A stretch of 64,000 nucleotides of DNA from Mycolicibacterium chubuense NBB4 (GTDB lineage: Bacteria > Actinomycetota > Actinomycetes > Mycobacteriales > Mycobacteriaceae): NCBI RefSeq assembly GCF_000266905.1, contig NC_018027.1, positions 1,364,001 through 1,428,000 of the forward strand, given 5' to 3'. Below are positions 1 to 64,000 of this stretch, piece after piece (within the stretch, counting starts at the first letter, position 1; every line of letters begins with the position of its first letter). Below the pieces are notes generated by a model. It saw nothing but the letters and a program-made list of their open reading frames with translations. It had not been told where the DNA came from and ran no database searches. The position numbers and the translations under genes were made by a program.

Positions 1-99
1 GATGCGCTCGCCGGTGGCGTCGTCGTAATAGGTGATCCGCGGGCCGGCCGGGTTGGTGGCCAGCAGCGGATCCAGGATCGCCGCGCTGAGGTTGGTCAC
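1..99 (-). CDS. TIGR03089-type conserved protein, N-terminal fragment
   Basis: Reading the minus strand from a GTG at 99 gives 33 codons that run off the window edge, beginning VTNLSAAILDPLL and containing PRITYYDDATGER. This resembles the start of the actinobacterial TIGR03089 family (Rv3268 in M. tuberculosis), whose function is unknown. The GTG lies 1 nt past the stop of the upstream lcp1 gene on the same strand, so the two are probably co-transcribed, matching the Rv3267-Rv3268 order. Only the N-terminus is visible, so no domain can be assigned. Confidence 0.7.
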   Translation of the reverse strand, partial: MTNLSAAILDPLLATNPAGPRITYYDDATGERI

Positions 100-100
100 G

Positions 101-1573
101 TCAGTTGACGCACTGCGGATCGCTGGACCCGGCCGTGATGATCGGGGACTGCTCCGGCGCGGTCGCGCCGGTGTCGGTCACCGCGGCGGACGTGCTCGGG
201 TCGGCGCCCATCAACGTGACGCTGCCGTCCGATCCCGGGCCGGTGTAGTCCGACGAAAGCACCACCCGCACGGTGTTCGGCGGCACCGCCGCGTTCTCCA
301 CCACCGGCAGCCCGCCGAGTTCCCGGGCCACGGCCTGCGCGCCGACGTCGTCGCTCTTGGCGGCCTGCACCTGGCTGTTGGACACCTTCGCGCCGTCGTT
401 GTTGCCGACGTTGCCCGCCGTGAAGCCCTTGCCGGCCAGCACCTGCGACACCGCGGCGGCCAGGCCATTGACGTCGGTGTCGTTGACCACGTCGGCGGTG
501 GTCTTGTCATTGCTGTAGGACAGCTGCTCGGTCTTGCCCTCGTCCTGGTCGTGCAGCAGGCTCGTCACCCAGTCCTTGACCTCGGTCGGGTTGACGCGCA
601 CCACGCTCTGCATGCCGTCGTCGCTCCAGCCCGCCTCCTCGACGATCGGAATGGTGGCGAAAGCGATGTTGCCGCCGGTGAGCTTGGTCAGCTGGTCGGC
701 GAGGTCCATGATGTTCCAGCCGTCGGAGAGCACCACCGACCGCTGCACCGCATCCTCGAGGCGGTTCAACGTCGCCGGGCTCGACAGCGTCTTGCCGGAG
801 ATCACCTCGTGGACCAGCGACGCCATGAACGCCTGCTGGCGGGTGACGCGGTCCAGGTCACCGCGCGGCAGTTCATGGCGCTGCCGCACGAAGCTCAGCG
901 CCTGCGGGCCGTTGAGTTTCTGCCAGCCGGCGGGAAAGTCGGCGCCCGAAAGTGGTTCGTAGACAGGGTTTTTCAGACAGACGTTGACGCCACCCAGCGC
1001 GTCGGTGATCAACGCGAAGCCGAGCAGGCCGATCTCGGCGTAGTGGTCGACGGTGACGCCGGTCAGGTTGGCGACGGTTTTGATGAGCTCCTCGCGGCCG
1101 GCCTCGGTGGCCTCCTTCTCGGCGACCTTCGGGTCCTCGCCCTGCTGCTCGACGAGCTCCTTCATCTTCTCCAGGTGCACCGAGCCGTAGACGCCGTTGA
1201 TCTTCATCTTCCCGATGCCCGGCGCCTGGACGTAGGAGTCGCGCGGGATCGAGATCGCCGTGGCCGACTTCCCGTTGTTCGGGATGCGCACCAGGATGAT
1301 CGTGTCGGTGTTGGTGGAGACGTCGTCGCCGGCGCGCAGCGTCGCGAGCTCGTCGGCGCTGAGCGGGTTGCCGTGCGCATCGGTGCGGCTGTCCATACCG
1401 ACCAGCAGGATGTCGATCGCGCCGTCCTCGCCGCCCTCGCCCAGGGCCACCGGGTTGACGTGATTGATCCCGGACTCGAACGAGCGGATCTTGCCCCAGG
1501 CCACACCTGTGCCGACCACGATCGCCAACGTCACGACCACGGACACGACGCGGGTCAGGTGAGCAGCAGGCAT
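101..1573 (-). CDS. lcp1: LytR-CpsA-Psr family phosphotransferase (Lcp1-like)
   Basis: A 490-residue type II membrane protein with a short cytoplasmic tail, one membrane segment (about residues 9-26), an LCP catalytic domain (about 50-250) and a C-terminal LytR_C-like domain. Visible LCP signatures are VGMDSRTD (Asp61), TNTDT (about 88-92), IPRDS with Arg111, and FVRQRHELPRGDLDR (Arg230, Arg232, Asp239). Family knowledge: mycobacterial Lcp1 attaches arabinogalactan to peptidoglycan through the rhamnose-containing linker. The divergent neighbours rmlD and wbbL make and transfer that rhamnose, which supports this role. The ATG at 1573 precedes a short basic stretch and the membrane helix. It faces rmlD across a gap of roughly 70 bp that must hold both promoters. 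Confidence 0.9.
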   Translation of the reverse strand: MPAAHLTRVVSVVVTLAIVVGTGVAWGKIRSFESGINHVNPVALGEGGEDGAIDILLVGMDSRTDAHGNPLSADELATLRAGDDVSTNTDTIILVRIPNNGKSATAISIPRDSYVQAPGIGKMKINGVYGSVHLEKMKELVEQQGEDPKVAEKEATEAGREELIKTVANLTGVTVDHYAEIGLLGFALITDALGGVNVCLKNPVYEPLSGADFPAGWQKLNGPQALSFVRQRHELPRGDLDRVTRQQAFMASLVHEVISGKTLSSPATLNRLEDAVQRSVVLSDGWNIMDLADQLTKLTGGNIAFATIPIVEEAGWSDDGMQSVVRVNPTEVKDWVTSLLHDQDEGKTEQLSYSNDKTTADVVNDTDVNGLAAAVSQVLAGKGFTAGNVGNNDGAKVSNSQVQAAKSDDVGAQAVARELGGLPVVENAAVPPNTVRVVLSSDYTGPGSDGSVTLMGADPSTSAAVTDTGATAPEQSPIITAGSSDPQCVN

Positions 1574-1641
1574 CCGCCCAGGTTACTGGCGAGCAGGCGC
1601 GACGCGCCGCACCCGAGATCGGCGTGCCACACTCGCTACCT

Positions 1642-2520
1642 GTGACTGACCGCATCGTGATCACCGGCGCCGGCGGCATGGTCGGACGGGTGCTGGCAGG
1701 TCAAGCCCGTGACCAGGGCCGCGAGGTGGCCGCGTACCCGTCGGCCGAGTGGGACATCACCGATCCCACCGCCGCCGAGCGCTTCGTCGAACCCGGAGAC
1801 GTGGTGGTCAACTGCGCGGCCTTCACCAAGGTCGACGCCGCCGAGAGCGAGCCCGACCGGGCCTACGCCGTCAACGTCACCGGCGCCGAGAACGTCGCCC
1901 ACGCGTGCGCGCGCGCCGGGGCCTCGCTGATCCACATCTCCACCGACTACGTGTTCAGCGGCGTCTTCCCGGGCGGGCCGCACCCGTACGAGATCGACGA
2001 CGAGACCGGGCCGCTGTCGGTGTACGGCCGCACCAAGCTGGCGGGCGAGCTGGCGGTGCTGGCGGCCATGCCCGACGCGCACGTCGTGCGCACGGCGTGG
2101 GTCTACGAGGGCGGGTCCGGGAGGGACTTCGCCGCCGGGATGCGGCGCGCGGCGGCCGGCGACGGCCGGATCGAGGTGGTCGCCGATCAGATCGGCTCAC
2201 CGACGTATGCGGTCGACCTGTGCGGCGCGCTGCTGCAGATCGCCGACGGCACGATCCGCGAACCGGTGCTGCACGCCGCCAACCAGGGCGCCGTCAGCCG
2301 GTTCGAGCAGGCGCAGGCCGTCTTCGCCGAGCTCGGCGCCGACCCGGAGCGGGTGATCCCGGTGGGCAGCGACCGTCATCCGCGTCCCGCGCCGCGGCCG
2401 CCGTACTCGGCGTTGTCGTCGGTGAAGTCGGCGGCCGCGGGCCTGACGCCGCTGCGGCACTGGCGGGAGGCCCTCGCCGACGCACTGCGCCGCGCCGGAC
2501 CGTTACCCTCGACGCCGTGA
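1642..2520 (+). CDS. rmlD: dTDP-4-dehydrorhamnose reductase
   Basis: This NADPH-dependent short-chain-type reductase performs the last step of dTDP-L-rhamnose synthesis; rhamnose is essential in the arabinogalactan linker. The protein is about 292 residues. It shows the N-terminal nucleotide motif GAGGMVG, the WDITD segment, STDYVFSG, and the catalytic YGRTK (YxxxK). A GTG at 1642 (VTDRIVITGAGG) gives the usual short lead into the Rossmann fold; an in-frame GTG at 1624 would add six residues, and neither has a clear ribosome site. wbbL follows after 16 bp, forming the rhamnose linker unit. Confidence 0.9.
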   Translation: MTDRIVITGAGGMVGRVLAGQARDQGREVAAYPSAEWDITDPTAAERFVEPGDVVVNCAAFTKVDAAESEPDRAYAVNVTGAENVAHACARAGASLIHISTDYVFSGVFPGGPHPYEIDDETGPLSVYGRTKLAGELAVLAAMPDAHVVRTAWVYEGGSGRDFAAGMRRAAAGDGRIEVVADQIGSPTYAVDLCGALLQIADGTIREPVLHAANQGAVSRFEQAQAVFAELGADPERVIPVGSDRHPRPAPRPPYSALSSVKSAAAGLTPLRHWREALADALRRAGPLPSTP

Positions 2521-2536
2521 GATTGGCGGTGCCTGC

Positions 2537-3427
2537 GTGAGCGACGAGCTGTTTGTCGTGACGGTGACCTATTCGCCGGGTCCGCACCTGGATCGGTTCC
2601 TTGCGTCGCTGGCGCACGCGACCGAGCGGCCGGTGACCGTCATCATGGCCGACAACGGCTCCACCGACGGCAGCCCGGAGGAGGCCGTCGAGCGCTACAC
2701 CAACGTCAAGCTGCTGCGCACCGGCGGCAACGTCGGCTACGGCTCCGCGATCAACCGCGCCGTCGCCGAGTACGAATTGGCAACGACGACAGACTATTTC
2801 GTCGTCGCCAACCCGGACGTGCAGTGGGGGCCGCGCAGCATCGACCTGCTGCTCGACGCCGCCGCGCGCTGGCCCCGCGCCGGCAGCCTCGGCCCGCTGA
2901 TCCGCGACCCCGACGGGTCGGTGTACCCGTCGGCGCGGCACCTGCCGTCGATCATCCGCGGCGGCATGCACGCCGTCGTCGGGCCGGTGTGGCCGTCGAA
3001 CCCGTGGACCGCCGTCTACCGCCAGGAGCGCGAGAACCCCAGTGAGCGCGCGGTCGGCTGGCTGTCGGGATCGTGCTTGCTGATGCGCAGCGCCGCGTTC
3101 GCCGAGATCTCCGGTTTCGACGAGCGCTACTTCATGTACATGGAGGACGTCGACCTCGGGGACCGGCTCGGCCGGGCCGGATGGCAGAACGTGTATGTGC
3201 CCTCGGCGGAGGTGCTGCACGACAAAGGCCACTCCACCGGGCGCGATCCCGCCGGTAACCTCGCCGCGCACCACGAGTCCACCTACACTTTTCTCGCGGA
3301 TCGGTACCCGAAGCGGTGGCAGGCACCGTTACGGTGGGCGTTCCGGGGGGCCTTGGGGGCGCGATCTCGACTCGTCGTCCGTAGTTCTCTGAAGTCCCGT
3401 CGTGCCATGCGGAAAGGGCGGCGCTGA
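2537..3427 (+). CDS. wbbL: Rhamnosyltransferase WbbL (GT2)
   Basis: Family 2 glycosyltransferase of 296 residues that moves rhamnose from dTDP-rhamnose to decaprenyl-PP-GlcNAc, making the linker between peptidoglycan and arabinogalactan. It acts on the inner face of the membrane. Visible motifs are the N-terminal VTYSPGPHLDRF, the donor region DNGSTDGSPE, GGNVGYGSA, the metal-site segment VANPDVQWGP, and the acceptor-side WLSGSCLLM with FDERYFMYMEDVDLG. The length agrees with mycobacterial WbbL. Start is a GTG at 2537. The stop overlaps the next ATG by one base, so translation is coupled to the nucleotidyltransferase gene. Confidence 0.93.
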   Translation: MSDELFVVTVTYSPGPHLDRFLASLAHATERPVTVIMADNGSTDGSPEEAVERYTNVKLLRTGGNVGYGSAINRAVAEYELATTTDYFVVANPDVQWGPRSIDLLLDAAARWPRAGSLGPLIRDPDGSVYPSARHLPSIIRGGMHAVVGPVWPSNPWTAVYRQERENPSERAVGWLSGSCLLMRSAAFAEISGFDERYFMYMEDVDLGDRLGRAGWQNVYVPSAEVLHDKGHSTGRDPAGNLAAHHESTYTFLADRYPKRWQAPLRWAFRGALGARSRLVVRSSLKSRRAMRKGRR

Positions 3428-4506
3428 TGGTCAATCCAGCCGAAGTCGACGCAGTCGTTCTGGTCGGGGGAATGGGCACGCGGCTGCGGCCGCTGACGCT
3501 GTCGGCGCCCAAGCCGATGCTGCCGACCGCCGGGCTGCCGTTCCTGACCCACCTGCTGTCGCGGATCGCCGACGCCGGCATCGAACACGTCGTCATGGGC
3601 ACGTCCTACAAGGCCGCGGTGTTCGAGTCGGAGTTCGGCGACGGTTCGAAGCTCGGGCTGCAGATCGACTACGTCGTCGAGGACGAGCCGCTGGGCACCG
3701 GCGGCGGCATCGCCAACGTCGTACCCAAGCTGCGGCACGACACCGCGATCGTGTTCAACGGCGACGTGCTGTCGGGATGCGATTTAGGGGCGCTGCTCGA
3801 CTCGCACGCCACCAAGGACGCCGACGTCACCATGCACCTGGTCCGCGTCGGCGACCCCCGCGCCTTCGGTTGTGTGCCCACCGATTCCGAGGGTCTGGTG
3901 ACGGCCTTCCTGGAGAAGGCACAGGACCCGCCGACCGATCAGATCAACGCCGGCTGCTACGTGTTCAAGCGTCCGGTGATCGACCGCATCCCCAAGGGCC
4001 GTGCGGTGTCGGTGGAGCGTGAGGTGTTCCCGGGCCTGCTGTCGGACGGGCTGCGGGTGTGCGGCTACGTCGACTCGACCTACTGGCGGGACATGGGCAC
4101 CCCCGAGGACTTCGTCCGCGGCTCAGCCGATCTGGTGCGCGGCATCGCGCCGTCGCCGGCGCTGACCCACCAGCGGGGCGAGAAGCTGGTGCACGACGGT
4201 GCGTCGGTCGGTCCCGGCGCGCTGCTGATCGGCGGGACCGTCGTCGGCCGCGGCGCCGAGGTCGCCGGGGGCGCACGGCTGGACGGCGCGGTGATCTTCG
4301 ACGGCGTGACCGTCGGGGCGGGTGCGGTGATCGAGCGGTCGATCATCGGATTCGGCGCGCGCATCGGCCCGCGGGCGCTGATCCGCGACGGCGTGATCGG
4401 CGACGGCGCCGACATCGGTGCGCGCTGCGAACTGCTGCGCGGCGCCCGGGTGTGGCCGGGCATCACGATCCCCGACGGCGGGATCCGCTTCTCCACCGAC
4501 GTGTAG
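3427..4506 (+). CDS. manB: Mannose-1-phosphate guanylyltransferase
   Basis: A nucleotidyltransferase of 359 residues expected to make GDP-mannose from mannose-1-phosphate and GTP, the donor for PIM, lipomannan and glycoprotein mannosylation. The N-terminus carries the sugar nucleotidylyltransferase signature GGMGTRLRPLT with the KPMLP segment, then FNGDVLSG (metal Asp). The C-terminal 110 residues contain hexapeptide-type repeats (VGPGALLIGG, VGRGAEVAGG, IGPRALIRDG) typical of a left-handed beta helix. Mycobacteria name this gene manB (Rv3264c); other systems would call it manC. The ATG overlaps the wbbL stop. Confidence 0.88.
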   Translation: MVNPAEVDAVVLVGGMGTRLRPLTLSAPKPMLPTAGLPFLTHLLSRIADAGIEHVVMGTSYKAAVFESEFGDGSKLGLQIDYVVEDEPLGTGGGIANVVPKLRHDTAIVFNGDVLSGCDLGALLDSHATKDADVTMHLVRVGDPRAFGCVPTDSEGLVTAFLEKAQDPPTDQINAGCYVFKRPVIDRIPKGRAVSVEREVFPGLLSDGLRVCGYVDSTYWRDMGTPEDFVRGSADLVRGIAPSPALTHQRGEKLVHDGASVGPGALLIGGTVVGRGAEVAGGARLDGAVIFDGVTVGAGAVIERSIIGFGARIGPRALIRDGVIGDGADIGARCELLRGARVWPGITIPDGGIRFSTDV

Positions 4507-4555
4507 CCGCCTGCTGCCCGGCCTCGAGCCGTGGCAGTCAGTGCGGGTCAACGGC

Positions 4556-4723
4556 TCACTGGTGGGTCAATGCATAGCCGACGGCGAACACCGTCAGCAA
4601 GATCAGCGCAGCCAGGAAGACATATCCGATCGCTCGGAGCACTTCCGCTTGCTGAAATCTCCACTCGCGCCAGGCCCGGCGCATCCGTCGCCGTGACCAC
4701 CCCGGATTTGTGTCACTCCCCAT
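4556..4723 (-). CDS. Small single-span membrane protein, 55 residues
   Basis: An ATG at 4723 opens 55 codons ending at a TGA at 4556. The N-terminal 25 residues are rich in Arg and Trp (WSRRRMRRAWREWRF), followed by one membrane helix (about residues 31-51: AIGYVFLAALILLTVFAVG) and the tail YALTHQ. The strong basic-then-hydrophobic pattern suggests a real small membrane protein with an inside-facing N-terminus. No Shine-Dalgarno was seen. The stretch is less GC-rich than its neighbours and lies between manB and the porin. I do not recognise the family; a chance ORF is possible. Confidence 0.5.
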   Translation of the reverse strand: MGSDTNPGWSRRRMRRAWREWRFQQAEVLRAIGYVFLAALILLTVFAVGYALTHQ

Positions 4724-5066
4724 GGGAGAAGACCATACGGCAGAGCGCCGTTATGGCAAGTCGCTTGGCTGTCGATGGCCTGATGATTTGCTGGAGAAAG
4801 GGGCGTGGAGAGCGCCTCTGGCTAACAACGGCCCGTCTCCGATCCGGGCTGTGGGGATGTCCCGCGCAGAATCCGCAGCTCGGCCCGCGTTGGTGCGTGC
4901 GCCGCCTGGTTCGGACCGTAGGACTCGCGGCGTAGCTGGAAGTCGGCTTAAATACCTCTGTGAAACGTCTGTGTACCGGGTTAAGGCCCGATGCGCGGCC
5001 GTGTCACCGGCCAGGCAGCCGCACCGCAGCCCCCAGACAGGGGTTCGCTCACACGCAAGGGAGATC
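4724..5066. other. Upstream region of the porin gene, no gene seen
   Basis: About 340 bp without a convincing coding region. It is richer in A/T than the flanks and presumably holds the porin promoter and long leader; mspA of M. smegmatis is known to have a long upstream control region. An open frame runs into the porin from 4710, but the signal peptide starts only at 5067, so the upstream part is probably untranslated. The leader ends with a strong ribosome site (AAGGGAG) 6 nt before the porin ATG. Confidence 0.5.
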
Positions 5067-5708
5067 ATGAAGGCAATCAGTCGGGTGCTGATCGTGATGG
5101 CCGCCGCCGTCGCGGCGTTGTTCACGAGCACCGGCACCTCGCACGCAGGACTGGACAACGAGCTCAGCCTCGTCGACGGCCAGGGCCGGACGCTGACGGT
5201 GCAGCAGTGGGACACGTTCCTCAACGGCGTCTTCCCGCTGGACCGCAACCGGCTGACCCGCGAGTGGTTCCACTCGGGCAAGGCGATGTACAACGTGGCC
5301 GGCGAGGGCGCCGACGACTTCGAGGGCACGCTGGAACTCGGCTACCAGATCGGCTTCCCGTGGTCGCTGGGGGTGGGCATCAACTTCAGCTACACCACCC
5401 CGAACGTCGCACTCGACGCCCAGGACGTCATCCTCGCTCCCGGGATCGACCTGTTCCCGCCGATCTCGACGCCGCCGCTGTTCCCCGGTGTGTCGATCTC
5501 GGCCGACCTCGGCAACGGCCCGGGCATCCAGGAGGTCGCCACCTTCAGCGTCGACGTGTCCGGCCCGAAGGGCGCGGTGGCGGTGTCCAACGCCCACGGC
5601 ACGGTGACCGGTGCGGCCGGCGGCGTGCTGCTGCGTCCGTTCGCCCGGCTGATCTCGTCGACCGGCGACAGCGTCACCACCTACGGCGAGCCCTGGAACA
5701 TGAACTGA
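5067..5708 (+). CDS. mspA: MspA-family outer-membrane porin
   Basis: The 213-residue precursor begins with a signal peptide cut after TSTGTSHA (residue 27), leaving a mature chain of 186 residues that starts GLDNELSLVDG. Family knowledge: MspA forms an octameric goblet pore in the mycolate outer membrane that admits small hydrophilic solutes. Most of the chain matches MspA, including FNGV-type rim segments, YQIGFPWSLGVG and the C-terminal TYGEPWNMN. In the constriction loop (mature 87-94) the sequence reads VALDAQDV: Asp90 and Asp93 are kept but the usual Asp91 is Ala, and the following loop is rewritten and two residues longer. The start is fixed by AAGGGAG and the signal peptide. It is a single gene followed by its own terminator. 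Confidence 0.95.
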   Translation: MKAISRVLIVMAAAVAALFTSTGTSHAGLDNELSLVDGQGRTLTVQQWDTFLNGVFPLDRNRLTREWFHSGKAMYNVAGEGADDFEGTLELGYQIGFPWSLGVGINFSYTTPNVALDAQDVILAPGIDLFPPISTPPLFPGVSISADLGNGPGIQEVATFSVDVSGPKGAVAVSNAHGTVTGAAGGVLLRPFARLISSTGDSVTTYGEPWNMN

Positions 5709-5724
5709 CCCAGCGCTGACCGCG

Positions 5725-5762
5725 AATCGGCCCTCCGGCATTCTGGTGCCGGGGGGCCGATT
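5725..5762 (+). terminator. Terminator hairpin after mspA
   Basis: Arms AATCGGCCC (5725-5733) and GGGCCGATT (5754-5762) pair perfectly. They enclose an inner stem CCGGCA/TGCCGG with a six-base loop and one bulged G on the 3' side. It starts 17 bp after the porin stop. No long T run follows, as is common for mycobacterial terminators. Confidence 0.75.
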
Positions 5763-5893
5763 GTCATAGCGGCCCGGGATGGCTTGCAGTCAAAGCGCTT
5801 TCACAGCTCACGCCCCGCTGGCACTTATGTTGGCTATCTATCTTTAGGCGGTGCTCTCCACGAGCGCACGCCGATCAGAAAGGATCCGTCATC

Positions 5894-6274
5894 ATGAGCA
5901 TGCCCGGATCGCGAAAAGCATGGGCGGTCGCCGCAGCAGGTGCCGTGGTGTTGGCGCCGTTGGCCGTCCCCGCCGTCGCCTCGGCATCGCCGGCCCGAAG
6001 TGACGATCTGGCCTTGAGCCCGTACTGGGTTCCCAACCAGCCGCCCCCGCCGCCGGGGCCCGGGTGGTATCGCCCCGCCAACTGGTATCACCCCGAATGG
6101 GGCCCAGGCTGGAACAACGGCTACCCCGACGCGGACTGGATGCCGCCGGCCAACTGGGGACCGCCCGAGGGGTGGACGAACCCCACCGGGTGGTCACCTC
6201 CGCACGGGTGGATCCCGCCGTCGTGGTGGTGTGACGGGCCCATTCGGAACCTGATCCATCTTCGGTGCTGGTAG
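5894..6274 (+). CDS. Secreted Trp/Pro-rich small protein, unknown function
   Basis: A 126-residue protein with a signal peptide (cleavage likely after PAVASA, about residue 31). The mature part is remarkably rich in Trp and Pro: recurring units such as PPANW, PGWNNG, PEGWTN, PTGWSPP and PHGWIPPSWW occupy about residues 44-113. Two Cys remain near the end (WWCDG and RCW), a likely disulphide. The repeated PxxW pattern suggests an extended, aromatic-studded surface or carbohydrate-binding chain, but this is inference. Start is supported by AAAGGA 10 nt before the ATG at 5894. It stands alone between mspA and the convergent Nudix gene. Confidence 0.8.
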   Translation: MSMPGSRKAWAVAAAGAVVLAPLAVPAVASASPARSDDLALSPYWVPNQPPPPPGPGWYRPANWYHPEWGPGWNNGYPDADWMPPANWGPPEGWTNPTGWSPPHGWIPPSWWCDGPIRNLIHLRCW

Positions 6275-6310
6275 CCGTTTGCGGTTTCGTTGTGCTGCAG
6301 CGGATCTCGC

Positions 6311-6847
6311 CTAGCGGGTCCGCGCGGCCGCCGCGAGCTGGCTGAGGCCGAAGTCGGTCTCGGCGGGCAGCTGGTCCAGCGGCCACCACCGCAGGTCCAG
6401 TGACTCGTCGCTGCGCGCGATCTCGGCGCCCGCGGGTGCGCGCACCACGAACTGCACGTCGAGGTGGCGGGTGGGCACGCCCAGCGAGCACGTCACCGGA
6501 TGCACGTGCACCGCGGCGGGGAGCGGGTCGATGGTCAGCCCGTCGATGCCCGACTCCTCGGTCGCCTCGCGCAGCGCCGTCGCGACGATCGTCGGGTCGT
6601 CGGGTTCGCAGTGGCCGCCGAGTTGCAGCCACCGCCCGAAGCGCGGGTGCAGCGTCAGTAGGGCGTGACGACCGCTGTGGTCGAGCACCAGCGCCGAGCC
6701 GGTGATGTGCCCCGGCACGCACTCGCGCAGGCAGGCGTCGGCGCGCGCGTCGAGGTACGCCAGCAGCGCGTGGCGCATCGACTCCTGCGCCGGGTCGGCC
6801 GGCCGCCAGAGCGCAAGCGTGTCGATCGTCGACTGGTGCAGGGTCAC
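6311..6847 (-). CDS. Nudix hydrolase coupled to fbiB
   Basis: A 178-residue Nudix-fold protein whose nucleotide or coenzyme substrate is unknown. The Nudix helix is seen as GGHCEPDD followed by REATEESGI: the second half matches the consensus REUxEExGU, while the first half is displaced from the usual GX5E spacing. An N-terminal extension of about 60 residues precedes it. The GTG at 6847 overlaps the fbiB stop (GTGA), so it is the third gene of the F420 operon fbiA-fbiB. That placement suggests a housekeeping role near F420 or phosphate-ester turnover, which is inference only. Confidence 0.85.
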
Positions 6848-8184
6848 TTGCGCACCAGCAGGCCCTCGACGGGCACCGGGTCGCGCGGGTCCGCCGGTTC
6901 CTCGGCGTAGCCGATCGCGATGGCGCCCAACGGTTCCCACTCCGGCGGCAGGCCGAGTTCGGCGCGCACCAGGTCGGGGGCGAAGATCGTCGACCCGATC
7001 CAGCAGCTGCCCACCCCGCGCACGGCCAGCGCGACGAGCAACGCCTGCACGGCCGCGCCCACCGCCACGGTGAACATCGTGTGCTCGGCGGCGGTGCGCT
7101 GCGCGTCGGGATAGCTGTGCGCGCCGTCGGGCACCATGAACGGAATGATCAGCTCCGGCGCGTCGTAGAGGATCTGGCCGCGCGAAACCCGGCGTTCGAC
7201 GGAGTCGGCGTCGCGACCGTCGCCCGACAGGTCGGCTCGCCACTGGTCCTTCATCCGGTCGAGCAACCCCACACGCACCGAGGTGTCCTGCACCCACACG
7301 AACCGCACCGGCCGGGTGTGGTGCGGCGCCGGGGCCGTCAACGCCTCCGCCACCGCCGCCTCGATCAAATCCGCGGCGACCGGGTCACCGCGGAAGCGGC
7401 GCACCGAGCGCCGCAGCAGCTGCGCCTGCGAACGGCCCAGCGCGATGGCCTCGTCGGTGCCGAGCCAGAACAGGTCCTCCTCGCCGGCGCGCACCAGGTG
7501 GCGCGCCGAGGACCCGTCGTCGCGCAGCGCCAGCCCCCGCACCACCGCCACCGGCACCGCGGTCAGCTTGCCCTTCACCAGATCCGCGGCCGCGGCGATC
7601 TCGTCGGCGACGGCGATCTCGGTGACGATCAACTCGTTGCCGTGCTGATCGTGTTCACCGGCATAGGCGTGCAACACGGTCAGGCCGGCCGCGCCGATCG
7701 CGACGTCGGTCTGACCGGTGCGCCACGCCCGGCCCATCGTGTCGGTGACGACGACGCCGACGCGCACGCCGAGGCGTTCCCACAGCTGACCTCGGAGCAG
7801 CGCGGCGCTGCCGTCCGGATCGACGGGCAGCAGTGCGAGTTCGTGAGAGTCGACGTTCGAGCCGTCCACCCCGGCGGCGGCCTGCACCAGGCCGAGCGCG
7901 TTCTCGGTGATCAGCGTGCGGCCCTTGCGCGCCAGCACCCGCACCGCCTCGCCGTCGATCAGCTTGCGGCGCAACGTGTCCCGCAGCTCCGGATCGGCCG
8001 GTGCATCGACCATGCGGCCCTCGCACTTCGACAGCACCTTGCTGGTAACGACGACGATGTCGTCGTCCTGCAGCCACGGGGCGGCCTCGGCGATGGCGGC
8101 GCCCAGGTCGTCGCCCGGCCGGAACTCGGGCAGTCCGGCCACCGGCAGCAGCTCGATGCGCGCCGACGTGCCGTGATCGCTCAC
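6844..8184 (-). CDS. fbiB: FbiB: F420-0 gamma-glutamyl ligase / dehydro-F420-0 reductase
   Basis: A 446-residue two-domain enzyme of coenzyme F420 synthesis. The N-terminal half (about 1-245) is the F420-0:glutamate ligase, with [16 protein letters not shown], the [13 protein letters not shown] segment [19 protein letters not shown] and [15 protein letters not shown]. The C-terminal half (about 250-446) is an FMN-binding nitroreductase fold, with [29 protein letters not shown] and [11 protein letters not shown]. Family knowledge: the ligase adds the glutamate tail and the C-terminal domain reduces dehydro-F420-0. The GTG at 8184 overlaps the fbiA stop by 4 bp; the same is true for the Nudix gene downstream. 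Confidence 0.95.
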
Positions 8185-9167
8185 GGCGACACCCCGGCCA
8201 GATCCATTCCGGCCCGGACCATCTCGGCCGTCACCGCCGGCTCGGTCATCAACAGCGGCGCCGAACGCACCGCGATGCCGTCGATCGCGGCGTGATCGCC
8301 CTCGTGCACCAGCCAGGCGTCGAGGATGCCGGTCGCCGACCGGGCGCCGTAGTACGCGCCGACCGCCTCGGAGGTGCTGGGGATGCCGATCACCGACAGG
8401 CACGCGTCGGCCATGCCCCGCAACGGCTTTCCCGCGATGATGGGGGAGTAGCCGATCACCGGCGCCTTCGTGGCGCGCAGCGCCGCTCTGATGCCGCCGA
8501 TCGCCAGGATCGCGCCGATGCTCACCACCGGGTTCGAGGGAGCGATCAGCACGACGTCGGCGCCCTCGATCGCCTCCGTGACACCGGGCGCGGCGGTCGC
8601 CTTGTCGGCGCCGACGAATGCGAAGCTCTCCGTGGGCACCTGCGCGCGGTAGCGGACCCACCACTCCTGGAAGTGGACGGCCTTCTTCTCGCTATCGCCG
8701 GGATCGGTGATCACCACGTGCGTTTCGCTGCGGTCGTCGCTGACCGGAAGCAGCCGCGCACCGGGGTTCCACCGCCGGCACAGCGCCTCGGTGACGTCCG
8801 ACAGCGGATAGCCCGCCCGCAGCATCTGGGTGCGCACCAGGTGGGTGGCCAGATCGCGATCGCCCAGGCCGAACCAGTCGGGCTGCACGCCGTAGGCGGC
8901 GAGTTCCTCCTTCGCGTGCCAGGTTTCGTTGCGGTGCCCCCAGCCGCGCTCGGGGTCGATGCCGCCGCCGAGGGTGTACATGCAGGTGTCGAGGTCGGGG
9001 CAGATGCGCACACCGAACATCCACGCGTCATCGCCCACATTGACCACAGCAGTCACTTCGTGATCATTGGTATCGTTGGTGCCAAATTGCCCCAAGCCCA
9101 ACAGATGTTGCACGCCGAGGAGGAAGCGCGCACCACCGACGCCGCCGACGAGAACCGTGACCTTCAC
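8181..9167 (-). CDS. fbiA: FbiA: 2-phospho-L-lactate/PEP transferase of F420 synthesis
   Basis: A 328-residue enzyme that transfers the phosphoenolpyruvyl or phospholactyl group to Fo, giving (dehydro-)F420-0. Conserved parts visible are [14 protein letters not shown] at the N-terminus, [37 protein letters not shown] and [14 protein letters not shown] at 9167 gives the standard start [16 protein letters not shown] box (9181 to 9176 on the minus strand) ends 8 nt before it, suggesting a leaderless message; an in-frame GTG at 9179 would lie inside that box and is disfavoured. It is the first gene of fbiA-fbiB-Nudix. Confidence 0.94.
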
Positions 9168-9457
9168 AGCGTCCGACACTAGGCCGTGGACCGGTGAAGA
9201 GCGCGGCCGGAGGGGGAGTGATAGACACGCCACAGCGCGACGCGCCGAAAAGTTGTCACGGAATGGTATGAATTCCTGTTCCATCGCTTGACCGGGGCAG
9301 CTAACGCGTGTGTAATCACACCAGTGTCATTCGCGGTTCTCCGGCCGGTTCCGGTGTCGCAGACCGAGATTCGATCACTTGTTCGAATTGGGTGGCCGCA
9401 CAGAGCAATAGTGGGGCTGGCATTGACGGATCTACGAGACCTGTGGAGGAGGGGAAC
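9168..9457. other. Divergent control region between fbiA and whiB2
   Basis: 290 bp with no supported gene. The left edge carries the leaderless fbiA promoter box. The right part is the whiB2 leader, ending in a very strong ribosome site (GGAGGAGGGG) 7 nt before the ATG. A frame stays open upstream of whiB2 from 9308, but the strong ribosome site argues against that longer product. No other motif was recognised. Confidence 0.5.
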
Positions 9458-9847
9458 ATGACATATGAACAGGCCGATTTCGGCAACTCGGTCCATTTCG
9501 ACAGCAGGCTCCTCGGATCGGTGGGGAGTGCGCCGCACATCCCGACCGGACCGGTACCGATGGGAGCCAACGGACGCCCGCAACTGAGCGTGGTGCCCGA
9601 CTTTTTCGATGACGATTCGGCGACGCCGGAAGATCAGTGGCAAGAGCGTGCCCTGTGCGCTCAGACCGACCCCGAGGCGTTCTTCCCCGAGAAGGGCGGC
9701 TCGACGCGCGAGGCCAAGCGGATCTGCATGGGCTGCGAGGTGCGCGACGCGTGCCTGGAGTACGCACTGGCCCATGACGAGCGCTTCGGCATCTGGGGCG
9801 GCCTGTCCGAGCGTGAGCGGCGGCGGATCAAGCGCGGCATCATCTGA
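9458..9847 (+). CDS. whiB2: WhiB2/WhmD iron-sulfur transcription regulator
   Basis: A 129-residue WhiB-family protein that binds a [4Fe-4S] cluster and, with the primary sigma factor, controls septation and cell division genes (known for WhmD of M. smegmatis). The four cluster cysteines are Cys67, Cys90, Cys93 and Cys99 (ALCAQ, CMGCEVRDAC), followed by the beta-turn GIWGG and the basic DNA-contact tail ERERRRIKRG. An N-terminal extension of about 60 acidic, low-complexity residues precedes the domain, as in WhmD. The start at 9458 is set by GGAGGAGGGG. The last 16 nt including the stop are duplicated just downstream. Confidence 0.95.
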   Translation: MTYEQADFGNSVHFDSRLLGSVGSAPHIPTGPVPMGANGRPQLSVVPDFFDDDSATPEDQWQERALCAQTDPEAFFPEKGGSTREAKRICMGCEVRDACLEYALAHDERFGIWGGLSERERRRIKRGII

Positions 9848-9873
9848 GGCTCTTCGGGCGCGGCATCATCTGA
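9832..9873 (+). repeat. Direct 16-nt duplication at the whiB2 3' end
   Basis: The sequence GCGCGGCATCATCTGA occurs at 9832-9847, where it encodes the last residues and stop of whiB2, and again at 9858-9873 in the intergenic space. The start-to-start distance is 26 nt. It looks like a small slippage duplication of the gene end and has no coding role that I can see. Confidence 0.8.
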
Positions 9874-9888
9874 CGCCGCGCTGAGCGC

Positions 9889-10353
9889 CTAGTCGTCCTC
9901 GATCGTCGGATCGATGACGGCCGGCTCGACCCCCAGATAGGTGGCCACCTGCGCCACCAGCAACTCATGCAGCAGCTCGGTCAGCTCGACGGTGTCCTTC
10001 GCCCGTCGCTCGATCGGCTTGCGGAACAACACAATTCGCGCCCGCGTGGAGTTACCGCGGACATCCACCCCGGCCGGGATCAGGCGGGCCAGCGCGATCG
10101 GCCCGTCGGCGACCACCTCCGGTGGCCACTGCACACTGTCGGGATCCTTCGGCGAGATGCGGGGAATCTCGTCGACCGCCACATCCAGCCCCGAGACCCG
10201 GTCCTGCCACCGCCGCTCGATCGGCTCGTAGGCCTCCAGCACCGCCATGTCGAAGCGCTCCGCGCGGCTGCGCCACCCCGGGACGGTCGGCGGGAGGAGC
10301 GGTCCGCGCATCTCGCGGCCGCGCCGCGATCCCCGGTAGTTGTGCCAGGTCAC
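9889..10353 (-). CDS. Zincin-like metallopeptidase family protein with degenerate motif
   Basis: A 154-residue protein of the DUF1025-type family (Rv3259 relative). The family helix normally carries HExxH; here the segment is LLHELLVAQVATYLG, which keeps His-Glu but has Val where the second metal His is expected. Peptidase activity is therefore doubtful. The GTG at 10353 has a TACGAT box (10366 to 10361, minus strand) 7 nt upstream, matching a leaderless start. It is divergent from the DUF3499 gene and convergent with whiB2. Confidence 0.8.
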   Translation of the reverse strand: MTWHNYRGSRRGREMRGPLLPPTVPGWRSRAERFDMAVLEAYEPIERRWQDRVSGLDVAVDEIPRISPKDPDSVQWPPEVVADGPIALARLIPAGVDVRGNSTRARIVLFRKPIERRAKDTVELTELLHELLVAQVATYLGVEPAVIDPTIEDD

Positions 10354-10443
10354 GAAAAAGATCGTAACGGTTGGGCTTCGGGAGCCTCACGGCTGCGCGT
10401 GTCCGGCGCTACCCGGGCGAGCGTGCACGATAACCTCTCGATC

Positions 10444-10872
10444 GTGAATGTTCCCCGTCGCTGCTGCCGGCCTGGCTGCCCTCATTACGCGGTCGCGACG
10501 CTCACGTTCGTCTACTCCGACTCCACCGCCGTCGTCGGCCCGCTGGCCACCGTGTCCGAACCGCACTCCTGGGATCTGTGCGTCATGCACGCCGGACGCA
10601 TCACCGCGCCGCGCGGCTGGGAGCTCGTCCGCCACGCCGGCCCGCTGCCGTCGCACCCCGACGACGACGATCTGGTGGCGCTTGCCGACGCGGTGCGCGA
10701 GGGACGTGACGGAGTGTCTGCGTCCGCTCCCGCCGCCGGCTTCACGGCAGGCTTCTCCGACCCCGTCACCGGTGCGCACGGCGGAGCGCTGATGGCGCCG
10801 CCGACCCGGCGGCCCGAGACCAACGGACGTCGTCGCGGGCACCTGCGGGTGTTGCCGGACCCCACCGACTGA
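10444..10872 (+). CDS. DUF3499 family protein with zinc-ribbon-like cysteines
   Basis: A 142-residue actinobacterial protein of unknown function (Rv3258c type). The N-terminal half has paired cysteines in RRCCRPGCPHYA and a later HSWDLCVMHAGR, giving a Cys/His set that could bind zinc. The C-terminal third is low-complexity and rich in Gly, Ala, Pro and Arg. A GTG at 10444 lies 7 nt after a TAACCT box (10431-10436), which fits a leaderless start. It precedes the mannose genes but is separated from pmmA by 84 bp. Confidence 0.82.
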   Translation: MNVPRRCCRPGCPHYAVATLTFVYSDSTAVVGPLATVSEPHSWDLCVMHAGRITAPRGWELVRHAGPLPSHPDDDDLVALADAVREGRDGVSASAPAAGFTAGFSDPVTGAHGGALMAPPTRRPETNGRRRGHLRVLPDPTD

Positions 10873-10956
10873 CGCCCCAGGCAGCATTGGTAGTCGCCGT
10901 GCAGAAGGCTTGCGACGGCTAGGCTGAACGCAACAGTCCTGAGCCCGAGGAGCACT

Positions 10957-12354
10957 ATGTCCCGGTCCGCCGAGGCGGTACGACGCGTCATCAAGGCCTA
11001 TGACGTGCGTGGACTCGTGGGCGAGGAGATCGATGACGAATTCGTCTCGGAAGTCGGCGCGGCGTTTGCCCGGCTGATCCGCGGTAAAGCTACGAAGGTG
11101 GTCATCGGGCACGACATGCGCGCGAGCTCGCCGGCGCTGTCGGCGGCGTTCGGCGAGGGCGTGATGTCCCAGGGCCTCGACGTCGTGGCGATTGGGCTGG
11201 CGTCCACCGACCAGCTGTACTTCGCCTCCGGCATGCTCGACTGCCCGGGCGCGATGTTCACCGCCAGCCACAACCCCGCCGCCTACAACGGCATCAAACT
11301 GTGCCGCGCCGGCGCCAAGCCCGTCGGCAAGGACACCGGCCTGACGACCATCAGCGAGGACGTCATCGCGGGCGTGCCGGCCTACGACGGCCCGCGCGGC
11401 AGCCGCACCGAGCGCGACGTGCTCGCCGACTACGGCGACTTCCTGCGCACCCTCGTCGACATCGGCGGCGTGCGCCCGCTGAAGGTCGCCGTCGACGCCG
11501 GCAACGGCATGGCCGGCCACACCACTCCCGCGGTGCTGGGGGTGATCCCGTCGATCACGGTGGAGCCGCTCTTCTTCGAGCTCGACGGCACCTTCCCCAA
11601 CCACGAGGCCAACCCGCTCGACCCGGCCAACCTCGTCGACCTGCAGTCGTTCGTCCTCGAAACCGGCGCCGACATCGGCCTGGCGTTCGACGGCGACGCC
11701 GACCGCTGCTTCGTCGTCGACGAGAAGGGCCAGGCCGTGTCCCCGTCGGCGGTGACGGCGCTGGTCGCCGCGCGCGAGCTCAGCCGGGAGATCGGCGCGA
11801 CCGTCATCCACAACCTCATCACCTCCCGTGCGGTGCCCGAGCTGGTCGCCGAACGCGGCGGCACCCCCGTGCGCTCCCGCGTCGGCCACTCCTACATCAA
11901 AGGGCTGATGGCCGAGACCGGCGCGATCTTCGGCGGTGAACACTCCGCGCACTACTACTTCCGCGACTTCTGGGGCGCCGACTCCGGCATGCTGGCCGCG
12001 CTGCACGTGCTCGCCGCGCTCGGCGAGCAGGATCGGCCGCTCTCGGACATGATGGCCGACTACCAGCGCTACGAGTCCTCCGGCGAGATCAACTTCACCG
12101 TCACCGACGCGCCGGCCATCGTCGACGACGTGCTGTCGGCCTTCGGCTCCCGCGTACACGCGATCGACCACCTCGACGGTGTCACCGTCGACCTCGGTGA
12201 CGGCAGCTGGTTCAACCTGCGGATGTCGAACACCGAGCCGCTGCTGCGGCTCAACGTCGAAGCGCGCACCCTCGAGGACGTCCAAGCCCTGGTCGACGAG
12301 ATCGGAACCCACATCCCATCCGAAACGGCCTCGGAGACAAAGGAACTGACGTGA
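10957..12354 (+). CDS. pmmA: Phosphomannomutase / phosphoglucomutase
   Basis: A 465-residue alpha-D-phosphohexomutase that converts mannose-6-phosphate to mannose-1-phosphate, feeding GDP-mannose. Domain signatures in order: substrate/phosphate entry IKAYDVRG, active-site phosphoserine loop TASHNPAAYNGIK (about residues 104-116), metal loop DGDADRCFVVD (about 246-256), sugar loop GGEHSAHYY and phosphate-binding SNTEPLLRLNVE near the end. The length is normal. GAGGAGC precedes the ATG, and a TAGGCT box at 10920-10925 is a plausible -10. Its stop overlaps the next GTG (GTGA), coupling it to the SIS-domain gene. Confidence 0.93.
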   Translation: MSRSAEAVRRVIKAYDVRGLVGEEIDDEFVSEVGAAFARLIRGKATKVVIGHDMRASSPALSAAFGEGVMSQGLDVVAIGLASTDQLYFASGMLDCPGAMFTASHNPAAYNGIKLCRAGAKPVGKDTGLTTISEDVIAGVPAYDGPRGSRTERDVLADYGDFLRTLVDIGGVRPLKVAVDAGNGMAGHTTPAVLGVIPSITVEPLFFELDGTFPNHEANPLDPANLVDLQSFVLETGADIGLAFDGDADRCFVVDEKGQAVSPSAVTALVAARELSREIGATVIHNLITSRAVPELVAERGGTPVRSRVGHSYIKGLMAETGAIFGGEHSAHYYFRDFWGADSGMLAALHVLAALGEQDRPLSDMMADYQRYESSGEINFTVTDAPAIVDDVLSAFGSRVHAIDHLDGVTVDLGDGSWFNLRMSNTEPLLRLNVEARTLEDVQALVDEIGTHIPSETASETKELT

Positions 12355-13466
12355 ACGCGAGCCCGCTGTCGGCTGCGGTCGTGGACCTCGACGATACGGA
12401 GGGTCTGCTGGCCGCCGATCGCCAAGGCCTGCTGCGCGCGGCGTCGATGGCGGGAGCGCAGGTGCGCGCCACCGCGGCTGCGCTCGACGAGGGCGTGCTC
12501 GAGTCGCTGCGGTCCGACGCACCGCCCCGCACCGTGGTGTGGGTCGCGGGCCGCGGTAGCGCCGAGACCGCCGGCTCGCTGCTGGCCGCCGTGCTCGGCG
12601 GCACGATCAGTGCACCCATCGTCGTCGCGACCGAGGCCCCGCCGTGGCTCGGCGCGCTCGACGTGCTGATCGTCGCCGGGGAGGACTCGGGCGACCCGTC
12701 ACTGGTGACCGCGGCCGCCACCGGCGTGCGGCGCGGCGCGCGCGTCGTCGTGATCGCGCCCTACGAGGGCCCGCTGCGCGACGCCACCGCCGGGCGGTCG
12801 GTGGCCCTGCCCCCGCGGCTTGCCGTTCCCGACGACTTCACCCTGGTCCGGTACCTGGCCGCCGGCCTGGCCGTGCTCGGGGTGATCGCCCCGGGTGTCT
12901 ACGCCGACCTCGCCGCGATGGCCGATGAACTGGACGCCGAGGCCTTCCGAAACAGCGCGGGCCGTGAGCTTTTCACCAACCCCGCCAAGGAACTGACCCA
13001 GCGGATGGCCGGCCGCGACGTCGTGTTCGCCGGCGACACCGTGGCCATGCTGACGCTGGCCCGCCACGCCTGTTCGATGATGCTGCGGGTGGCCCAGCAG
13101 GTGGTCGGCGGTGCCGGGCTGTCCGACGTGCTGGTCGCGCTGGGCTCGGGGTGGGGCCGCGACTCGCACGCGGGTCACGAGGCGTCGATCTTCCACGACG
13201 AAGAGATCGACGGGCCGCTGCCGCGGCGGACGCGCACCATCGTGCTGACGTCCGACGCCGACCGGCCGGGAGTGTCCGCGCGGCTGCGCGGGTTCGACGA
13301 CGTCGACGTCATGAACGCCAATGACGTCCCCGACGCCGTCACCACAGGGGGGGATGTGCCGGGCGCAGAGATGACGCCCGGAAACGCACGTCCTGAACAA
13401 CAATTGGCGCTGCTGGCAGTCCGCCTCGAGATGGCGGCGGTCTACCAGCGGTTGATTCGAGGTTGA
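12351..13466 (+). CDS. SIS-domain, TobH-like protein (Rv3256c type)
   Basis: A 371-residue protein resembling bifunctional phosphoglucose/phosphomannose isomerases. The N-terminal half has a sugar-isomerase-like segment (VVWVAGRGSAETAGSLLA) followed by LDVLIVAGEDSGDPSLVTAA. A second lobe carries GRDVVFAGDTVAMLTLARH and LGSGWGRDSH. No direct evidence for activity is visible. It lies between pmmA and manA with 4-bp overlaps on both sides, so it very likely works in mannose-phosphate metabolism. Confidence 0.82.
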   Translation: MNASPLSAAVVDLDDTEGLLAADRQGLLRAASMAGAQVRATAAALDEGVLESLRSDAPPRTVVWVAGRGSAETAGSLLAAVLGGTISAPIVVATEAPPWLGALDVLIVAGEDSGDPSLVTAAATGVRRGARVVVIAPYEGPLRDATAGRSVALPPRLAVPDDFTLVRYLAAGLAVLGVIAPGVYADLAAMADELDAEAFRNSAGRELFTNPAKELTQRMAGRDVVFAGDTVAMLTLARHACSMMLRVAQQVVGGAGLSDVLVALGSGWGRDSHAGHEASIFHDEEIDGPLPRRTRTIVLTSDADRPGVSARLRGFDDVDVMNANDVPDAVTTGGDVPGAEMTPGNARPEQQLALLAVRLEMAAVYQRLIRG

Positions 13467-14698
13467 GGCGAGTGCATCTGCTGAAGGGGGCGGTGCGAAC
13501 CTACGCGTGGGGTTCGCGAACCGCGATAGCCGATTTCGTCGGCGCGCCGAGTCCCACTGCCCATCCCCAAGCCGAACTGTGGTTCGGGGCCCACCCGGGC
13601 GACCCGGCGTGGCTGGAGACCGACGACGGGGAACGCTCGCTGCTCGACGCGCTGCGAGCCGACCCCGAAGGGGAGCTCGGGCCGGTGCTGCGCGGGCGGT
13701 TCGGCGACTGTCTGCCGTTCCTGCTCAAGGTGCTCGCCGCCGACGAGCCGCTGTCGCTGCAGGCGCACCCGAGCACCGAGCAGGCCGTCGAAGGCTACGC
13801 CCGCGAGGACCGGGCCGGCATCCCGGTCTCGGCCCCCAACCGCAACTACCGCGACCGCAGCCACAAGCCCGAAATCCTGGTCGCCCTCAGCCAATTCGAG
13901 GCGCTGGCAGGGTTCCGCCCGGCCGCCCGCAGTGTCGAGCTGATGCACGCGCTCGGCGTCGCCGACCTCGACCCCTTCATCGCGCTGCTGACCGGGCAGT
14001 CCGACGCCGACGGCCTGCGCGCCCTGTTCACCACCTGGATCACGTTCCCGCAGCCCGATCTCGACGTGCTGGTGCCCGCGGTGATCGACGGCGCGATCAA
14101 CTATGTGCGGTCGAGCCAGAGTCAGTTCGCCCGCGAGGCCAAGACCGTCCTCGAACTCGGCGAACGCTATCCCGGCGATGCCGGCGTGCTGGCCTCCCTG
14201 CTGCTCAACCGGCTGACGCTGGCGCCGGGCGAGGCGATTTACCTACCCGCGGGCAACCTGCACGCCTACCTGCAGGGCGTCGGCGTAGAAGTGATGGCCA
14301 ACTCCGACAACGTGTTACGCGGCGGCCTGACCCCCAAGCACGTCGACGTGCCGGAGCTGCTGCGGGTGCTCGACTTCACCCCCGCCGTCGACATCGTGGT
14401 GCGCCCCGAGACCACCAGGGACGGAGCCGAACTCGTCTATCACACCCCCGCACCGGAGTTCGCGGTGTCGGTGCTGTGCGTCGAGGGCGAACACCTCGGC
14501 CACGAGATCGACGCGCCCACCCGCCACGACGGCCCGCAGATCCTGCTCTGCACGCAAGGTGCGGCGACGGTGCACGCCAAGGGCGGGCCGGTCACGCTCG
14601 AGCGCGGCGCGGCGGCGTGGGTGGCCGCCGACGACGGACCGATCAGGCTGATCGCGCAGGAACCGACGCGGCTGTTTCGCGCGACCGTCGGGATCTGA
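13463..14698 (+). CDS. manA: Mannose-6-phosphate isomerase, class I
   Basis: A 411-residue type I phosphomannose isomerase, zinc-dependent, interconverting fructose-6-P and mannose-6-P. The zinc-site parts are visible: LSLQAHPS (Gln and His), NYRDRSHKPE (Glu), and the later PAGNLHAYLQGVGVEVMANSD (His). It completes the manA-pmmA-manB path for GDP-mannose. TTG at 13463 overlaps the previous stop (TTGA); a GTG at 13472 is an alternative. The 3' end overlaps the convergent FAD-protein gene by 56 bp. Confidence 0.93.
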   Translation: MRRVHLLKGAVRTYAWGSRTAIADFVGAPSPTAHPQAELWFGAHPGDPAWLETDDGERSLLDALRADPEGELGPVLRGRFGDCLPFLLKVLAADEPLSLQAHPSTEQAVEGYAREDRAGIPVSAPNRNYRDRSHKPEILVALSQFEALAGFRPAARSVELMHALGVADLDPFIALLTGQSDADGLRALFTTWITFPQPDLDVLVPAVIDGAINYVRSSQSQFAREAKTVLELGERYPGDAGVLASLLLNRLTLAPGEAIYLPAGNLHAYLQGVGVEVMANSDNVLRGGLTPKHVDVPELLRVLDFTPAVDIVVRPETTRDGAELVYHTPAPEFAVSVLCVEGEHLGHEIDAPTRHDGPQILLCTQGAATVHAKGGPVTLERGAAAWVAADDGPIRLIAQEPTRLFRATVGI

Positions 14699-16028
14699 CC
14701 TTCTCTCGGCGCTCGGCCGTCCACGCCCGCATGTTGTGCCGGATCGTGCGGCCGACGAGCTTGGCCGACGGCACCATGTAGAGGCTGTCGAGTAGGCTGA
14801 ACCTGCGCAGAAACCATTCCGCGAGAACAGGATCGGATTCGGCCGCGCCGAGGAACTGGTCGAACAGATTGCCGACCGGGCGGTACCACCACGGCATCGC
14901 GCCCTGCGCCCGGTGCATCGTCAGGTCGCCGATCGCGTTCATCGTCCACACCGGATACGTCGACTTCGCGGTCGCCTCGGCGAACGTCTTCGCCAGGCTC
15001 TCACCCGGTTCCTGCAGCGCGCGGCGCAGGTGCGCCGCCTGGATAGACGTCATCGTCATGCCCTGGCCGAAGGTCGGATTGAAGCTCGCCACCGCGTCGC
15101 CGAACGGCACGATGCCGTCCGGGAAGCGGTCCAGCTTGTCGTAGCGGCGCCACCTGCTGGTCGGGTACTTGTGCAGCGCAACCTCACCGAGAGGCTCCGC
15201 GTGCTCGAGTGCATCGCCGATGTGGGCGGGCAGGATCTCGGCGGCCAGCTTGACCATGCCGTCGAAATCCTGTGGCGGCGCAATCTTTCCGGTGCCGAAG
15301 GTGGTCATGGTCCAGGTGTCGTCCTCGTAGTACAGCATGCCGAGACCCAGCGGCTGCTCCCGCGACGCGCCCGCGACCACCACCTTCTCGGCGACCAGAC
15401 CCTCCGGGAGGCGCAGCCGGTGGCTGGCGTAGCCGATGCCGACGTCCACCGTGTCCTCGCGGGGACGCTGAAAACCCCACTGCTCCAACCACACCGGCAG
15501 CCGCGTGCCGCGGCCGGTCGCGTCGACGACCAGATCGGCGTCCACCGTCGCGCCGTCCACCCGCACGCCGGTGACCCGCTGCCCGTCGAACACGGGCTCG
15601 TCGACCGACGCGCGGAGCACCGTCACGTTGGGCAGCGCCAGCACGCGGCGGCGGATCTGCCACTCCAGGTGCGGCCGGCTCGGCACGTACGCGGTGAACT
15701 CGTCCTGCAGACGGTGCTGGGTGCCGAGCACGTGGCCCGCGGCGCCGAAGTGGATGCAGTCGGGCCTGTTCTCCAGGATCGGCACCCCGGCGGCCACCAT
15801 GTCGTCGAGCAGACCGGGGAACAGCGACTCGAACTCCTGCGCGCCGCGCGCCATCAGCAGGTGCACATGCCTGCCCTGCGGCACGGCCGCGCGCTGTGCC
15901 GGCCCGGCCGGCAACTCGTCGCGCTCGTAGAGCGTGACCGCGTCGGCGGCGTCGGACAGCACCCGGGCGGCGCACAGGCCGCCGAGGCTGGCTCCGATGA
16001 CGACCGCGTGTTTGAGAGTCCTCCCCAT
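14643..16028 (-). CDS. FAD-dependent monooxygenase-like protein (Rv3254 type)
   Basis: A 461-residue flavoprotein of the geranylgeranyl reductase/UbiH-like group. FAD signatures: N-terminal VVIGASLGGLCAARVL with the YERDE acid, VVDATGRGTRLP (about residues 160-171) and the second FAD motif VPFGDAVASFNPTFGQGM (about 293-310). The substrate is unknown; lipid-like or quinone-like compounds are usual for the group. The ATG at 16028 gives a length like Rv3254. The stop lies inside the 3' end of manA, so transcripts converge and overlap. It is divergent from the permease. Confidence 0.87.
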   Translation of the reverse strand: MGRTLKHAVVIGASLGGLCAARVLSDAADAVTLYERDELPAGPAQRAAVPQGRHVHLLMARGAQEFESLFPGLLDDMVAAGVPILENRPDCIHFGAAGHVLGTQHRLQDEFTAYVPSRPHLEWQIRRRVLALPNVTVLRASVDEPVFDGQRVTGVRVDGATVDADLVVDATGRGTRLPVWLEQWGFQRPREDTVDVGIGYASHRLRLPEGLVAEKVVVAGASREQPLGLGMLYYEDDTWTMTTFGTGKIAPPQDFDGMVKLAAEILPAHIGDALEHAEPLGEVALHKYPTSRWRRYDKLDRFPDGIVPFGDAVASFNPTFGQGMTMTSIQAAHLRRALQEPGESLAKTFAEATAKSTYPVWTMNAIGDLTMHRAQGAMPWWYRPVGNLFDQFLGAAESDPVLAEWFLRRFSLLDSLYMVPSAKLVGRTIRHNMRAWTAERREKVRSRRSRETAASVPARSA

Positions 16029-16082
16029 GGGGTGACCGTACTCGGTACATTCCGCGGAAACGATGACGAAAAGAGGACGTCG

Positions 16083-17561
16083 ATGACGCAGCAGCCGGCG
16101 ACCCGGACAACCGGTAGGTGGCGGACCAAGTCGGTGGAGCAGTCGATCGCCGACACCGACGAGCCCGACACGCGGCTGCGCAAGGACCTCAACTGGTGGG
16201 ACCTCACCGTCTTCGGCGTCTCGGTGGTGATCGGCGCGGGCATCTTCACCATCACCGCCTCGACCGCGGGCAACCTCACCGGGCCGGCGATCTCCGTGTC
16301 GTTCATCATCGCCGCGATCGCGTGCGGGCTGGCGGCGCTGTGTTACGCGGAGTTCGCCTCGACCGTGCCGGTCGCCGGCAGCGCGTACACGTTCTCGTAT
16401 GCGACGTTCGGCGAGTTCGTCGCGTGGATCATCGGCTGGGACCTGATCCTGGAGTTCGCCGTCGCGGCCGCCGTCGTCGCCAAGGGCTGGTCCAGTTATC
16501 TGGGGACGGTGTTCGGATTCGGCGGCGGGACCGTTTCTGTCGGCGGCTTCGCGATCGACTGGGGCGCGCTGATCATCATCGCGTTCGTCACCGCGATCCT
16601 GGCCTACGGCACCAAACTGTCGGCGGGCGTCAGCCTGGCCATCACGGCGATCAAGGTGTCGGTGGTGCTGCTCGTCGTCATCGTCGGCGCGTTCTACATC
16701 AAGACCTCGAACTTCTCGCCGTTCATCCCGCCGGCCGAGACCGCCAAGGGCGACTCGGGAACCGAGCAGTCGCTGTTCTCGCTGATGACCGGCGCCGAGG
16801 GCAGCCACTACGGCTGGTACGGGCTGCTGGCCGGGGCCTCGATCGTGTTCTTCGCGTTCATCGGGTTCGACATCGTGGCGACCACCGCGGAGGAGACCAA
16901 GAACCCGCAGCGCGACGTGCCGCGCGGCATCCTCGCGTCGCTGGCGATCGTGACCGTGCTCTATGTCGCGGTGTCGGTGGTGCTCTCGGGGATGGTCAGC
17001 TACAAGCAGCTGCGCGACGCTGACACGCAGAACCTGGCGACGGCGTTCGCGCTCAACGGCATCGACTGGGCGGCCAAGGTGATCTCGATCGGGGCGCTGG
17101 CCGGGCTCACGACCGTCGTGATCGTGCTGGTGCTGGGGCAGACGCGGGTGCTGTTCGCGATGTCGCGCGACGGCCTGCTGCCGCGACAGCTGGCCAGGAC
17201 CGGGCAGCACGGCACGCCGGTGCGGATCACGCTGATCGTGGGCGCGATCGTCGCGGTGACCGCGACGGTGTTCCCGATCGACAAGCTCGAGGAGATGGTC
17301 AACATCGGCACGCTGTTCGCGTTCGTGCTGGTGTCGGCGGGGGTGATCGTGCTGCGGCGGTCGCGGCCGGAACTCGAGCGCGGGTTCCGGGCGCCGTGGG
17401 TGCCGGTGCTGCCGGTGCTGTCGATCATCGCGTGCGTGTGGCTGATGCTCAATCTGACCGGGCTGACGTGGATCCGGTTCGTCATCTGGATGCTGATCGG
17501 CCTGGTCGTCTACTTCCTCTACGGGCGCCGGCACTCGCTGGTGGGCCGCCGCGCAGGGTAG
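16083..17561 (+). CDS. APC-family amino-acid permease
   Basis: A 492-residue cationic-amino-acid-transporter-like permease (Rv3253c type) with about 12 membrane segments. The helix 1 substrate motif is seen as SVVIGAGIFTITAS (about residues 49-62), with FAFIGFDIVATTAEETKNPQRDVP (in two parts, about 262-285) the typical APC helix 6/loop signature. Cytoplasmic N-terminus of about 35 residues. Substrate not determinable. The ATG at 16083 follows AAAGAGG. Only 54 bp separate it from the divergent FAD gene. Confidence 0.88.
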   Translation: MTQQPATRTTGRWRTKSVEQSIADTDEPDTRLRKDLNWWDLTVFGVSVVIGAGIFTITASTAGNLTGPAISVSFIIAAIACGLAALCYAEFASTVPVAGSAYTFSYATFGEFVAWIIGWDLILEFAVAAAVVAKGWSSYLGTVFGFGGGTVSVGGFAIDWGALIIIAFVTAILAYGTKLSAGVSLAITAIKVSVVLLVVIVGAFYIKTSNFSPFIPPAETAKGDSGTEQSLFSLMTGAEGSHYGWYGLLAGASIVFFAFIGFDIVATTAEETKNPQRDVPRGILASLAIVTVLYVAVSVVLSGMVSYKQLRDADTQNLATAFALNGIDWAAKVISIGALAGLTTVVIVLVLGQTRVLFAMSRDGLLPRQLARTGQHGTPVRITLIVGAIVAVTATVFPIDKLEEMVNIGTLFAFVLVSAGVIVLRRSRPELERGFRAPWVPVLPVLSIIACVWLMLNLTGLTWIRFVIWMLIGLVVYFLYGRRHSLVGRRAG

Positions 17562-17577
17562 GCCTCGTTTCGTTTTG

Positions 17578-17637
17578 GCGAGCGCGCGGGTCTGTGCACT
17601 GACACGCCGCAGGAGGTGGCAATCGACGCGCGCTCGC
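17578..17637. repeat. 60-bp interspersed element, copy A
   Basis: Begins GCGAGCGCGC and ends GCGCGCTCGC, giving 10-bp terminal inverted repeats. The core is the most diverged of the three copies seen (shared parts include GACACGC). It lies just after the permease stop. Confidence 0.6.
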
Positions 17638-17696
17638 CGGCGGTGAGCGCCGGCGGTGAGCGCCGGCGGTGAGCGCCGGGCGGTGAGCGCCGGCGG
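17636..17696 (+). repeat. Tandem repeat, 13-bp unit
   Basis: Unit GCCGGCGGTGAGC repeats at 17636, 17649, 17662 and 17675 (the fourth has one extra G) and ends in a partial unit at 17689-17696. No open frame uses it. Such short units are prone to copy-number change. Confidence 0.85.
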
Positions 17697-17720
17697 CACC
17701 GTACGCGCTATCGCTGCCGT

Positions 17721-17780
17721 GCGAGCGCGCCGTTTTGCACGCGACACGCGGGGCGGAGGCGTGCGGACACGCGCGCTCGC
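17721..17780. repeat. 60-bp interspersed element, copy B
   Basis: Bounded by GCGAGCGCGC and GCGCGCTCGC. Its core GCACGCGACACGCGGGGCGG (17737-17756) is identical to that of copy C at 19507-19526. It lies upstream of alkB. Confidence 0.75.
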
Positions 17781-17809
17781 GGAGCAGGGTTAATTTTACA
17801 AATGGCGAG

Positions 17810-17845
17810 TTTTGTCTAGACGGGCGACAAAAGGAGCTCTATAGT
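17810..17845 (+). promoter_or_regulatory. Putative alkB operator and -10
   Basis: TTTTGTC (17810-17816) and GACAAAA (17826-17832) form an inverted repeat with a 9-bp spacer, followed by TATAGT (17840-17845) as a likely -10. The repeat overlaps the expected -35 position, a classic repressor site. The TetR gene two genes downstream is the obvious candidate, but no binding is shown. Confidence 0.45.
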
Positions 17846-17888
17846 CAACCTCAACTGGTGATCGCACTCACAGCGAGGAGGCACTGAG

Positions 17889-19118
17889 GTGACCACGCAA
17901 GAAATGCCCGCGGCCCCGGGAGACGCAAATGTCGAGCAGTGGCGCGACAGGAAGCGCTACCTCTGGTTGATGGGCCTGATCGCGCCGACGGCACTGTTCG
18001 TAATGCTGCCGCTGGTGTGGGCGCTCAATCACTGGGGCTGGCACGGCGCCGCGCAGGTGCCGCTGTGGATCGGCCCGATCCTGCTCTACATCCTGCTGCC
18101 CGCCCTCGACCTGAAGTTCGGGCCCGACGGGCAGAACCCGCCCGACGAGGTGATGGAGCGGCTGGAGAACGACAGGTACTACCGCTACTGCACCTACATC
18201 TACCTCCCGTTCCAGTACGCCAGCGTCATCGTCGGCGCCTACCTGTTCACCGCGCCGGACCTGGGCTGGCTCGGCTTCGACGGCGCGCTGCCGTGGCCGG
18301 CCAAGATCGGCGTCGCACTCTCGGTGGGCGTGCTCGGCGGGGTGGGCATCAACACCGCACACGAGATGGGCCACAAGAAGGACTCGCTGGAGCGGTGGCT
18401 GAGCAAGATCACGCTGGCGCAGACCTGCTACGGCCACTTCTACATCGAGCACAACCGCGGCCACCACGTCCGCGTCGCCACGCCGGAGGACCCGGCATCC
18501 GCGCGCTTCGGCGAGACGTTCTGGGAGTTCTTGCCGCGCAGCGTCTTCGGCAGCCTGCGCTCGGCGTGGGAGCTGGAGGCCAAGCGTCTCGAGCGGGCGG
18601 GCAAGAGCAAGTGGCACTGGTCCAACGACGTGCTCAACGCCTGGGCGATGTCGGTGGTGTTCTACGGCGTCCTGATCGCCGTGTTCGGGTTGGGTGTCAT
18701 CCCGTTCATCGTGATCTCCGCGGTGTTCGGCTTCTCGCTGCTGGAGACGGTGAACTACCTCGAGCACTACGGGCTGCTGCGGCAGAAGACCTCCAGCGGC
18801 CGCTATGAGCGGTGCGCTCCGGTGCACAGCTGGAACTCCGACCACATCGTGACGAACCTGTTCCTGTATCACCTTCAGCGCCACAGCGATCACCACGCCA
18901 ACCCGACGCGGCGCTACCAGACGCTGCGCAGCATGGAAGGTGCGCCCAACCTGCCCAGCGGCTACGCGTCGATGATCGCGCTGACCTACTTCCCGCCGCT
19001 GTGGCGCCGGGTGATGGACCACCGCGTGCTGGAGCACTACGACGGCGACGTCACCCGGGTCAACATCCACCCGCGGGTGCGCGACAAGGTGCTGGCCCGC
19101 TATGGGGTGAACGCGTGA
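17889..19118 (+). CDS. alkB: Alkane 1-monooxygenase AlkB
   Basis: A 409-residue integral-membrane non-haem di-iron hydroxylase that converts n-alkanes to 1-alkanols using electrons from rubredoxin. The diagnostic His boxes are HEMGH (residues 158-162), EHNRGHH (187-193) and LQRHSDHH (about 325-332), plus the signature NYLEHYG. Several membrane helices precede the first box. The start is a GTG at 17889 after GAGGAGGCACTGAG. Its stop overlaps the first rubredoxin gene (GTGA). With two rubredoxins and a TetR gene it forms the standard mycobacterial alkane operon (Rv3252c-Rv3249c order). Confidence 0.96.
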
Positions 19119-19288
19119 GCGCCTACCGCTGCCCCGGCTGCGATTACGTCTACGACGAAGCCAAAGGCGCACCGCGGGAAGGCTTTCCCGCCGGCACGCC
19201 GTGGGATCGGGTGCCCGACGACTGGTGCTGCCCGGACTGTGCAGTCCGCGAGAAGGTCGACTTCGAAGAGATTGGAGCCAAGCAATGA
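19115..19288 (+). CDS. rubA: Rubredoxin RubA
   Basis: A 57-residue rubredoxin carrying one iron in a Cys4 site, seen as [12 protein letters not shown] and [11 protein letters not shown]. It passes electrons from a reductase to AlkB. The acidic insert and CxxC spacing differ slightly from RubB, as expected for AlkG1-type versus AlkG2-type rubredoxins; which one serves AlkB best cannot be read from sequence. The GTG at 19115 overlaps the alkB stop, and its own stop overlaps rubB. Confidence 0.94.
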
Positions 19289-19473
19289 CCGACACCGACT
19301 ACAAGCTGTTCGTCTGCGTGCAGTGCGGATTCACCTACGACGAGGCGAAAGGCTGGCCTGAGGACGGCATCGCGCCGGGCACCCGCTGGGACGACATCCC
19401 CGACGACTGGAGCTGCCCCGACTGCGGTGCGGCTAAGTCGGACTTCGAGATGATCGAGGTCGCGCGGCCGTGA
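19285..19473 (+). CDS. rubB: Rubredoxin RubB
   Basis: A 62-residue rubredoxin with the two iron knuckles [12 protein letters not shown] and [13 protein letters not shown], a good match to the AlkG2 type able to donate electrons to AlkB. The ATG at 19285 overlaps the rubA stop (ATGA), and the frame ends 17 bp before a 60-bp interspersed element. No rubredoxin reductase gene lies in the window. Confidence 0.94.
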
Positions 19474-19490
19474 CCGCACACTCGCGTCCC

Positions 19491-19550
19491 GCGAGCGTGC
19501 ACAGATGCACGCGACACGCGGGGCGGCGACGTGCAGACCCGCGCGCTCGG
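19491..19550. repeat. 60-bp interspersed element, copy C
   Basis: Starts GCGAGCGTGC, ends GCGCGCTCGG and shares the 20-bp core with copy B. It sits between rubB and the TetR gene, so copies B and C bracket the alkB-rubA-rubB genes. Confidence 0.75.
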
Positions 19551-19597
19551 CGAAACGGGGCGAGGTGACCGCGGCGCGAACCGATAGTGTCGCGCAT

Positions 19598-20242
19598 GTG
19601 AGCGGCCCCTCCGAGAAGCGCATCACCTACGCCGAGGCGTCGCGGGTGCTGCTGCGCGACTCGATCCTCGACGGCATGCGGGAACTGCTGCTCACGCGCG
19701 ACTGGTCGGCCATCACGCTCTCGGACGTCGCCAAGGCCGCCGGCATCAGCCGCCAGACCATCTACAACGAGTTCGGGTCGCGGCAGGGCCTGGCCCAGGG
19801 GTACGCGCTGCGACTGGCCGACCGGCTCGTCGACCAGATCCACGCCGCGATCAACGGCAACGTCGGCGACGTCTACGCCGCCTTCCTGCAGGGCTTCCGC
19901 GACTTCTTCACCGAGTCGGCCGCCGACCCGCTGGTGATCTCGCTGCTGACCGGCACCTCGAAGCCGGACCTGCTGCAGATCATCACCACCGACAGCGCAC
20001 CGATCATCACCCGCTGTTCGCAGCGGCTGACCGATACCTTCATGAACAGCTGGGTGCGGTGCAGCGAAGAGGACGCCGGCGTGCTGGCCCGCGCCATCGT
20101 CCGGCTCGCGATGAGCTACATCTCCATGCCGCCGGAATCCGACTCCGGTACATCGTCCGCCCGCGGACACGACGTGGCCCGGGACCTGGCCAGATTGATG
20201 TCGCCCTTCGCCGAACGCTACGGTGTCATAGATACCCCGTAG
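19598..20242 (+). CDS. TetR-family regulator of the alkane operon
   Basis: A 214-residue TetR-type repressor (Rv3249c position). The N-terminal helix-turn-helix reads ITLSDVAKAAGISRQTIYNEFGSR (two parts, about residues 38-61), a very typical TetR motif; the remaining 150 residues are the ligand-binding helical domain. The GTG at 19598 lies 7 nt after TAGTGT (19585-19590), suggesting a leaderless message of its own; an in-frame GTG at 19565 is the alternative. It probably controls alkB, whose promoter carries an inverted repeat. Confidence 0.88.
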   Translation: MSGPSEKRITYAEASRVLLRDSILDGMRELLLTRDWSAITLSDVAKAAGISRQTIYNEFGSRQGLAQGYALRLADRLVDQIHAAINGNVGDVYAAFLQGFRDFFTESAADPLVISLLTGTSKPDLLQIITTDSAPIITRCSQRLTDTFMNSWVRCSEEDAGVLARAIVRLAMSYISMPPESDSGTSSARGHDVARDLARLMSPFAERYGVIDTP

Positions 20243-20378
20243 CTGGCAGAGCGCCTCCGCTGTGAAAACGCATCAGCGCCTGTCCCGCGAGCCCGCAGGC
20301 TACGGGCTTCTGCACGGATTCGACGTAGGCACATCCGTGCGCTCGTAGCGAATGACGAACGAATACAAGGGGCTCTAC
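20243..20378 (+). promoter_or_regulatory. Structured leader of sahH
   Basis: 136 bp between the TetR stop and sahH with two successive hairpins: AGCCCG/CGGGCT (20290-20295, 20303-20308) and GCACGGAT/ATCCGTGC (20312-20319, 20333-20340). An AAGGGG ribosome site follows. It does not match the SAH riboswitch core as I know it. It could be a terminator for the TetR gene, an attenuator, or chance. Confidence 0.4.
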
Positions 20379-21842
<1,464 letters not shown>

Positions 21843-21854
21843 TGTGACGACGAT

Positions 21855-21903
21855 GAATCGGGCGCGCATGACAACCCTGAGGGGTTGTTTGCGCGCCCGA
21901 TTC
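21855..21903 (+). terminator. Long hairpin after sahH
   Basis: GAATCGGGCGCGC (21855-21867) pairs with GCGCGCCCGATTC (21891-21903), 13 bp. Inside, ACAACCC (21871-21877) pairs with GGGTTGT (21882-21888) around a TGAG loop. It begins 12 nt after the sahH stop and overlaps the presumed start of the next gene. Confidence 0.8.
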
Positions 21904-22359
21904 GCGTTGGTTGCGCTTCTGCTGGCGCTGACCGCATGTGCGCATCAGCAGCAGGCGCAGACCGACGCCACGACCACCCGGCCGCCGCTGGAGGTCCGGC
22001 ACGACACCGAGGAGTTGAGCCGGACCTTCCCGGCGCTCGGCACGCCGGTGTCCGCGTCGTGGATCAGGTGGGACAACTCCCGCGCCGACGAGCAGCCGCC
22101 GGCGGTCAAGGTCGTCTGGATCGACGCCGTCGTGCAGGTCACCCCGCAGACCATGAATGCGCTTCTCACGCAGCACAATTCGGAAGAATCCGATCAGCAT
22201 CCCGCCGTGCAGAAGGTGCTCGAGTCGCAGGTGCCGCCGGGCCCCTTCCGGACGGGCGTCGAGCTCAGCATGGCCTTCTCGCAGGGCCGGACGAGCGCGC
22301 GGGTGTTCCTGGACCCGCCGCGCAACACCGTGGTGCTGCAGGCCTACACCATGGGGTGA
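21868..22359 (+). CDS. Putative lipoprotein, unknown function
   Basis: About 163 residues with a lipoprotein signal: basic start (MTTLRGCLRARF), hydrophobic core (ALVALLLALT) and the lipobox LTAC at about residue 24. The mature part has no family I recognise; it is mixed alpha/beta in feel with VKVVWIDAVVQVTPQTMNALL in the centre. In-frame starts at 21844 (GTG), 21853 and 21868 (both ATG) all fall in or before the sahH hairpin, so the real start is uncertain and could be a TTG at 21889. Confidence 0.68.
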   Translation: MTTLRGCLRARFALVALLLALTACAHQQQAQTDATTTRPPLEVRHDTEELSRTFPALGTPVSASWIRWDNSRADEQPPAVKVVWIDAVVQVTPQTMNALLTQHNSEESDQHPAVQKVLESQVPPGPFRTGVELSMAFSQGRTSARVFLDPPRNTVVLQAYTMG

Positions 22360-22374
22360 CGGCCCGCCACGAAA

Positions 22375-23826
22375 TCACACGAGGCCGAGCTGGCGGTAGA
22401 TCGTCGAACGCCACAGCGGCGCTTGAGAATTGACGAAGATGCCGCCGAGCGCCCAGTCGTGCATCTGCCCGTCGCCGATGATCACGGTGAAATCGGCGTT
22501 CGGGTCCTGGGCCAGCAGCTTGTCGCGGAACATCAGGTCGCCCGGGTAGGGCCGCTCGACCGTCCCGACGTAGATCGTGGTCGGCGGCAGCCCGGTCAGG
22601 TCGTCACCGGAGATCGGATTCACCCGCGGATCGTTGGGGTCCAGGTCGCCGCTGGTGTTCGGGCCCTCCGGATGCGACGGGATGATCGGGTCGTCGATGT
22701 CGTCGACGATCGGGCCGGTCAGCGTCAGATGCAGCACCGGCGAGATCAGCACCATCCGCGAGGGTTCCGCCTCGGGCAGCGAGCACTGCGCGTCGGACTT
22801 GCAGCGCCGCACCAGTTCCTGGGCCACCAGCATCGCGTAGGTGCCGCCCGCCGAGTCGCCGTACAGGCTGACGTTGTCGGCGCCGTGCTGGTCGATCAGC
22901 GCCGACACGTAGTCGGCCATCGGGGGGACGAGCGTCTCGATCGTCGCGTCGCCTTTCGGCGGCGCCAGCGGATAGATCGGCACGACCACGGTGGCGCCGG
23001 TCCGGCGGGCCATCGCGGCGTAGTCGGCCCAGTTGATGATGTTGGCCTCCGCGACGAACCCGCCGCCGTGCAACGCGAGGACGTACTCGCCCGACGGGGC
23101 CTTCTTCGGCGCGAGCTCCCACACCGTCTCGCCGTTGTACTCGGTTTCGGTGACGGACACACCGGGCCTGGCGAACCACGGCGGCGAGGTGCTGACCAGG
23201 TTGCCGCCGTCCCCGACGAACGCCCCGGGGTCGGTGCGGCGCAGCGTCTGCAGCGTCGTGAGGACGAACCGGTCCCACAGCGACGAGGGTCCGGTCGTGA
23301 CGGTCACCGGCCCGGTGGCCGCGCCCTCGCGGACGAGTTTGCGATACTCCGCGGGTCGCAGGGTGTCGGCAGGCTCGCTGGTCGTCGCCGGGGCGACCGC
23401 CCGCCGGCGGGTCGGCGTGACCGCGTCGCGGCGTGCCGCCGCGGTCAGCGTCCACAGCTGCGGGGCGACGGCGGGTGCGTCATCGGTGTGCGCGGGCAGG
23501 CGGGTCTTGGCGCGCCTCGGCGCGGCCGGCTCCTTCGACTCGGTCTTCTCACGTGACTCGGTCTTCTCACGTGACTCGGCCGCGTGCTTACGAGCCTTGT
23601 CGCGCAGTGCTTTCCGGTCGGCGGCCCTGCCCGACGACCTGGCCTTGACCGACGTGCGCGGCGTCCTCTCGGCCCGCGCCGTCGACGACACGGCACTGTG
23701 CGTCGACGACCCGGTCGAGTCGTCGGCCGACGCGACCGCGCAACCCCACCCTGTGAATGCCGCCGCGCCGATCCCGGCTGCCACGGCGAAGCCGGCGACC
23801 ACGCCGACGCTGTTCCCACCCCGCAT
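22375..23826 (-). CDS. Secreted alpha/beta-hydrolase esterase, copy A (HSL type)
   Basis: A 483-residue exported esterase. The signal peptide (GFAVAAGIGAAAFTG, cut near VASA-DD) is followed by about 130 low-complexity charged residues that include three REKTES-like units, then a hormone-sensitive-lipase-type hydrolase (about 200-483). Catalytic marks are the oxyanion loop LHGGGF, the nucleophile GDSAGG and a His in MHDWALGG. Substrates of this class are short acyl esters. The C-terminal domain is nearly the same as the upstream gene 70 bp away, so the pair arose by tandem duplication and is probably co-transcribed. Confidence 0.87.
   Translation of the reverse strand: MRGGNSVGVVAGFAVAAGIGAAAFTGWGCAVASADDSTGSSTHSAVSSTARAERTPRTSVKARSSGRAADRKALRDKARKHAAESREKTESREKTESKEPAAPRRAKTRLPAHTDDAPAVAPQLWTLTAAARRDAVTPTRRRAVAPATTSEPADTLRPAEYRKLVREGAATGPVTVTTGPSSLWDRFVLTTLQTLRRTDPGAFVGDGGNLVSTSPPWFARPGVSVTETEYNGETVWELAPKKAPSGEYVLALHGGGFVAEANIINWADYAAMARRTGATVVVPIYPLAPPKGDATIETLVPPMADYVSALIDQHGADNVSLYGDSAGGTYAMLVAQELVRRCKSDAQCSLPEAEPSRMVLISPVLHLTLTGPIVDDIDDPIIPSHPEGPNTSGDLDPNDPRVNPISGDDLTGLPPTTIYVGTVERPYPGDLMFRDKLLAQDPNADFTVIIGDGQMHDWALGGIFVNSQAPLWRSTIYRQLGLV
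23537..23579. repeat. 18-bp tandem repeat inside esterase A
   Basis: GACTCGGTCTTCTCACGT is present at 23537-23554 and 23555-23572, then a partial copy to 23579. On the minus strand it encodes repeating REKTES units in the linker between signal peptide and enzyme. Copy number may vary between strains without shifting frame. Confidence 0.85.
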
Positions 23827-23896
23827 TCTCGGAGATGATGGTCTGCGGGACGCCGAAAAGCAACCTTTGCTGGCAAACGCGACCCGAGCGCCGGAA

Positions 23897-25360
23897 TCAG
23901 ACCAGGCCGAGCTGGCGGTACATCGTCGGACGCCACAGCCGTGTCTGCGAATTGAGGAAGATGCCGCCGAGCGCCCAGTCGTGGATGAGCCCGTTGCCGA
24001 TGATCACGGTGAAGTCGGCGTTGGGGTCCTGGGCCAGCAGCTTGTCGCGGAACATCAGGTCGCCCGGGTAAGGCCGTTCGATCGTCCCGACGTAGATGGC
24101 GGTCGGCGGCAGGCCGGTGAGGTCGTCGCCACTGATCGGGTTGACCCGCGGATCGTTGACATCCAGTCCGCCGGTGATGTCCGGGCCCTGACCGGGCTCC
24201 GGCTTGGGGATGATCGGGTCGTCGATGTTGTCGACGATCGGGCCGCTCAGCGTCGGGTCCAGAACGGGCGAGATCAGCACCATCCGCGACGGTTCCGCTT
24301 CCGACAGCACGCATTGCGCGTCAGATTTGCAGCGCCGCACCAGTTCCTGGGCCACCAGCATCGCGTAGGTGCCGCCCGCGGAATCTCCGTACAGGCTGAC
24401 GTTGTCGGCGCCGTACTGGTCGATCAGCGCCGACAGGTAGTCGGCCATCGGCGGCACCAGCGTCTGCACCGTCCCGGTGCCGACCGGCGGCGCCAGCGGG
24501 TAGATCGGCACCACGACGGTGGCCCCCGTCTGGCGGGCCATGGCGGCGTAGTCGGCCCAGTTGATGATGTTGGCCTCGGCGACGAATCCGCCACCGTGTA
24601 GCGCGAGGACGTACTCGCCCGACGGGGTCTTCTTCGGCGCGATGTCCCACACCGTCCAGCCGTTGACTTCGGTTTGGGTGACGCTCACCCCGCGCCGGAT
24701 GAACTGGGGCGGCGTCGCGCTGCTGAGACCGCCGGTGACTTCGTTGAACACACTGAAGCCGAGATCGCGCAAGGTCCGCAGGGTCGCCACGATGAGACGG
24801 TCCCCGAGGGACGGCGGGCCGGTGGTGACGGTCAGGGGCCCGGTCGCGACGCCCTTGCGGACGAGGGTGCGATAGACCGCCGGAGGCACCGTCTCGATGG
24901 GCTGACCGGTGGTGACCGTGTCGACCGGTGCGTGGGTCGTCGGCGCCCCGACGCCCGGGTCGAACTCGCGGCGCGCCGCCGCGGCCAGGCTCCACACCTG
25001 TGGCGTGACCGCGGGCGCGCCGCTGGTGTCATCAGCGACTTTGCGCGAGCTGAAGCTAGTGCGGGTCGTCTTCCGTTGCGGCGCAGGCACTTCGGACTTC
25101 GGGGCCCGGTCCTTGTGGGTCCGCTCCTGTGAGGCGCCACGGTCGCGTGCCTTGACCCCGGAGTTCGCCGAGTCGACGCGATGCACGCCGGAAGGGCGAC
25201 CGTCGTTCGTACTCGCCGAGCGTGCGGCACCGTGCGCCGACGACCCGCCCGCGTCATCGGCCGACGCGACCGCGCAGCCCCACCCCATGAACACCGCCGT
25301 GCCGACACCGGCTGCCACGGCGAATCCGGCGACCACGCCGGCGCTGTTGCCACCACCCAT
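23897..25360 (-). CDS. Secreted alpha/beta-hydrolase esterase, copy B (HSL type)
   Basis: A 487-residue paralogue of copy A with the same plan: signal peptide (MGGGNSAGVVAGFAVAAG, cut near VASA-DD), a disordered charged linker of about 120 residues lacking the REKTES repeat, and a C-terminal esterase with LHGGGF, GDSAGG and IHDWALGG. The start at 25360 mirrors the paralogue's MRGGNS start; the open frame extends 36 bp further up. Divergence sits mainly in the linker and in a short stretch after SGPIVD, while the catalytic core is almost unchanged. It is first in the minus-strand pair. Confidence 0.87.
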   Translation of the reverse strand: MGGGNSAGVVAGFAVAAGVGTAVFMGWGCAVASADDAGGSSAHGAARSASTNDGRPSGVHRVDSANSGVKARDRGASQERTHKDRAPKSEVPAPQRKTTRTSFSSRKVADDTSGAPAVTPQVWSLAAAARREFDPGVGAPTTHAPVDTVTTGQPIETVPPAVYRTLVRKGVATGPLTVTTGPPSLGDRLIVATLRTLRDLGFSVFNEVTGGLSSATPPQFIRRGVSVTQTEVNGWTVWDIAPKKTPSGEYVLALHGGGFVAEANIINWADYAAMARQTGATVVVPIYPLAPPVGTGTVQTLVPPMADYLSALIDQYGADNVSLYGDSAGGTYAMLVAQELVRRCKSDAQCVLSEAEPSRMVLISPVLDPTLSGPIVDNIDDPIIPKPEPGQGPDITGGLDVNDPRVNPISGDDLTGLPPTAIYVGTIERPYPGDLMFRDKLLAQDPNADFTVIIGNGLIHDWALGGIFLNSQTRLWRPTMYRQLGLV

Positions 25361-25451
25361 CTTTGGAATATCAGTTCTCGGACAGGCGGAGGGCAACCCT
25401 CGCTCGCTCCTCCGTGCTCACCGTTTGGTCACACTCGATTAGGCTCGCCGG

Positions 25452-26087
25452 GTGCTCATCGTCATCGAGGGCGTCGACGGCGCAGGCAAGCGCACCCTGA
25501 CCAACGGCCTGCGGGCGGCGTTCGAGTCCGGCGGCCACTCCGTGGCGAACCTCGCGTTCCCGCGCTACGGGGTGTCGGTGCCGGCCGACCTGGCGGCCGA
25601 GGCGCTGCACGGCGGACACGGCGACCTCGCGGAGTCGGTCTATGCGATGGCGGTGCTGTTCGCGATGGACCGCGCCGGCGCGCGCGACGAGATCGGCCAC
25701 CTCGGCTCGGCCTACGACGTCGTGCTGCTCGACCGGTATGTCGCCTCCAACGCCGCCTACAGCGCAGCGCGTCTGCACCAGGGGGCCGACGGCGAGGTCG
25801 TGGCCTGGGTCAAAGAGCTCGAGTACGAGCGGCTGCGACTGCCCGCCCCCGACTGGCAGATCCTGCTGGACGTGCCGACCGAGCTGGCGGCTCAGCGCGC
25901 GGCGCACCGGGAGGCCGCCGAGGCCGACCGCGCCCGTGACGCCTACGAACGCGACGACGGACTGCAGCGCCGGACCGGCGCGGTGTACGCCGAGCTGGCC
26001 GCCGCGAACTGGGGCGGACCGTGGGTGGTGGTGCCGCCCGACGTCGACGCCGCCGAACTGGCGAGCCGGCTGCTGACGGTTCGTTGA
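25452..26087 (+). CDS. tmk: Thymidylate kinase
   Basis: A 211-residue dTMP kinase that makes dTDP for DNA synthesis. The P-loop is EGVDGAGKRT (residues 6-15), the substrate segment LDRYVASNAAYSAAR carries the DR(Y/H) motif, and the mycobacterial-type LID region lacks some usual Arg, as in the M. tuberculosis enzyme. GTG at 25452 lies 6 nt after TAGGCT (25440-25445), matching a leaderless start. In M. tuberculosis mtrA follows directly; here about 5 kb intervenes. Confidence 0.93.
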   Translation: MLIVIEGVDGAGKRTLTNGLRAAFESGGHSVANLAFPRYGVSVPADLAAEALHGGHGDLAESVYAMAVLFAMDRAGARDEIGHLGSAYDVVLLDRYVASNAAYSAARLHQGADGEVVAWVKELEYERLRLPAPDWQILLDVPTELAAQRAAHREAAEADRARDAYERDDGLQRRTGAVYAELAAANWGGPWVVVPPDVDAAELASRLLTVR

Positions 26088-26198
26088 CAAACCGAGCGTA
26101 AATGCGGCGAACCGGCGCAACCCCGGTTACGCTCCAGCCGGGAGCCGCGCAAGGGGCCAGGGAGAGGCTCGCGCGCAGGACGGCACGACGGGGGATCA

Positions 26199-26882
26199 AT
26201 GGCCGTACGGACTCGTACGCACACCGAGTTACCGACCATGCTGGACGATTTCGTCCAGCGCATGAGGGTCGCGGGGGAGCGCTTCGATCAGGGCTGGCAC
26301 GTGGAGGCGCGGGTGCTGGCCGCACAGATCGGCACGCTCGTCCACGAGGGGGGCGGCTCGCAGGCGCTGATGCCGCCGGGGTTGCGGAACCGGCTCGGCT
26401 GGGTCGACACCGGCGGCGTGCCCAACCCCAAGACGTCCGCGTCGGCGGCGTGCCTGACCTTGATGAAGGTGCGTTCGGGCGCGTCGAGCCACGGCGAGTA
26501 CGTGCCCAAGCTCGCCCTCTATCCGCCCGCTCCGATCCGCACCCGCAGCGGCGCGCACATCGACCGCGGCTCACGCATCCCGTTCGACGACTGGTGGACG
26601 AACCCGGTGCTCAAGGACGCCGACGGCGCGGAGTTCTCCCGCAAGGAGCTCGTGCTCGCGCTGGCCACCCACGGCGGTGCCGCCCGCGACCCGGAGATGG
26701 CGGCCGCGCACGCCGCGCTGTCGCAGAGCACGTCGCTCGGGTGGGTGCTCTCCGGCGAGAACGGGTCGACGACGGCGTTCGAACGCAGCCCGGTGATCGC
26801 CAGCGTCCGGCAGGTGGGCTACGAGGTCGTCCAGACGATCATTCAGCAGCGCGACGTCATCGCCGACGCCGCACTCGGGTAG
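26199..26882 (+). CDS. Conserved hypothetical protein
   Basis: A 227-residue soluble protein. The central part FDDWWTNPVLKDADGAEFSR followed by KELVLALATHGGAARDPE recalls an uncharacterised bacterial family with a conserved W..P....D..G...R.eL...laN..GGAH pattern; the usual GGAH reads GGAA here. No catalytic motif can be named. GGGGGAT precedes the ATG at 26199. It heads the insertion between tmk and mtrA, and its tie to the sigma factor cluster is unknown. Confidence 0.7.
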   Translation: MAVRTRTHTELPTMLDDFVQRMRVAGERFDQGWHVEARVLAAQIGTLVHEGGGSQALMPPGLRNRLGWVDTGGVPNPKTSASAACLTLMKVRSGASSHGEYVPKLALYPPAPIRTRSGAHIDRGSRIPFDDWWTNPVLKDADGAEFSRKELVLALATHGGAARDPEMAAAHAALSQSTSLGWVLSGENGSTTAFERSPVIASVRQVGYEVVQTIIQQRDVIADAALG

Positions 26883-26925
26883 CCCGCGGTTTTCGCCCCA
26901 CCGCGCCGGGGGAGCTGAAACCAGC

Positions 26926-27909
26926 ATGGCCGCAGCCGATCCCGACGGGCCGACCGATCGCCGGCTCGAAGCCCGCAAGGTCGCCGTGGTGCTGGCCATC
27001 GCGATCGCCATGACGTCGGCGTTCGCGGCCGCCTACACCGTCGCCCTGGGCCGGCCCTTTCCGCGCCATCTGCCGATCGGCGTGGTCGGTGAACCGTCGG
27101 CGGAGATTCTCGACACCCTGCAGATGCGCGCGCACGAGTTCGACGTCCGGACCTATCCGTCGCGGGACGCGGCCGTCGCCGCCGTCGACGAGCAGGAGGT
27201 CACCGCCGTCATCGACGCGACCGCCGCGCCGCCGCAGCTGCTGGTGTCCAGTGCCAGCGACCCGTCGTCCGCCCGCGCGCTGACCCAGCTCGACCAGCGT
27301 GCGGCGGGCGGGATCCCGTTGCAGATCGTCGACCTGCACCCGCTGCCCGCCAGCGACCCCGGCGGACTCGCGACGTTCTATCTGGTGATCGCCGCGACGA
27401 TCCTCGGCTTCGTGTCGATGTTCCAGCTGCGTGCCAACGTCAAGACGCTGACGTTGACCCGATGGCTGGCCTGCGTCGCGGTGCTGACCGTCGTCGGTGG
27501 CGCGGCGCTGGCCACCGTCTCGGGGCCGATCCTGCACGCGGTACCGGCGTCGTTCCCGGAACTGTGGCTGCTGGTGTCGCTGCAGATCGGTGTCGCGGCG
27601 CTGTTCAACTCGACGATGCTGATCCTGATCCACCGCTGGGCGATCATCCCGACCTGGCTGGTGTTCATCCTGCTGGGCAACACCTCCTCCGGCGGTGCGG
27701 TGTCGGCGTCGCTGCTGCCCCAACCGTTCGCGTTCCTCAACCACGCCCTTCCCAGCGGTGCGACCGTCACCGCGATCCACTCCGCGTCGTACTTCCCGGC
27801 GAATCAGCGGCTGTTGCCGTTCCTGGTGCTGGCGGTGTGGCTGATCGGCGCCCTGGTGGTGCTGGTGGTCGTCTCCCGCAGGATCGGCCGCTCGCCGGCG
27901 AACCGCTGA
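26926..27909 (+). CDS. Polytopic membrane protein, ABC-2/YhgE-like
   Basis: A 327-residue membrane protein: helix 1 at about 18-40, a non-membrane domain of about 110 residues (GVVGEPSAEILDTLQ, a periplasmic-type fold) and five to six helices from about 149 to 315. This order resembles the ABC-2 permease/YhgE-Pip/DUF3533 group, exporters without a fused ATPase. No ATPase gene is adjacent. The ATG at 26926 follows GGGGGAG. It ends 68 bp before the ECF sigma gene. Confidence 0.72.
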   Translation: MAAADPDGPTDRRLEARKVAVVLAIAIAMTSAFAAAYTVALGRPFPRHLPIGVVGEPSAEILDTLQMRAHEFDVRTYPSRDAAVAAVDEQEVTAVIDATAAPPQLLVSSASDPSSARALTQLDQRAAGGIPLQIVDLHPLPASDPGGLATFYLVIAATILGFVSMFQLRANVKTLTLTRWLACVAVLTVVGGAALATVSGPILHAVPASFPELWLLVSLQIGVAALFNSTMLILIHRWAIIPTWLVFILLGNTSSGGAVSASLLPQPFAFLNHALPSGATVTAIHSASYFPANQRLLPFLVLAVWLIGALVVLVVVSRRIGRSPANR

Positions 27910-27913
27910 CATC

Positions 27914-27938
27914 GAACCGGGTGTAACCCGCCCTCGTA
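27914..27938 (+). promoter_or_regulatory. Possible ECF-type promoter
   Basis: GAACC (27914-27918), 16 bp, then CGTA (27935-27938), which fits the GAAC...CGT pattern used by many ECF sigma factors. The spacer holds CGGGT/ACCCG (27918-27922, 27926-27930), an inverted repeat. It would drive the sigma gene and allow autoregulation. The match is short. Confidence 0.35.
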
Positions 27939-27977
27939 TCACTCTGCGAAACGCACGACGGAGCGGACGGACAGCAG

Positions 27978-28562
27978 GTGAATGGGCGGACCGATCTCGT
28001 GATGGTCGACGGTGAGCGTGCCCCCGCGCCGCCGCGTGCCCTCAATGTGGTTCCCACCGATCGCTACGCCGACTGGAACGCCGTGTACCAGGACAACGTC
28101 GCCTGGGTGTACCGGACGCTGTTCGCCCGGGTCGGCAACCGCGCCGACGCCGAGGACCTCACCGCCGAGGTGTTCATGGCGGCGCTCAAACCGCTGAGGA
28201 TCACCGCGTCGGCGGCCGAGGTGCGGGCGTACCTGAAGGCCACCGCGCGCACCGTGCTCGCGGCGCACTGGCGACAGACGTTCGGCCGCGAGATCACGAC
28301 GATCGACAACATCGAAGCCATCGACACCCTCGGTGCGGTGGCCGTCGCCGCACCCGCGGTCAGCACGGCGCCGCAACGGGTGGCCGGGGTGCTCGACGCG
28401 CTGCCGGCCAACTACCGGAGGATCTTGGAACTGCGCTTCCTGCAGGGACTTTCGATCAAGGACTCGGCGAAGGCGATGGGCGTCACCGTCGGAAACGCCA
28501 AGGTGCTGCAGCACCGCGCCCTACGATTGGCGGCACAGGTCAACGACAAGGATCGGCGATGA
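27978..28562 (+). CDS. ECF-type RNA polymerase sigma factor
   Basis: A 194-residue ECF sigma factor. Region 2 is seen as WNAVYQDNVAWVYRTLFARVGNRADAEDLTAEVF (in parts, about residues 33-67) and region 4 as ALPANYRRILELRFLQGLSIKDSAKAMGVTVGNAKVLQHRAL (in parts, about 141-183). It should direct transcription in response to an envelope or redox cue. Start is the GTG at 27978; a later GTG inside the frame is possible. Its stop overlaps the ATG of a membrane Rieske protein (ATGA), the arrangement normally seen for a sigma/anti-sigma pair. Confidence 0.88.
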   Translation: MNGRTDLVMVDGERAPAPPRALNVVPTDRYADWNAVYQDNVAWVYRTLFARVGNRADAEDLTAEVFMAALKPLRITASAAEVRAYLKATARTVLAAHWRQTFGREITTIDNIEAIDTLGAVAVAAPAVSTAPQRVAGVLDALPANYRRILELRFLQGLSIKDSAKAMGVTVGNAKVLQHRALRLAAQVNDKDRR

Positions 28563-29266
28563 ACGCGCGGGGTTTGCGGCGCTACCTCGACGACCTGCTC
28601 GCGGGCCGTCGCCCCCGGCCGTTCGAGGCCGACGACTTCGAGGCCGAGCAGATCCGCACCGCGATCGACCTGCAGGCCGCCCGCAAGGGCGCCGACGAAC
28701 CCCGGCCCGAATTCCTGGCCGCTCTGCACAGCACGCTGGCCTCCCAGCTGGGCGAGGGCGGTCCGGCCGGTGACCACCGGCCTCCGGCGGCCACCCGCCG
28801 CCAAATCGTGGTCGTGACCTCGGCAGCGGCGGCCGCCGCGGTGGCCGCCGTCGCCGTGGACCGGCTGGCGCTGCGCGGCGAGCACCAGCCGGCGGAGGCC
28901 ACCGGCGGCGCACAGCTCACACCCACCGACGGCCGCTGGACACCGGTCGGCAACAGCGCCGACATCGCCGAGGACGGCGTCATGCATCCGTTCGACACGG
29001 CGTCGGTCATCGGCTTCGTCCGGCGGGTCGACGGCCGGCCCGAGGCGGTGTCCGGGGTGTGCACCCATCAGGGCTGCCGGCTGTGGTTCGACAAGGCCGA
29101 CACCCGGCTGCGCTGTCCGTGCCACTCGACGTCGTTCTCCCCGGAGGGGCAGGTGCTGACCCATCAACTGCCGATCGCCCCCGCGCCGCTGCCGAAGCTC
29201 GACGTGCGGGAGAACAACGGCGTCATCGAGGTGCTCGCCCCCGGGCAGCCGACCGAGCCGGGCTGA
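28559..29266 (+). CDS. Membrane-anchored Rieske protein, candidate redox anti-sigma factor
   Basis: A 235-residue protein with three parts: a soluble N-terminal domain of about 80 residues (RRYLDDLLAGRRPRPFEADD, then a helical stretch), one membrane helix (about residues 83-103, preceded by RRQ), and an outside Rieske domain whose cluster ligands are CTHQGC and CPCHSTSF. The Rieske motif binds [2Fe-2S]. It is translated with the ECF sigma factor through a 4-bp overlap. The topology (cytoplasmic domain, one helix, outside sensor) copies membrane anti-sigma factors, so a role sensing redox state for the sigma factor is inferred. Simple electron transfer is the alternative. Confidence 0.85.
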   Translation: MNARGLRRYLDDLLAGRRPRPFEADDFEAEQIRTAIDLQAARKGADEPRPEFLAALHSTLASQLGEGGPAGDHRPPAATRRQIVVVTSAAAAAAVAAVAVDRLALRGEHQPAEATGGAQLTPTDGRWTPVGNSADIAEDGVMHPFDTASVIGFVRRVDGRPEAVSGVCTHQGCRLWFDKADTRLRCPCHSTSFSPEGQVLTHQLPIAPAPLPKLDVRENNGVIEVLAPGQPTEPG

Positions 29267-29338
29267 GTAACCTCCGCGCCTACCTCTTGGTGTGCGGGCC
29301 GCAGAGCCGGCCCGCGACTCACCACCTGGAGGTATCGA
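29267..29338 (+). promoter_or_regulatory. Gap between Rieske and cupredoxin genes
   Basis: A 72-bp spacer with a hairpin GCGGGCC/GGCCCGC near 29300-29320 and the ribosome site CTGGAGG before the next ATG. GTAACC near its left end resembles part of the upstream ECF-type region. It could carry a second promoter or a weak terminator. Confidence 0.35.
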
Positions 29339-29812
29339 ATGCTCTGTCGCACAACGTTTTTGATATCTTTGGCCACCGCCGGGACGGCTGCTCTGGTCGC
29401 CGGCTGCTCCGCGGGCGCCGACACCGTCGCGGCGCCGTCGGTGACGTTCCCGCCCGGCAGCGCGACTCCCGGGATGGCGGGCATGTCGGGAATGCCGGAC
29501 ATGCCGGACATGCCGGGGATGCCGGCCCACCCGCCGTCGGCACCCGCAGCGCCGCCCAGCGGACCCGACGCGGTGGACATCACGAACTTCGCGTTCACGC
29601 CCGCGACGCTCACGGTGCCCGTCGGCGCCACCGTCACCTGGACCAACCGCGACGAGGAGCCGCACACCGTGGCCGCCGGCGACGGGACGTTCCACTCACC
29701 CGGCATGGGCACCAACGCCACCTACACCTTCACGTTCACCCGCGCCGGATCGTTCGGCTACGTCTGCTCCATCCACCCGTTCATGCACGGGACCGTGGTG
29801 GTGACCGGATGA
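29339..29812 (+). CDS. Cupredoxin (plastocyanin-like) lipoprotein with Met-rich segment
   Basis: A 157-residue exported lipoprotein: lipobox VAGC (Cys23), a Met/Pro-rich linker (about 45-62, GMAGMSGMPDMPDMPGM) and a C-terminal type I copper domain with His in EEPHTV and the cluster GYVCSIHPFMHG giving Cys, His and Met ligands. Met-rich linkers bind Cu(I), so copper handling or electron transfer at the cell surface is likely. The stop overlaps the metallophosphoesterase ATG. Confidence 0.9.
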   Translation: MLCRTTFLISLATAGTAALVAGCSAGADTVAAPSVTFPPGSATPGMAGMSGMPDMPDMPGMPAHPPSAPAAPPSGPDAVDITNFAFTPATLTVPVGATVTWTNRDEEPHTVAAGDGTFHSPGMGTNATYTFTFTRAGSFGYVCSIHPFMHGTVVVTG

Positions 29813-30741
29813 CCGGCGATCCGCATGCCATGACGCGGCGCCAGCTGATGCGGCATTCGGCGTGGTTCGGCGCGGCCGTCGTGCTGACCGTCGCCGGCGG
29901 CGAGGTGATCTCGCACGTGGCGGGTTCGGCGACCGCGGCCGGCGTCGCGCAGTCCGGCCGGCCGGCACTGCGGTTCGCTCAGATCAGCGACAGCCACCTC
30001 GGCTTCACCGGCGCCGCCAACACCGACGTCACCGCGACGTTCACCCAGGCCATCGACCAGCTCAACGGGCTGGGCTACCCGCCGGACTTCGTCATCCACA
30101 CCGGCGACCTGACGCACCTGGCGACGCCGGCGCAGTTCGATCAGGTCAAGCAGTTGATGACCGGCATCAACACCCCGCAGGTGTTCACGGTTCCGGGGGA
30201 GCACGACTCGATCGACGACGGCGGACAGAAGTACCTGCGCGCGTTCGGCGCCGGCAGCCGCGGCGACGGCTGGTACAGCTTCGACATCGCCGGCGTGCAC
30301 GTCATCGGGCTGGTCAACACGCTCAACCTGACCAAGCTCGGGCATCTCGGAGCCGACCAGCTCGACTTCGTCCGCAAGGACGTCGCGTCGCTGTCGAGCG
30401 ACACCCCGATCGTCGTGTTCAGCCACATCCCGCTGTTCGCGATGTACCCGAACTGGGGCTGGGGCACCGACGACGCCGTCGCGGCGCTGAGCTACCTGCG
30501 CCGGTTCTCGTCGGTGACGTGTCTGAACGGGCATGTGCACCAGCTGTTCTCGAAGACCGAGGGCAACATCGCCTTCCACAGCGCGACCACCACCGCGTAC
30601 CCGCTGCCGCACCCCGGCGACGGCCCGGCGCCGAAGCCGGTGACGCTGCCGGCCGGGAGACTGCACGACGCGCTGGGGGTGCGCTCGGTCAGCTACACCC
30701 GCGGCGACAACGTGCTCGCGCTGAAGGAGCGGTCGCTGTGA
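29809..30741 (+). CDS. Tat-exported metallophosphoesterase
   Basis: A 310-residue calcineurin-like phosphoesterase. The N-terminus MTRRQLMRHSAW carries a twin Arg and a hydrophobic stretch, suggesting Tat export. Catalytic metal motifs in order: ISDSHLG (D-x-H), GDLTH, PGEHDS (where GNHD is usual), FSHIPLF and NGHVHQ. The GEHD variation replaces the common Asn with Glu and may change the metal or substrate. Natural substrate unknown. The ATG overlaps the cupredoxin stop and the 3' end overlaps the next GTG, so the three genes form one unit. Confidence 0.88.
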   Translation: MTGDPHAMTRRQLMRHSAWFGAAVVLTVAGGEVISHVAGSATAAGVAQSGRPALRFAQISDSHLGFTGAANTDVTATFTQAIDQLNGLGYPPDFVIHTGDLTHLATPAQFDQVKQLMTGINTPQVFTVPGEHDSIDDGGQKYLRAFGAGSRGDGWYSFDIAGVHVIGLVNTLNLTKLGHLGADQLDFVRKDVASLSSDTPIVVFSHIPLFAMYPNWGWGTDDAVAALSYLRRFSSVTCLNGHVHQLFSKTEGNIAFHSATTTAYPLPHPGDGPAPKPVTLPAGRLHDALGVRSVSYTRGDNVLALKERSL

Positions 30742-31160
30742 GGGCGGGCCTGCGGGCGGGGATCAGCCTCACTCTGGCGGTCAGCGGACTCGTCCACGCG
30801 GAGCTGTACGTGCACGGGTACCGGTTCGTCCCGACGGTCGGGCCCGCGTTCCTCGCGCAGGCCAGTGTCTTCATCGCACTCGCGATCCTGATCGCGCTGG
30901 GCGGGCCGCGCTGGCTGCAGCTGCTCGCCGCGGTCGGTGCGGGCGCGTCGCTGGCGGCGTTCGCGCTGTCGCGGACCGTGGGGTTCACCGGCTTCGTCGA
31001 ACACGGCTGGCAGCCGGCTCCGCAGACCGTGGTCGCCGTCGTCGCCGAGGTGCTGACGGTCGCGCTGTGCGGCGTCTCGCTGCTGCCGGTGCGACGCGGC
31101 GCGCCGACCGGGCTCGCAGAACAGGCACCTGCCGGTCAACACGAAAAACGCCCCGTGTGA
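30738..31160 (+). CDS. Small four-helix membrane protein
   Basis: A 140-residue membrane protein with about four helices (residues about 9-25, 36-54, 60-80 and 95-118) and a hydrophilic tail. HAELYVHGYRF near helix 1 adds His residues that could bind a metal. No family name is certain; the shape recalls DoxX-like proteins. The GTG at 30738 overlaps the phosphoesterase stop, so it closes the redox/copper cluster just before mtrA. Confidence 0.75.
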   Translation: MRAGLRAGISLTLAVSGLVHAELYVHGYRFVPTVGPAFLAQASVFIALAILIALGGPRWLQLLAAVGAGASLAAFALSRTVGFTGFVEHGWQPAPQTVVAVVAEVLTVALCGVSLLPVRRGAPTGLAEQAPAGQHEKRPV

Positions 31161-31173
31161 TATCCGCGGTTTC

Positions 31174-31187
31174 TCACCATCTGGTGA
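31174..31187. promoter_or_regulatory. Palindrome before mtrA
   Basis: TCACCA-TC-TGGTGA (31174-31187) is a perfect inverted repeat ending 4 bp before the mtrA ATG. It may be an operator or a small hairpin covering the ribosome site. No known MtrA site was matched. Confidence 0.35.
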
Positions 31188-31191
31188 CACC

Positions 31192-31878
31192 ATGGACACC
31201 ATGAGGCAAAGGATCCTGGTCGTCGACGACGACCCTTCGCTCGCCGAGATGCTCACGATCGTGCTGCGCGGCGAGGGCTTCGACACCGCGGTCATCGGCG
31301 ACGGTACCCAGGCGCTGACCGCCGTGCGGGAGCTGCGGCCCGATCTGGTGCTGCTGGACCTGATGCTGCCCGGCATGAACGGCATCGACGTCTGCCGGGT
31401 GCTGCGCGCGGACTCCGGTGTGCCCATCGTGATGCTGACGGCCAAGACGGACACCGTCGACGTCGTGCTCGGCCTGGAGTCCGGCGCCGACGACTATGTG
31501 ATGAAGCCGTTCAAGCCCAAGGAGCTGGTGGCCCGTGTGCGCGCCCGGCTGCGGCGCAACGAGGACGAGCCCGCCGAGATGCTGTCGATCGGCGACGTCG
31601 ACATCGACGTGCCGGCCCATAAGGTCACCCGGCAGGGCGAGCAGATCTCCCTGACGCCGCTGGAGTTCGACCTGCTGGTGGCGCTGGCACGCAAACCGCG
31701 CCAGGTGTTTACTCGTGATGTGCTGCTCGAACAGGTGTGGGGATACCGCCACCCCGCCGACACCCGTTTGGTGAACGTGCACGTCCAGCGGCTGCGGGCC
31801 AAGGTCGAGAAGGATCCGGAGAACCCGCAGGTGGTGCTCACCGTTCGAGGAGTGGGATACAAGGCCGGACCTCCGTGA
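31192..31878 (+). CDS. mtrA: MtrA response regulator
   Basis: A 228-residue OmpR/PhoB-type regulator, essential in M. tuberculosis and linked to DNA replication and cell division. The receiver domain shows VDDD, the phosphorylation site LLDLMLPG with Asp56, and TAKTD; the winged-helix DNA-binding domain (about 130-228) ends [10 protein letters not shown]. The chain follows M. tuberculosis MtrA almost residue for residue. The ATG at 31192 gives the standard [10 protein letters not shown] start. The stop TGA overlaps a GTG that opens a short repeat-coded peptide leading to mtrB. Confidence 0.98.
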
Positions 31879-31946
31879 TCGCACGGCTCGCCGTGGTCGT
31901 GATCGCACGGCTCGCCGTCGCAGTGATCGGACGGCTCGCCGTCGCA
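31875..31946 (+). repeat. Three 24-bp repeats between mtrA and mtrB
   Basis: Units at 31875-31898, 31899-31922 and 31923-31946 begin GTGATCGCACGGCTCGCCGT (third unit has GGACGG in place of GCACGG). The last four bases are GGTC, CGCA and CGCA. The unit length is a multiple of three, so copy-number change keeps the reading frame. Confidence 0.93.
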
Positions 31947-31961
31947 GGGCCCCGTCAGTGA
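31875..31961 (+). CDS. 28-residue repeat-coded peptide linking mtrA to mtrB
   Basis: A GTG at 31875 overlaps the mtrA stop (GTGA) and opens 28 codons, three near-identical hydrophobic octads of the [24 protein letters not shown] type plus GPRQ, ending in a TGA at 31959-31961 that overlaps the mtrB GTG at 31958. The frame is thus coupled at both ends. It would let ribosomes pass from mtrA to mtrB across the repeat. The peptide could also insert in the membrane, with an Arg every eight residues. Whether it is made is unknown; mycobacterial MIRU units in the senX3-regX3 gap are a known parallel. Confidence 0.5.
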
Positions 31962-33601
31962 TCTTCGGCTCGAGGCGGCGCATCCACCGGCGGTCGGCAC
32001 CACTCATCCGCGGGCTGGGCGCGCTGGGTCGGGCGATCAGCTTGGCGTGGCGACGGTCTCTGCAGCTGCGCGTCGTGACCTTGACGCTCGGTCTGTCGCT
32101 CGGCGTCATCCTGGTTCTCGGCTTCGTGCTCACCAGCCAGATCACCGACCGCATCCTGGAAGTCAAGGTCGGCGCCGCCACCGAGGAGATCGAGCGCGCG
32201 CGCACCACCGTCAGCGGCATCGTCGGCGGTGAGGAGACCCGTTCGCTGGACAGCTCGCTGCAGCTGGCCCGCAACACGCTGATCGACCGCAAGGCCGACG
32301 CGGGCGCAGGGCTCGCCGGCACCTTCGACGCGGTGCTCATCGTCCCCGGCGACGGGCCGCGCGCGGCCACCGCCGCCGGACCGGTCGACCAGATCCCCGC
32401 CACCCTGCGCGACTTCGTCAAGGCCGGACAGGTCAGCTACCAGTACGCGACGGTGCACACCGACGGGTTCTCCGGGCCGGCGCTGATCATCGGCAGCCCG
32501 ACGTCCTCGCCGGTGACCAATCTCGAGCTGTACCTGATCTTCCCGCTCAACAGCGAGCAGTCCACGATCGCGCTCGTGCGCGGCACGATGGCCACCGGCG
32601 GCGTAGTGCTGCTGGGCCTGCTCGCCGCGATCGCCCTGCTCGTCGCGCGCCAGATCGTGCTGCCGGTGCGCTCGGCGTCGCGGATCGCCGAACGCTTCGC
32701 CGAAGGTCACCTGACCGAGCGCATGCCCGTGCGCGGTGAGGACGACATGGCGCGGCTGGCGGTGTCGTTCAACGACATGGCCGAGAGCCTGCACCGCCAG
32801 ATCACCCAGCTCGAGGAGTTCGGAAACCTGCAGCGGCGCTTCACCTCCGACGTCAGCCACGAACTGCGCACCCCGCTGACGACCGTGCGGATGGCCGCCG
32901 ACCTGATCCACGACCACGCCGAGGAGCTGGACCCGGCGCTGCGGCGCTCCACCGAGCTGATGGTCAACGAGCTCGACCGCTTCGAGTCGCTGCTCAACGA
33001 CCTGCTGGAGATCTCACGCCACGACGCCGGCGTCGCCGAGCTCGCCGTCGAGGCCGTCGACCTGCGCTCGATCGTGCAGAGCGCCCTCGACAACGTCGGC
33101 CACCTCGCCGAGGACGCCAAGGTCGAACTGATCATCGACCTGCCGGCCGACGAGATCATCGCGGAGATCGACCCGCGCCGCGTCGAACGGATCCTGCGCA
33201 ACCTGATCGCCAATGCGATCGACCACGCCGAACACAAGCCCGTGCGCATCCGGATGGCCGCCGACGCCGACACCGTCGCGGTCACCGTCCGCGACTACGG
33301 CGTCGGTCTGCGCCCGGGCGAGGAGAAGCTGGTGTTCAGCCGATTCTGGCGGGCGGACCCGTCGCGGGTGCGCCGTTCCGGCGGCACCGGCCTGGGCCTG
33401 GCGATCAGCATCGAGGATGCCCGGCTGCATCAGGGCCGGCTCGAGGCGTGGGGCGAGCCGGGTAAGGGTGCCTGCTTCCGGCTCACGCTGCCGCTAGTGC
33501 GCGGGCACAAGGTGACCAGCAGCCCGCTGCCGGTCAAACCGATCGGCGAACCGGCGGGGGTTCCGCCTCGTCGCCGCGAGCCGGCGGGAGAAAGCGTGTG
33601 A
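31958..33601 (+). CDS. mtrB: MtrB sensor histidine kinase
   Basis: A 547-residue membrane kinase partner of MtrA. Membrane segments at about 38-59 and 208-230 enclose a sensor domain of about 150 residues. A HAMP region follows, then HisKA with His301 in [10 protein letters not shown], and an ATPase domain with [16 protein letters not shown] and [10 protein letters not shown]. The C-terminal tail (about 515-547) is Pro/Arg-rich. GTG at 31958 gives a conventional start. The stop overlaps lpqB. MtrB responds to cell-wall and division state by family knowledge. Confidence 0.97.
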
Positions 33602-35355
33602 GGCGCCTTCTGGCGGCCGTCTGCGCGCTCGCGCTCGTGCTGTCCGGATGCGCCGGAGTCCCGACTTCCTCCTCACCCCAAGCGATCGGCACCGTCGACC
33701 GGCCCGCGCCCCCGAGCCTGCCCAAGCCCACCCCCGGCATGGACCCCGACGTGCTGTTGCGCGAATTCCTCAAGGCCACAGCTGATCCCGCGAACCGCCA
33801 CCTCGCCGCCCGGCAGTTCCTCACCGATTCGGCCTCCAGCGGCTGGGACGACGCCGGCAGCGCGCTGCTGATCGACAACGTCGTCTTCGTCGAAACCCGT
33901 TCGCCCGATCGGGTTTCGGTGTCGATGCGGGCCGACATCCTCGGCTCGCTGTCGGACATGGGCGTGTTCGAGACCGGCGCGGGCGCGCTGCCCGATCCGG
34001 GCCCGATCGAGTTGGTCAAGACGCCGGGCGGCTGGCGCATCGACCGGCTGCCCAACGGAGTGTTCCTGGACTGGCAGCAGTTCCAGGACACCTACAAGCG
34101 CAACACCCTGTACTTCGCCGACCCCACCGGCAAGACGGTGGTGCCCGACCCGCGCTACGTCGCGGTGTCCGAGCCCGACCAGCTGCCCACCGAGCTGATC
34201 AGCAAGCTCATCGCAGGACCGCGACCGGAGATGGCCAAGACCGTGCGCAACCTGTTAGGGCCGCCGCTGCGGCTGCGCGGTCCGGTCACCCGTGCCGACG
34301 GCGGCAAGACCGGCATCGGACGCGGCTACGGTGGGGCGCGCATCGATCTGGAGAATCTCTCGACGACGGATCCGCACAGCAGGCAACTGCTTGCCGCGCA
34401 AATCATCTGGACGCTGTCGCGGGCCGGGGTGGACGGGCCGTACGTGATCAACGCCGACGGCGCCGCACTCGACGACCGCTTCGCCAACGGCTGGAAAACC
34501 GGGGACGTCGCCGCAACCGATCCCGGTGCGCTCGACGGCGCCGTGGCGGGCCTGCACGCACTCGTCGGCGGATCGCTGGTGGCTCTCGACGGGGATCGCG
34601 CGCCGCGGGTGGCCGGCTCGTTCGGGCAGACCCCCGGACAGACCGCGGCCTCGCTGTCGCGGACGGGCCAGGAGGCGGCCTCGATCGTCACGCTGCGCCC
34701 CGGCGCACCCGACATGGCGTCGTCGCTGTGGATCGGGCCCTTGGGCGGCAACGCAACTCAAGGGATGGATGGCCGCAGCCTGACCCGCCCGTCGTGGGCG
34801 CTCGACGATGCGGTCTGGGTCGTCGTCGACGGCCTCAACGTCGTGCGCGTCATCCAGGACGCCTCCGGTCAGCCCGCCCGCATCCCCGTCGACTCGACCG
34901 CGGTGTCGACGCGGTTCCCCGGCCCGATCACCGAACTGCAGCTCTCGCGCGACGGCACCCGTGCAGCGATGGTGATCAGCGGCCACGTCATCCTCGCCGG
35001 CGTCGAGCAGACCGCCGGCGGCAGCTACGCGCTGACCTATCCGCGGCGGCTCGGCTACGGGCTGCGCGAGACCGTGGTGTCGCTGTCGTGGCGCACCGGC
35101 GACGACATCGTCGTCACCCGGACCGACCCGCAGCACCCCGTGTCCTACGTCAACCTCGACGGGGTGAACTCCGACGCGCCGAGCCGCAACCTGGCGATGC
35201 CCGTCACCACCGTGGCCGCCAATCCGTCGTCGGTCTATGTCGCCGACGCGCGCGGCGTGCTCCAGCTTTCCGGGTCGGCCGCCGAGGGCGAGCCGGGATG
35301 GACAGAGGTCCGGCCGCTGATGGGGGCAGGTGTGCTCCCGGTGCTGCCGGGCTGA
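33598..35355 (+). CDS. lpqB: LpqB lipoprotein, MtrB modulator
   Basis: A 585-residue lipoprotein with lipobox LSGC (Cys18), an N-terminal GerMN-type region (about 50-300) and a C-terminal beta-propeller-like part. Family knowledge: LpqB acts with MtrB outside the membrane and affects MtrA phosphorylation and motility/biofilm. The GTG at 33598 overlaps the mtrB stop (GTGA), giving a coupled mtrA-mtrB-lpqB operon. The length is standard. Confidence 0.95.
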
Positions 35356-35383
35356 GAAGCCGTTCTGCGAGAAAGGGTTGCGA

Positions 35384-35821
35384 GTGGACGTCAACGAGCT
35401 GCGGGAGATCCAGGTACCGAGGAAGACCGTCATCGCCGGGGCGGGGGTCGGGCTGGCCGCCGCGGCGCTGGCCGCGTGTTCGACGGGCGAGCCCGCCGGC
35501 TCCGGCGCATCGAGCAGCTCGTCGAGCCAGGCGCCGGCCGCCGGTGAAGCGCTCGCCAAGACCGCCGACGTGCCCGTCGGGTCCGGGGTGATCGTCGGCA
35601 AGACCGTGGTCACGCAACCGGTCGCCGGCCAGTACAAGGGCTTCTCGGCGGTGTGCCCGCATGCGGGGTGTTTGGTCAACAAGATCGCCGACGGGACGAT
35701 CGACTGCCCGTGCCACGGCAGCAAGTTCAACCTCGAGGGCGCGGCCGTCCACGGGCCGGCCAAGAAGCCGCTGGAGCCGGTGGCCGTGCGGGTCGAAGGC
35801 GGCTCGATCGTCAAAGGCTGA
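35384..35821 (+). CDS. Rieske [2Fe-2S] lipoprotein
   Basis: A 145-residue exported Rieske protein. The hydrophobic start (KTVIAGAGVGLAAAALAAC) ends in the lipobox LAAC (Cys32), then a Ser/Ala-rich linker, then the Rieske fold with ligands CPHAGC and CPCHGSKF. It is a different type from the sigma-linked Rieske protein: there is no N-terminal soluble domain. GTG at 35384 has GAAAGG upstream. It follows lpqB by 28 bp. The electron partner is unknown. Confidence 0.87.
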   Translation: MDVNELREIQVPRKTVIAGAGVGLAAAALAACSTGEPAGSGASSSSSSQAPAAGEALAKTADVPVGSGVIVGKTVVTQPVAGQYKGFSAVCPHAGCLVNKIADGTIDCPCHGSKFNLEGAAVHGPAKKPLEPVAVRVEGGSIVKG

Positions 35822-35839
35822 GCCGGGCCCGCGCCTGGT

Positions 35840-35885
35840 GTGCGTACAGGGCGGTTGATCGGGCTTCCAGCCGCCCTGTACGCAC
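35840..35885. terminator. 15-bp stem inverted repeat after the Rieske gene
   Basis: GTGCGTACAGGGCGG (35840-35854) and CCGCCCTGTACGCAC (35871-35885) form a perfect 15-bp stem with a 16-nt loop. It lies 18 bp after the stop and may end the lpqB-Rieske transcript. It could also be an interspersed palindrome. Confidence 0.65.
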
Positions 35886-35935
35886 GCTCGACGAATGCGG
35901 GGTGAGCTGTCGGTGGCGGTCGGCACACTCGCCGC

Positions 35936-36844
35936 ATGGGGACACCATTCGTCGGCAGTGCAGCGCTTCGCGCGGGCAAGCTGACGCGGCACACACTGCG
36001 CACGAAGTTCGTCGCGGTGTTCCCCGACGTCTATGTGCCTATCAGCAGCGATCTGACAGCGGTCACCAAAGCCCAAGCCGCGTTTCTGTGGACCGGTGGG
36101 GAAGGAACCGTCGCCGGCAGGTCGGCGGCAGCACTTCACGGCGCCAAATGGGTGGATGCTCGCCGTCCCGCGGAAGTGTTGTGGGGCAACAGGAGAGCTC
36201 CGCAGGGTCTCCGCGTGTGGTCCGATCGCTTAGCCGACGACGAGGTCCGGACGATTCGCGGCATTCGGGTGACGACGCCCGAGCGCACGGCCCTAGACAT
36301 CGCGTGCCGCTACCCGCAAGCTCGGGCGGTCGCCGCCATCGACGCCCTCGCGCGGGCCACGCGGATGAAGATCGCCGACGTCGAGCTCCTCGCCGATCGG
36401 CACAAGGGCCGACGCGGCATCCGGACCGCGCGGCAGACACTCAACCTCGTCGACGCGGGTGCGGAGTCTCCGCAGGAGACCTATCTGCGACTGATGGTGA
36501 TCGACCACGAGTTCCCGCCACCGCAGACACAGATCCCGGTGTATGACGAATACGGCGGTCTGGTCGCCGAGCTCGACATGGGCTGGGAAGACATGTCGAT
36601 CGCGCTCGACTATGAAGGCGATCACCACCGCACGACCAGGGCGGCGTTCAACAAGGGCATCCGACGCCACGATGCGGTGACCGAACTCGGCTGGACCGAC
36701 ATCCGCGTGACGGCAGCCGACACCGAAGGCGGAATCATCGCCCGGCTCACGACCGCATGGCGGCAGCGGCTGTGCGCTCTGGGCGAGGATCCGGACGCTG
36801 GGCCGCCCTGGACGCACGTTCGGCGTAACGAGCGAAGAGGATGA
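35936..36844 (+). CDS. AbiEi/DUF559-like nuclease-fold protein
   Basis: A 302-residue protein of a family found in many mycobacterial copies. The N-terminal half resembles AbiEi-type antitoxin domains (winged-helix then GRSAAALHGAKW), and the C-terminal half resembles DUF559/VSR-like nuclease folds, with AELDMGWEDMSIALDYEGDHH giving a plausible PD-(D/E)xK-like acidic set. No paired toxin gene is next to it, so a toxin-antitoxin role is not established. The frame overlaps comF by 4 bp (ATGA), which places it inside a housekeeping unit. Confidence 0.72.
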   Translation: MGTPFVGSAALRAGKLTRHTLRTKFVAVFPDVYVPISSDLTAVTKAQAAFLWTGGEGTVAGRSAAALHGAKWVDARRPAEVLWGNRRAPQGLRVWSDRLADDEVRTIRGIRVTTPERTALDIACRYPQARAVAAIDALARATRMKIADVELLADRHKGRRGIRTARQTLNLVDAGAESPQETYLRLMVIDHEFPPPQTQIPVYDEYGGLVAELDMGWEDMSIALDYEGDHHRTTRAAFNKGIRRHDAVTELGWTDIRVTAADTEGGIIARLTTAWRQRLCALGEDPDAGPPWTHVRRNERRG

Positions 36845-37476
36845 GCGTGCTCGATCTCGTCCTTCCGCTGCAGTGCGGCGGCTGCGGCATTCCCGCGACC
36901 GCGTGGTGCGAGGCGTGCGCGCGGGAGCTGGCCGTCGCGCCCGACGAGCCGCACCTCATCACCCCGCGGCTGGACCCCGGCGTGCCCGTGCTGTCGCTCG
37001 GGCGGTACGCGGGAGCGCGGCGCACGGCGATCGTCGCGGTGAAGGAACACGGCCGCACCGATCTGGTCCGCCCCTTGGCCGCCGCCCTGCACACCGGTCT
37101 CGAGCACCTGTTGACCTGGGGAGTCCTCGACGCACCGGTCATGCTGGTGCCCGCGCCGACGCGCCGCGCGGCGGCCCGGCGCCGCGGCGGCGACCCCGTC
37201 ACCCGGGTGGCCCGCGCCGCCGTCGCCGGGCTGCCCGGCGTGGCCGTCGCGCCCGTGCTGCGCATGAAGCCGTTCACCCGCGACTCCGTCGGCCTGTCCA
37301 GCGCCGACCGTCAGCGAAACATCGCCGGGCGCATCCGGGCCACCGGTGCGGTCGGCGGACCCGTCGTGGTCGTCGACGACGTCGTCACCACCGGCGCCAC
37401 CGCCGGGGAATCGGTCCGCCTCCTGCAAACCCGGGGCGCGGAGGTCGCCGCCGTGCTGGCGATCGCGCACGCCTGA
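36841..37476 (+). CDS. ComF-family phosphoribosyltransferase-like protein
   Basis: A 211-residue protein with an N-terminal zinc-finger-like pair (LQCGGCG and WCEACA) and a C-terminal type I phosphoribosyltransferase domain with the PRPP loop VVVVDDVVTTGATAGES (about 176-192). In transformable bacteria ComF helps DNA uptake; the mycobacterial role is not known. The ATG overlaps the upstream stop. It is followed by a 280-bp gap before hpf. Confidence 0.88.
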   Translation: MSVLDLVLPLQCGGCGIPATAWCEACARELAVAPDEPHLITPRLDPGVPVLSLGRYAGARRTAIVAVKEHGRTDLVRPLAAALHTGLEHLLTWGVLDAPVMLVPAPTRRAAARRRGGDPVTRVARAAVAGLPGVAVAPVLRMKPFTRDSVGLSSADRQRNIAGRIRATGAVGGPVVVVDDVVTTGATAGESVRLLQTRGAEVAAVLAIAHA

Positions 37477-37756
37477 CCGTTACCCCCAGATCAATCGGTT
37501 GTGAAGAACTGAAAACAGGTGCGGTGAATCAGTGGCACGAGAGGGTGAACACGGACTACCTTCGAGACCAACCATCCGTGAACATCTCACGGCGGCGCTC
37601 AGCCCACGAGTCGCCGGTATCGCGCCAGCGGTAGGAGGTGAGTAGTCGACACCTTGCACCGGCGAGCGGCGCGACCAGGTATGCCCCGTCGGCGCGATTT
37701 CTTATCGACCAGGCACGCATCCGCGTGCAATCGCGAAGAGAATCGAGTTGCCAAGT
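37477..37756 (+). other. hpf leader region
   Basis: 280 bp with no confident gene. It contains AGGAGGTGAG near 37632, a near-perfect anti-ribosomal sequence followed by a short open frame that reaches past the hpf start. This may be a leader peptide, but composition gives no support. The promoter of hpf presumably lies here. Confidence 0.4.
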
Positions 37757-38443
37757 ATGTCAAATCATTCCGTGAAGACTGACAGCACGATGGTGATGGA
37801 AGACGAGGCCGCCACCGAAACCAGCCCGAGTGCGGAGGTGGTCGTCAAGGGTCGCAACGTCGAAGTTCCCGATCATTTTCGAATCTATGTCGCTGAAAAG
37901 CTGTCCCGCCTGGAACGATTCGACCGCTCCATCTACCTCTTCGACGTCGAGCTCGACCACGAGAAGAACCGTCGGCAGCGCAAGAACTGCCAGCACGTCG
38001 AGATCACCGCGCGCGGCCGGGGACCCGTCGTCCGCGGCGAAGCGTGCGCCGACAGCTTCTACGCCGCCTTCGAGTCCGCCGCGAGCAAACTCGAAGCGCG
38101 CCTCCGAAAGAGCAAGGACCGCCGCAAGATCCACTACGGGGACAAGACCCCGGTGTCGCTGGCCGAGGCGTGCGCGCCTGAGCGTCTGGAAGCCGTATTC
38201 GCCGCGCCGTCGGGCGGCGAGGTGTCCGCCGACGGCCAGTCGGCCGACACGCTCGACCACGAACCCGGCCGCATCGTCCGCGTCAAGGAACACCCCGCCA
38301 ACCCGATGACCGTCGACGACGCGCTCTACGAGATGGAGCTCGTTGGCCACGACTTCTTCCTGTTCCACGACAAGGAGACCGACAAGCCGTGCGTGGTGTA
38401 TCGCCGCCACGCCTACGACTACGGCCTGATTCGGCTCGCCTGA
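37757..38443 (+). CDS. hpf: Ribosome hibernation promoting factor, long form
   Basis: A 228-residue long HPF (MPY, Rv3241c type) that binds the small subunit and stores ribosomes under starvation or low zinc. The N-terminal S30AE domain has VVVKGRNVEVPDHFRIYV and ARGRGPVVRGEA; the C-terminal domain, joined by a variable linker, has PANPMTVDDALYEMELVGHDFFLF and the ending VYRRHAYDYGLIRL used for dimer contact. ATG at 37757 is chosen; a TTG at 37748 would add three residues. Confidence 0.92.
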   Translation: MSNHSVKTDSTMVMEDEAATETSPSAEVVVKGRNVEVPDHFRIYVAEKLSRLERFDRSIYLFDVELDHEKNRRQRKNCQHVEITARGRGPVVRGEACADSFYAAFESAASKLEARLRKSKDRRKIHYGDKTPVSLAEACAPERLEAVFAAPSGGEVSADGQSADTLDHEPGRIVRVKEHPANPMTVDDALYEMELVGHDFFLFHDKETDKPCVVYRRHAYDYGLIRLA

Positions 38444-38613
38444 GCCGTCCGATCCGGCGCGTACCAGCACCCAGCGGGTCGTCGGGCGCGCCGGATCCAC
38501 ATCCTCTCCGCGGCGCGCCTGATGCCCTCGACCAGGGATTTCGCTGCGTCACCTACGATGGTGTCCGTCTGTAGCGTGACGAAGTCCATCAAACGCAAAA
38601 GAGGAACAAAAGC

Positions 38614-41442
<2,829 letters not shown>

Positions 41443-41451
41443 CGGTTCCCG

Positions 41452-41952
41452 TCAGCCGATCTGCAGCGCCACGATGCGCCAGCCGTCCCGGTACTGCTCG
41501 ATGCGCGCCGCCACGGCGTGCACCCGGCCGGCCCGGCTGAACGACGCGAACACCTCCGCGGCGGTGACCTCGCCGTCGCCGGTGTCCACCGAGCGCACCC
41601 GGACCCGGCGCAGGTGCGCGCTGGCCGTGCGCGTGGCGCCCACCCGCGCAATCACGCGGTCGATCAGCACCGGCGTCATCAACGGGCGCAGCTGGGCCAC
41701 CGGCCTGCGCCGGTCGATCACCTCGATGACCTGACGCAGCGCCCGCTCGGCGAACACCACAGCCGACCGAGGAGCCGGCTGCTCGGTGAGCCGGGGCTCC
41801 CGCAGCCGGCGCGGGGACGGACGGTGCAGCGCGGCGGCCGACGGCGCCGGACACGGCGGCTCCGGTCGCGGCTCGTAGTCGATGACCGGCGACGTCGACC
41901 ACTGCCCGGTCGGCTGCGTCGGCTGCTGATCGAGGACGGGGGGTGCGGTCAT
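41452..41952 (-). CDS. Rv3235-family protein
   Basis: A 166-residue protein. Residues 1-55 are Pro/Arg-rich and disordered; the conserved C-terminal domain (about 60-166) includes LRPLMTPVLIDRVIARVG and AARIEQYRDGWRIVALQIG, the mark of the Rv3235 group. Function unknown. The family is a common companion of secA1 in actinobacteria. ATG at 41952 starts the conserved-length form, although the frame extends upstream. It is divergent from the WS/DGAT gene across 203 bp. Confidence 0.85.
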   Translation of the reverse strand: MTAPPVLDQQPTQPTGQWSTSPVIDYEPRPEPPCPAPSAAALHRPSPRRLREPRLTEQPAPRSAVVFAERALRQVIEVIDRRRPVAQLRPLMTPVLIDRVIARVGATRTASAHLRRVRVRSVDTGDGEVTAAEVFASFSRAGRVHAVAARIEQYRDGWRIVALQIG

Positions 41953-42155
41953 GAGGCTCTCCAGCGGTCGGCACGGCAGACGGCGCGGTGCGCCCCGTCT
42001 GAGGCGAAGGCATCTGCTGGAGAGTGGCAGACCTCCCCATGATCGCACGGCTGTCGGACGCCGGAGAGCACCCGTTTCGCGCCGTCGCGGAAACTGCCGA
42101 TACCGTGGCACCGTCTGACTTTTCGTTCTCGGTTCGCGAGGGAGGCGGCGCCCCG
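41953..42155. other. Divergent gap between the Rv3235-like and WS/DGAT genes
   Basis: 203 bp. A frame continuous with the acyltransferase is open from 42024, but the domain start and a GGAGG ribosome site point to 42156. No repeat or named motif was seen. Confidence 0.4.
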
Positions 42156-43565
42156 GTGGTGACCAGGTTGTCGGCGTCCGATGCGTCGTTCTTCCGGCTC
42201 GAGGACTCGGCGACGCCGATGTACGTCAGCTCGCTGCAGATCCTGCGTAAACCCCGTAACGGCTTGAGCTACGAAAGCCTCCTGGCCACGATCGAACGGC
42301 GGCTGCCGCTGATCCCGCGGTACCGGCAGAAGGTGCGCGAGGTGCCGTTCGGGCTGGCCAGGCCGGTCTGGGTGGACGACCGCGACTTCGACATCACCTA
42401 CCACGTCCGCCGCTCGGCGCTGCCGTCGCCGGGCAGCGACGCCCAACTGCACGAACTCGTCGCGCGGCTGGGTTCCCGGCCGCTGGACAAGACCCGGCCA
42501 CTGTGGGAGCTGTACCTGGTCGAGGGGCTGGCCAAGAACCGGCTCGCGATCTACACGAAGTCGCATCAGGCGCTGGTCAACGGCATGTCCGCGCTGGCCA
42601 TCGGCCACGTCATCGCCGACCGCACCCAGAAGCCGCCGGAGTTCGGCGAGGACATCTGGATTCCGTCGCGCGAACCCGACGACCGCCGGTTGCTGATCGG
42701 CGCGCTCGGCGAGTGGATCGCCCGGCCCACCGCCCAGGCCGCCGCCGTGCGGTCCGCGGTCACCGACGCCCTCACCAACACCGGGCAGCTCATCGATCTG
42801 GGCCGCCGCGTCGCCGACATGGCACGCACCGCGGCGCGCGGTACCGCGCCGAACAGCCCGCTGAACACCACGGTGTCACGCAACCGGCGGTTCACGGTGG
42901 CCTCGGCCAGTCTCGACGAATTCCGCACGGTGCGCGCCCGCTACGACTGCGACGTCAACGACGTGGTCCTCGCCGTGATCGCCGGCGCGCTGCGCAACTG
43001 GCTGCTCTCGCGGGGCGAACCGGTGGCCACCACGACGACCGTGCGGGCCATGGCCCCGATGTCGGTCTACTCCGATGTCGAACACGACTCGACCAGTCCC
43101 GGCCAGGCCGTCAGCGAGGTCATGCCGTTCCTGGTGGACCTGCCGGTCGGCGAGGGCAATGCGGTGGTGCGCCTGTCGCAGATCTCGCACGCCATCGAGA
43201 CCCACCCGACCGCGCCCAGCCTGGTCGACGCCCGCTCGATCGTCACGCTCTCCGGTTTCGCCCCGCCGACCCTGCACGCGATGGGCATCCGCGTCGCGAC
43301 CAGCTTCTCGGCCCGGCAGTTCAACCTGCTGATCACCAACGCGCCGGGGGCGCAGAGCCAGATGTACGTCGCCGGCACCAAATTGTTGGAGAGCTACGCC
43401 GTGCCGCCGTTGCTGCACAACCAGGTGCTCGCGATCGGCGTCACCTCCTACAACGGCATGCTCTACTTCGGCATCAACGCCGACCGCGACGCGATGAGCG
43501 ACGTCGACCTGCTGCCCGGCCTGCTGCGCGAGTCGCTCGACGAATTGCTCGATGCCGCCAGGTGA
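42156..43565 (+). CDS. WS/DGAT-family acyltransferase-like protein with altered active site
   Basis: A 469-residue protein of the wax ester synthase/diacylglycerol acyltransferase family (region of Rv3234c/Rv3233c). Family start LSASDASFFRLED, PRYRQKVREVPFGLARPVW, and the ending FGINADRDAMSDVDLLPGL are seen. The catalytic HHxxxDG motif reads HQALVNG (His137, Gln138, Asn142), so the second His and the Asp are both replaced. Triacylglycerol or wax ester synthesis is therefore uncertain. Start at GTG 42156 follows GGAGG. A BCCT transporter follows. Confidence 0.87.
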   Translation: MVTRLSASDASFFRLEDSATPMYVSSLQILRKPRNGLSYESLLATIERRLPLIPRYRQKVREVPFGLARPVWVDDRDFDITYHVRRSALPSPGSDAQLHELVARLGSRPLDKTRPLWELYLVEGLAKNRLAIYTKSHQALVNGMSALAIGHVIADRTQKPPEFGEDIWIPSREPDDRRLLIGALGEWIARPTAQAAAVRSAVTDALTNTGQLIDLGRRVADMARTAARGTAPNSPLNTTVSRNRRFTVASASLDEFRTVRARYDCDVNDVVLAVIAGALRNWLLSRGEPVATTTTVRAMAPMSVYSDVEHDSTSPGQAVSEVMPFLVDLPVGEGNAVVRLSQISHAIETHPTAPSLVDARSIVTLSGFAPPTLHAMGIRVATSFSARQFNLLITNAPGAQSQMYVAGTKLLESYAVPPLLHNQVLAIGVTSYNGMLYFGINADRDAMSDVDLLPGLLRESLDELLDAAR

Positions 43566-43616
43566 TCGGCCTGTGAGATTACTGGGATTTGACGCAAGCC
43601 CGCCGATCAGAGTCGA

Positions 43617-45377
43617 ATGACTCGAATGTCCACCTCTGAAGAGGAGCTCACCGCCGGCATCGCGGGCAGCTCCGTCCACTCCGAGACCACCGACGGCCCC
43701 ATCCCGCATCCGGTCCTGGACATCCCGGTCGAGGAGCACAAGATCACCGCCTCCCGGGGCGTCGACTGGGTGGTGTTCGGCGTGACCGCCGTGATCGCCG
43801 TCGGGTTCCTGATCTGGGGATTCGTCAGCACCGGGAGTCTGGCCAGCGCCTCGAGCAACGCCCTGACCTGGGTGATGAACAACACCGGGTGGCTGTTCGT
43901 GCTCACCGGCACCGGGTTCGTCCTCTTCGTCCTCTGGCTGGCCCTGGGCCGGTACGGCACCATCCCGCTGGGCCGCGACGACGAGGAACCCGAGTTCAAC
44001 GGCGTGTCGTGGGTCGCGATGATGTTCAGCGCCGGCATGGGCATCGGCCTGATGTTCTTCGGCGTGGCCGAACCGCTGTCGCACTTCTCGACGCCGCCGC
44101 CGGGCACCGGGCCCGAGGGCAACCCCGAGGCCGTGCAGAACGCGATGGCCACGACGCTGTTCCACTGGACGCTGCACCCGTGGGCGATCTACGCCGTCGT
44201 CGGTCTGTCCATCGCCTACGGCGTCTACCGCAAGGGCCGGCTGCAGCTGATCAGCGCGGCGTTCGAGCCGCTGATCGGGTCCCGGGCCAACGGGCCGTGG
44301 GGCAAGGTCATCGACATGCTGGCGATCTTCGCCACACTGTTCGGCTCGGCTGCCTCGCTGGGTCTGGGCGCGCTGCAGATCCGCAGCGGACTGCACCTCG
44401 TCGCCGGCATGAGCGAGACCGGCAACGCGATCCTCGTCGTCATCATCACGATCCTGACGGTGGCCTTCGTACTGTCGGCGGTCTCCGGTGTCGCCCGCGG
44501 CATCCAGTGGCTGTCCAACATCAACATGGTGCTGGCGGTGGTGCTGGCACTGTTCGTCTTCGTGGTCGGCCCCACAGTGTTCATCCTCAACCTGCTGCCG
44601 ACCGCGTTGGGCAGCTACGCCGCCGACCTGCCGTCGATGTCGGCGCGCACCGGCGCCGAGGGCGCGGACGTCAACGCGTGGCTGCAGTCGTGGACGATCT
44701 TCTACTGGGCCTGGTGGGTGTCGTGGACGCCGTTCGTCGGCATGTTCATCGCGCGGATCTCGCGCGGCCGCACCATCCGCCAGTTCGTGGCCGGCGTGCT
44801 GCTGGTGCCCAGCCTGGTGTCGCTGATCTGGTTCGCGATCTTCGGCGGCGCGGCCATCAACGTCCAGCAGGGCGGGACCGACCTCGCCGGTGAGGGCACC
44901 GTCGAGCAGCAGCTGTTCACGTTGCTCGACCAGTATCCGATCGCCACGATCGCCAGCGTGATCGTGATGGTGCTGGTCGCGATCTTCTTCGTCTCCGGCG
45001 CCGACGCCGCCTCGATCGTGATGGGGTCGCTGTCGCAGAAGGGGACGATCAAACCCAGCCGCGGCACCGTGATCTTCTGGGGCGTGGCCACCGGCGCGGT
45101 GGCGGCGGTGATGCTGCTCGTCGGCGGTGAGGACGCGCTGAACGGGCTGCAGACCATCACGATCATCGCGGCCCTGCCGTTCCTGCTCGTCATGATCGGC
45201 ATGGCGGTGGCCCTGGTGAAGGATCTGCGGCACGACCCGAAGATCGTGCGGCGCGAGTACGCCGCCGAGGCGGTCAACAGCGCGGTGATCGCTGGGGTGA
45301 CCGCGCACGGCGACGACTTCATCATCTCGGTGGAGAAAGACCCCAACTGCGACGACGAGTCGACGACGGCACGCTGA
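43617..45377 (+). CDS. BCCT-family glycine betaine/choline transporter
   Basis: A 586-residue transporter with about 12 membrane helices. The BCCT mark is the Gly-rich helix MFSAGMGIGLMFFGVAEP (about residues 137-154) and the Trp-rich segment WTIFYWAWWVSWTPFVGMF. Cytoplasmic N- and C-terminal tails are present, and BCCT members of this shape take up compatible solutes with sodium under osmotic stress. The ATG is at 43617 (or 43626, MSTS). Substrate not proven. Confidence 0.9.
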   Translation: MTRMSTSEEELTAGIAGSSVHSETTDGPIPHPVLDIPVEEHKITASRGVDWVVFGVTAVIAVGFLIWGFVSTGSLASASSNALTWVMNNTGWLFVLTGTGFVLFVLWLALGRYGTIPLGRDDEEPEFNGVSWVAMMFSAGMGIGLMFFGVAEPLSHFSTPPPGTGPEGNPEAVQNAMATTLFHWTLHPWAIYAVVGLSIAYGVYRKGRLQLISAAFEPLIGSRANGPWGKVIDMLAIFATLFGSAASLGLGALQIRSGLHLVAGMSETGNAILVVIITILTVAFVLSAVSGVARGIQWLSNINMVLAVVLALFVFVVGPTVFILNLLPTALGSYAADLPSMSARTGAEGADVNAWLQSWTIFYWAWWVSWTPFVGMFIARISRGRTIRQFVAGVLLVPSLVSLIWFAIFGGAAINVQQGGTDLAGEGTVEQQLFTLLDQYPIATIASVIVMVLVAIFFVSGADAASIVMGSLSQKGTIKPSRGTVIFWGVATGAVAAVMLLVGGEDALNGLQTITIIAALPFLLVMIGMAVALVKDLRHDPKIVRREYAAEAVNSAVIAGVTAHGDDFIISVEKDPNCDDESTTAR

Positions 45378-45402
45378 GGGCAGCGCCCGCTACCCTCGGC
45401 TG

Positions 45403-45909
45403 GTGCGCGTCTTCGTCCCCGCAACCCTGGCCATGCTGCAGCGGCTGGTCGCCGAGGGATCGCTGCAGCCGGTCGGTGGGACCGCGTTCGCGGTGACGCC
45501 GACGCTGCGCGAGGCCTACTCTGACGGTGACGAGGACGAACTCGCCGACGTCGCGCTGCGCGAGGCCGCACTGGCGTCGTTGCGGCTCCTCGGCGAGGAA
45601 CCCGCCGACGGCCTGCCCGCACGCCGGGCCGTGCTGGAGGCGGAGGTCGCCGACGACGCCGAGGTCACGGTGCGCCCAGACCTCGACGACGCCGTGGTGC
45701 GGCTGGCCGCCCCCGTCCCGATCGACCGCGTCATCGCCGCCTACGTCGACAACGCGGCGGCCGAGCCGGCCGTGCTGGCCGCCGTCGAGGTGATCGACGA
45801 GGCGGATCTGGGGGACGAGGACGCCGAGCTCACGGTCGGCGACGCCCAGGACCACGATCTGGCGTGGTATGCGCCACAGGAGCTCCCATTTCTGCTCGAG
45901 CTTCTCTGA
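45403..45909 (+). CDS. DUF6912/Rv3231c-family protein
   Basis: A 168-residue soluble protein of unknown function, highly conserved near the end ([19 protein letters not shown]). The GTG at 45403 lies 6 nt after TACCCT (45391-45396), a leaderless pattern. It is the usual neighbour just upstream of the reductase-desaturase pair in mycobacteria. No motif suggests an activity. Confidence 0.87.
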
Positions 45910-45931
45910 TGAGCTGGCTACGGTTGCGTAA

Positions 45932-45948
45932 GTTACGGTACCGTAGGT
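45932..45948 (+). promoter_or_regulatory. Operator before the reductase gene
   Basis: GTTACGGTACCGTAGGT (45932-45948) contains the perfect palindrome TACGGTACCGTA. A 17-bp match with one change occurs before desA3 at 47165-47181. It lies 30 bp before the reductase ATG. It probably binds a fatty-acid-responsive regulator. Confidence 0.65.
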
Positions 45949-45977
45949 TGACATCCAGCGATTCGGCGGGAGATCCC

Positions 45978-47132
45978 ATGGCCAAGACGACGATCAAGAC
46001 CACTGCCAAGGTCGCCGACACGGTGCGGCCCGAGATCGCCGGCGCCAAGGAGAGGCCGGGCTGGCATCTTTTGCGCACCGTCGCAGGTCAGATCACCACG
46101 CCACTGCTGCCCGACGACTATCTGAAGCTGGCCAACCCGCTGTGGTCGGCACGCGAACTGCGCGGCAAGATCCTCGAGGTGCGCCGGGAGACCGTCGACT
46201 CGGCGACGCTGGTGATCAAGCCCGGGTGGGGTTTCTCGTTCGACTATCAGGCCGGTCAGTACATCGGCATCGGTGTCCTGGTCGACGGTCGGTGGCGGTG
46301 GCGGTCGTACTCGCTGACGTCGGTCCCCCTGGAACGCCGGTCCGCGGGCCGCGGCTCCCGCACCATCACCATCACGGTCAAAGCCATGCCCGAGGGGTTC
46401 CTGTCGACGCACCTGGTCGGTGGGGTTGCGCCTGGCACGATCGTGAGACTCGCCGCGCCGCAGGGCAATTTCGTGATGCCCGACCCGGCGCCGGCGTCGG
46501 TGCTGTTCCTCACCGCGGGCTCGGGGATCACCCCGGTGATGTCGATGCTGCGCACACTGGTCCGTCGCGGTCAGCTCGGCGATGTCGTGCACGTGCACTC
46601 CGCGCCGACCGAGTCCGAGGTGATGTTCGCCCCGGAACTGGCTGCGCTGGCGTCCGAGCACGGGAGTTACCGGCTGCACCTGCGCGCCACCCGCACCGCG
46701 GGCCGGCTGGATCTGGCTCGCCTCGACGAGATCGTGCCCGACTGGCGCCGGCGTCAGACCTGGGCCTGCGGGCCGGAGGCGATGCTCGAAGCGGCCGAAC
46801 GCACCTGGAAGGCCGCAGGCGTCGCGGACGCGCTGCACCTCGAGCGCTTCGCGGTGTCGAAGACCGCCGCACATGGCAGCGGCGGCACCGTCGAATTCGC
46901 GCGAACCGGTAAGAGCCTGACCGTGGACGGCGCGACGTCTTTGATGGACGCTGGAGAGACGGCCGGTGTGCAGATGCCGTTCGGCTGCCGCATGGGGATC
47001 TGCCAGTCCTGCGTGGTGGGCCTGCTCGACGGCTACGTCCGGGACCTGCGCACCGGTGTCGAGCACGAACCGGGCAGCCGCGTGCAGACGTGCGTCTCGG
47101 CGGCCTCCGGCGATTGCGTGCTCGACGTATAA
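45978..47132 (+). CDS. Desaturase-linked ferredoxin reductase (Rv3230c type)
   Basis: A 384-residue flavoprotein with an FAD domain (about 55-160, [12 protein letters not shown] for flavin binding), an NAD(P)H domain ([29 protein letters not shown]) and a C-terminal plant-type ferredoxin domain with [10 protein letters not shown] and VQTC as [2Fe-2S] ligands. It passes electrons from NAD(P)H to the stearoyl-CoA desaturase DesA3 encoded next. ATG at 45978 is chosen. Both genes carry the same operator motif. Confidence 0.93.
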
Positions 47133-47145
47133 GGTTTACTGGGTA

Positions 47146-47181
47146 GTAACCTACGACTTCGTAGGTTACGGTAGCGTAGGT
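47146..47181 (+). promoter_or_regulatory. Operator before desA3
   Basis: GTAACCTACG (47146-47155) and CGTAGGTTAC (47160-47169) form a 10-bp inverted repeat with a 4-bp spacer. It overlaps GTTACGGTAGCGTAGGT (47165-47181), the site shared with the reductase promoter. It precedes the desA3 start by about 22 bp. Confidence 0.72.
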
Positions 47182-47202
47182 ACGCGAGAGGAGGGCTGAA
47201 TC

Positions 47203-48462
47203 ATGGCGATCACAGACGTCCCAGAGTTCGCGCATCTGACCGATGCGGACATCGAGAACCTGGCTCGAGAGCTCGACACCATCCGGCAGGACATCGAAGA
47301 CTCACGCGGCGCGCGCGACGCGCGCTACATCCGGCGCACCATCGCGGCCCAGCGGGCGCTGGAGGTGACCGGCCGGCTCCTGCTGGCCGCCAGCTCCAAG
47401 CGGGCGTTCTGGTGGGCAGGCGCCGGCACGTTGGGCGTGGCCAAGATCATCGAGAACATGGAGATCGGCCACAACGTGATGCACGGCCAGTGGGATTGGA
47501 TGAACGATCCCGAAATCCATTCCTCCAGCTGGGAATGGGACATGAGCGGCGCATCCAAGCACTGGCGCTTCACTCACAACTTCATGCATCACAAGTACAC
47601 CAACATCCTCGGCATGGACGACGATGTGGGCTACGGCGTGATCCGGGTGACCCGCGACCAGAAGTGGAAGCCGGCGAACCTGTACGGCAACCTGCTGTTC
47701 AACACGTTGCTGGCGATCGGCTTCGAGTGGGGCGTCGGGCTGCAGCATCTGGAGCTCGGCAAGATCTTCAAGGGTCGCGACGACCGCAGGGCCACGATGG
47801 TGCGCGTGCGCGAATTCGGCGTCAAGGCAGGCCATCAGGTCGCCAAGGACTACCTCGCGTGGCCCGCGGTCACCTCGCTGTCGCCGGGTGCGACGTTCAA
47901 GTCGACGCTGAAGGCCAACGCGGTGGCCAACGTCATCCGCAACGTCTGGGCGAACGCGGTCATCTTCTGCGGCCACTTCCCGGACGGCGCAGAGAAATTC
48001 ACCAAGACCGACATGGTCGGGGAGACCCGGGGTGAATGGTATCTGCGCCAGATGCTCGGCAGCGCGAACTTCAAGGGCGGCTGGCTGCTGCGGTTCATGA
48101 GCGGCAACCTGAGCCAGCAGATCGAGCACCACCTCTACCCGGATCTGCCGAGCAACCGGCTCTACGAGATCTCGCTGCGGGTTCGGGAGATCTGCGACAA
48201 ATACGACCTGCCCTACACCACGGGCTCGTTCCTGGTGCAGTACGGCAAGTCGTGGCGGACGATCGCGAAACTGTCACTGCCGGACCGCTTTTTGACCGAT
48301 ACCGCCGACGACGCCCCGGAGACGCGCAGCGAGCGGATGTTCGCCGAGCTGCCGGCGGGGGAGCGGCGGGGACTGAAGTCGGCCATCGCCGCGGTGCGGG
48401 CGCGCCGGCGCGCGAAGGTCGCCGAGAAGGGTGCGGTCAGGCGCCAGGACCTGGCGGCCTGA
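47203..48462 (+). CDS. desA3: Stearoyl-CoA desaturase DesA3
   Basis: A 419-residue membrane di-iron enzyme inserting the delta-9 double bond (oleic acid type) into acyl-CoA. His boxes are GHNVMHGQW (about residue 86), HNFMHHKYTN (about 126) and QIEHHLYP (about 306). Membrane helices lie between the boxes. ATG at 47203 follows GAGAGGAGG. Electrons come from the reductase encoded upstream. Expression should follow membrane fatty acid state through the shared operator. Confidence 0.95.
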   Translation: MAITDVPEFAHLTDADIENLARELDTIRQDIEDSRGARDARYIRRTIAAQRALEVTGRLLLAASSKRAFWWAGAGTLGVAKIIENMEIGHNVMHGQWDWMNDPEIHSSSWEWDMSGASKHWRFTHNFMHHKYTNILGMDDDVGYGVIRVTRDQKWKPANLYGNLLFNTLLAIGFEWGVGLQHLELGKIFKGRDDRRATMVRVREFGVKAGHQVAKDYLAWPAVTSLSPGATFKSTLKANAVANVIRNVWANAVIFCGHFPDGAEKFTKTDMVGETRGEWYLRQMLGSANFKGGWLLRFMSGNLSQQIEHHLYPDLPSNRLYEISLRVREICDKYDLPYTTGSFLVQYGKSWRTIAKLSLPDRFLTDTADDAPETRSERMFAELPAGERRGLKSAIAAVRARRRAKVAEKGAVRRQDLAA

Positions 48463-48469
48463 TTTCCGC

Positions 48470-48527
48470 CGAGCAGACACAAACTCGCGTGAACTGCGCG
48501 CGCGCAGTGCGAGTTTGTGTCTGCTCG
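48470..48527. terminator. 19-bp stem palindrome between desA3 and aldo-keto reductase
   Basis: CGAGCAGACACAAACTCGC (48470-48488) pairs with GCGAGTTTGTGTCTGCTCG (48509-48527). Inside, ACTGCGCG/CGCGCAGT (48493-48508) is also self-pairing. It lies between convergent genes, so it can end both transcripts. Such GAGCAGACAC palindromes recur in mycobacterial intergenic DNA, so it may be an interspersed element. Confidence 0.8.
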
Positions 48528-48545
48528 CGCAGGGGACTTGCGCTT

Positions 48546-49394
48546 CTAGTCCGGCACGTAGTCGAACGTGTCGGGGTTCGGACCGATGCGCCCGTCCTCA
48601 CCCTTGCCCAGTGCCGAGATCGCCGCCAGGTCGTCGTCGCCGAGCTCGAAGTCGAACAGCGCGAAGTTGTCCTTGATACGTTGCTCCGTCACGGATTTCG
48701 GGAACACGATGTCACCGCGCTGGATGTGCCAGCGCAACACCACCTGCGCCGGTGACTTGCCCGTCGCCTCGGCGATGCGGGTGACGACCGGGTCGTCGAG
48801 CACCTTGCCCTGCGCGATCGGCGACCACGCCTCGGTCGCGATGCCGTGCTGGGTGCCGTAGGCGCGCACTTCGTCGTTGAGGAAGTAGGGGTGCACCTCG
48901 ATCTGGTTCACCGCGGGCACGGTGCCGGTCTCTGCGGCCAGCTTCTCCAGGTGGGCGACCTGGAAGTTGGACACGCCGATGCTGCGCGCCCGGCCGTCTT
49001 TCTTGAACTCCTCCAACGTCTTCCAGGTCGACACGTAGTCGCCGTCGTACAGCGTCGGCAGCGGCCAGTGGATCAGGAAGAGGTCCACGTACTCGAAGCC
49101 CAGTTGCTCGAGCGTCCTGTCGAACGCGCGCCGCGCATTGTCGGGCTTGTGGAAGCCGTTGTTCAGCTTGCTGGTGACGAAGACCTCGCCGCGGTCGACG
49201 CCGGCGTCGCGGATGCCCTGTCCGACGCCCTTCTCATTCTGGTACATCTGCGCGGTGTCGATGTGGCGGTAGCCGATCTCCAGCGCGGTCTTCACCGCAC
49301 CCGCGGTGTCCTCCGGCGGGATCTGGTAGACGCCGAAGCCCAACTGCGGAATGCGTGCGCCGTCGTTCAACTCGATCGTGGGTACTGTGCTCAC
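48546..49394 (-). CDS. Aldo-keto reductase (AKR5-like, Rv2971 type)
   Basis: A 282-residue NADPH-dependent reductase of the AKR superfamily that likely reduces small carbonyls such as methylglyoxal (family knowledge). The catalytic set is visible: Asp in RHIDTA, Tyr in AQMYQNE, Lys in TSKLNN and His in LIHWP. The C-terminal cofactor region IVFPKSVTEQRIKDNF binds the NADPH phosphate. GTG at 49394 is preceded by GGAGGAG at good spacing. Terminates against desA3. Confidence 0.93.
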   Translation of the reverse strand: MSTVPTIELNDGARIPQLGFGVYQIPPEDTAGAVKTALEIGYRHIDTAQMYQNEKGVGQGIRDAGVDRGEVFVTSKLNNGFHKPDNARRAFDRTLEQLGFEYVDLFLIHWPLPTLYDGDYVSTWKTLEEFKKDGRARSIGVSNFQVAHLEKLAAETGTVPAVNQIEVHPYFLNDEVRAYGTQHGIATEAWSPIAQGKVLDDPVVTRIAEATGKSPAQVVLRWHIQRGDIVFPKSVTEQRIKDNFALFDFELGDDDLAAISALGKGEDGRIGPNPDTFDYVPD

Positions 49395-49500
49395 TTGTTG
49401 CTCCTCCTTCGTTCCGCCTGACAGCGTGCCCAGCACGCAGGGGCTGCAAACACCCCAGGCAGACGTTCACTTTCCCGTCACAGCGCGCCCGCAGCGGCGG

Positions 49501-50481
49501 TCAGCCCTCCCGCAGCACGACCAGCAGCCGCCGCGCCGCCGCGACGCGGCTTCGGGCCGGGCCCGACAACGCGTCCAGCGCGCATTCCGGATCGGCGGGC
49601 GGCCCCATGTGACCGCAGCCGCGCGGGCAGTCGTCGATCGCCTCGGCCAGGTCGGAGAACGCCATCACCACGTCGTCGGGTTCGATGTGGGCCAGCCCGA
49701 ACGACCGGATCCCCGGCGTGTCGATCACCCAGCCGCCGGACGTGAGCGGCAACGCCACCGACTGGGTCGACGTGTGCCTGCCCCGGCCGATGTCGGTCAC
49801 CTCGCCGGTGGCGCGATCCGCCTCGGGCACAAGGCGATTCACCAGAGTGGACTTCCCGACGCCGGAATGGCCCAGCAGCACCGTGACCTTGTCGGCGAGC
49901 AGCGGCTCGACCGAGGACAGGGGGTCGTCCCGGCCTGCCGCGGTGATGGTCAGGTCGAGGTCGGCGAACTGTGCCGCGAACTCCTCGGCGGGCGCGAGGT
50001 CGGTCTTGGTCAGGCACAGGATCGGCTCCAGGCCACCGGCGTACGCGGCGATCAGCGCGCGTTCGACCAGCCCGGTGCGCGGCGGGGGATCGGCCAGCGC
50101 CACCACCATCAGCAGTTGATCGGCGTTGGCGACGATCACCCGTTCCGTCGGATCCGTGTCATCGGCGGTGCGCCGCAACACCGTTCGACGTTCTCCGCGG
50201 CGCACGATGCGGGCCAGCGTGTCGGTCCGGCCGGAGAGGTCACCGACGACGTCGACGTCGTCGCCGACGACGATCGGGGTGCGGCCCAGCTCCCGGGCCC
50301 GCATCGCGGTCACCCGGCGGGCCGGGTCACCGCCGAGCACGCAGCCCCAGCGGCCACGGTCGACGGTCACGACCATGGCCTGCTGCGCGTCGGCGTGCTC
50401 GGGGCGTGTCTTGGTCCGCGGCCGCGAGCCGCGGCCGGGGCGCACCCGGACATCGGACTCGTCGTACTCGCGCGGACTCAA
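49501..50481 (-). CDS. rsgA: Ribosome small-subunit maturation GTPase RsgA
   Basis: A 326-residue circularly permuted GTPase: motifs appear as G4 (TKTD), G1 (GHSGVGKST), then G3 (DTPG), after an N-terminal OB fold. A C-terminal zinc knuckle has [16 protein letters not shown]. It aids late 30S assembly. The TTG at 50481 overlaps the aroA stop (TTGA), as in the Rv3227-Rv3228 order. The N-terminal tail is Arg-rich. Confidence 0.93.
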
Positions 50482-51812
50482 GGGGTGTGGTTCCCCCTCG
50501 GCTGCGACGCGCCGACCTGCGCGTCGTCGGTCTGCCCGGCCAGCATGTCGGCCCACAGCTGCGGGAACTCCGGCAGCGTCTTGGCGGTGGTGCCGATGTC
50601 CTCCACCTCGGTGCCGGGGACCCGCAGCCCGACGATCGCGCCCGCGGTCGCCATCCGATGGTCGGCGTAGGAGCGCCACACGCCTGCGTGCATCGATCGG
50701 GCGGTGATGACCAGCCCGTCCTCGGTCTCCTCGCACTGCCCGCCGAGCCGGTTGATCTCGGTGCTCAACGCGGCCAGCCGATCGGTCTCGTGGCCTCTCA
50801 GATGGGCGATTCCGCGCAGGTGCGACACCGACCCGACCGTGGCCAGCGTCGCCAGCGCCGCGACCGAAGGGGCGAGCTCACCGACGTCGCGCAGGTCGAC
50901 GTCGATGCCGCCGTAGTTCGCCGTGCCCTGCACCTCGAGGTACGAATTGCCCCGGCGCACAACCGAACCCAGCTTCTCCAGGATCGACAGGATGGTGTCG
51001 GCCGGTTGCGTGCTCACCGTCGGCCACCCCGTCACCCGCACGCCGCCGCCGCTGACCACCGCGGCGGCCAGGAACGGCACCGCGTTGGACAGGTCGGGCT
51101 CGATCGCCCAGTGCCGGGCCGCGATCGGTCCGGGGGCGACCCGCCACCGGTGCGGTTGGGAGTCGTCGACGTCGACGCCGGCGTCGCGCAGCATCGACAC
51201 CGTCATCGCGATGTGCGGCGCCGACGGCACGGTCTCGCCGGTGTGCACGATCGTCAGCCCCTCGCTGAACGCGGCCCCCGAGAGCAGCAGGCCGGAGACG
51301 AACTGCGACGACCCCGACGCGTCGATCTCGACCGTCCCGCCGCGCACCGACCCCGCGCCGCGCACCCGGAACGGCAGGCCGTCACCGTCGACGTCCACGC
51401 CCAGGCCGCGCAGCCCGTCGAGCAGCGGCGCGATGGGCCGCGCCCGGGCCTGCTCGTCGCCGTCGAAGGTCACCGTCTCGGTGCTCAGCGCCGCGATCGG
51501 CGGCACGAACCGCAGTACCGTGCCCGCCAGGCCGCAGTCGATCCGCGCGCCGGGCTGCGGGGCCAGTGTGCCGCTGACCGTCAGCTCGGTGTCCTCGGTG
51601 GCGGATGCCTCCACGCGCACGCCGAGTGCCCGCAGGGCGCCGATCATCAGGTCGGTGTCGCGGCTGCGCAAGGCGCCACTGATCGTCGATGCACCGTGGG
51701 CGACGGCCAGCGCCGCGAGCACGAGGGCCCGGTTGGTCTGCGACTTCGAGCCGGGCACGGTGACCGTGGCGTGTACGGGCGTCGCGGTCGACGGGGCCGG
51801 CCAGGTGTTCAC
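50478..51812 (-). CDS. aroA: 3-phosphoshikimate 1-carboxyvinyltransferase (EPSP synthase)
   Basis: A 444-residue shikimate-pathway enzyme joining PEP to shikimate-3-phosphate. The N-terminal [16 protein letters not shown], the PEP-site [12 protein letters not shown], and [17 protein letters not shown] near the C-terminus are visible; the last carries a catalytic Asp/His set. The GLAGTVLR type differs from the common GNAGTAMR loop and is typical of actinobacteria. GTG at 51812 starts the gene. Stop overlaps rsgA. Confidence 0.95.
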
Positions 51813-51907
51813 AGCTTCACATCATTCCTTTTGCGGATCCGGCGCGCGGAAGCGCCCTGGCGGTTGCTCGTCGCGCCCGATGCGCCGGCTCTGGAACCAT
51901 GGACCTC

Positions 51908-52663
51908 ATGTGCGGACGATTCGCGGTGACCACCGATCCGGCGCTGCTGGCCGAGAAGATCAAGGCCATCGATGAGGCCACCGCGGCCCCGGCGGACAAC
52001 TCCACCGGGCCGAACTACAACGTCGCGCCCACGACCACGATCGCGACCGTGGTGAAGCGGCACAGCGAGCCCGACGACGAGTCCACCCGCCGGGTGCGGC
52101 TGATGCGCTGGGGCCTGCTGCCGCCCTGGACCAAGGCCGTCGACGGCGGCGGCCCGGACACCAAGGGCCCGCTGCTGATCAACGCCCGCTCGGACAAGGT
52201 GACGTCCTCGCCGGCGTTCCGCAGCTCGGCCAAGAGCAAGCGCTGCCTGGTGCCGATGGACGGCTGGTACGAGTGGAAGGGCCAGAAGGGCGCCAAGACC
52301 CCCTTCTACATGCACGCCGGTGACGGCGAACCGCTGTTCATGGCCGGGCTGTGGTCGACGTGGCGGCCGAAGGACGCACCGAAGGACGCACCTCCGCTGT
52401 TGAGCTGCACGATCATCACCACCGACGCGGCGGGTCCGCTGGCCGACATCCACGACCGCATGCCGCTGACGGTCAGCGATGCCGACTGGGACCGCTGGCT
52501 GGACCCCGACGCGCCGATCGACGAGGGGTTGCTGCGCGGCCACGGCGATCTCGACCGCATCGAGATCCGCGAGGTGTCGCGGCTGGTGAACAGCATCCGT
52601 AACAATGGCCCCGAGCTGATCGAGCCGGCCGAGCCGCAACCCGAGCAAGCCACCCTGCTGTGA
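51908..52663 (+). CDS. SRAP domain protein (HMCES/YedK type)
   Basis: A 251-residue protein that shields abasic sites in single-strand DNA by forming a Cys2 crosslink. The start MCGRFA fixes Cys2 after loss of Met; an ATG at 51899 in the same frame would bury it, so 51908 is the real start. Further SRAP marks are PNYNVAPTT, MRWGLLPPW, NARSDKV, CLVPMDGWYEW and IHDRMPL (His). It is the Rv3226c position. A KDAP direct duplication sits at about residues 155-162. Confidence 0.93.
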   Translation: MCGRFAVTTDPALLAEKIKAIDEATAAPADNSTGPNYNVAPTTTIATVVKRHSEPDDESTRRVRLMRWGLLPPWTKAVDGGGPDTKGPLLINARSDKVTSSPAFRSSAKSKRCLVPMDGWYEWKGQKGAKTPFYMHAGDGEPLFMAGLWSTWRPKDAPKDAPPLLSCTIITTDAAGPLADIHDRMPLTVSDADWDRWLDPDAPIDEGLLRGHGDLDRIEIREVSRLVNSIRNNGPELIEPAEPQPEQATLL

Positions 52664-54177
52664 CGGGCCCGTCCGGCCCGCTGCGGTCCACCGCGCTCGT
52701 CGACGCGCTCGGCGCTGATCTTCGGTCGGCGGGCTACACCACCGACGGCGTAGCCGACCTGCTCGGCGCCGACGCCGGCGCCGCGTTCAGCCGGGGTCTG
52801 TGGTGGTCGGCGCTGCGCGCCACCGATCGAGCCCCGGCGGACCGGCAGCGGCTGGCCGTGCTGGTCCGCCTGTTCCTGCTCGGCGCCGGCGAGTCGCCCG
52901 AGCGCGTCGCCCTCGCGATGCCCACGGCCGGAATCGACGCGCTGACCGCCGAGGGCGTCGTCGAAGCCACCGGCGACGGCGCGCTGCGGGCCGCCCTGGA
53001 CATCCGTCCGCACGGGGACGGGACGCGCGACTTCCTCGTGGTCTCCGACCAGGACGCCGGGCTGCGCCCGGGCCCGGTGCGCCACGACCACGTCCTCGGT
53101 ATCGGCGGCGCGTCGGTGTCGCTGGCCCACGCGGTCGTCCGCGCGCCCGTCGGCCGGGCGCTGGACCTGGGCACCGGTTGTGGCATCCAGGCGCTGCACC
53201 TCGACGTCCACTGCGACGACGTCGTCGCCACGGACACCAACCCGCGGGCGCTCGCGCTCGCCGCGGCCACCGCACGCCTCAACGGCATGTCGTGGGATCT
53301 GCGCTGCGGCAGCCTGTTCGAGCCCGTGGCCGGCGAACGGTTCGACCTCATCGTGTCCAATCCGCCGTTCGTGGTGGGCACCGGCGCGCTGGACTACCTG
53401 TACCGGGACTCCGGCATGGTCGGAGACTCGTTGTCCGAGAAGCTGATTCAACACGTCGGCGATCATCTCGAGCCGGGTGGCACCGCGCAGATCATGGCCA
53501 ACTGGATGGTGCGCGAGGGGCACGACTGGCGGGACCGCGTCGGCGGGTGGCTGGCCGGCACCGGACTGCACGCGTGGGTGGTGCAGCGCGAGTTCGCCGA
53601 CCCGGTCAGCTACGTGTCGCTGTGGACCTCGGATGCGGGGGAGCTGCCGGAGGAGGCGGCGCGCCGCGGCGGGCAGTGGCTGGACTGGTTCGCCGAAGAG
53701 GGCATCGCCGGGGTCGGGATGGGGATGATCACCGTGCGCGCTCCGCGCCACGGCGAGAACCGGCCACCCGATCAGGTACTCGAGGAGATCACCGGCGCCG
53801 ACGAAGGTCTGACCGGGCCCGAGGTCGAGGCGTTTCTCGCCCGCCGCGAATACCTGCACCGCACCAGCGACGCGCGCCTGCTCGCGGCCCGGCTGTCGAC
53901 TGCGCCGGTGTTCCTCGAAGAGCAGTCGCTGCCCGGGCCCGAGGGCTGGCAGACCGTCGGCGCCGCGGTGCGCCGCCCCGGCGGCCCGGGCGCCGTGCTC
54001 GGTGTCGACGAGGTGTCCCGTGCGCTGCTGGCCGGATGCCGCGGCGAGGTGCCGCTCGGCACGCTGATCGAGCTGCTGGCCGCGTTCCACGGCGTCGACG
54101 CCGACGCGCTGGCCGCCGCGGCGCTGCCGGTGGTCCGCGAGGCGATCGGGCGCGGCATCCTCTACGAGGCGGACTGA
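52660..54177 (+). CDS. Class I SAM-dependent methyltransferase (HemK/PrmC-like fold)
   Basis: A 505-residue protein with a central methyltransferase domain: SAM loop ALDLGTGCGIQALHL (about residues 167-181) and the amino-methylating motif SNPPF (about 231-235). About 160 residues precede it and about 190 follow. NPPF enzymes methylate amides or bases, so a nucleic acid or protein target is likely, but not defined. The GTG at 52660 overlaps the SRAP stop, suggesting coupled expression with DNA repair. Confidence 0.83.
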   Translation: MTGPSGPLRSTALVDALGADLRSAGYTTDGVADLLGADAGAAFSRGLWWSALRATDRAPADRQRLAVLVRLFLLGAGESPERVALAMPTAGIDALTAEGVVEATGDGALRAALDIRPHGDGTRDFLVVSDQDAGLRPGPVRHDHVLGIGGASVSLAHAVVRAPVGRALDLGTGCGIQALHLDVHCDDVVATDTNPRALALAAATARLNGMSWDLRCGSLFEPVAGERFDLIVSNPPFVVGTGALDYLYRDSGMVGDSLSEKLIQHVGDHLEPGGTAQIMANWMVREGHDWRDRVGGWLAGTGLHAWVVQREFADPVSYVSLWTSDAGELPEEAARRGGQWLDWFAEEGIAGVGMGMITVRAPRHGENRPPDQVLEEITGADEGLTGPEVEAFLARREYLHRTSDARLLAARLSTAPVFLEEQSLPGPEGWQTVGAAVRRPGGPGAVLGVDEVSRALLAGCRGEVPLGTLIELLAAFHGVDADALAAAALPVVREAIGRGILYEAD

Positions 54178-54178
54178 C

Positions 54179-54952
54179 TCACTGGCGGCGGGCTGCGCTG
54201 ACCACCACGTACGACGACGCGAAGCTGACCCGGCCGGAGCTGTCGGTGTGCGGGCGCAGCGCCGACTCGAACGCCGAGGACAACTGCTGCTGCCGGGCGG
54301 CGTCGGCACGCCGGAACGTCTCGACGTGGATCGGCGACTCTTCGCGCAGCCAGTGCATGGCCGCCGGCAACGACTCGAACTCCCAGCGGTGTTCGCCGTG
54401 CTGCCAGTCGAGGTCTTCGAAATCGGGGGTCAACCGCTCGGTGACGATGTCGTCGTCGCCCCACTGATCGGGGGTGAAGCCGGATGACGCCGGCGGTCCC
54501 AGTACCGCGACCACCGGGTCGAACAACGGGTTCTCGGCGTCGCGCACCCACGACGAAAATGCCAGCGTCGCTGAGGGTTTGAGTAACCGGGCGAGCTCGC
54601 GCACCTGGCGTTGCGGGTCGACGAAGATGATGCCCATGTTGGACACCGCCGCGTCGAAGGAGCCCGCGGGCAGGCCGGTGTCGGCGGCGTCGCCGCAGCG
54701 CCACGTCACCGCGGCGGCGGGGTCGCGGCCGGCGCCGATCTCGAGGAGTTCGGGGGTGATGTCGACCGCGGTGACGTGCGCGCCGCGGCCGGCCGCCGAC
54801 AGCGCGGCGCTGCCGGTGCCGCACGCCAGGTCGACCACCGCGGCGCCGGGCAGCGCGCCGCGTCGTTCGACGGTGTCGAGGACCTCCTCGGCGATGTGCG
54901 CGATCCGGTGTCCGACGGCCTCGTACCGTCCGGCTGACCACAATGTCGACAT
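54179..54952 (-). CDS. Class I SAM-dependent methyltransferase
   Basis: A 257-residue methyltransferase with the UbiE/COQ5-like SAM loop VVDLACGTGSAAL (about 35-47) and the post-I acid DIT. Downstream residues SNMGIIFVDP and LLKPSATLAFSSW fit small-molecule methylation. Substrate unknown. Start ATG at 54952 (MSTLWSAGRY) is preferred; the frame is open further up. It is convergent with the larger methyltransferase gene and divergent from the aldehyde dehydrogenase. Confidence 0.82.
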   Translation of the reverse strand: MSTLWSAGRYEAVGHRIAHIAEEVLDTVERRGALPGAAVVDLACGTGSAALSAAGRGAHVTAVDITPELLEIGAGRDPAAAVTWRCGDAADTGLPAGSFDAAVSNMGIIFVDPQRQVRELARLLKPSATLAFSSWVRDAENPLFDPVVAVLGPPASSGFTPDQWGDDDIVTERLTPDFEDLDWQHGEHRWEFESLPAAMHWLREESPIHVETFRRADAARQQQLSSAFESALRPHTDSSGRVSFASSYVVVSAARRQ

Positions 54953-55035
54953 GGGGCCAGCGTGCCACGTGCTGGGCACAAGACAGGTAGTCGAAAGCCT
55001 GGTCGCCGCCCGTACCACGGGTCGATACTGCGAAG

Positions 55036-56580
55036 ATGACCGACCTGCAGGCCGCCCCTGCACTCTCCGAGATCACCGTGCGCAACCCCGCCGACGGCTC
55101 CGTCGCCGGCTCCGTTCCGATCGATTCGCCCCACACCGTCGCGGCCAAGGCCCGGGCGCTGCGTGACGCGCAACCCGAGTGGGAGGCGATGGGTGCCGAC
55201 GGGCGCAAGACCTGGCTGCTCACCATGCAGGACTGGATCCTCGACAACGCCGATCACCTGGCCGACGTGCTGCAGTCCGAGACCGGCAAGCCGCGCACCG
55301 ACGCGGCCATGGAGCCGCCGCTCAGCGCCGACCTGCTCGACTACTGGGCGCGCCACGCCGGGCGCTTCCTGGCCGACCGGCATCCGGCGGCGCACAGCCC
55401 GCTGATGAAGGTCAAGCGCCTCACCACGGTCTACCGGCCCTTTCCCGTCGTCGGGCTGATCATCCCGTGGAACTTCCCGCTGCTGAACATCGCGCTCGAC
55501 GGGGTGGCCGCCCTCGCGGCCGGGGCGGCCATGCTGCTCAAGCCCTCGGAGGTGACCCCGCTGTCGGCCGTCGAGTTCGCCCGCGGGTGGACCGAGATCG
55601 GCGCACCGCCGGTGCTGGCCCTGACCACCGGATACGCCGAGACCGGGGCCGCGGTGATCGCGAACTCCGACTGCGTGCACTTCACCGGCTCGACGGCCAC
55701 CGGACGCAAGGTCGCCGTCGCGTGCGCCGAGCGGCTGATCCCCTGCACGCTGGAACTCGGCGGCAAGGACCCCGCGATCGTGCTGGCCGACGCCGACCTC
55801 GATCGCGCGGCCGCCGGCATCGCGTGGGGCGGCATGTTCAACTCCGGACAGGTCTGCGTGTCCATCGAGCGGGTCTACGTCGAGGCGCCGGTCTACGACG
55901 AGTTCGTCGCCAAGTTGACCGGCGAGGTGAGCCGGTTGCGGCAGGGCCAGGACGACGCTCGGTACCGGTTCGACGTCGGCGCGATGGCCACGCCCGCGCA
56001 GCGCGACATCGTCGGTCGCCACGTCGACGACGCCGTCGCCCGCGGAGCGCGGATCACCACCGGCGGACGGCCCACCGGCGTCGGCACCTTCTTCGAACCC
56101 ACCGTGCTCGCCGACGTCGACCACTCGATGACGTGCATGCGGGAGGAGACGTTCGGTCCGACCCTGCCGGTGGTCAAGGTGGCCGACGAGGACGAGGCCG
56201 TCCGCCTGGCCAACGACTCGCCCTACGGGCTCTCGGCCACGGTCTGGACCGGCGACCTCGACCGGGGTGAGCGCGTCGCGCGTCGCCTCGAGGCCGGGGC
56301 GGTGAACATCAACGACGCGCTCTCCAACGGATTCAACTTCGCGCTGCCGATGGCCGGCTGGAAGCACTCCGGCATCGGGTCACGCCAAGGCGGCGCGGAG
56401 GGTGTCCTGAAATACTGTCGCCCGCAGGCGATCACGGCGCCGCGGCTGCCCACCCAGAAGCGCGAGCTGTTGTGGTTCCCGTACTCGCGACGCAAATCGC
56501 GGATCGCGGCGGGAATCGTCCGTGCGGCGGCCGGCCGCGGTTGGCGCCGAGTCGGGAGGACTCCGGGGAACTCGCGATGA
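55036..56580 (+). CDS. NAD(P)-dependent aldehyde dehydrogenase
   Basis: A 514-residue ALDH superfamily enzyme. Catalytic Glu is in TLELGGKDP and the nucleophile Cys in FNSGQVCVS; the cofactor part is IIPWNFPLLN and FTGSTATGRKV. The last 40 residues, SRRKSRIAAGIVRAAAG, form a basic amphipathic tail that could attach to the membrane, as in long-chain aldehyde dehydrogenases. The ATG overlaps nothing upstream. The stop overlaps the Zn alcohol dehydrogenase (ATGA), so both work together to turn an alcohol to an acid. Confidence 0.92.
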   Translation: MTDLQAAPALSEITVRNPADGSVAGSVPIDSPHTVAAKARALRDAQPEWEAMGADGRKTWLLTMQDWILDNADHLADVLQSETGKPRTDAAMEPPLSADLLDYWARHAGRFLADRHPAAHSPLMKVKRLTTVYRPFPVVGLIIPWNFPLLNIALDGVAALAAGAAMLLKPSEVTPLSAVEFARGWTEIGAPPVLALTTGYAETGAAVIANSDCVHFTGSTATGRKVAVACAERLIPCTLELGGKDPAIVLADADLDRAAAGIAWGGMFNSGQVCVSIERVYVEAPVYDEFVAKLTGEVSRLRQGQDDARYRFDVGAMATPAQRDIVGRHVDDAVARGARITTGGRPTGVGTFFEPTVLADVDHSMTCMREETFGPTLPVVKVADEDEAVRLANDSPYGLSATVWTGDLDRGERVARRLEAGAVNINDALSNGFNFALPMAGWKHSGIGSRQGGAEGVLKYCRPQAITAPRLPTQKRELLWFPYSRRKSRIAAGIVRAAAGRGWRRVGRTPGNSR

Positions 56581-57740
56581 AGTGCCGGGGGGCCGTCCTG
56601 CGGGGGGTCGGCGCCGACTGGGAGGTGGCGGAGATCACGCTGGATCCGCCCCGCGAGGGCGAGGTTCTGGTGAAGATGCGTTCCGCCGGTCTCTGCCATT
56701 CCGACGAGCACTTCGTCACCGGCGACATGGTGCCCACGCCGGAACTGGCGGCGATCTTCGAATCCATGGGTACGCCGTTCCCCGAGCTGTTCCCGTTGCT
56801 CGGAGGTCACGAGGGTGCGGGGGTGGTCGAGGAGGTGGGGCCCGGCGTGCGGTCGGTGCAACCCGGCGACCACGTCGCGCTGTCGTTCATCCCCGCATGT
56901 GGCAGGTGCCGGTGGTGCGTCTCGGGGATGACGTATCTGTGCGACAACGGCGCGCAGATGCTGACCAAGGAAATGGTCACCGACGGCACCACGCGCCGGC
57001 ACGTCGGCGGTGAGGACCTCACCGCCATGGGGCAGCTCGGCACCTTCGCCGAATACGCAGTGCTCGCCGAAGAGTCGGTGATCAGGATCGACGAATCGAT
57101 TCCGCTCGAGGCCGCGTCGCTGGTGTCCTGCGGAGTGACGACGGGCTGGGGCTCCGGCACCGTGGGTGTCGGAACTCAACCCGGCGACGTGGTGGTCATC
57201 GTCGGGACCGGGGGCGTGGGGATCAACGCCGTGCAAGGCGCCCGGACCGCGGGCGCCGATGTGGTGATCGCGGTGGATCCCGTTGAATTCAAACGTGATA
57301 CGGCGAAGTTCTTCGGAGCCACCGACACCTGCCCGTCGATGGAGGAGGCGTTCCCGATGGTTCGGGAGCTGACCGGGGGAGTGATGGCCGACCGGGTGGT
57401 GCTGACGCCGAGCGTGCTGACGCCCGAGATGCTCATGCCGGCGTTGATGCTCACCCGGAAAGGCGGCACCTGCCTGATCACCGCGGTGCCCAGGTTCGAG
57501 ATCTCGTCGGTGCCGATGCTGCTGGTCGACCTGCTGAACTCCTGCAAGACGCTGAAGGGGATGATCTACGGCGGCATGAACCCGCGCGCGAGCATGCCGA
57601 TGCTGCTGTCGATGTACCGCAACGGTCACCTCAAGCTCGACGAGCTGATCACCCGCCGGTACCGGCTCGAGCAGATCAACGAGGCGTACGCCGATCTGCG
57701 GGAGGGGCGCAACATCCGCGGGGTGCTCGAGTTCGCCTGA
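56577..57740 (+). CDS. Zinc-dependent alcohol dehydrogenase (NDMA-dependent type)
   Basis: A 387-residue medium-chain dehydrogenase. The catalytic zinc ligands are Cys in GLCHSDEH and GGHEGAG (His, Glu), and the structural zinc lobe is CGRCRWCVSGMTYLC. The cofactor loop is VVIVGTGGVGINAVQ with the acid VD after it. A 10-residue pattern (GMNPRASMP, RYRLEQINEAYADLREGRNIRGV) is typical of NDMA-type mycobacterial enzymes with long-chain alcohols. ATG at 56577 is coupled to the aldehyde dehydrogenase. Confidence 0.92.
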   Translation: MKCRGAVLRGVGADWEVAEITLDPPREGEVLVKMRSAGLCHSDEHFVTGDMVPTPELAAIFESMGTPFPELFPLLGGHEGAGVVEEVGPGVRSVQPGDHVALSFIPACGRCRWCVSGMTYLCDNGAQMLTKEMVTDGTTRRHVGGEDLTAMGQLGTFAEYAVLAEESVIRIDESIPLEAASLVSCGVTTGWGSGTVGVGTQPGDVVVIVGTGGVGINAVQGARTAGADVVIAVDPVEFKRDTAKFFGATDTCPSMEEAFPMVRELTGGVMADRVVLTPSVLTPEMLMPALMLTRKGGTCLITAVPRFEISSVPMLLVDLLNSCKTLKGMIYGGMNPRASMPMLLSMYRNGHLKLDELITRRYRLEQINEAYADLREGRNIRGVLEFA

Positions 57741-57760
57741 GGTGCCTGCGCTGGCCCGTC

Positions 57761-58606
57761 CTAAGGCTGCGTGTAGCCCGGCGGATTGGCCGACTCCACC
57801 CAGAAGTCCACGCCGAGGTCCGAGCCCGGCACGCAGTCGTACACCGACAGGTCGGTGACGCCGGATTCCAGCAGCACGTCCTCGCACAGCAGCGTGTGGC
57901 CGGTGTAGGACGACGGCTTGGTCAGCACCGCGTAGGCGGCGTCGGAGTACACCTCGGGCTTGCGGGAACGCTTCATCGACTCGTCGCCGCCGAGCAGGTT
58001 CTGCACCGCGGCGGTGGCCACCATGGTGCGCGGCCACAACGTGTTGGAAGCGATGCCGGCCTCGCGCATCTCTTCAGCAATGCCCAACGCGCACAACGTC
58101 ATTCCGAACTTCGCCATCATGTAGGGGGTGGGCTTGAGCCACTTCGGCTCCAGCAGCACCGGCGGCGACAGCGTCAGGATGTGCGGGTTCTCGCGGCCCT
58201 TCATGTGGGGCAGGCAGGCCTGCGACACCGCGTAGGTGCCGCGGACCTGGATGCCGTTCATCAGGTCGAAGCGCTTGAGCGGCACGTCTTCGATGGAACC
58301 CAAATTGATCGCCGAGGCGTTGTTGACGCAGATGTCGATGCCGCCGAACTGCTCGACGGTCTTGGCCACCGCAGCGCTGACCGAGTCGCCGTCGCGGATG
58401 TCGCCGACGATCGGCAGTGCCTGGCCGCCGGCCTCCTCGATCTCTTTGGCCGCCGTGTAGATCGTGCCCGGCAGCTTCGGATGAGGTTCGGCGGTCTTGG
58501 CGACCAGCGCGATGTTGGCGCCGTCGGCGGCGACCCGCTTGGCGATCGCCAGCCCGATGCCGCGACTGGCGCCGGAGATGAACATGGTTTTTCCCGCGAG
58601 TGACAT
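57761..58606 (-). CDS. Short-chain dehydrogenase/reductase (HSDL2-like)
   Basis: A 281-residue SDR. The cofactor loop SGASRGIGLAIA (about 10-21), the structural NNAS, catalytic Ser in LTLSPP and the pair Tyr/Lys in TPYMMAKFGM are complete. The KTAEPHPKLPGTIYTAA stretch and length resemble HSDL2-like and Rv3224-type SDRs, whose substrate is unsettled (fatty acyl or steroid-like). It is convergent with the alcohol dehydrogenase, with only 20 bp between stops. Confidence 0.9.
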   Translation of the reverse strand: MSLAGKTMFISGASRGIGLAIAKRVAADGANIALVAKTAEPHPKLPGTIYTAAKEIEEAGGQALPIVGDIRDGDSVSAAVAKTVEQFGGIDICVNNASAINLGSIEDVPLKRFDLMNGIQVRGTYAVSQACLPHMKGRENPHILTLSPPVLLEPKWLKPTPYMMAKFGMTLCALGIAEEMREAGIASNTLWPRTMVATAAVQNLLGGDESMKRSRKPEVYSDAAYAVLTKPSSYTGHTLLCEDVLLESGVTDLSVYDCVPGSDLGVDFWVESANPPGYTQP

Positions 58607-58616
58607 GCCCCCAACC

Positions 58617-59108
58617 CTATGGTGCGCGGATGTCGGCGGTGACCGCCTTCGTCAGCCTGATCAGATCGCGCGGGTCGACCGAGACGTCGAGACCCCGCTT
58701 ACCTGCGCTGCACAACACGCGGTCCCACTCCAGAGCCGACGAATCGACGACGGTGGGCAGCGGTTTGCGCTGGCCGAGCGGAGAGATCCCGCCGAGCACA
58801 TATCCGCTCGAACGCTGCGCCACCGCGGGATCGGCCATCGTCGCCTTCGGCGCCCCGAGTGCCGCGGCGGCCGCCTTCAGCGACAGCTTCGACGGCACCG
58901 GCAGCACCGCGACGCCCAGCCCCTTCGGCACCGCCACCACCAGCGTCTTGAAGATCTGCTCGGCCACCAGGCCGCCGGTGGTGACGAGTTCGTGCACCGC
59001 TTCGTCGCCGAACGAGTCGCTGCGGGGATCGTGCGGGAAGGACACCACGGTGTGCGGGATCCCGGCGGCCACCAGGGCCGCGATCGCCGGTGTTGCTGCG
59101 CGCGCCAC
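58617..59108 (-). CDS. ybaK: Cys-tRNA(Pro)/Cys-tRNA(Cys) deacylase, YbaK/EbsC type
   Basis: A 163-residue trans-editing enzyme that clears misacylated tRNA. The conserved parts LVAEQIFKTLVV (Lys in the active cleft), GYVLGGISPLGQRK and the C-terminal CSAGKRGLDVSVDPRDL match the YbaK fold. The GTG at 59108 comes 6 nt after TACCCT (59120 to 59115 on the minus strand), a leaderless start; GTG at 59114 is the alternative. It is divergent from sigH, and the two promoters are back to back. Confidence 0.9.
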   Translation of the reverse strand: MARAATPAIAALVAAGIPHTVVSFPHDPRSDSFGDEAVHELVTTGGLVAEQIFKTLVVAVPKGLGVAVLPVPSKLSLKAAAAALGAPKATMADPAVAQRSSGYVLGGISPLGQRKPLPTVVDSSALEWDRVLCSAGKRGLDVSVDPRDLIRLTKAVTADIRAP

Positions 59109-59126
59109 CGGCACAGGGTAAGGCCG

Positions 59127-59153
59127 GGGAACACGACCGCCGTGCTCGCTGTT
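59127..59153 (+). promoter_or_regulatory. SigH-type promoter before sigH
   Basis: GGGAACA (59127-59133), 16 bp, then TGTT (59150-59153), close to the SigH consensus GGGAAYA-N16/17-CGTT. It lies about 180 bp before the sigH ATG, which fits autoregulation by oxidative or heat stress. Confidence 0.75.
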
Positions 59154-59329
59154 GTCACCGACAGCTGAGGTGGTCGTTCGGCCAGCCAGAAAGAAGTCGG
59201 TCTCAACCTCTAGGATCGTGAAGAAGGGGATAGATGGTGCCAGCGTTGGCCTTGGAGGCCCCGTTGCGTCCGGTGATTGCGCCGGACCTGTTTGGTGGCG
59301 CCGCAAGAGAAGGGACGGTGTTCCCCACG

Positions 59330-59992
59330 ATGACCGACACCGATGGGTTGGCTGCTGAGACGACCCTCGATTCCGATACAGCCCCGGCGCACGAGGAAAC
59401 CGACGCCGAGCTGACCGCCCGATTCGAGCGCGACGCGATCCCGATGCTGGACCAGCTCTACGGCGGTGCGCTGCGGATGACGCGCAATCCCGCCGATGCC
59501 GAAGACCTGCTGCAGGAAACGATGGTCAAGGCGTACGCCGGGTTCCGGTCGTTCCGCGAGGGCACCAACCTCAAGGCGTGGCTGTACCGGATCCTGACCA
59601 ACACCTACATCAACAGCTACCGCAAGAAGCAGCGCCAGCCGTCGGAGTACCCCACCGAGGAGATCACCGACTGGCAGCTGGCGGCCAACGCCGAACACTC
59701 CTCGACCGGACTGCGTTCGGCCGAGGTCGAAGCGCTGGAATTACTGCCCGACAGTGAGATCAAGGAAGCTCTGCAGGCTCTGCCCGAAGAGTTCCGGATG
59801 GCGGTGTACTACGCCGACGTCGAGGGCTTCCCGTACAAGGAGATCGCCGAAATCATGGACACGCCGATCGGAACGGTGATGTCGCGGTTGCACCGCGGCA
59901 GACGCCAGCTCCGCGAGTTGTTGGCCGATGTGGCCCGCGACCGCGGCTTCATCCGGGGTGAGCAGCTGGGTGCCGAGGAGGTCACCTCATGA
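59330..59992 (+). CDS. sigH: ECF sigma factor SigH
   Basis: A 220-residue ECF sigma factor, central to oxidative and heat stress in mycobacteria. Region 2 contains [20 protein letters not shown] (residues about 45-64) and region 4 [19 protein letters not shown] (about 180-198). The ATG at 59330 gives a product near the known length; the frame is open up to 59234. The stop overlaps rshA (ATGA). Confidence 0.97.
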
Positions 59993-60321
59993 GCGGCATC
60001 GACGGCACCGGCACGCCCGACTCGTCCGGCGCCGAGGACCGCTGGCGCCCACCGATCGGCCCGGTCGACCCGGAACATCCCGAGTGCGCGGCGGTGATCG
60101 CCGAGGTGTGGACCCTGCTCGACGGCGAATGCACGGTGGAGACCCGCGACCGGCTGCGTCAGCACCTCGAGGAATGCCCGACGTGTCTGCGTCATTACGG
60201 CATCGAGGAGCGCGTCAAGCGTTTGATCGCCATGAAGTGCAGCGGCGAGCGCGCGCCGGAGAGCCTGCGCGAGCGGCTGCGGATCCAGATCAGCCGCACC
60301 ACGATCATCCGCGGCGGCTGA
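59989..60321 (+). CDS. rshA: RshA zinc anti-sigma factor
   Basis: A 110-residue ZAS-family anti-sigma factor that binds SigH in reduced state and lets go upon disulphide stress. The redox zinc motif is HLEECPTC (His59, Cys63, Cys66), preceded by another Cys in DGEC. The remaining part is helical. The overlap with sigH and the order are standard. A bidirectional terminator follows. Confidence 0.97.
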
Positions 60322-60345
60322 CGCCCGCGTTCCCACCGCAACGAA

Positions 60346-60379
60346 AAACCGCCCGGCTTCGACGAAGTCCGGGCGGTTT
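60346..60379. terminator. Bidirectional intrinsic terminator
   Basis: AAACCGCCCGG (60346-60356) pairs with CCGGGCGGTTT (60369-60379); an inner CTTC/GAAG stem with a small loop completes it. A-rich on the left and T-rich on the right, so it can end both rshA (+) and the bL37 gene (-). Confidence 0.9.
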
Positions 60380-60398
60380 CCCTGTGAGCTCAGCGAAG

Positions 60399-60491
60399 TC
60401 AGCGCACTGACTTCGAACCCGCGTTGGGCCGCTTGCCGTGATTGGCCTTGCTGTGCTTGCGATCGCGCTTCTTCCGGCCTCGCTTGGCCAT
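60399..60491 (-). CDS. Small ribosomal protein bL37
   Basis: A 30-residue strongly basic peptide starting MAKRGRKKRDRKHSKAN and ending SKSVR, preceded by GGAGGT five nt before the ATG at 60491. It matches bL37, an actinobacterial 50S protein first seen in the M. smegmatis ribosome structure. The described form is about 24 residues, so the last residues here may be an extension. It is too short for standard gene callers. It is convergent with rshA across the terminator. Confidence 0.85.
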   Translation of the reverse strand: MAKRGRKKRDRKHSKANHGKRPNAGSKSVR

Positions 60492-60615
60492 GGTGTACCT
60501 CCGATGGTGCTCGACTGATTGCCGCCATTCTCTCACGGGCCGGTTGGTGCTCCGTCCACGGCGGGGTGTGGTTCGATAGACGCGGTAAGACGTCGGGTGA
60601 ATGAGTGGGGTGAAG

Positions 60616-60831
60616 ATGGCCGAGGACGTTCGCGCGGAAATCGTGGCCAGTGTGCTCGAGGTCGTGGTGAGCGAAGGCGATCAGATCGGTGCAGGCGACA
60701 CCCTGGTGCTCCTCGAGTCGATGAAGATGGAGATCCCCGTGCTCGCCGAGGTCGCAGGCACCGTGAGCCAGGTCAGCGTGTCCGTTGGCGACGTCATCCA
60801 GGCCGGCGACCTGATCGCGGTCATCAGCTGA
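60616..60831 (+). CDS. Biotin/lipoyl attachment protein (TB7.3 type)
   Basis: A 71-residue biotin carboxyl carrier-like domain with the modified Lys in ESMKMEIP (Lys37). It matches the M. tuberculosis protein TB7.3 (Rv3221c) in length and sequence. No carboxylase gene is next to it. ATG at 60616 (MAEDVRAE) is preferred to an in-frame ATG at 60601. Confidence 0.94.
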   Translation: MAEDVRAEIVASVLEVVVSEGDQIGAGDTLVLLESMKMEIPVLAEVAGTVSQVSVSVGDVIQAGDLIAVIS

Positions 60832-60877
60832 CTCGTTGACCGCACCGCTGCGCGCCATCCCGACGTTCGTGTAGGCC

Positions 60878-62368
60878 ATGTCCACCCTCGGTGATCTGCT
60901 CGCCGAGCACACCATCCTGCCCGGAAGCGCCGTCGACCACCTGCACGCCGTGGTGGGCGAGTGGCAGTTGCTGGCCGATCTGTCGTTCGCGGACTTCCTG
61001 ATGTGGGTGCAGCGCGACGACGGGAAGCTGGTGTGCGTCGCGCAGGTGCGGCCCAACACCGCGCCGACGGTGCTGCTGGCCGACGCGGTGGGAACCCTCG
61101 CCGGCCCCCGCGATGTGCCGATCGTGGCCGCCGCCTTCCGGTCCGGCGTCATCGGCCGGGCCACGATCGACGGGCTGGACGGTTCGCCGGGCCTGAAAGT
61201 CGAGGCCGTCCCGGTGCGCCACGACAGCGCCGTCGTCGCGGTGCTCACCCATCAGATGTCGCTGGCTCCCCGGCAGGCCAGTCCGCTGGAGGCCGCCTAC
61301 GTGGACTGTGCGGGCGACCTGCTCCACATGCTGTCCGAAGGCACCTTTCCCAACGTCGGTGATCTGGCGATGTCGCGGTCGAGCCCCCGCGTCGGGGACG
61401 GCTTCATCCGGCTCGACGAGGCCGGCGTCGTCAGCTTCGCGAGCCCGAATGCGATCTCGGCGTACCACCGCATGGGGCTGACCGCCGAGCTGGAGGGGCA
61501 CAACCTCGTCAGCGTCACCCGGCCCCTGATCTCGGACCCGTTCGAGGCGCAGGAGCTGGCCAACCACGTCCGCGACTCGCTGGGCGGCGGGTCCAGCATG
61601 CGCATGGAGGTGGAGGCGGGTGGCGCGGCGATCCTGCTGCGGACGCTGCCGCTGGTGGTGCACGGCAGCGCCGTCGGGGCCGCGGTGCTGATCCGCGACG
61701 TCACCGAGGTCAAGCGCCGGGACCGGGCGCTGTTGTCCAAGGACGCGACGATCCGCGAGATCCACCATCGGGTGAAGAACAACCTGCAGACCGTCGCGGC
61801 GCTGCTGCGCCTGCAGGCTCGCCGGACCAACAACGCCGAAGGCCGCGAGGCGCTGATCGAATCGGTGCGCCGGGTGTCGTCGATCGCGCTGGTGCACGAT
61901 GCGCTGTCGATGTCGGTGGACGAGGAGGTCAACCTCGACGAGGTCGTCGACCGGATCCTGCCGATCATGAACGACGTCGCGAGCGTCGACGCGCCGATCC
62001 GGATCAACCGGGTGGGGGAGCTGGGCGTGCTGGACGCCGACCGCGCGACCGCGCTGATCATGGTGATCACCGAGTTGGTGCAGAACGCGATCGAGCACGC
62101 CTTCGACGCCACCACCGCGGCGGGATGCGTGACGATCCGGGCCGAGCGCTCCGCCCGGTGGCTCGACGTCGTCGTCCACGACGACGGACGCGGGCTGCCC
62201 GCCGGGTTCAGTCTGGAGAAGTCCGACCGGCTGGGACTGCAGATCGTGCGCACTCTGGTGTCGGCCGAACTCGACGGCTCGTTGGGAATGCACGACGTCC
62301 CGACCGGAGGCACGGACGTGGTTCTGCGAGTGCCTATTGGCAGGCGACTTCGCGCGAGCCAATTCTGA
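60878..62368 (+). CDS. pdtaS: PdtaS cytosolic sensor histidine kinase
   Basis: A 496-residue soluble kinase (Rv3220c type) with an N-terminal GAF domain (about 10-150), a PAS domain (about 170-275), a HisKA_2 helix with EIHHRVKNNLQ (His297 phosphoacceptor) and a HATPase part with NAIEHAF and DDGRGLP. Its partner PdtaR, an RNA-binding antiterminator, is encoded elsewhere. Family knowledge links it to copper/NO stress sensing. ATG at 60878 is the first. Confidence 0.95.
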   Translation: MSTLGDLLAEHTILPGSAVDHLHAVVGEWQLLADLSFADFLMWVQRDDGKLVCVAQVRPNTAPTVLLADAVGTLAGPRDVPIVAAAFRSGVIGRATIDGLDGSPGLKVEAVPVRHDSAVVAVLTHQMSLAPRQASPLEAAYVDCAGDLLHMLSEGTFPNVGDLAMSRSSPRVGDGFIRLDEAGVVSFASPNAISAYHRMGLTAELEGHNLVSVTRPLISDPFEAQELANHVRDSLGGGSSMRMEVEAGGAAILLRTLPLVVHGSAVGAAVLIRDVTEVKRRDRALLSKDATIREIHHRVKNNLQTVAALLRLQARRTNNAEGREALIESVRRVSSIALVHDALSMSVDEEVNLDEVVDRILPIMNDVASVDAPIRINRVGELGVLDADRATALIMVITELVQNAIEHAFDATTAAGCVTIRAERSARWLDVVVHDDGRGLPAGFSLEKSDRLGLQIVRTLVSAELDGSLGMHDVPTGGTDVVLRVPIGRRLRASQF

Positions 62369-62439
62369 CAGTAAAGTGGCGAATTTCACTCAGAAAGCGA
62401 AATTCGGCTGCCGTCTCATTCGAATTGAATTCACATAGT

Positions 62440-62467
62440 TACGGCCCCGACTTTCGTCGGGGCCGTA
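62440..62467. terminator. Convergent terminator between pdtaS and whiB1
   Basis: TACGGCCCCGAC (62440-62451) and GTCGGGGCCGTA (62456-62467) form a perfect 12-bp stem with a TTTC loop. A weaker GAATTTC/GAAATTC repeat lies before it (62381-62405). Confidence 0.88.
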
Positions 62468-62489
62468 GGTCAAGCACTGCGGTGGAGTA

Positions 62490-62744
62490 TCAGACTCCGG
62501 TGCGAGCCTTCGTCCGGGCGTTGCGCCGCTTGAGCGCGCGGCGCTCGTCTTCGCTCATGCCACCCCAGACGCCCGCGTCCTGGCCCGACTCCAACGCCCA
62601 GCTCAGGCACTCAGCGGTGACCGGGCAGCGGTTGCAGACGAGCTTCGCGTCAGCGATCTGGGCGAGGGCCGGGCCGCTGTTCCCCACCGGGAAGAACAGT
62701 TCCGGATCCTCGTCGCGACAGACCGCCTTGTGGCGCCAATCCAT
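62490..62744 (-). CDS. whiB1: WhiB1 iron-sulfur, NO-responsive regulator
   Basis: An 84-residue WhiB protein, essential in M. tuberculosis, which binds a [4Fe-4S] cluster via Cys9, Cys37, Cys40 and Cys46 (CNRCPVTAEC) and the primary sigma factor. The turn GVWGG and basic tail RRALKRRNARTKAR are present. Its cluster reacts with NO. ATG at 62744 has a short leader with AGGAGT. A CRP site lies upstream. Confidence 0.97.
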   Translation of the reverse strand: MDWRHKAVCRDEDPELFFPVGNSGPALAQIADAKLVCNRCPVTAECLSWALESGQDAGVWGGMSEDERRALKRRNARTKARTGV

Positions 62745-63011
62745 AGGTCCCTACTCCTTTTCGTGTGCGCAGCGAAGCGCACGAGCTTAACTTCGGCTGT
62801 TAACGCGAGCGCACCAAATGTTTCTGCGCTGTTGCATCCGATGCTTTCACAGGCTGAACAGATGTCAATAGCAGTTCGTTAACACGTGGGCAATCTCACT
62901 ACGGCGGACCGTTACCGGTTCCCTTACCCGTTTGTACTACACTCAACCCACCTGCGCTTGAATCTCGCCTGTGATGTCGCTATCAACTGGTGTCGGTGCA
63001 GGTCAGAGGGG
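62745..63011 (-). promoter_or_regulatory. whiB1 promoter region
   Basis: 267 bp between whiB1 and the lipid kinase. On the minus strand AGTGAGATTGCCCACG (62900 to 62885) is a good CRP/Cmr-type site, nearly the same as that known at M. tuberculosis whiB1. TTGACA (62868 to 62863) follows as a -35, putting the CRP site around position -60 if the start is near 62833. No gene is seen in the remaining part. Confidence 0.75.
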
Positions 63012-63968
63012 TTACTGAGCGGAATTTGGGGGAGGGGCGACCACGCTCAGGGCGTCGCGAACGGCAGTGAATTGCATCGTTTCGCGCTCGCCGACGAAAT
63101 CGCCGTCGATCTGGCATGCCACGGGCCGGGCACTGGTGACTTTCAACCACGGCAGGTCGTCGTCGCGGATCAGGTGCTTGGCGTCGAGGCGGGGTTTCCG
63201 CGAGGTCATCTGCCGTACCAACCGCAAATTGGCCCACACGTTCATGCTGGTCGTCGCGAACACCCCGAGGCCGCCCTCGAACGTCGTGTCGGGATTGGTC
63301 CACACCGGGCGGGTGTTGGCGTAGGTCCACGGACTGGCGTTGGAGACGAACACGAAATGCACCCCGGGCACCGGTTCGCGACCGGGCAGGTGCAGCGTCA
63401 GCGCAGCCTCCTTGCGGGCGCTGGCCAGCACCTCGCGGATCGCGACCCGGATGTAGCGCGACGCGGTGACCTTGCGTCCCTTCGCCCGCTGCGCCTCCAC
63501 CGCGGCGACCACGTCGCCGTCGACGCCCATGCCCGCCGTGAACACCGCCCAGCGCTCCCCGCAGTCCATCAGGCCGATGCGGCGCCAGATCCCCGTGCGC
63601 CGGTACTCGCTGAGCAGGTCGACGAGCTGGTTCGTGGCCTGCAACGGGTCCGGGCTGATGCCCAGCGCGCGGGCGAACACGTTGGCCGACCCGCCCGGCA
63701 CCACGCCGACCGCGGGAGCCGCACCGCCGGGCCCCACCTCGTCCATGATGCCGTTGACCACCTCGTTCACCGTGCCGTCGCCGCCGTGCACGATCAGCAC
63801 GTCCACGCCGTCGCGGGCGGCGTCGCGGGCGATCTCGATCGCGTGGCCACGGTGATCGGTGTGTGCGACGGTCAACGAGACCCGGCTCTCCAGGGCGTGC
63901 GCCAGCAGATCGCGGCCCGCCGCGGTCGTCGATGTGGCATTCGGGTTCACGATCAGCACGGCACGCAC
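63012..63968 (-). CDS. Diacylglycerol kinase-family lipid kinase
   Basis: A 318-residue DAGK_cat family protein (Rv3218 type) phosphorylating a lipid alcohol. Catalytic motifs: LIVNPNATST near the start, VHGGDGTVNEVVNG (about 60-73, nucleotide loop) and VPGGSANVFARALG (about 91-104). C-terminal beta-domain ends QIDGDFVGERE-like residues, typical for the metal-binding Asp. GTG at 63968 gives the usual start VRAVLIVNP; the frame extends to 63989. No further gene is seen to the window end at 64000. Confidence 0.92.
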   Translation of the reverse strand: MRAVLIVNPNATSTTAAGRDLLAHALESRVSLTVAHTDHRGHAIEIARDAARDGVDVLIVHGGDGTVNEVVNGIMDEVGPGGAAPAVGVVPGGSANVFARALGISPDPLQATNQLVDLLSEYRRTGIWRRIGLMDCGERWAVFTAGMGVDGDVVAAVEAQRAKGRKVTASRYIRVAIREVLASARKEAALTLHLPGREPVPGVHFVFVSNASPWTYANTRPVWTNPDTTFEGGLGVFATTSMNVWANLRLVRQMTSRKPRLDAKHLIRDDDLPWLKVTSARPVACQIDGDFVGERETMQFTAVRDALSVVAPPPNSAQ

Positions 63969-64000
63969 GAGGGCTGAGCCTAACGGCACGGCGCCCGCGG

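What the first reader, a model, noticed from the sequence alone, without database searches (positions are those of the whole stretch)
31875..31961. Repeat-coded 28-residue peptide bridges mtrA and mtrB with stop/start overlap at both ends
Seen: three 24-bp units fill the 79-bp gap; a GTG overlaps the mtrA TGA, the frame stays open through all units, and its TGA overlaps the mtrB GTG. The product is three hydrophobic octads (VIARLAVV type). In-frame repeat length means copies can change without loss of coupling. Known parallel: MIRU units in the senX3-regX3 gap of M. tuberculosis have similar overlaps. Inference: repeat number could tune MtrB level relative to MtrA, or the peptide may itself act in the membrane near MtrB.
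Basis: partly seen in the sequence, partly recalled or inferred. Interest (0 to 1): 0.75.

Follow-up and report, generated by a model that had tools for sequence, protein, structure and literature searches.

The report
Stop/start relay repeats joining mtrA-mtrB
Between two genes of a mycobacterial sensor system lies a small repeat that seems to hand ribosomes from the first gene to the second; related species carry very different inserts there, yet nearly all keep the same stop/start hand-off, which suggests that the hand-off matters and the little peptide does not.

Summary
Across the genus this junction is hypervariable. Of 151 distinct junctions, 32 are a direct GTGA/ATGA overlap and 119 carry 3-261 bp. 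In 110 of the 119, a ribosome that stops at mtrA and restarts at each overlapping NTG reaches mtrB exactly, against 82.7±3.2 for shuffled interiors and 19.7 after one 1-nt indel. The next junction, mtrB-lpqB, is a plain NTGA overlap in 75 of 80 loci. The bridging peptides differ (90 distinct of 92), so the relay, not the peptide, looks selected. Many modules are covarying palindromes set 3 nt before the next NTGA. Similar palindromes lie elsewhere in some genomes, in sense orientation just after stop codons. pbpA-pknA shows the same rule: 16 of 16 gapped junctions. Coupled ORFs inside MIRUs are a known parallel; these units lack the MIRU sequence. Translation was not measured here. A membrane peptide is unsupported; tuning by copy number is untested.

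The parts
31192..31878 (+). mtrA (response regulator); stop TGA 31876-31878
   Evidence: ORF of 228 aa; matches in 389 of 396 same-genus genomes. The gene name is from the finding and recalled knowledge.
31875..31878 (+). GTGA: overlap of mtrA stop and bridge-ORF start
   Evidence: Sequence; the mtrA stop is an NTGA overlap in 146 of 151 distinct junctions
31875..31961 (+). 28-codon bridge ORF ([28 protein letters not shown]), the proposed ribosome relay
   Evidence: Open frame; relay test in relatives
31875..31898 (+). Unit 1; palindrome CACGG-CTCG-CCGTG at 31882-31895
   Evidence: TRF; palindrome scan
31899..31922 (+). Unit 2; palindrome ACGG-CTCG-CCGT at 31907-31918 (stem of 4), outer pair C-C mismatched
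   Evidence: Read by eye; TRF
31923..31946 (+). Unit 3; palindrome GACGG-CTCG-CCGTC at 31930-31943
   Evidence: Read by eye (this unit was not in the module scan, because the next NTGA is 35 nt away); TRF
31947..31957 (+). 11-bp tail GGGCCCCGTCA that brings the bridge stop onto the mtrB start
   Evidence: 24x3+11 = 83 = 2 mod 3
31946..31949 (+). AGGG, weak Shine-Dalgarno-like stretch 8 nt before the mtrB GTG
   Evidence: By eye; not tested
31958..31961 (+). GTGA: overlap of bridge stop and mtrB start
31958..33601 (+). mtrB (sensor kinase)
   Evidence: ORF of 547 aa; 80 named relatives kept. Gene name from the finding and recalled.
33598..33601 (+). GTGA overlap of mtrB and the next gene (lpqB, name recalled), the control junction
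   Evidence: NTGA overlap in 75 of 80 loci, checked again

Best explanation
The stretch is a translational relay. The ancestral mtrA-mtrB junction is probably a 4-nt overlap (GTGA) at which a ribosome ending MtrA can restart on MtrB. In many mycobacteria of the group that holds the window (fast growers, by recalled species knowledge), short modules, most often 24, 26 or 27 bp, each bounded by NTGA and often holding a palindrome of 14-15 nt placed 3 nt before the next NTGA, have repeatedly entered and multiplied at this junction. Mostly inserts that let the restarting ribosome step from NTGA to NTGA onto the mtrB start have lasted, so the bridge ORF is kept open while its peptide drifts. In the window the ribosome would end MtrA at 31876, restart at GTG 31875, read 28 codons, end at 31959 and restart at GTG 31958. 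Shown: anatomy, conservation of the relay under sequence turnover, near absence of inserts at mtrB-lpqB, arm covariation, the same rule at pbpA-pknA. Inferred: that translation really runs through, that purifying selection on coupling is the cause, and that the palindromes add something (for example hindering independent starts on mtrB).
For: Relay unbroken in 110 of 119 distinct gapped junctions; gap length 1 mod 3 in 95 of 119. Null: 82.7±3.2 with interiors shuffled (dinucleotides and length kept); representatives less than 75% alike 42 of 48 against 26.4±2.3; after one random 1-nt indel 19.7 of 119. Hand-offs among the 142 relaying or direct junctions: 1 in 32, 2 in 92, 3 in 15, 4 in 2, 6 in 1. 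Control junction mtrB-lpqB: 75 of 80 direct; two of 80 (L065, L068) have 57 and 114 nt extra in frame at the lpqB start. In other genera of the family 17 of 23 loci read as direct GTGA by eye. Palindromes: 59 of 110 distinct modules have a stem of 5 or more against 7.4 in shuffles, 51 of those 59 end exactly 3 nt before NTGA; arm pairs Watson-Crick 0.77 against 0.26-0.46 slid (55 slices of 26/27-nt modules) and 0.84 against 0.20-0.54 (16 slices of 24-nt modules); in each set three pairs exceed shuffled partners (z 2.8-5.7) and the others hardly vary (z -0.9 to 1.3). pbpA-pknA: 16 of 16 gapped junctions relay, 10.2±1.6 expected with shuffled letters, 1.9 after an indel. Literature: coupled RTGA small ORFs are over-represented in mycobacteria and the linkage can be kept where the peptide is not (PMC4633059, passages); restart at an AUGA overlap measured for M. 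tuberculosis ppe2 (PMC11260477, passages).
Against: Seven of 119 junctions break the relay: five have an mtrA TAG stop with no overlap (L001, L004, L064, L128, L129) and two have an internal TAA/TAG (L085, L162); two more (L077, L169) were scored 'fused', I think because of start placement. Three of the failures are among the 14 junctions nearest the window (MtrB N-terminal identity 93% or more: 11 of 14 relay). So the relay is favoured, not essential. The RNA of the window array folds no better than shuffles (z 0.24), so a hairpin role is not shown for this array. Junction sequences are related by descent; clustering at 75% only partly removes this. Sampling leans to genomes with MtrA nearest the window's. 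No ribosome profiling or proteomics for this species was available.
Confidence: 0.72

Rival explanations
1. Neutral module turnover. Slippage, duplication or templated repair at a palindrome makes GTGA-flanked copies, and the frame rule follows because the units happen to be 24, 26 or 27 bp long; no function of the array.
For: Tandem arrays and rapid change between close relatives: gaps of -4, 3, 10, 39, 42, 49, 75, 79, 106, 109 and 136 among the 14 distinct junctions with MtrB N-terminal identity of 93% or more, three of which break the relay; templated repair could also keep arms complementary.
Against: Gap length and openness are jointly constrained beyond shuffles; a second operon with other sequences obeys the same rule in 16 of 16 gapped junctions; mtrB-lpqB, also NTGA, stays almost free of inserts.
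Confidence: 0.2
2. The peptide is the product: a small hydrophobic peptide that acts at the membrane near MtrB.
For: The window peptide has GRAVY 1.54.
Against: 90 distinct peptides of 92, mean GRAVY -0.19, 32 distinct junctions without any; a junction shared by three relatives (L096, L098, L099; MtrB N-terminus of L096 96.5% identical) is the bare overlap.
Confidence: 0.03
3. The array is a promoter or terminator/attenuator that sets mtrB transcription.
For: The MIRU-bearing senX3-regX3 gap of M. tuberculosis was reported to drive regX3 on its own (PMC4213456, passages); palindromes near stop codons elsewhere would suit 3'-end functions.
Against: No sigma-70-like promoter and no U-tract terminator found in 31600-32100 (other promoter types are not covered by that scan).
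Confidence: 0.07
4. A small REP-like mobile palindrome inserts at stop codons in sense orientation; mtrA-mtrB is one target whose stop is also a start. (This concerns the origin of the modules and is compatible with the relay.)
For: TTSACGGCTCRGCCGTS: 54 hits in 36 of 396 genomes against 3 for the reversed control, 53 of 54 with matching outer pair. Of 30 loci read, one per genome: a same-strand stop of an ORF of 90 codons or more within 40 nt before the palindrome in 28 (3.3 expected) and within 6 nt in 14 (0.7 expected; antisense 0); flanking direct repeats of 6 bp or more in 10 of 30 against 5.5% for shuffled pairs. Empty and filled states at one gene end (L400, L403, L404 against L397, L409, L402, by eye).
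Against: Low copy (0-4 hits per genome); several of the 30 loci are one site in sister species; antisense stops within 40 nt also exceed chance (12 of 30, 3.3 expected for the sense test at random positions), so part of the signal is plain gene-end location between convergent genes; duplications at mtrA-mtrB beyond NTGA are weak (28 junctions with a 26-nt insert: downstream identity 0.464 against 0.423 with species shuffled, 46 of 2000 shuffles; upstream 0.402 against 0.434, below chance); no mobilising enzyme was sought; pbpA-pknA modules have other sequences.
Confidence: 0.35

Closest known systems
Mycobacterial interspersed repetitive units (MIRU; Supply 1997, not seen, known here through the review PMC12548453, passages)
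   Same: Short repeats at gene starts with a small ORF joined to the next gene by a 4-nt overlap; the review says this likely lets them insert with little effect on the target gene.
   Different: The window units are 24 bp and palindromic and, by eye, lack the MIRU-like 16-mer GCGACGATGCRGRGCG (a core recalled and read from relatives). Other species carry that 16-mer at the same junction (L060, L062, L073), and L057 has five 53-bp units one base off it.
RTGA-coupled small ORFs of mycobacteria (PMC4633059, passages)
   Same: Small ORF whose TGA overlaps the RTG of the next gene; linkage kept, peptide not.
   Different: The ones counted there begin at leaderless transcript ends; here the bridge sits between two genes and also begins at a stop/start overlap, so two hand-offs are chained, six in L057.
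REP elements (GTAG/CGTC palindromes; PMC3733652, passages)
   Same: Short palindromes near gene ends; that paper notes that GTAG ends often supply a stop codon.
   Different: No GTAG or CGTC tag seen by eye; 0-4 hits per genome instead of the more than 100 copies given as usual for REPs in the abstract of PMC2817692 (listing); the main text of PMC3733652 has no hit for mycobacteri or actinobacteri.
Termination-reinitiation at ATGA overlaps (PMC6728339, search listing only; PMC11260477, passages)
   Same: The proposed mechanism of each hand-off.
   Different: Here the distance between the two genes is bridged by inserted modules that recreate the overlap.

Membership tests
MIRU | MIRU consensus sequence (53/77 bp) | tested here: not met
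   Array read directly. The MIRU-like 16-mer gave 21, 18, 11, 12 and 4 hits in the genomes of L057, L073, L060, L062, L069, none in those of L001, L002, L009, L018, and 2 in that of L096 (10 genomes); the window's own genome was not in that call
MIRU | Dispersed copies of the unit in the genome | tested here: not met
   Exact unit only at this locus; loop-3 palindrome cousins at a few places in the own genome
MIRU | Small ORF coupled at -4 to the next gene | tested here: met
REP elements | Palindrome of 20-40 bp with GTAG or CGTC tag | tested here: not met
   Palindrome 12-15 nt; no tag by eye
REP elements | High copy number (more than 100 per genome) | tested here: not met
   0-4 hits per genome for TTSACGGCTCRGCCGTS in 396 genomes
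REP elements | RAYT transposase in the genome | not tested
   Not searched
Coupled small ORF (RTGA) | TGA of small ORF overlaps RTG of next gene | tested here: met
Coupled small ORF (RTGA) | The small ORF is translated | not testable with these tools
   No ribosome profiling for this species
Rfam RNA families | Match to a curated family | tested here: not met
   No match at E up to 1 in 31700-32150

The most novel reading that the evidence does not exclude
Mycobacteria carry a general 'relay' rule: stop/start overlaps inside operons are entry points for several unrelated families of tiny repeats (palindromic 24-27-bp modules, 35-bp modules, MIRUs), and inserts persist mainly if a restarting ribosome can step across them; the palindromic family is a REP-like element that lands in sense orientation on stop codons. 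Turnover of these arrays would be an evolvable dial on kinase-to-regulator ratio (mtrA-mtrB) and on the cell-wall/kinase operon (pbpA-pknA).
Probability: 0.3. Interest if true: 0.8.

Novelty: new variant of a known kind. Interest (0 to 1): 0.6.

Why it matters
It would turn scattered notes about MIRUs and coupled small ORFs into one rule that can be tested: inserts between coupled genes survive if they keep the stop/start relay. It concerns two operons of regulatory and cell-wall control (mtrAB; pbpA-pknA; roles recalled), gives a natural library of 110 distinct relaying mtrA-mtrB inserts for measuring chained reinitiation, and warns annotators that such bridge ORFs need not encode functional peptides.

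Tried and rejected
Peptide conservation: rejected. Dispersed exact unit in the own genome: not found. A first reading that the palindromes occur only at mtrA-mtrB (31 of 32 hits of the strict pattern: 29 of 30 fetched loci hold mtrA, and the two hits without a locus lie beside such hits) was overturned by looser patterns. A species-matched test for target duplication at mtrA-mtrB gave a weak result downstream and a negative one upstream, so insertion with duplication is not claimed for this junction beyond the shared NTGA. A structural scan of 864 kb of the own genome for NTGA-palindrome-NTGA gave 79 hits against 22 in reversed sequence (a poor control, since NTGA is not kept), mostly looking like coding coincidences; palindromes with flanking repeats of 7 bp or more gave 36 against 13-19 in three shuffles, mixed. 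RNA folding of the array: no excess. Rfam: nothing. Promoter and terminator scan: nothing. Nine literature searches (mtrA/mtrB with MIRU; MIRU with senX3-regX3; coupling in mycobacteria; MIRU with stop/start overlap; palindromes in mycobacteria; REP with stop codon; MtrA/MtrB with ribosome profiling; MIRU-like with two-component; Mycolicibacterium tandem repeats) showed no paper whose listed title or abstract start describes inserts at mtrA-mtrB; some lists were capped, and many subscription papers are not held. Supply 1997 was not seen.

Rows left out: 202 of 210 junction loci were parsed. L031 lacks mtrA; the other seven (L156, L173, L177, L203, L206, L212, L215) failed the start motif. Read by eye, two of these are direct (L156, L212) and five relay; they are not in the counts. 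pbpA-pknA: the 30 best of 97 genomes with a match were taken and 24 of 30 parsed; in 6 no pbpA stop was found. Of 54 palindrome hits, 30 loci were read.

Full report
What is there. The window holds mtrA (31192-31878), a 79-bp gap and mtrB (31958-33601), followed by lpqB, whose GTG overlaps the mtrB stop (gene names from the finding and recalled). The gap is three 24-bp units and an 11-bp tail. GTG 31875 overlaps the mtrA TGA; its frame stays open for 28 codons and ends at TGA 31959-31961 on top of the mtrB GTG. Exact unit copies occur only here in the 6.34-Mb genome.

Comparison. Of these 202 were parsed and gave 151 distinct junctions; some species enter from both collections and collapse there. 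Thirty-two are a bare NTGA overlap, gap -4. The other 119 have 3-261 bp. Inserts differ greatly: 24-bp units as in the window, 26- and 27-bp units, mixtures, short GC-rich stretches, and in some species (slow growers, as I recall their names) MIRU-like units: the 16-mer GCGACGATGCRGRGCG lies at the junction of L060, L062 and L073, and L057 has five 53-bp units one base off it. That 16-mer occurs 21, 18, 11, 12 and 4 times in the genomes of L057, L073, L060, L062 and L069, not in those of L001, L002, L009 and L018, and twice in that of L096.

The rule. Starting at the mtrA stop, I let a ribosome restart on the overlapping NTG, read to the next stop, restart there if it too is NTGA, and asked whether it arrives exactly on the mtrB start. 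It does in 110 of 119. Gap length is 1 mod 3 in 95, 0 in 19, 2 in 5; cases other than 1 succeed by chaining several bridge ORFs. With interiors shuffled and length kept 82.7±3.2 would succeed; among representatives less than 75% alike it is 42 of 48 against 26.4±2.3; one random 1-nt indel leaves 19.7 of 119. Failures: five mtrA genes end in TAG without overlap, two arrays have an internal TAA/TAG; two further cases were scored as fused, I think because of start placement. Three of the TAG cases are among the 14 junctions nearest the window, where 11 of 14 relay. Control: at mtrB-lpqB the mtrB stop is an NTGA overlap whose NTG is in frame with lpqB and open in 75 of 80 loci (GTGA 69, ATGA 5, TTGA 1; CTGA 4, GTAA 1). 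That test would not see inserts of 3n nt, so I checked the distance to the lpqB start: L065 and L068 have 57 and 114 nt extra in frame, L068 with a visible repeat; the others differ by 27 nt or less. In 23 loci of other genera of the family, 17 read as direct GTGA by eye, so the bare overlap is probably ancestral.

The peptide. The 92 single bridges encode 90 distinct peptides of 4-47 residues, mean GRAVY -0.19, 8 of 92 above 1. Hydrophobic octads like the window's appear in species with similar 24-bp units (L009, L131, L138). The junction shared by L096, L098 and L099 (MtrB N-terminus of L096 96.5% identical to the window's) has no bridge. A conserved peptide function is therefore unlikely.

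The palindromes. Of 110 distinct modules of 20-30 nt, 59 hold a stem of at least 5 pairs against 7.4 in shuffles, and 51 of these end exactly 3 nt before the next NTGA. Arms covary: GACCGC/GCGGTC, CACGGC/GCCGTG, CGCGGC/GCCGCG, GTCGG/CCGAC. The Watson-Crick fraction is 0.77 against 0.26-0.46 when slid for 26/27-nt modules (55 slices), and 0.84 against 0.20-0.54 for 24-nt modules (16 slices); three pairs in each set exceed shuffled partners (z 2.8-5.7), the rest hardly vary. Counts are of distinct sequences, not of independent events. The RNA of the window array is not more stable than shuffles (z 0.24), perhaps because the tandem arms can pair in many ways.

Elsewhere. A strict pattern put 31 of 32 hits at mtrA-mtrB. 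A looser one, in 24 genomes, showed tandem copies spaced 25-27 bp at other sites, one in the own genome at C3:4482675; it had 173 hits against 35 for the reversed control by my sum of the rows, part of which is coding sequence. TTSACGGCTCRGCCGTS has 54 hits in 36 of 396 genomes against 3 for the control, 53 of 54 with matching outer pair; one of the 54 (G225) is at mtrA-mtrB. Thirty loci, one per genome, were read: a same-strand ORF of at least 90 codons stops within 40 nt before the palindrome in 28 (3.3 expected at random positions; antisense 12) and within 6 nt in 14 (0.7 expected; antisense 0). Several of the 30 are the same site in sister species. At one gene end relatives show empty (L400, L403, L404) and filled states (L397, L409; L402 with three copies and other arms) (by eye). 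Flanking repeats of 6 bp or more occur in 10 of 30 against 5.5% for shuffled pairs. At mtrA-mtrB itself duplication beyond NTGA was weak or absent. I therefore keep 'REP-like element at stop codons' as a possible but unproven origin.

A second operon. In the own genome the pbpA-pknA junction (names recalled; C3, about 21.35-21.42 kb, minus strand) carries 26-bp ATGA units with palindrome CATGCC-GGA-GGCATG and two chained bridge ORFs of 17 and 9 codons. In relatives (30 best of 97 genomes with a match) 24 of 30 loci were parsed: 16 gapped junctions, all relays (14 of 16 with gap 1 mod 3), 6 direct, 2 without overlap; letter shuffles give 10.2±1.6 and one indel 1.9. The inserts are other sequences, among them 35-bp units that begin with a copy of the first 11 nt of pknA in some species (L431, L450; also L448; read by eye). 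I chose this junction after seeing it in the own genome, so it is not a random sample of junctions. A scan of 864 kb of the own genome found 124 direct and 30 relay junctions between long ORFs, many of the latter probably chance; its filters missed pbpA-pknA.

What it works like and what it is. It works like a chained coupled small ORF: restart at an AUGA overlap was measured for M. tuberculosis ppe2 (PMC11260477), RTGA-coupled small ORFs are over-represented in mycobacteria with linkage kept over sequence (PMC4633059), and a review notes that an ORF inside MIRUs becomes coupled at -4 (PMC12548453). All three were read as passages only. It is not a MIRU by sequence or dispersal, and not a REP by tag or copy number. 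Hence a new variant of a known kind.

Limits. No expression data; one genome per species, so no strain polymorphism; sampling leans to genomes with near-identical MtrA; relatedness only partly removed. The seven genuine failures show that the relay is favoured, not required.

Noticed in passing
Own genome G000:C3:21349-21424 (-), L308 1349-1424: pbpA-pknA junction (names recalled) with 26-bp ATGA units and two chained bridge ORFs (17 and 9 codons); same relay rule in relatives.
   Followed up: yes
L347 1676-1717 (own genome C3:4482675-4482716): Two tandem GACGGCTCGGCCGTC palindromes 27 bp apart, away from mtrA-mtrB.
   Followed up: partly
Own genome G000:C3:256099 (-): After an ORF that reads like sdhB, ATGA units (two of 32 bp, then longer and shorter ones) form a chain of four short ORFs (11, 11, 19, 8 codons) leading into a repetitive ORF.
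   Followed up: partly
Own genome G000:C3:165521 (+), near L281: Another response-regulator gene is joined to a 450-codon ORF by a 15-codon bridge with GTGA at both ends.
   Followed up: no
Own genome contig C1: 61631 and 539216; 66343 and 543928: Two pairs of response-regulator matches lie exactly 477585 bp apart, the first pair with the same score and the second with different scores, suggesting a duplicated stretch or an assembly overlap on C1.
   Followed up: no
window 17635-17696: 13-bp array CGCCGGCGGTGAG, 4.7 copies, just after an ORF that reads like an amino-acid permease; also GTGA-bearing.
   Followed up: partly
window 23537-23579: Perfect 18-bp tandem repeat GACTCGGTCTTCTCACGT, 2.4 copies.
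   Followed up: no
L350 1424-1513: Four 25-bp palindrome units at the 3' end of a gene that reads like pckA; the unit supplies the stop codon.
   Followed up: partly
L068, start of lpqB: 114 nt extra in frame at the mtrB-lpqB junction, with a visible tandem repeat in the predicted N-terminus: one of the few inserts at the control junction.
   Followed up: no
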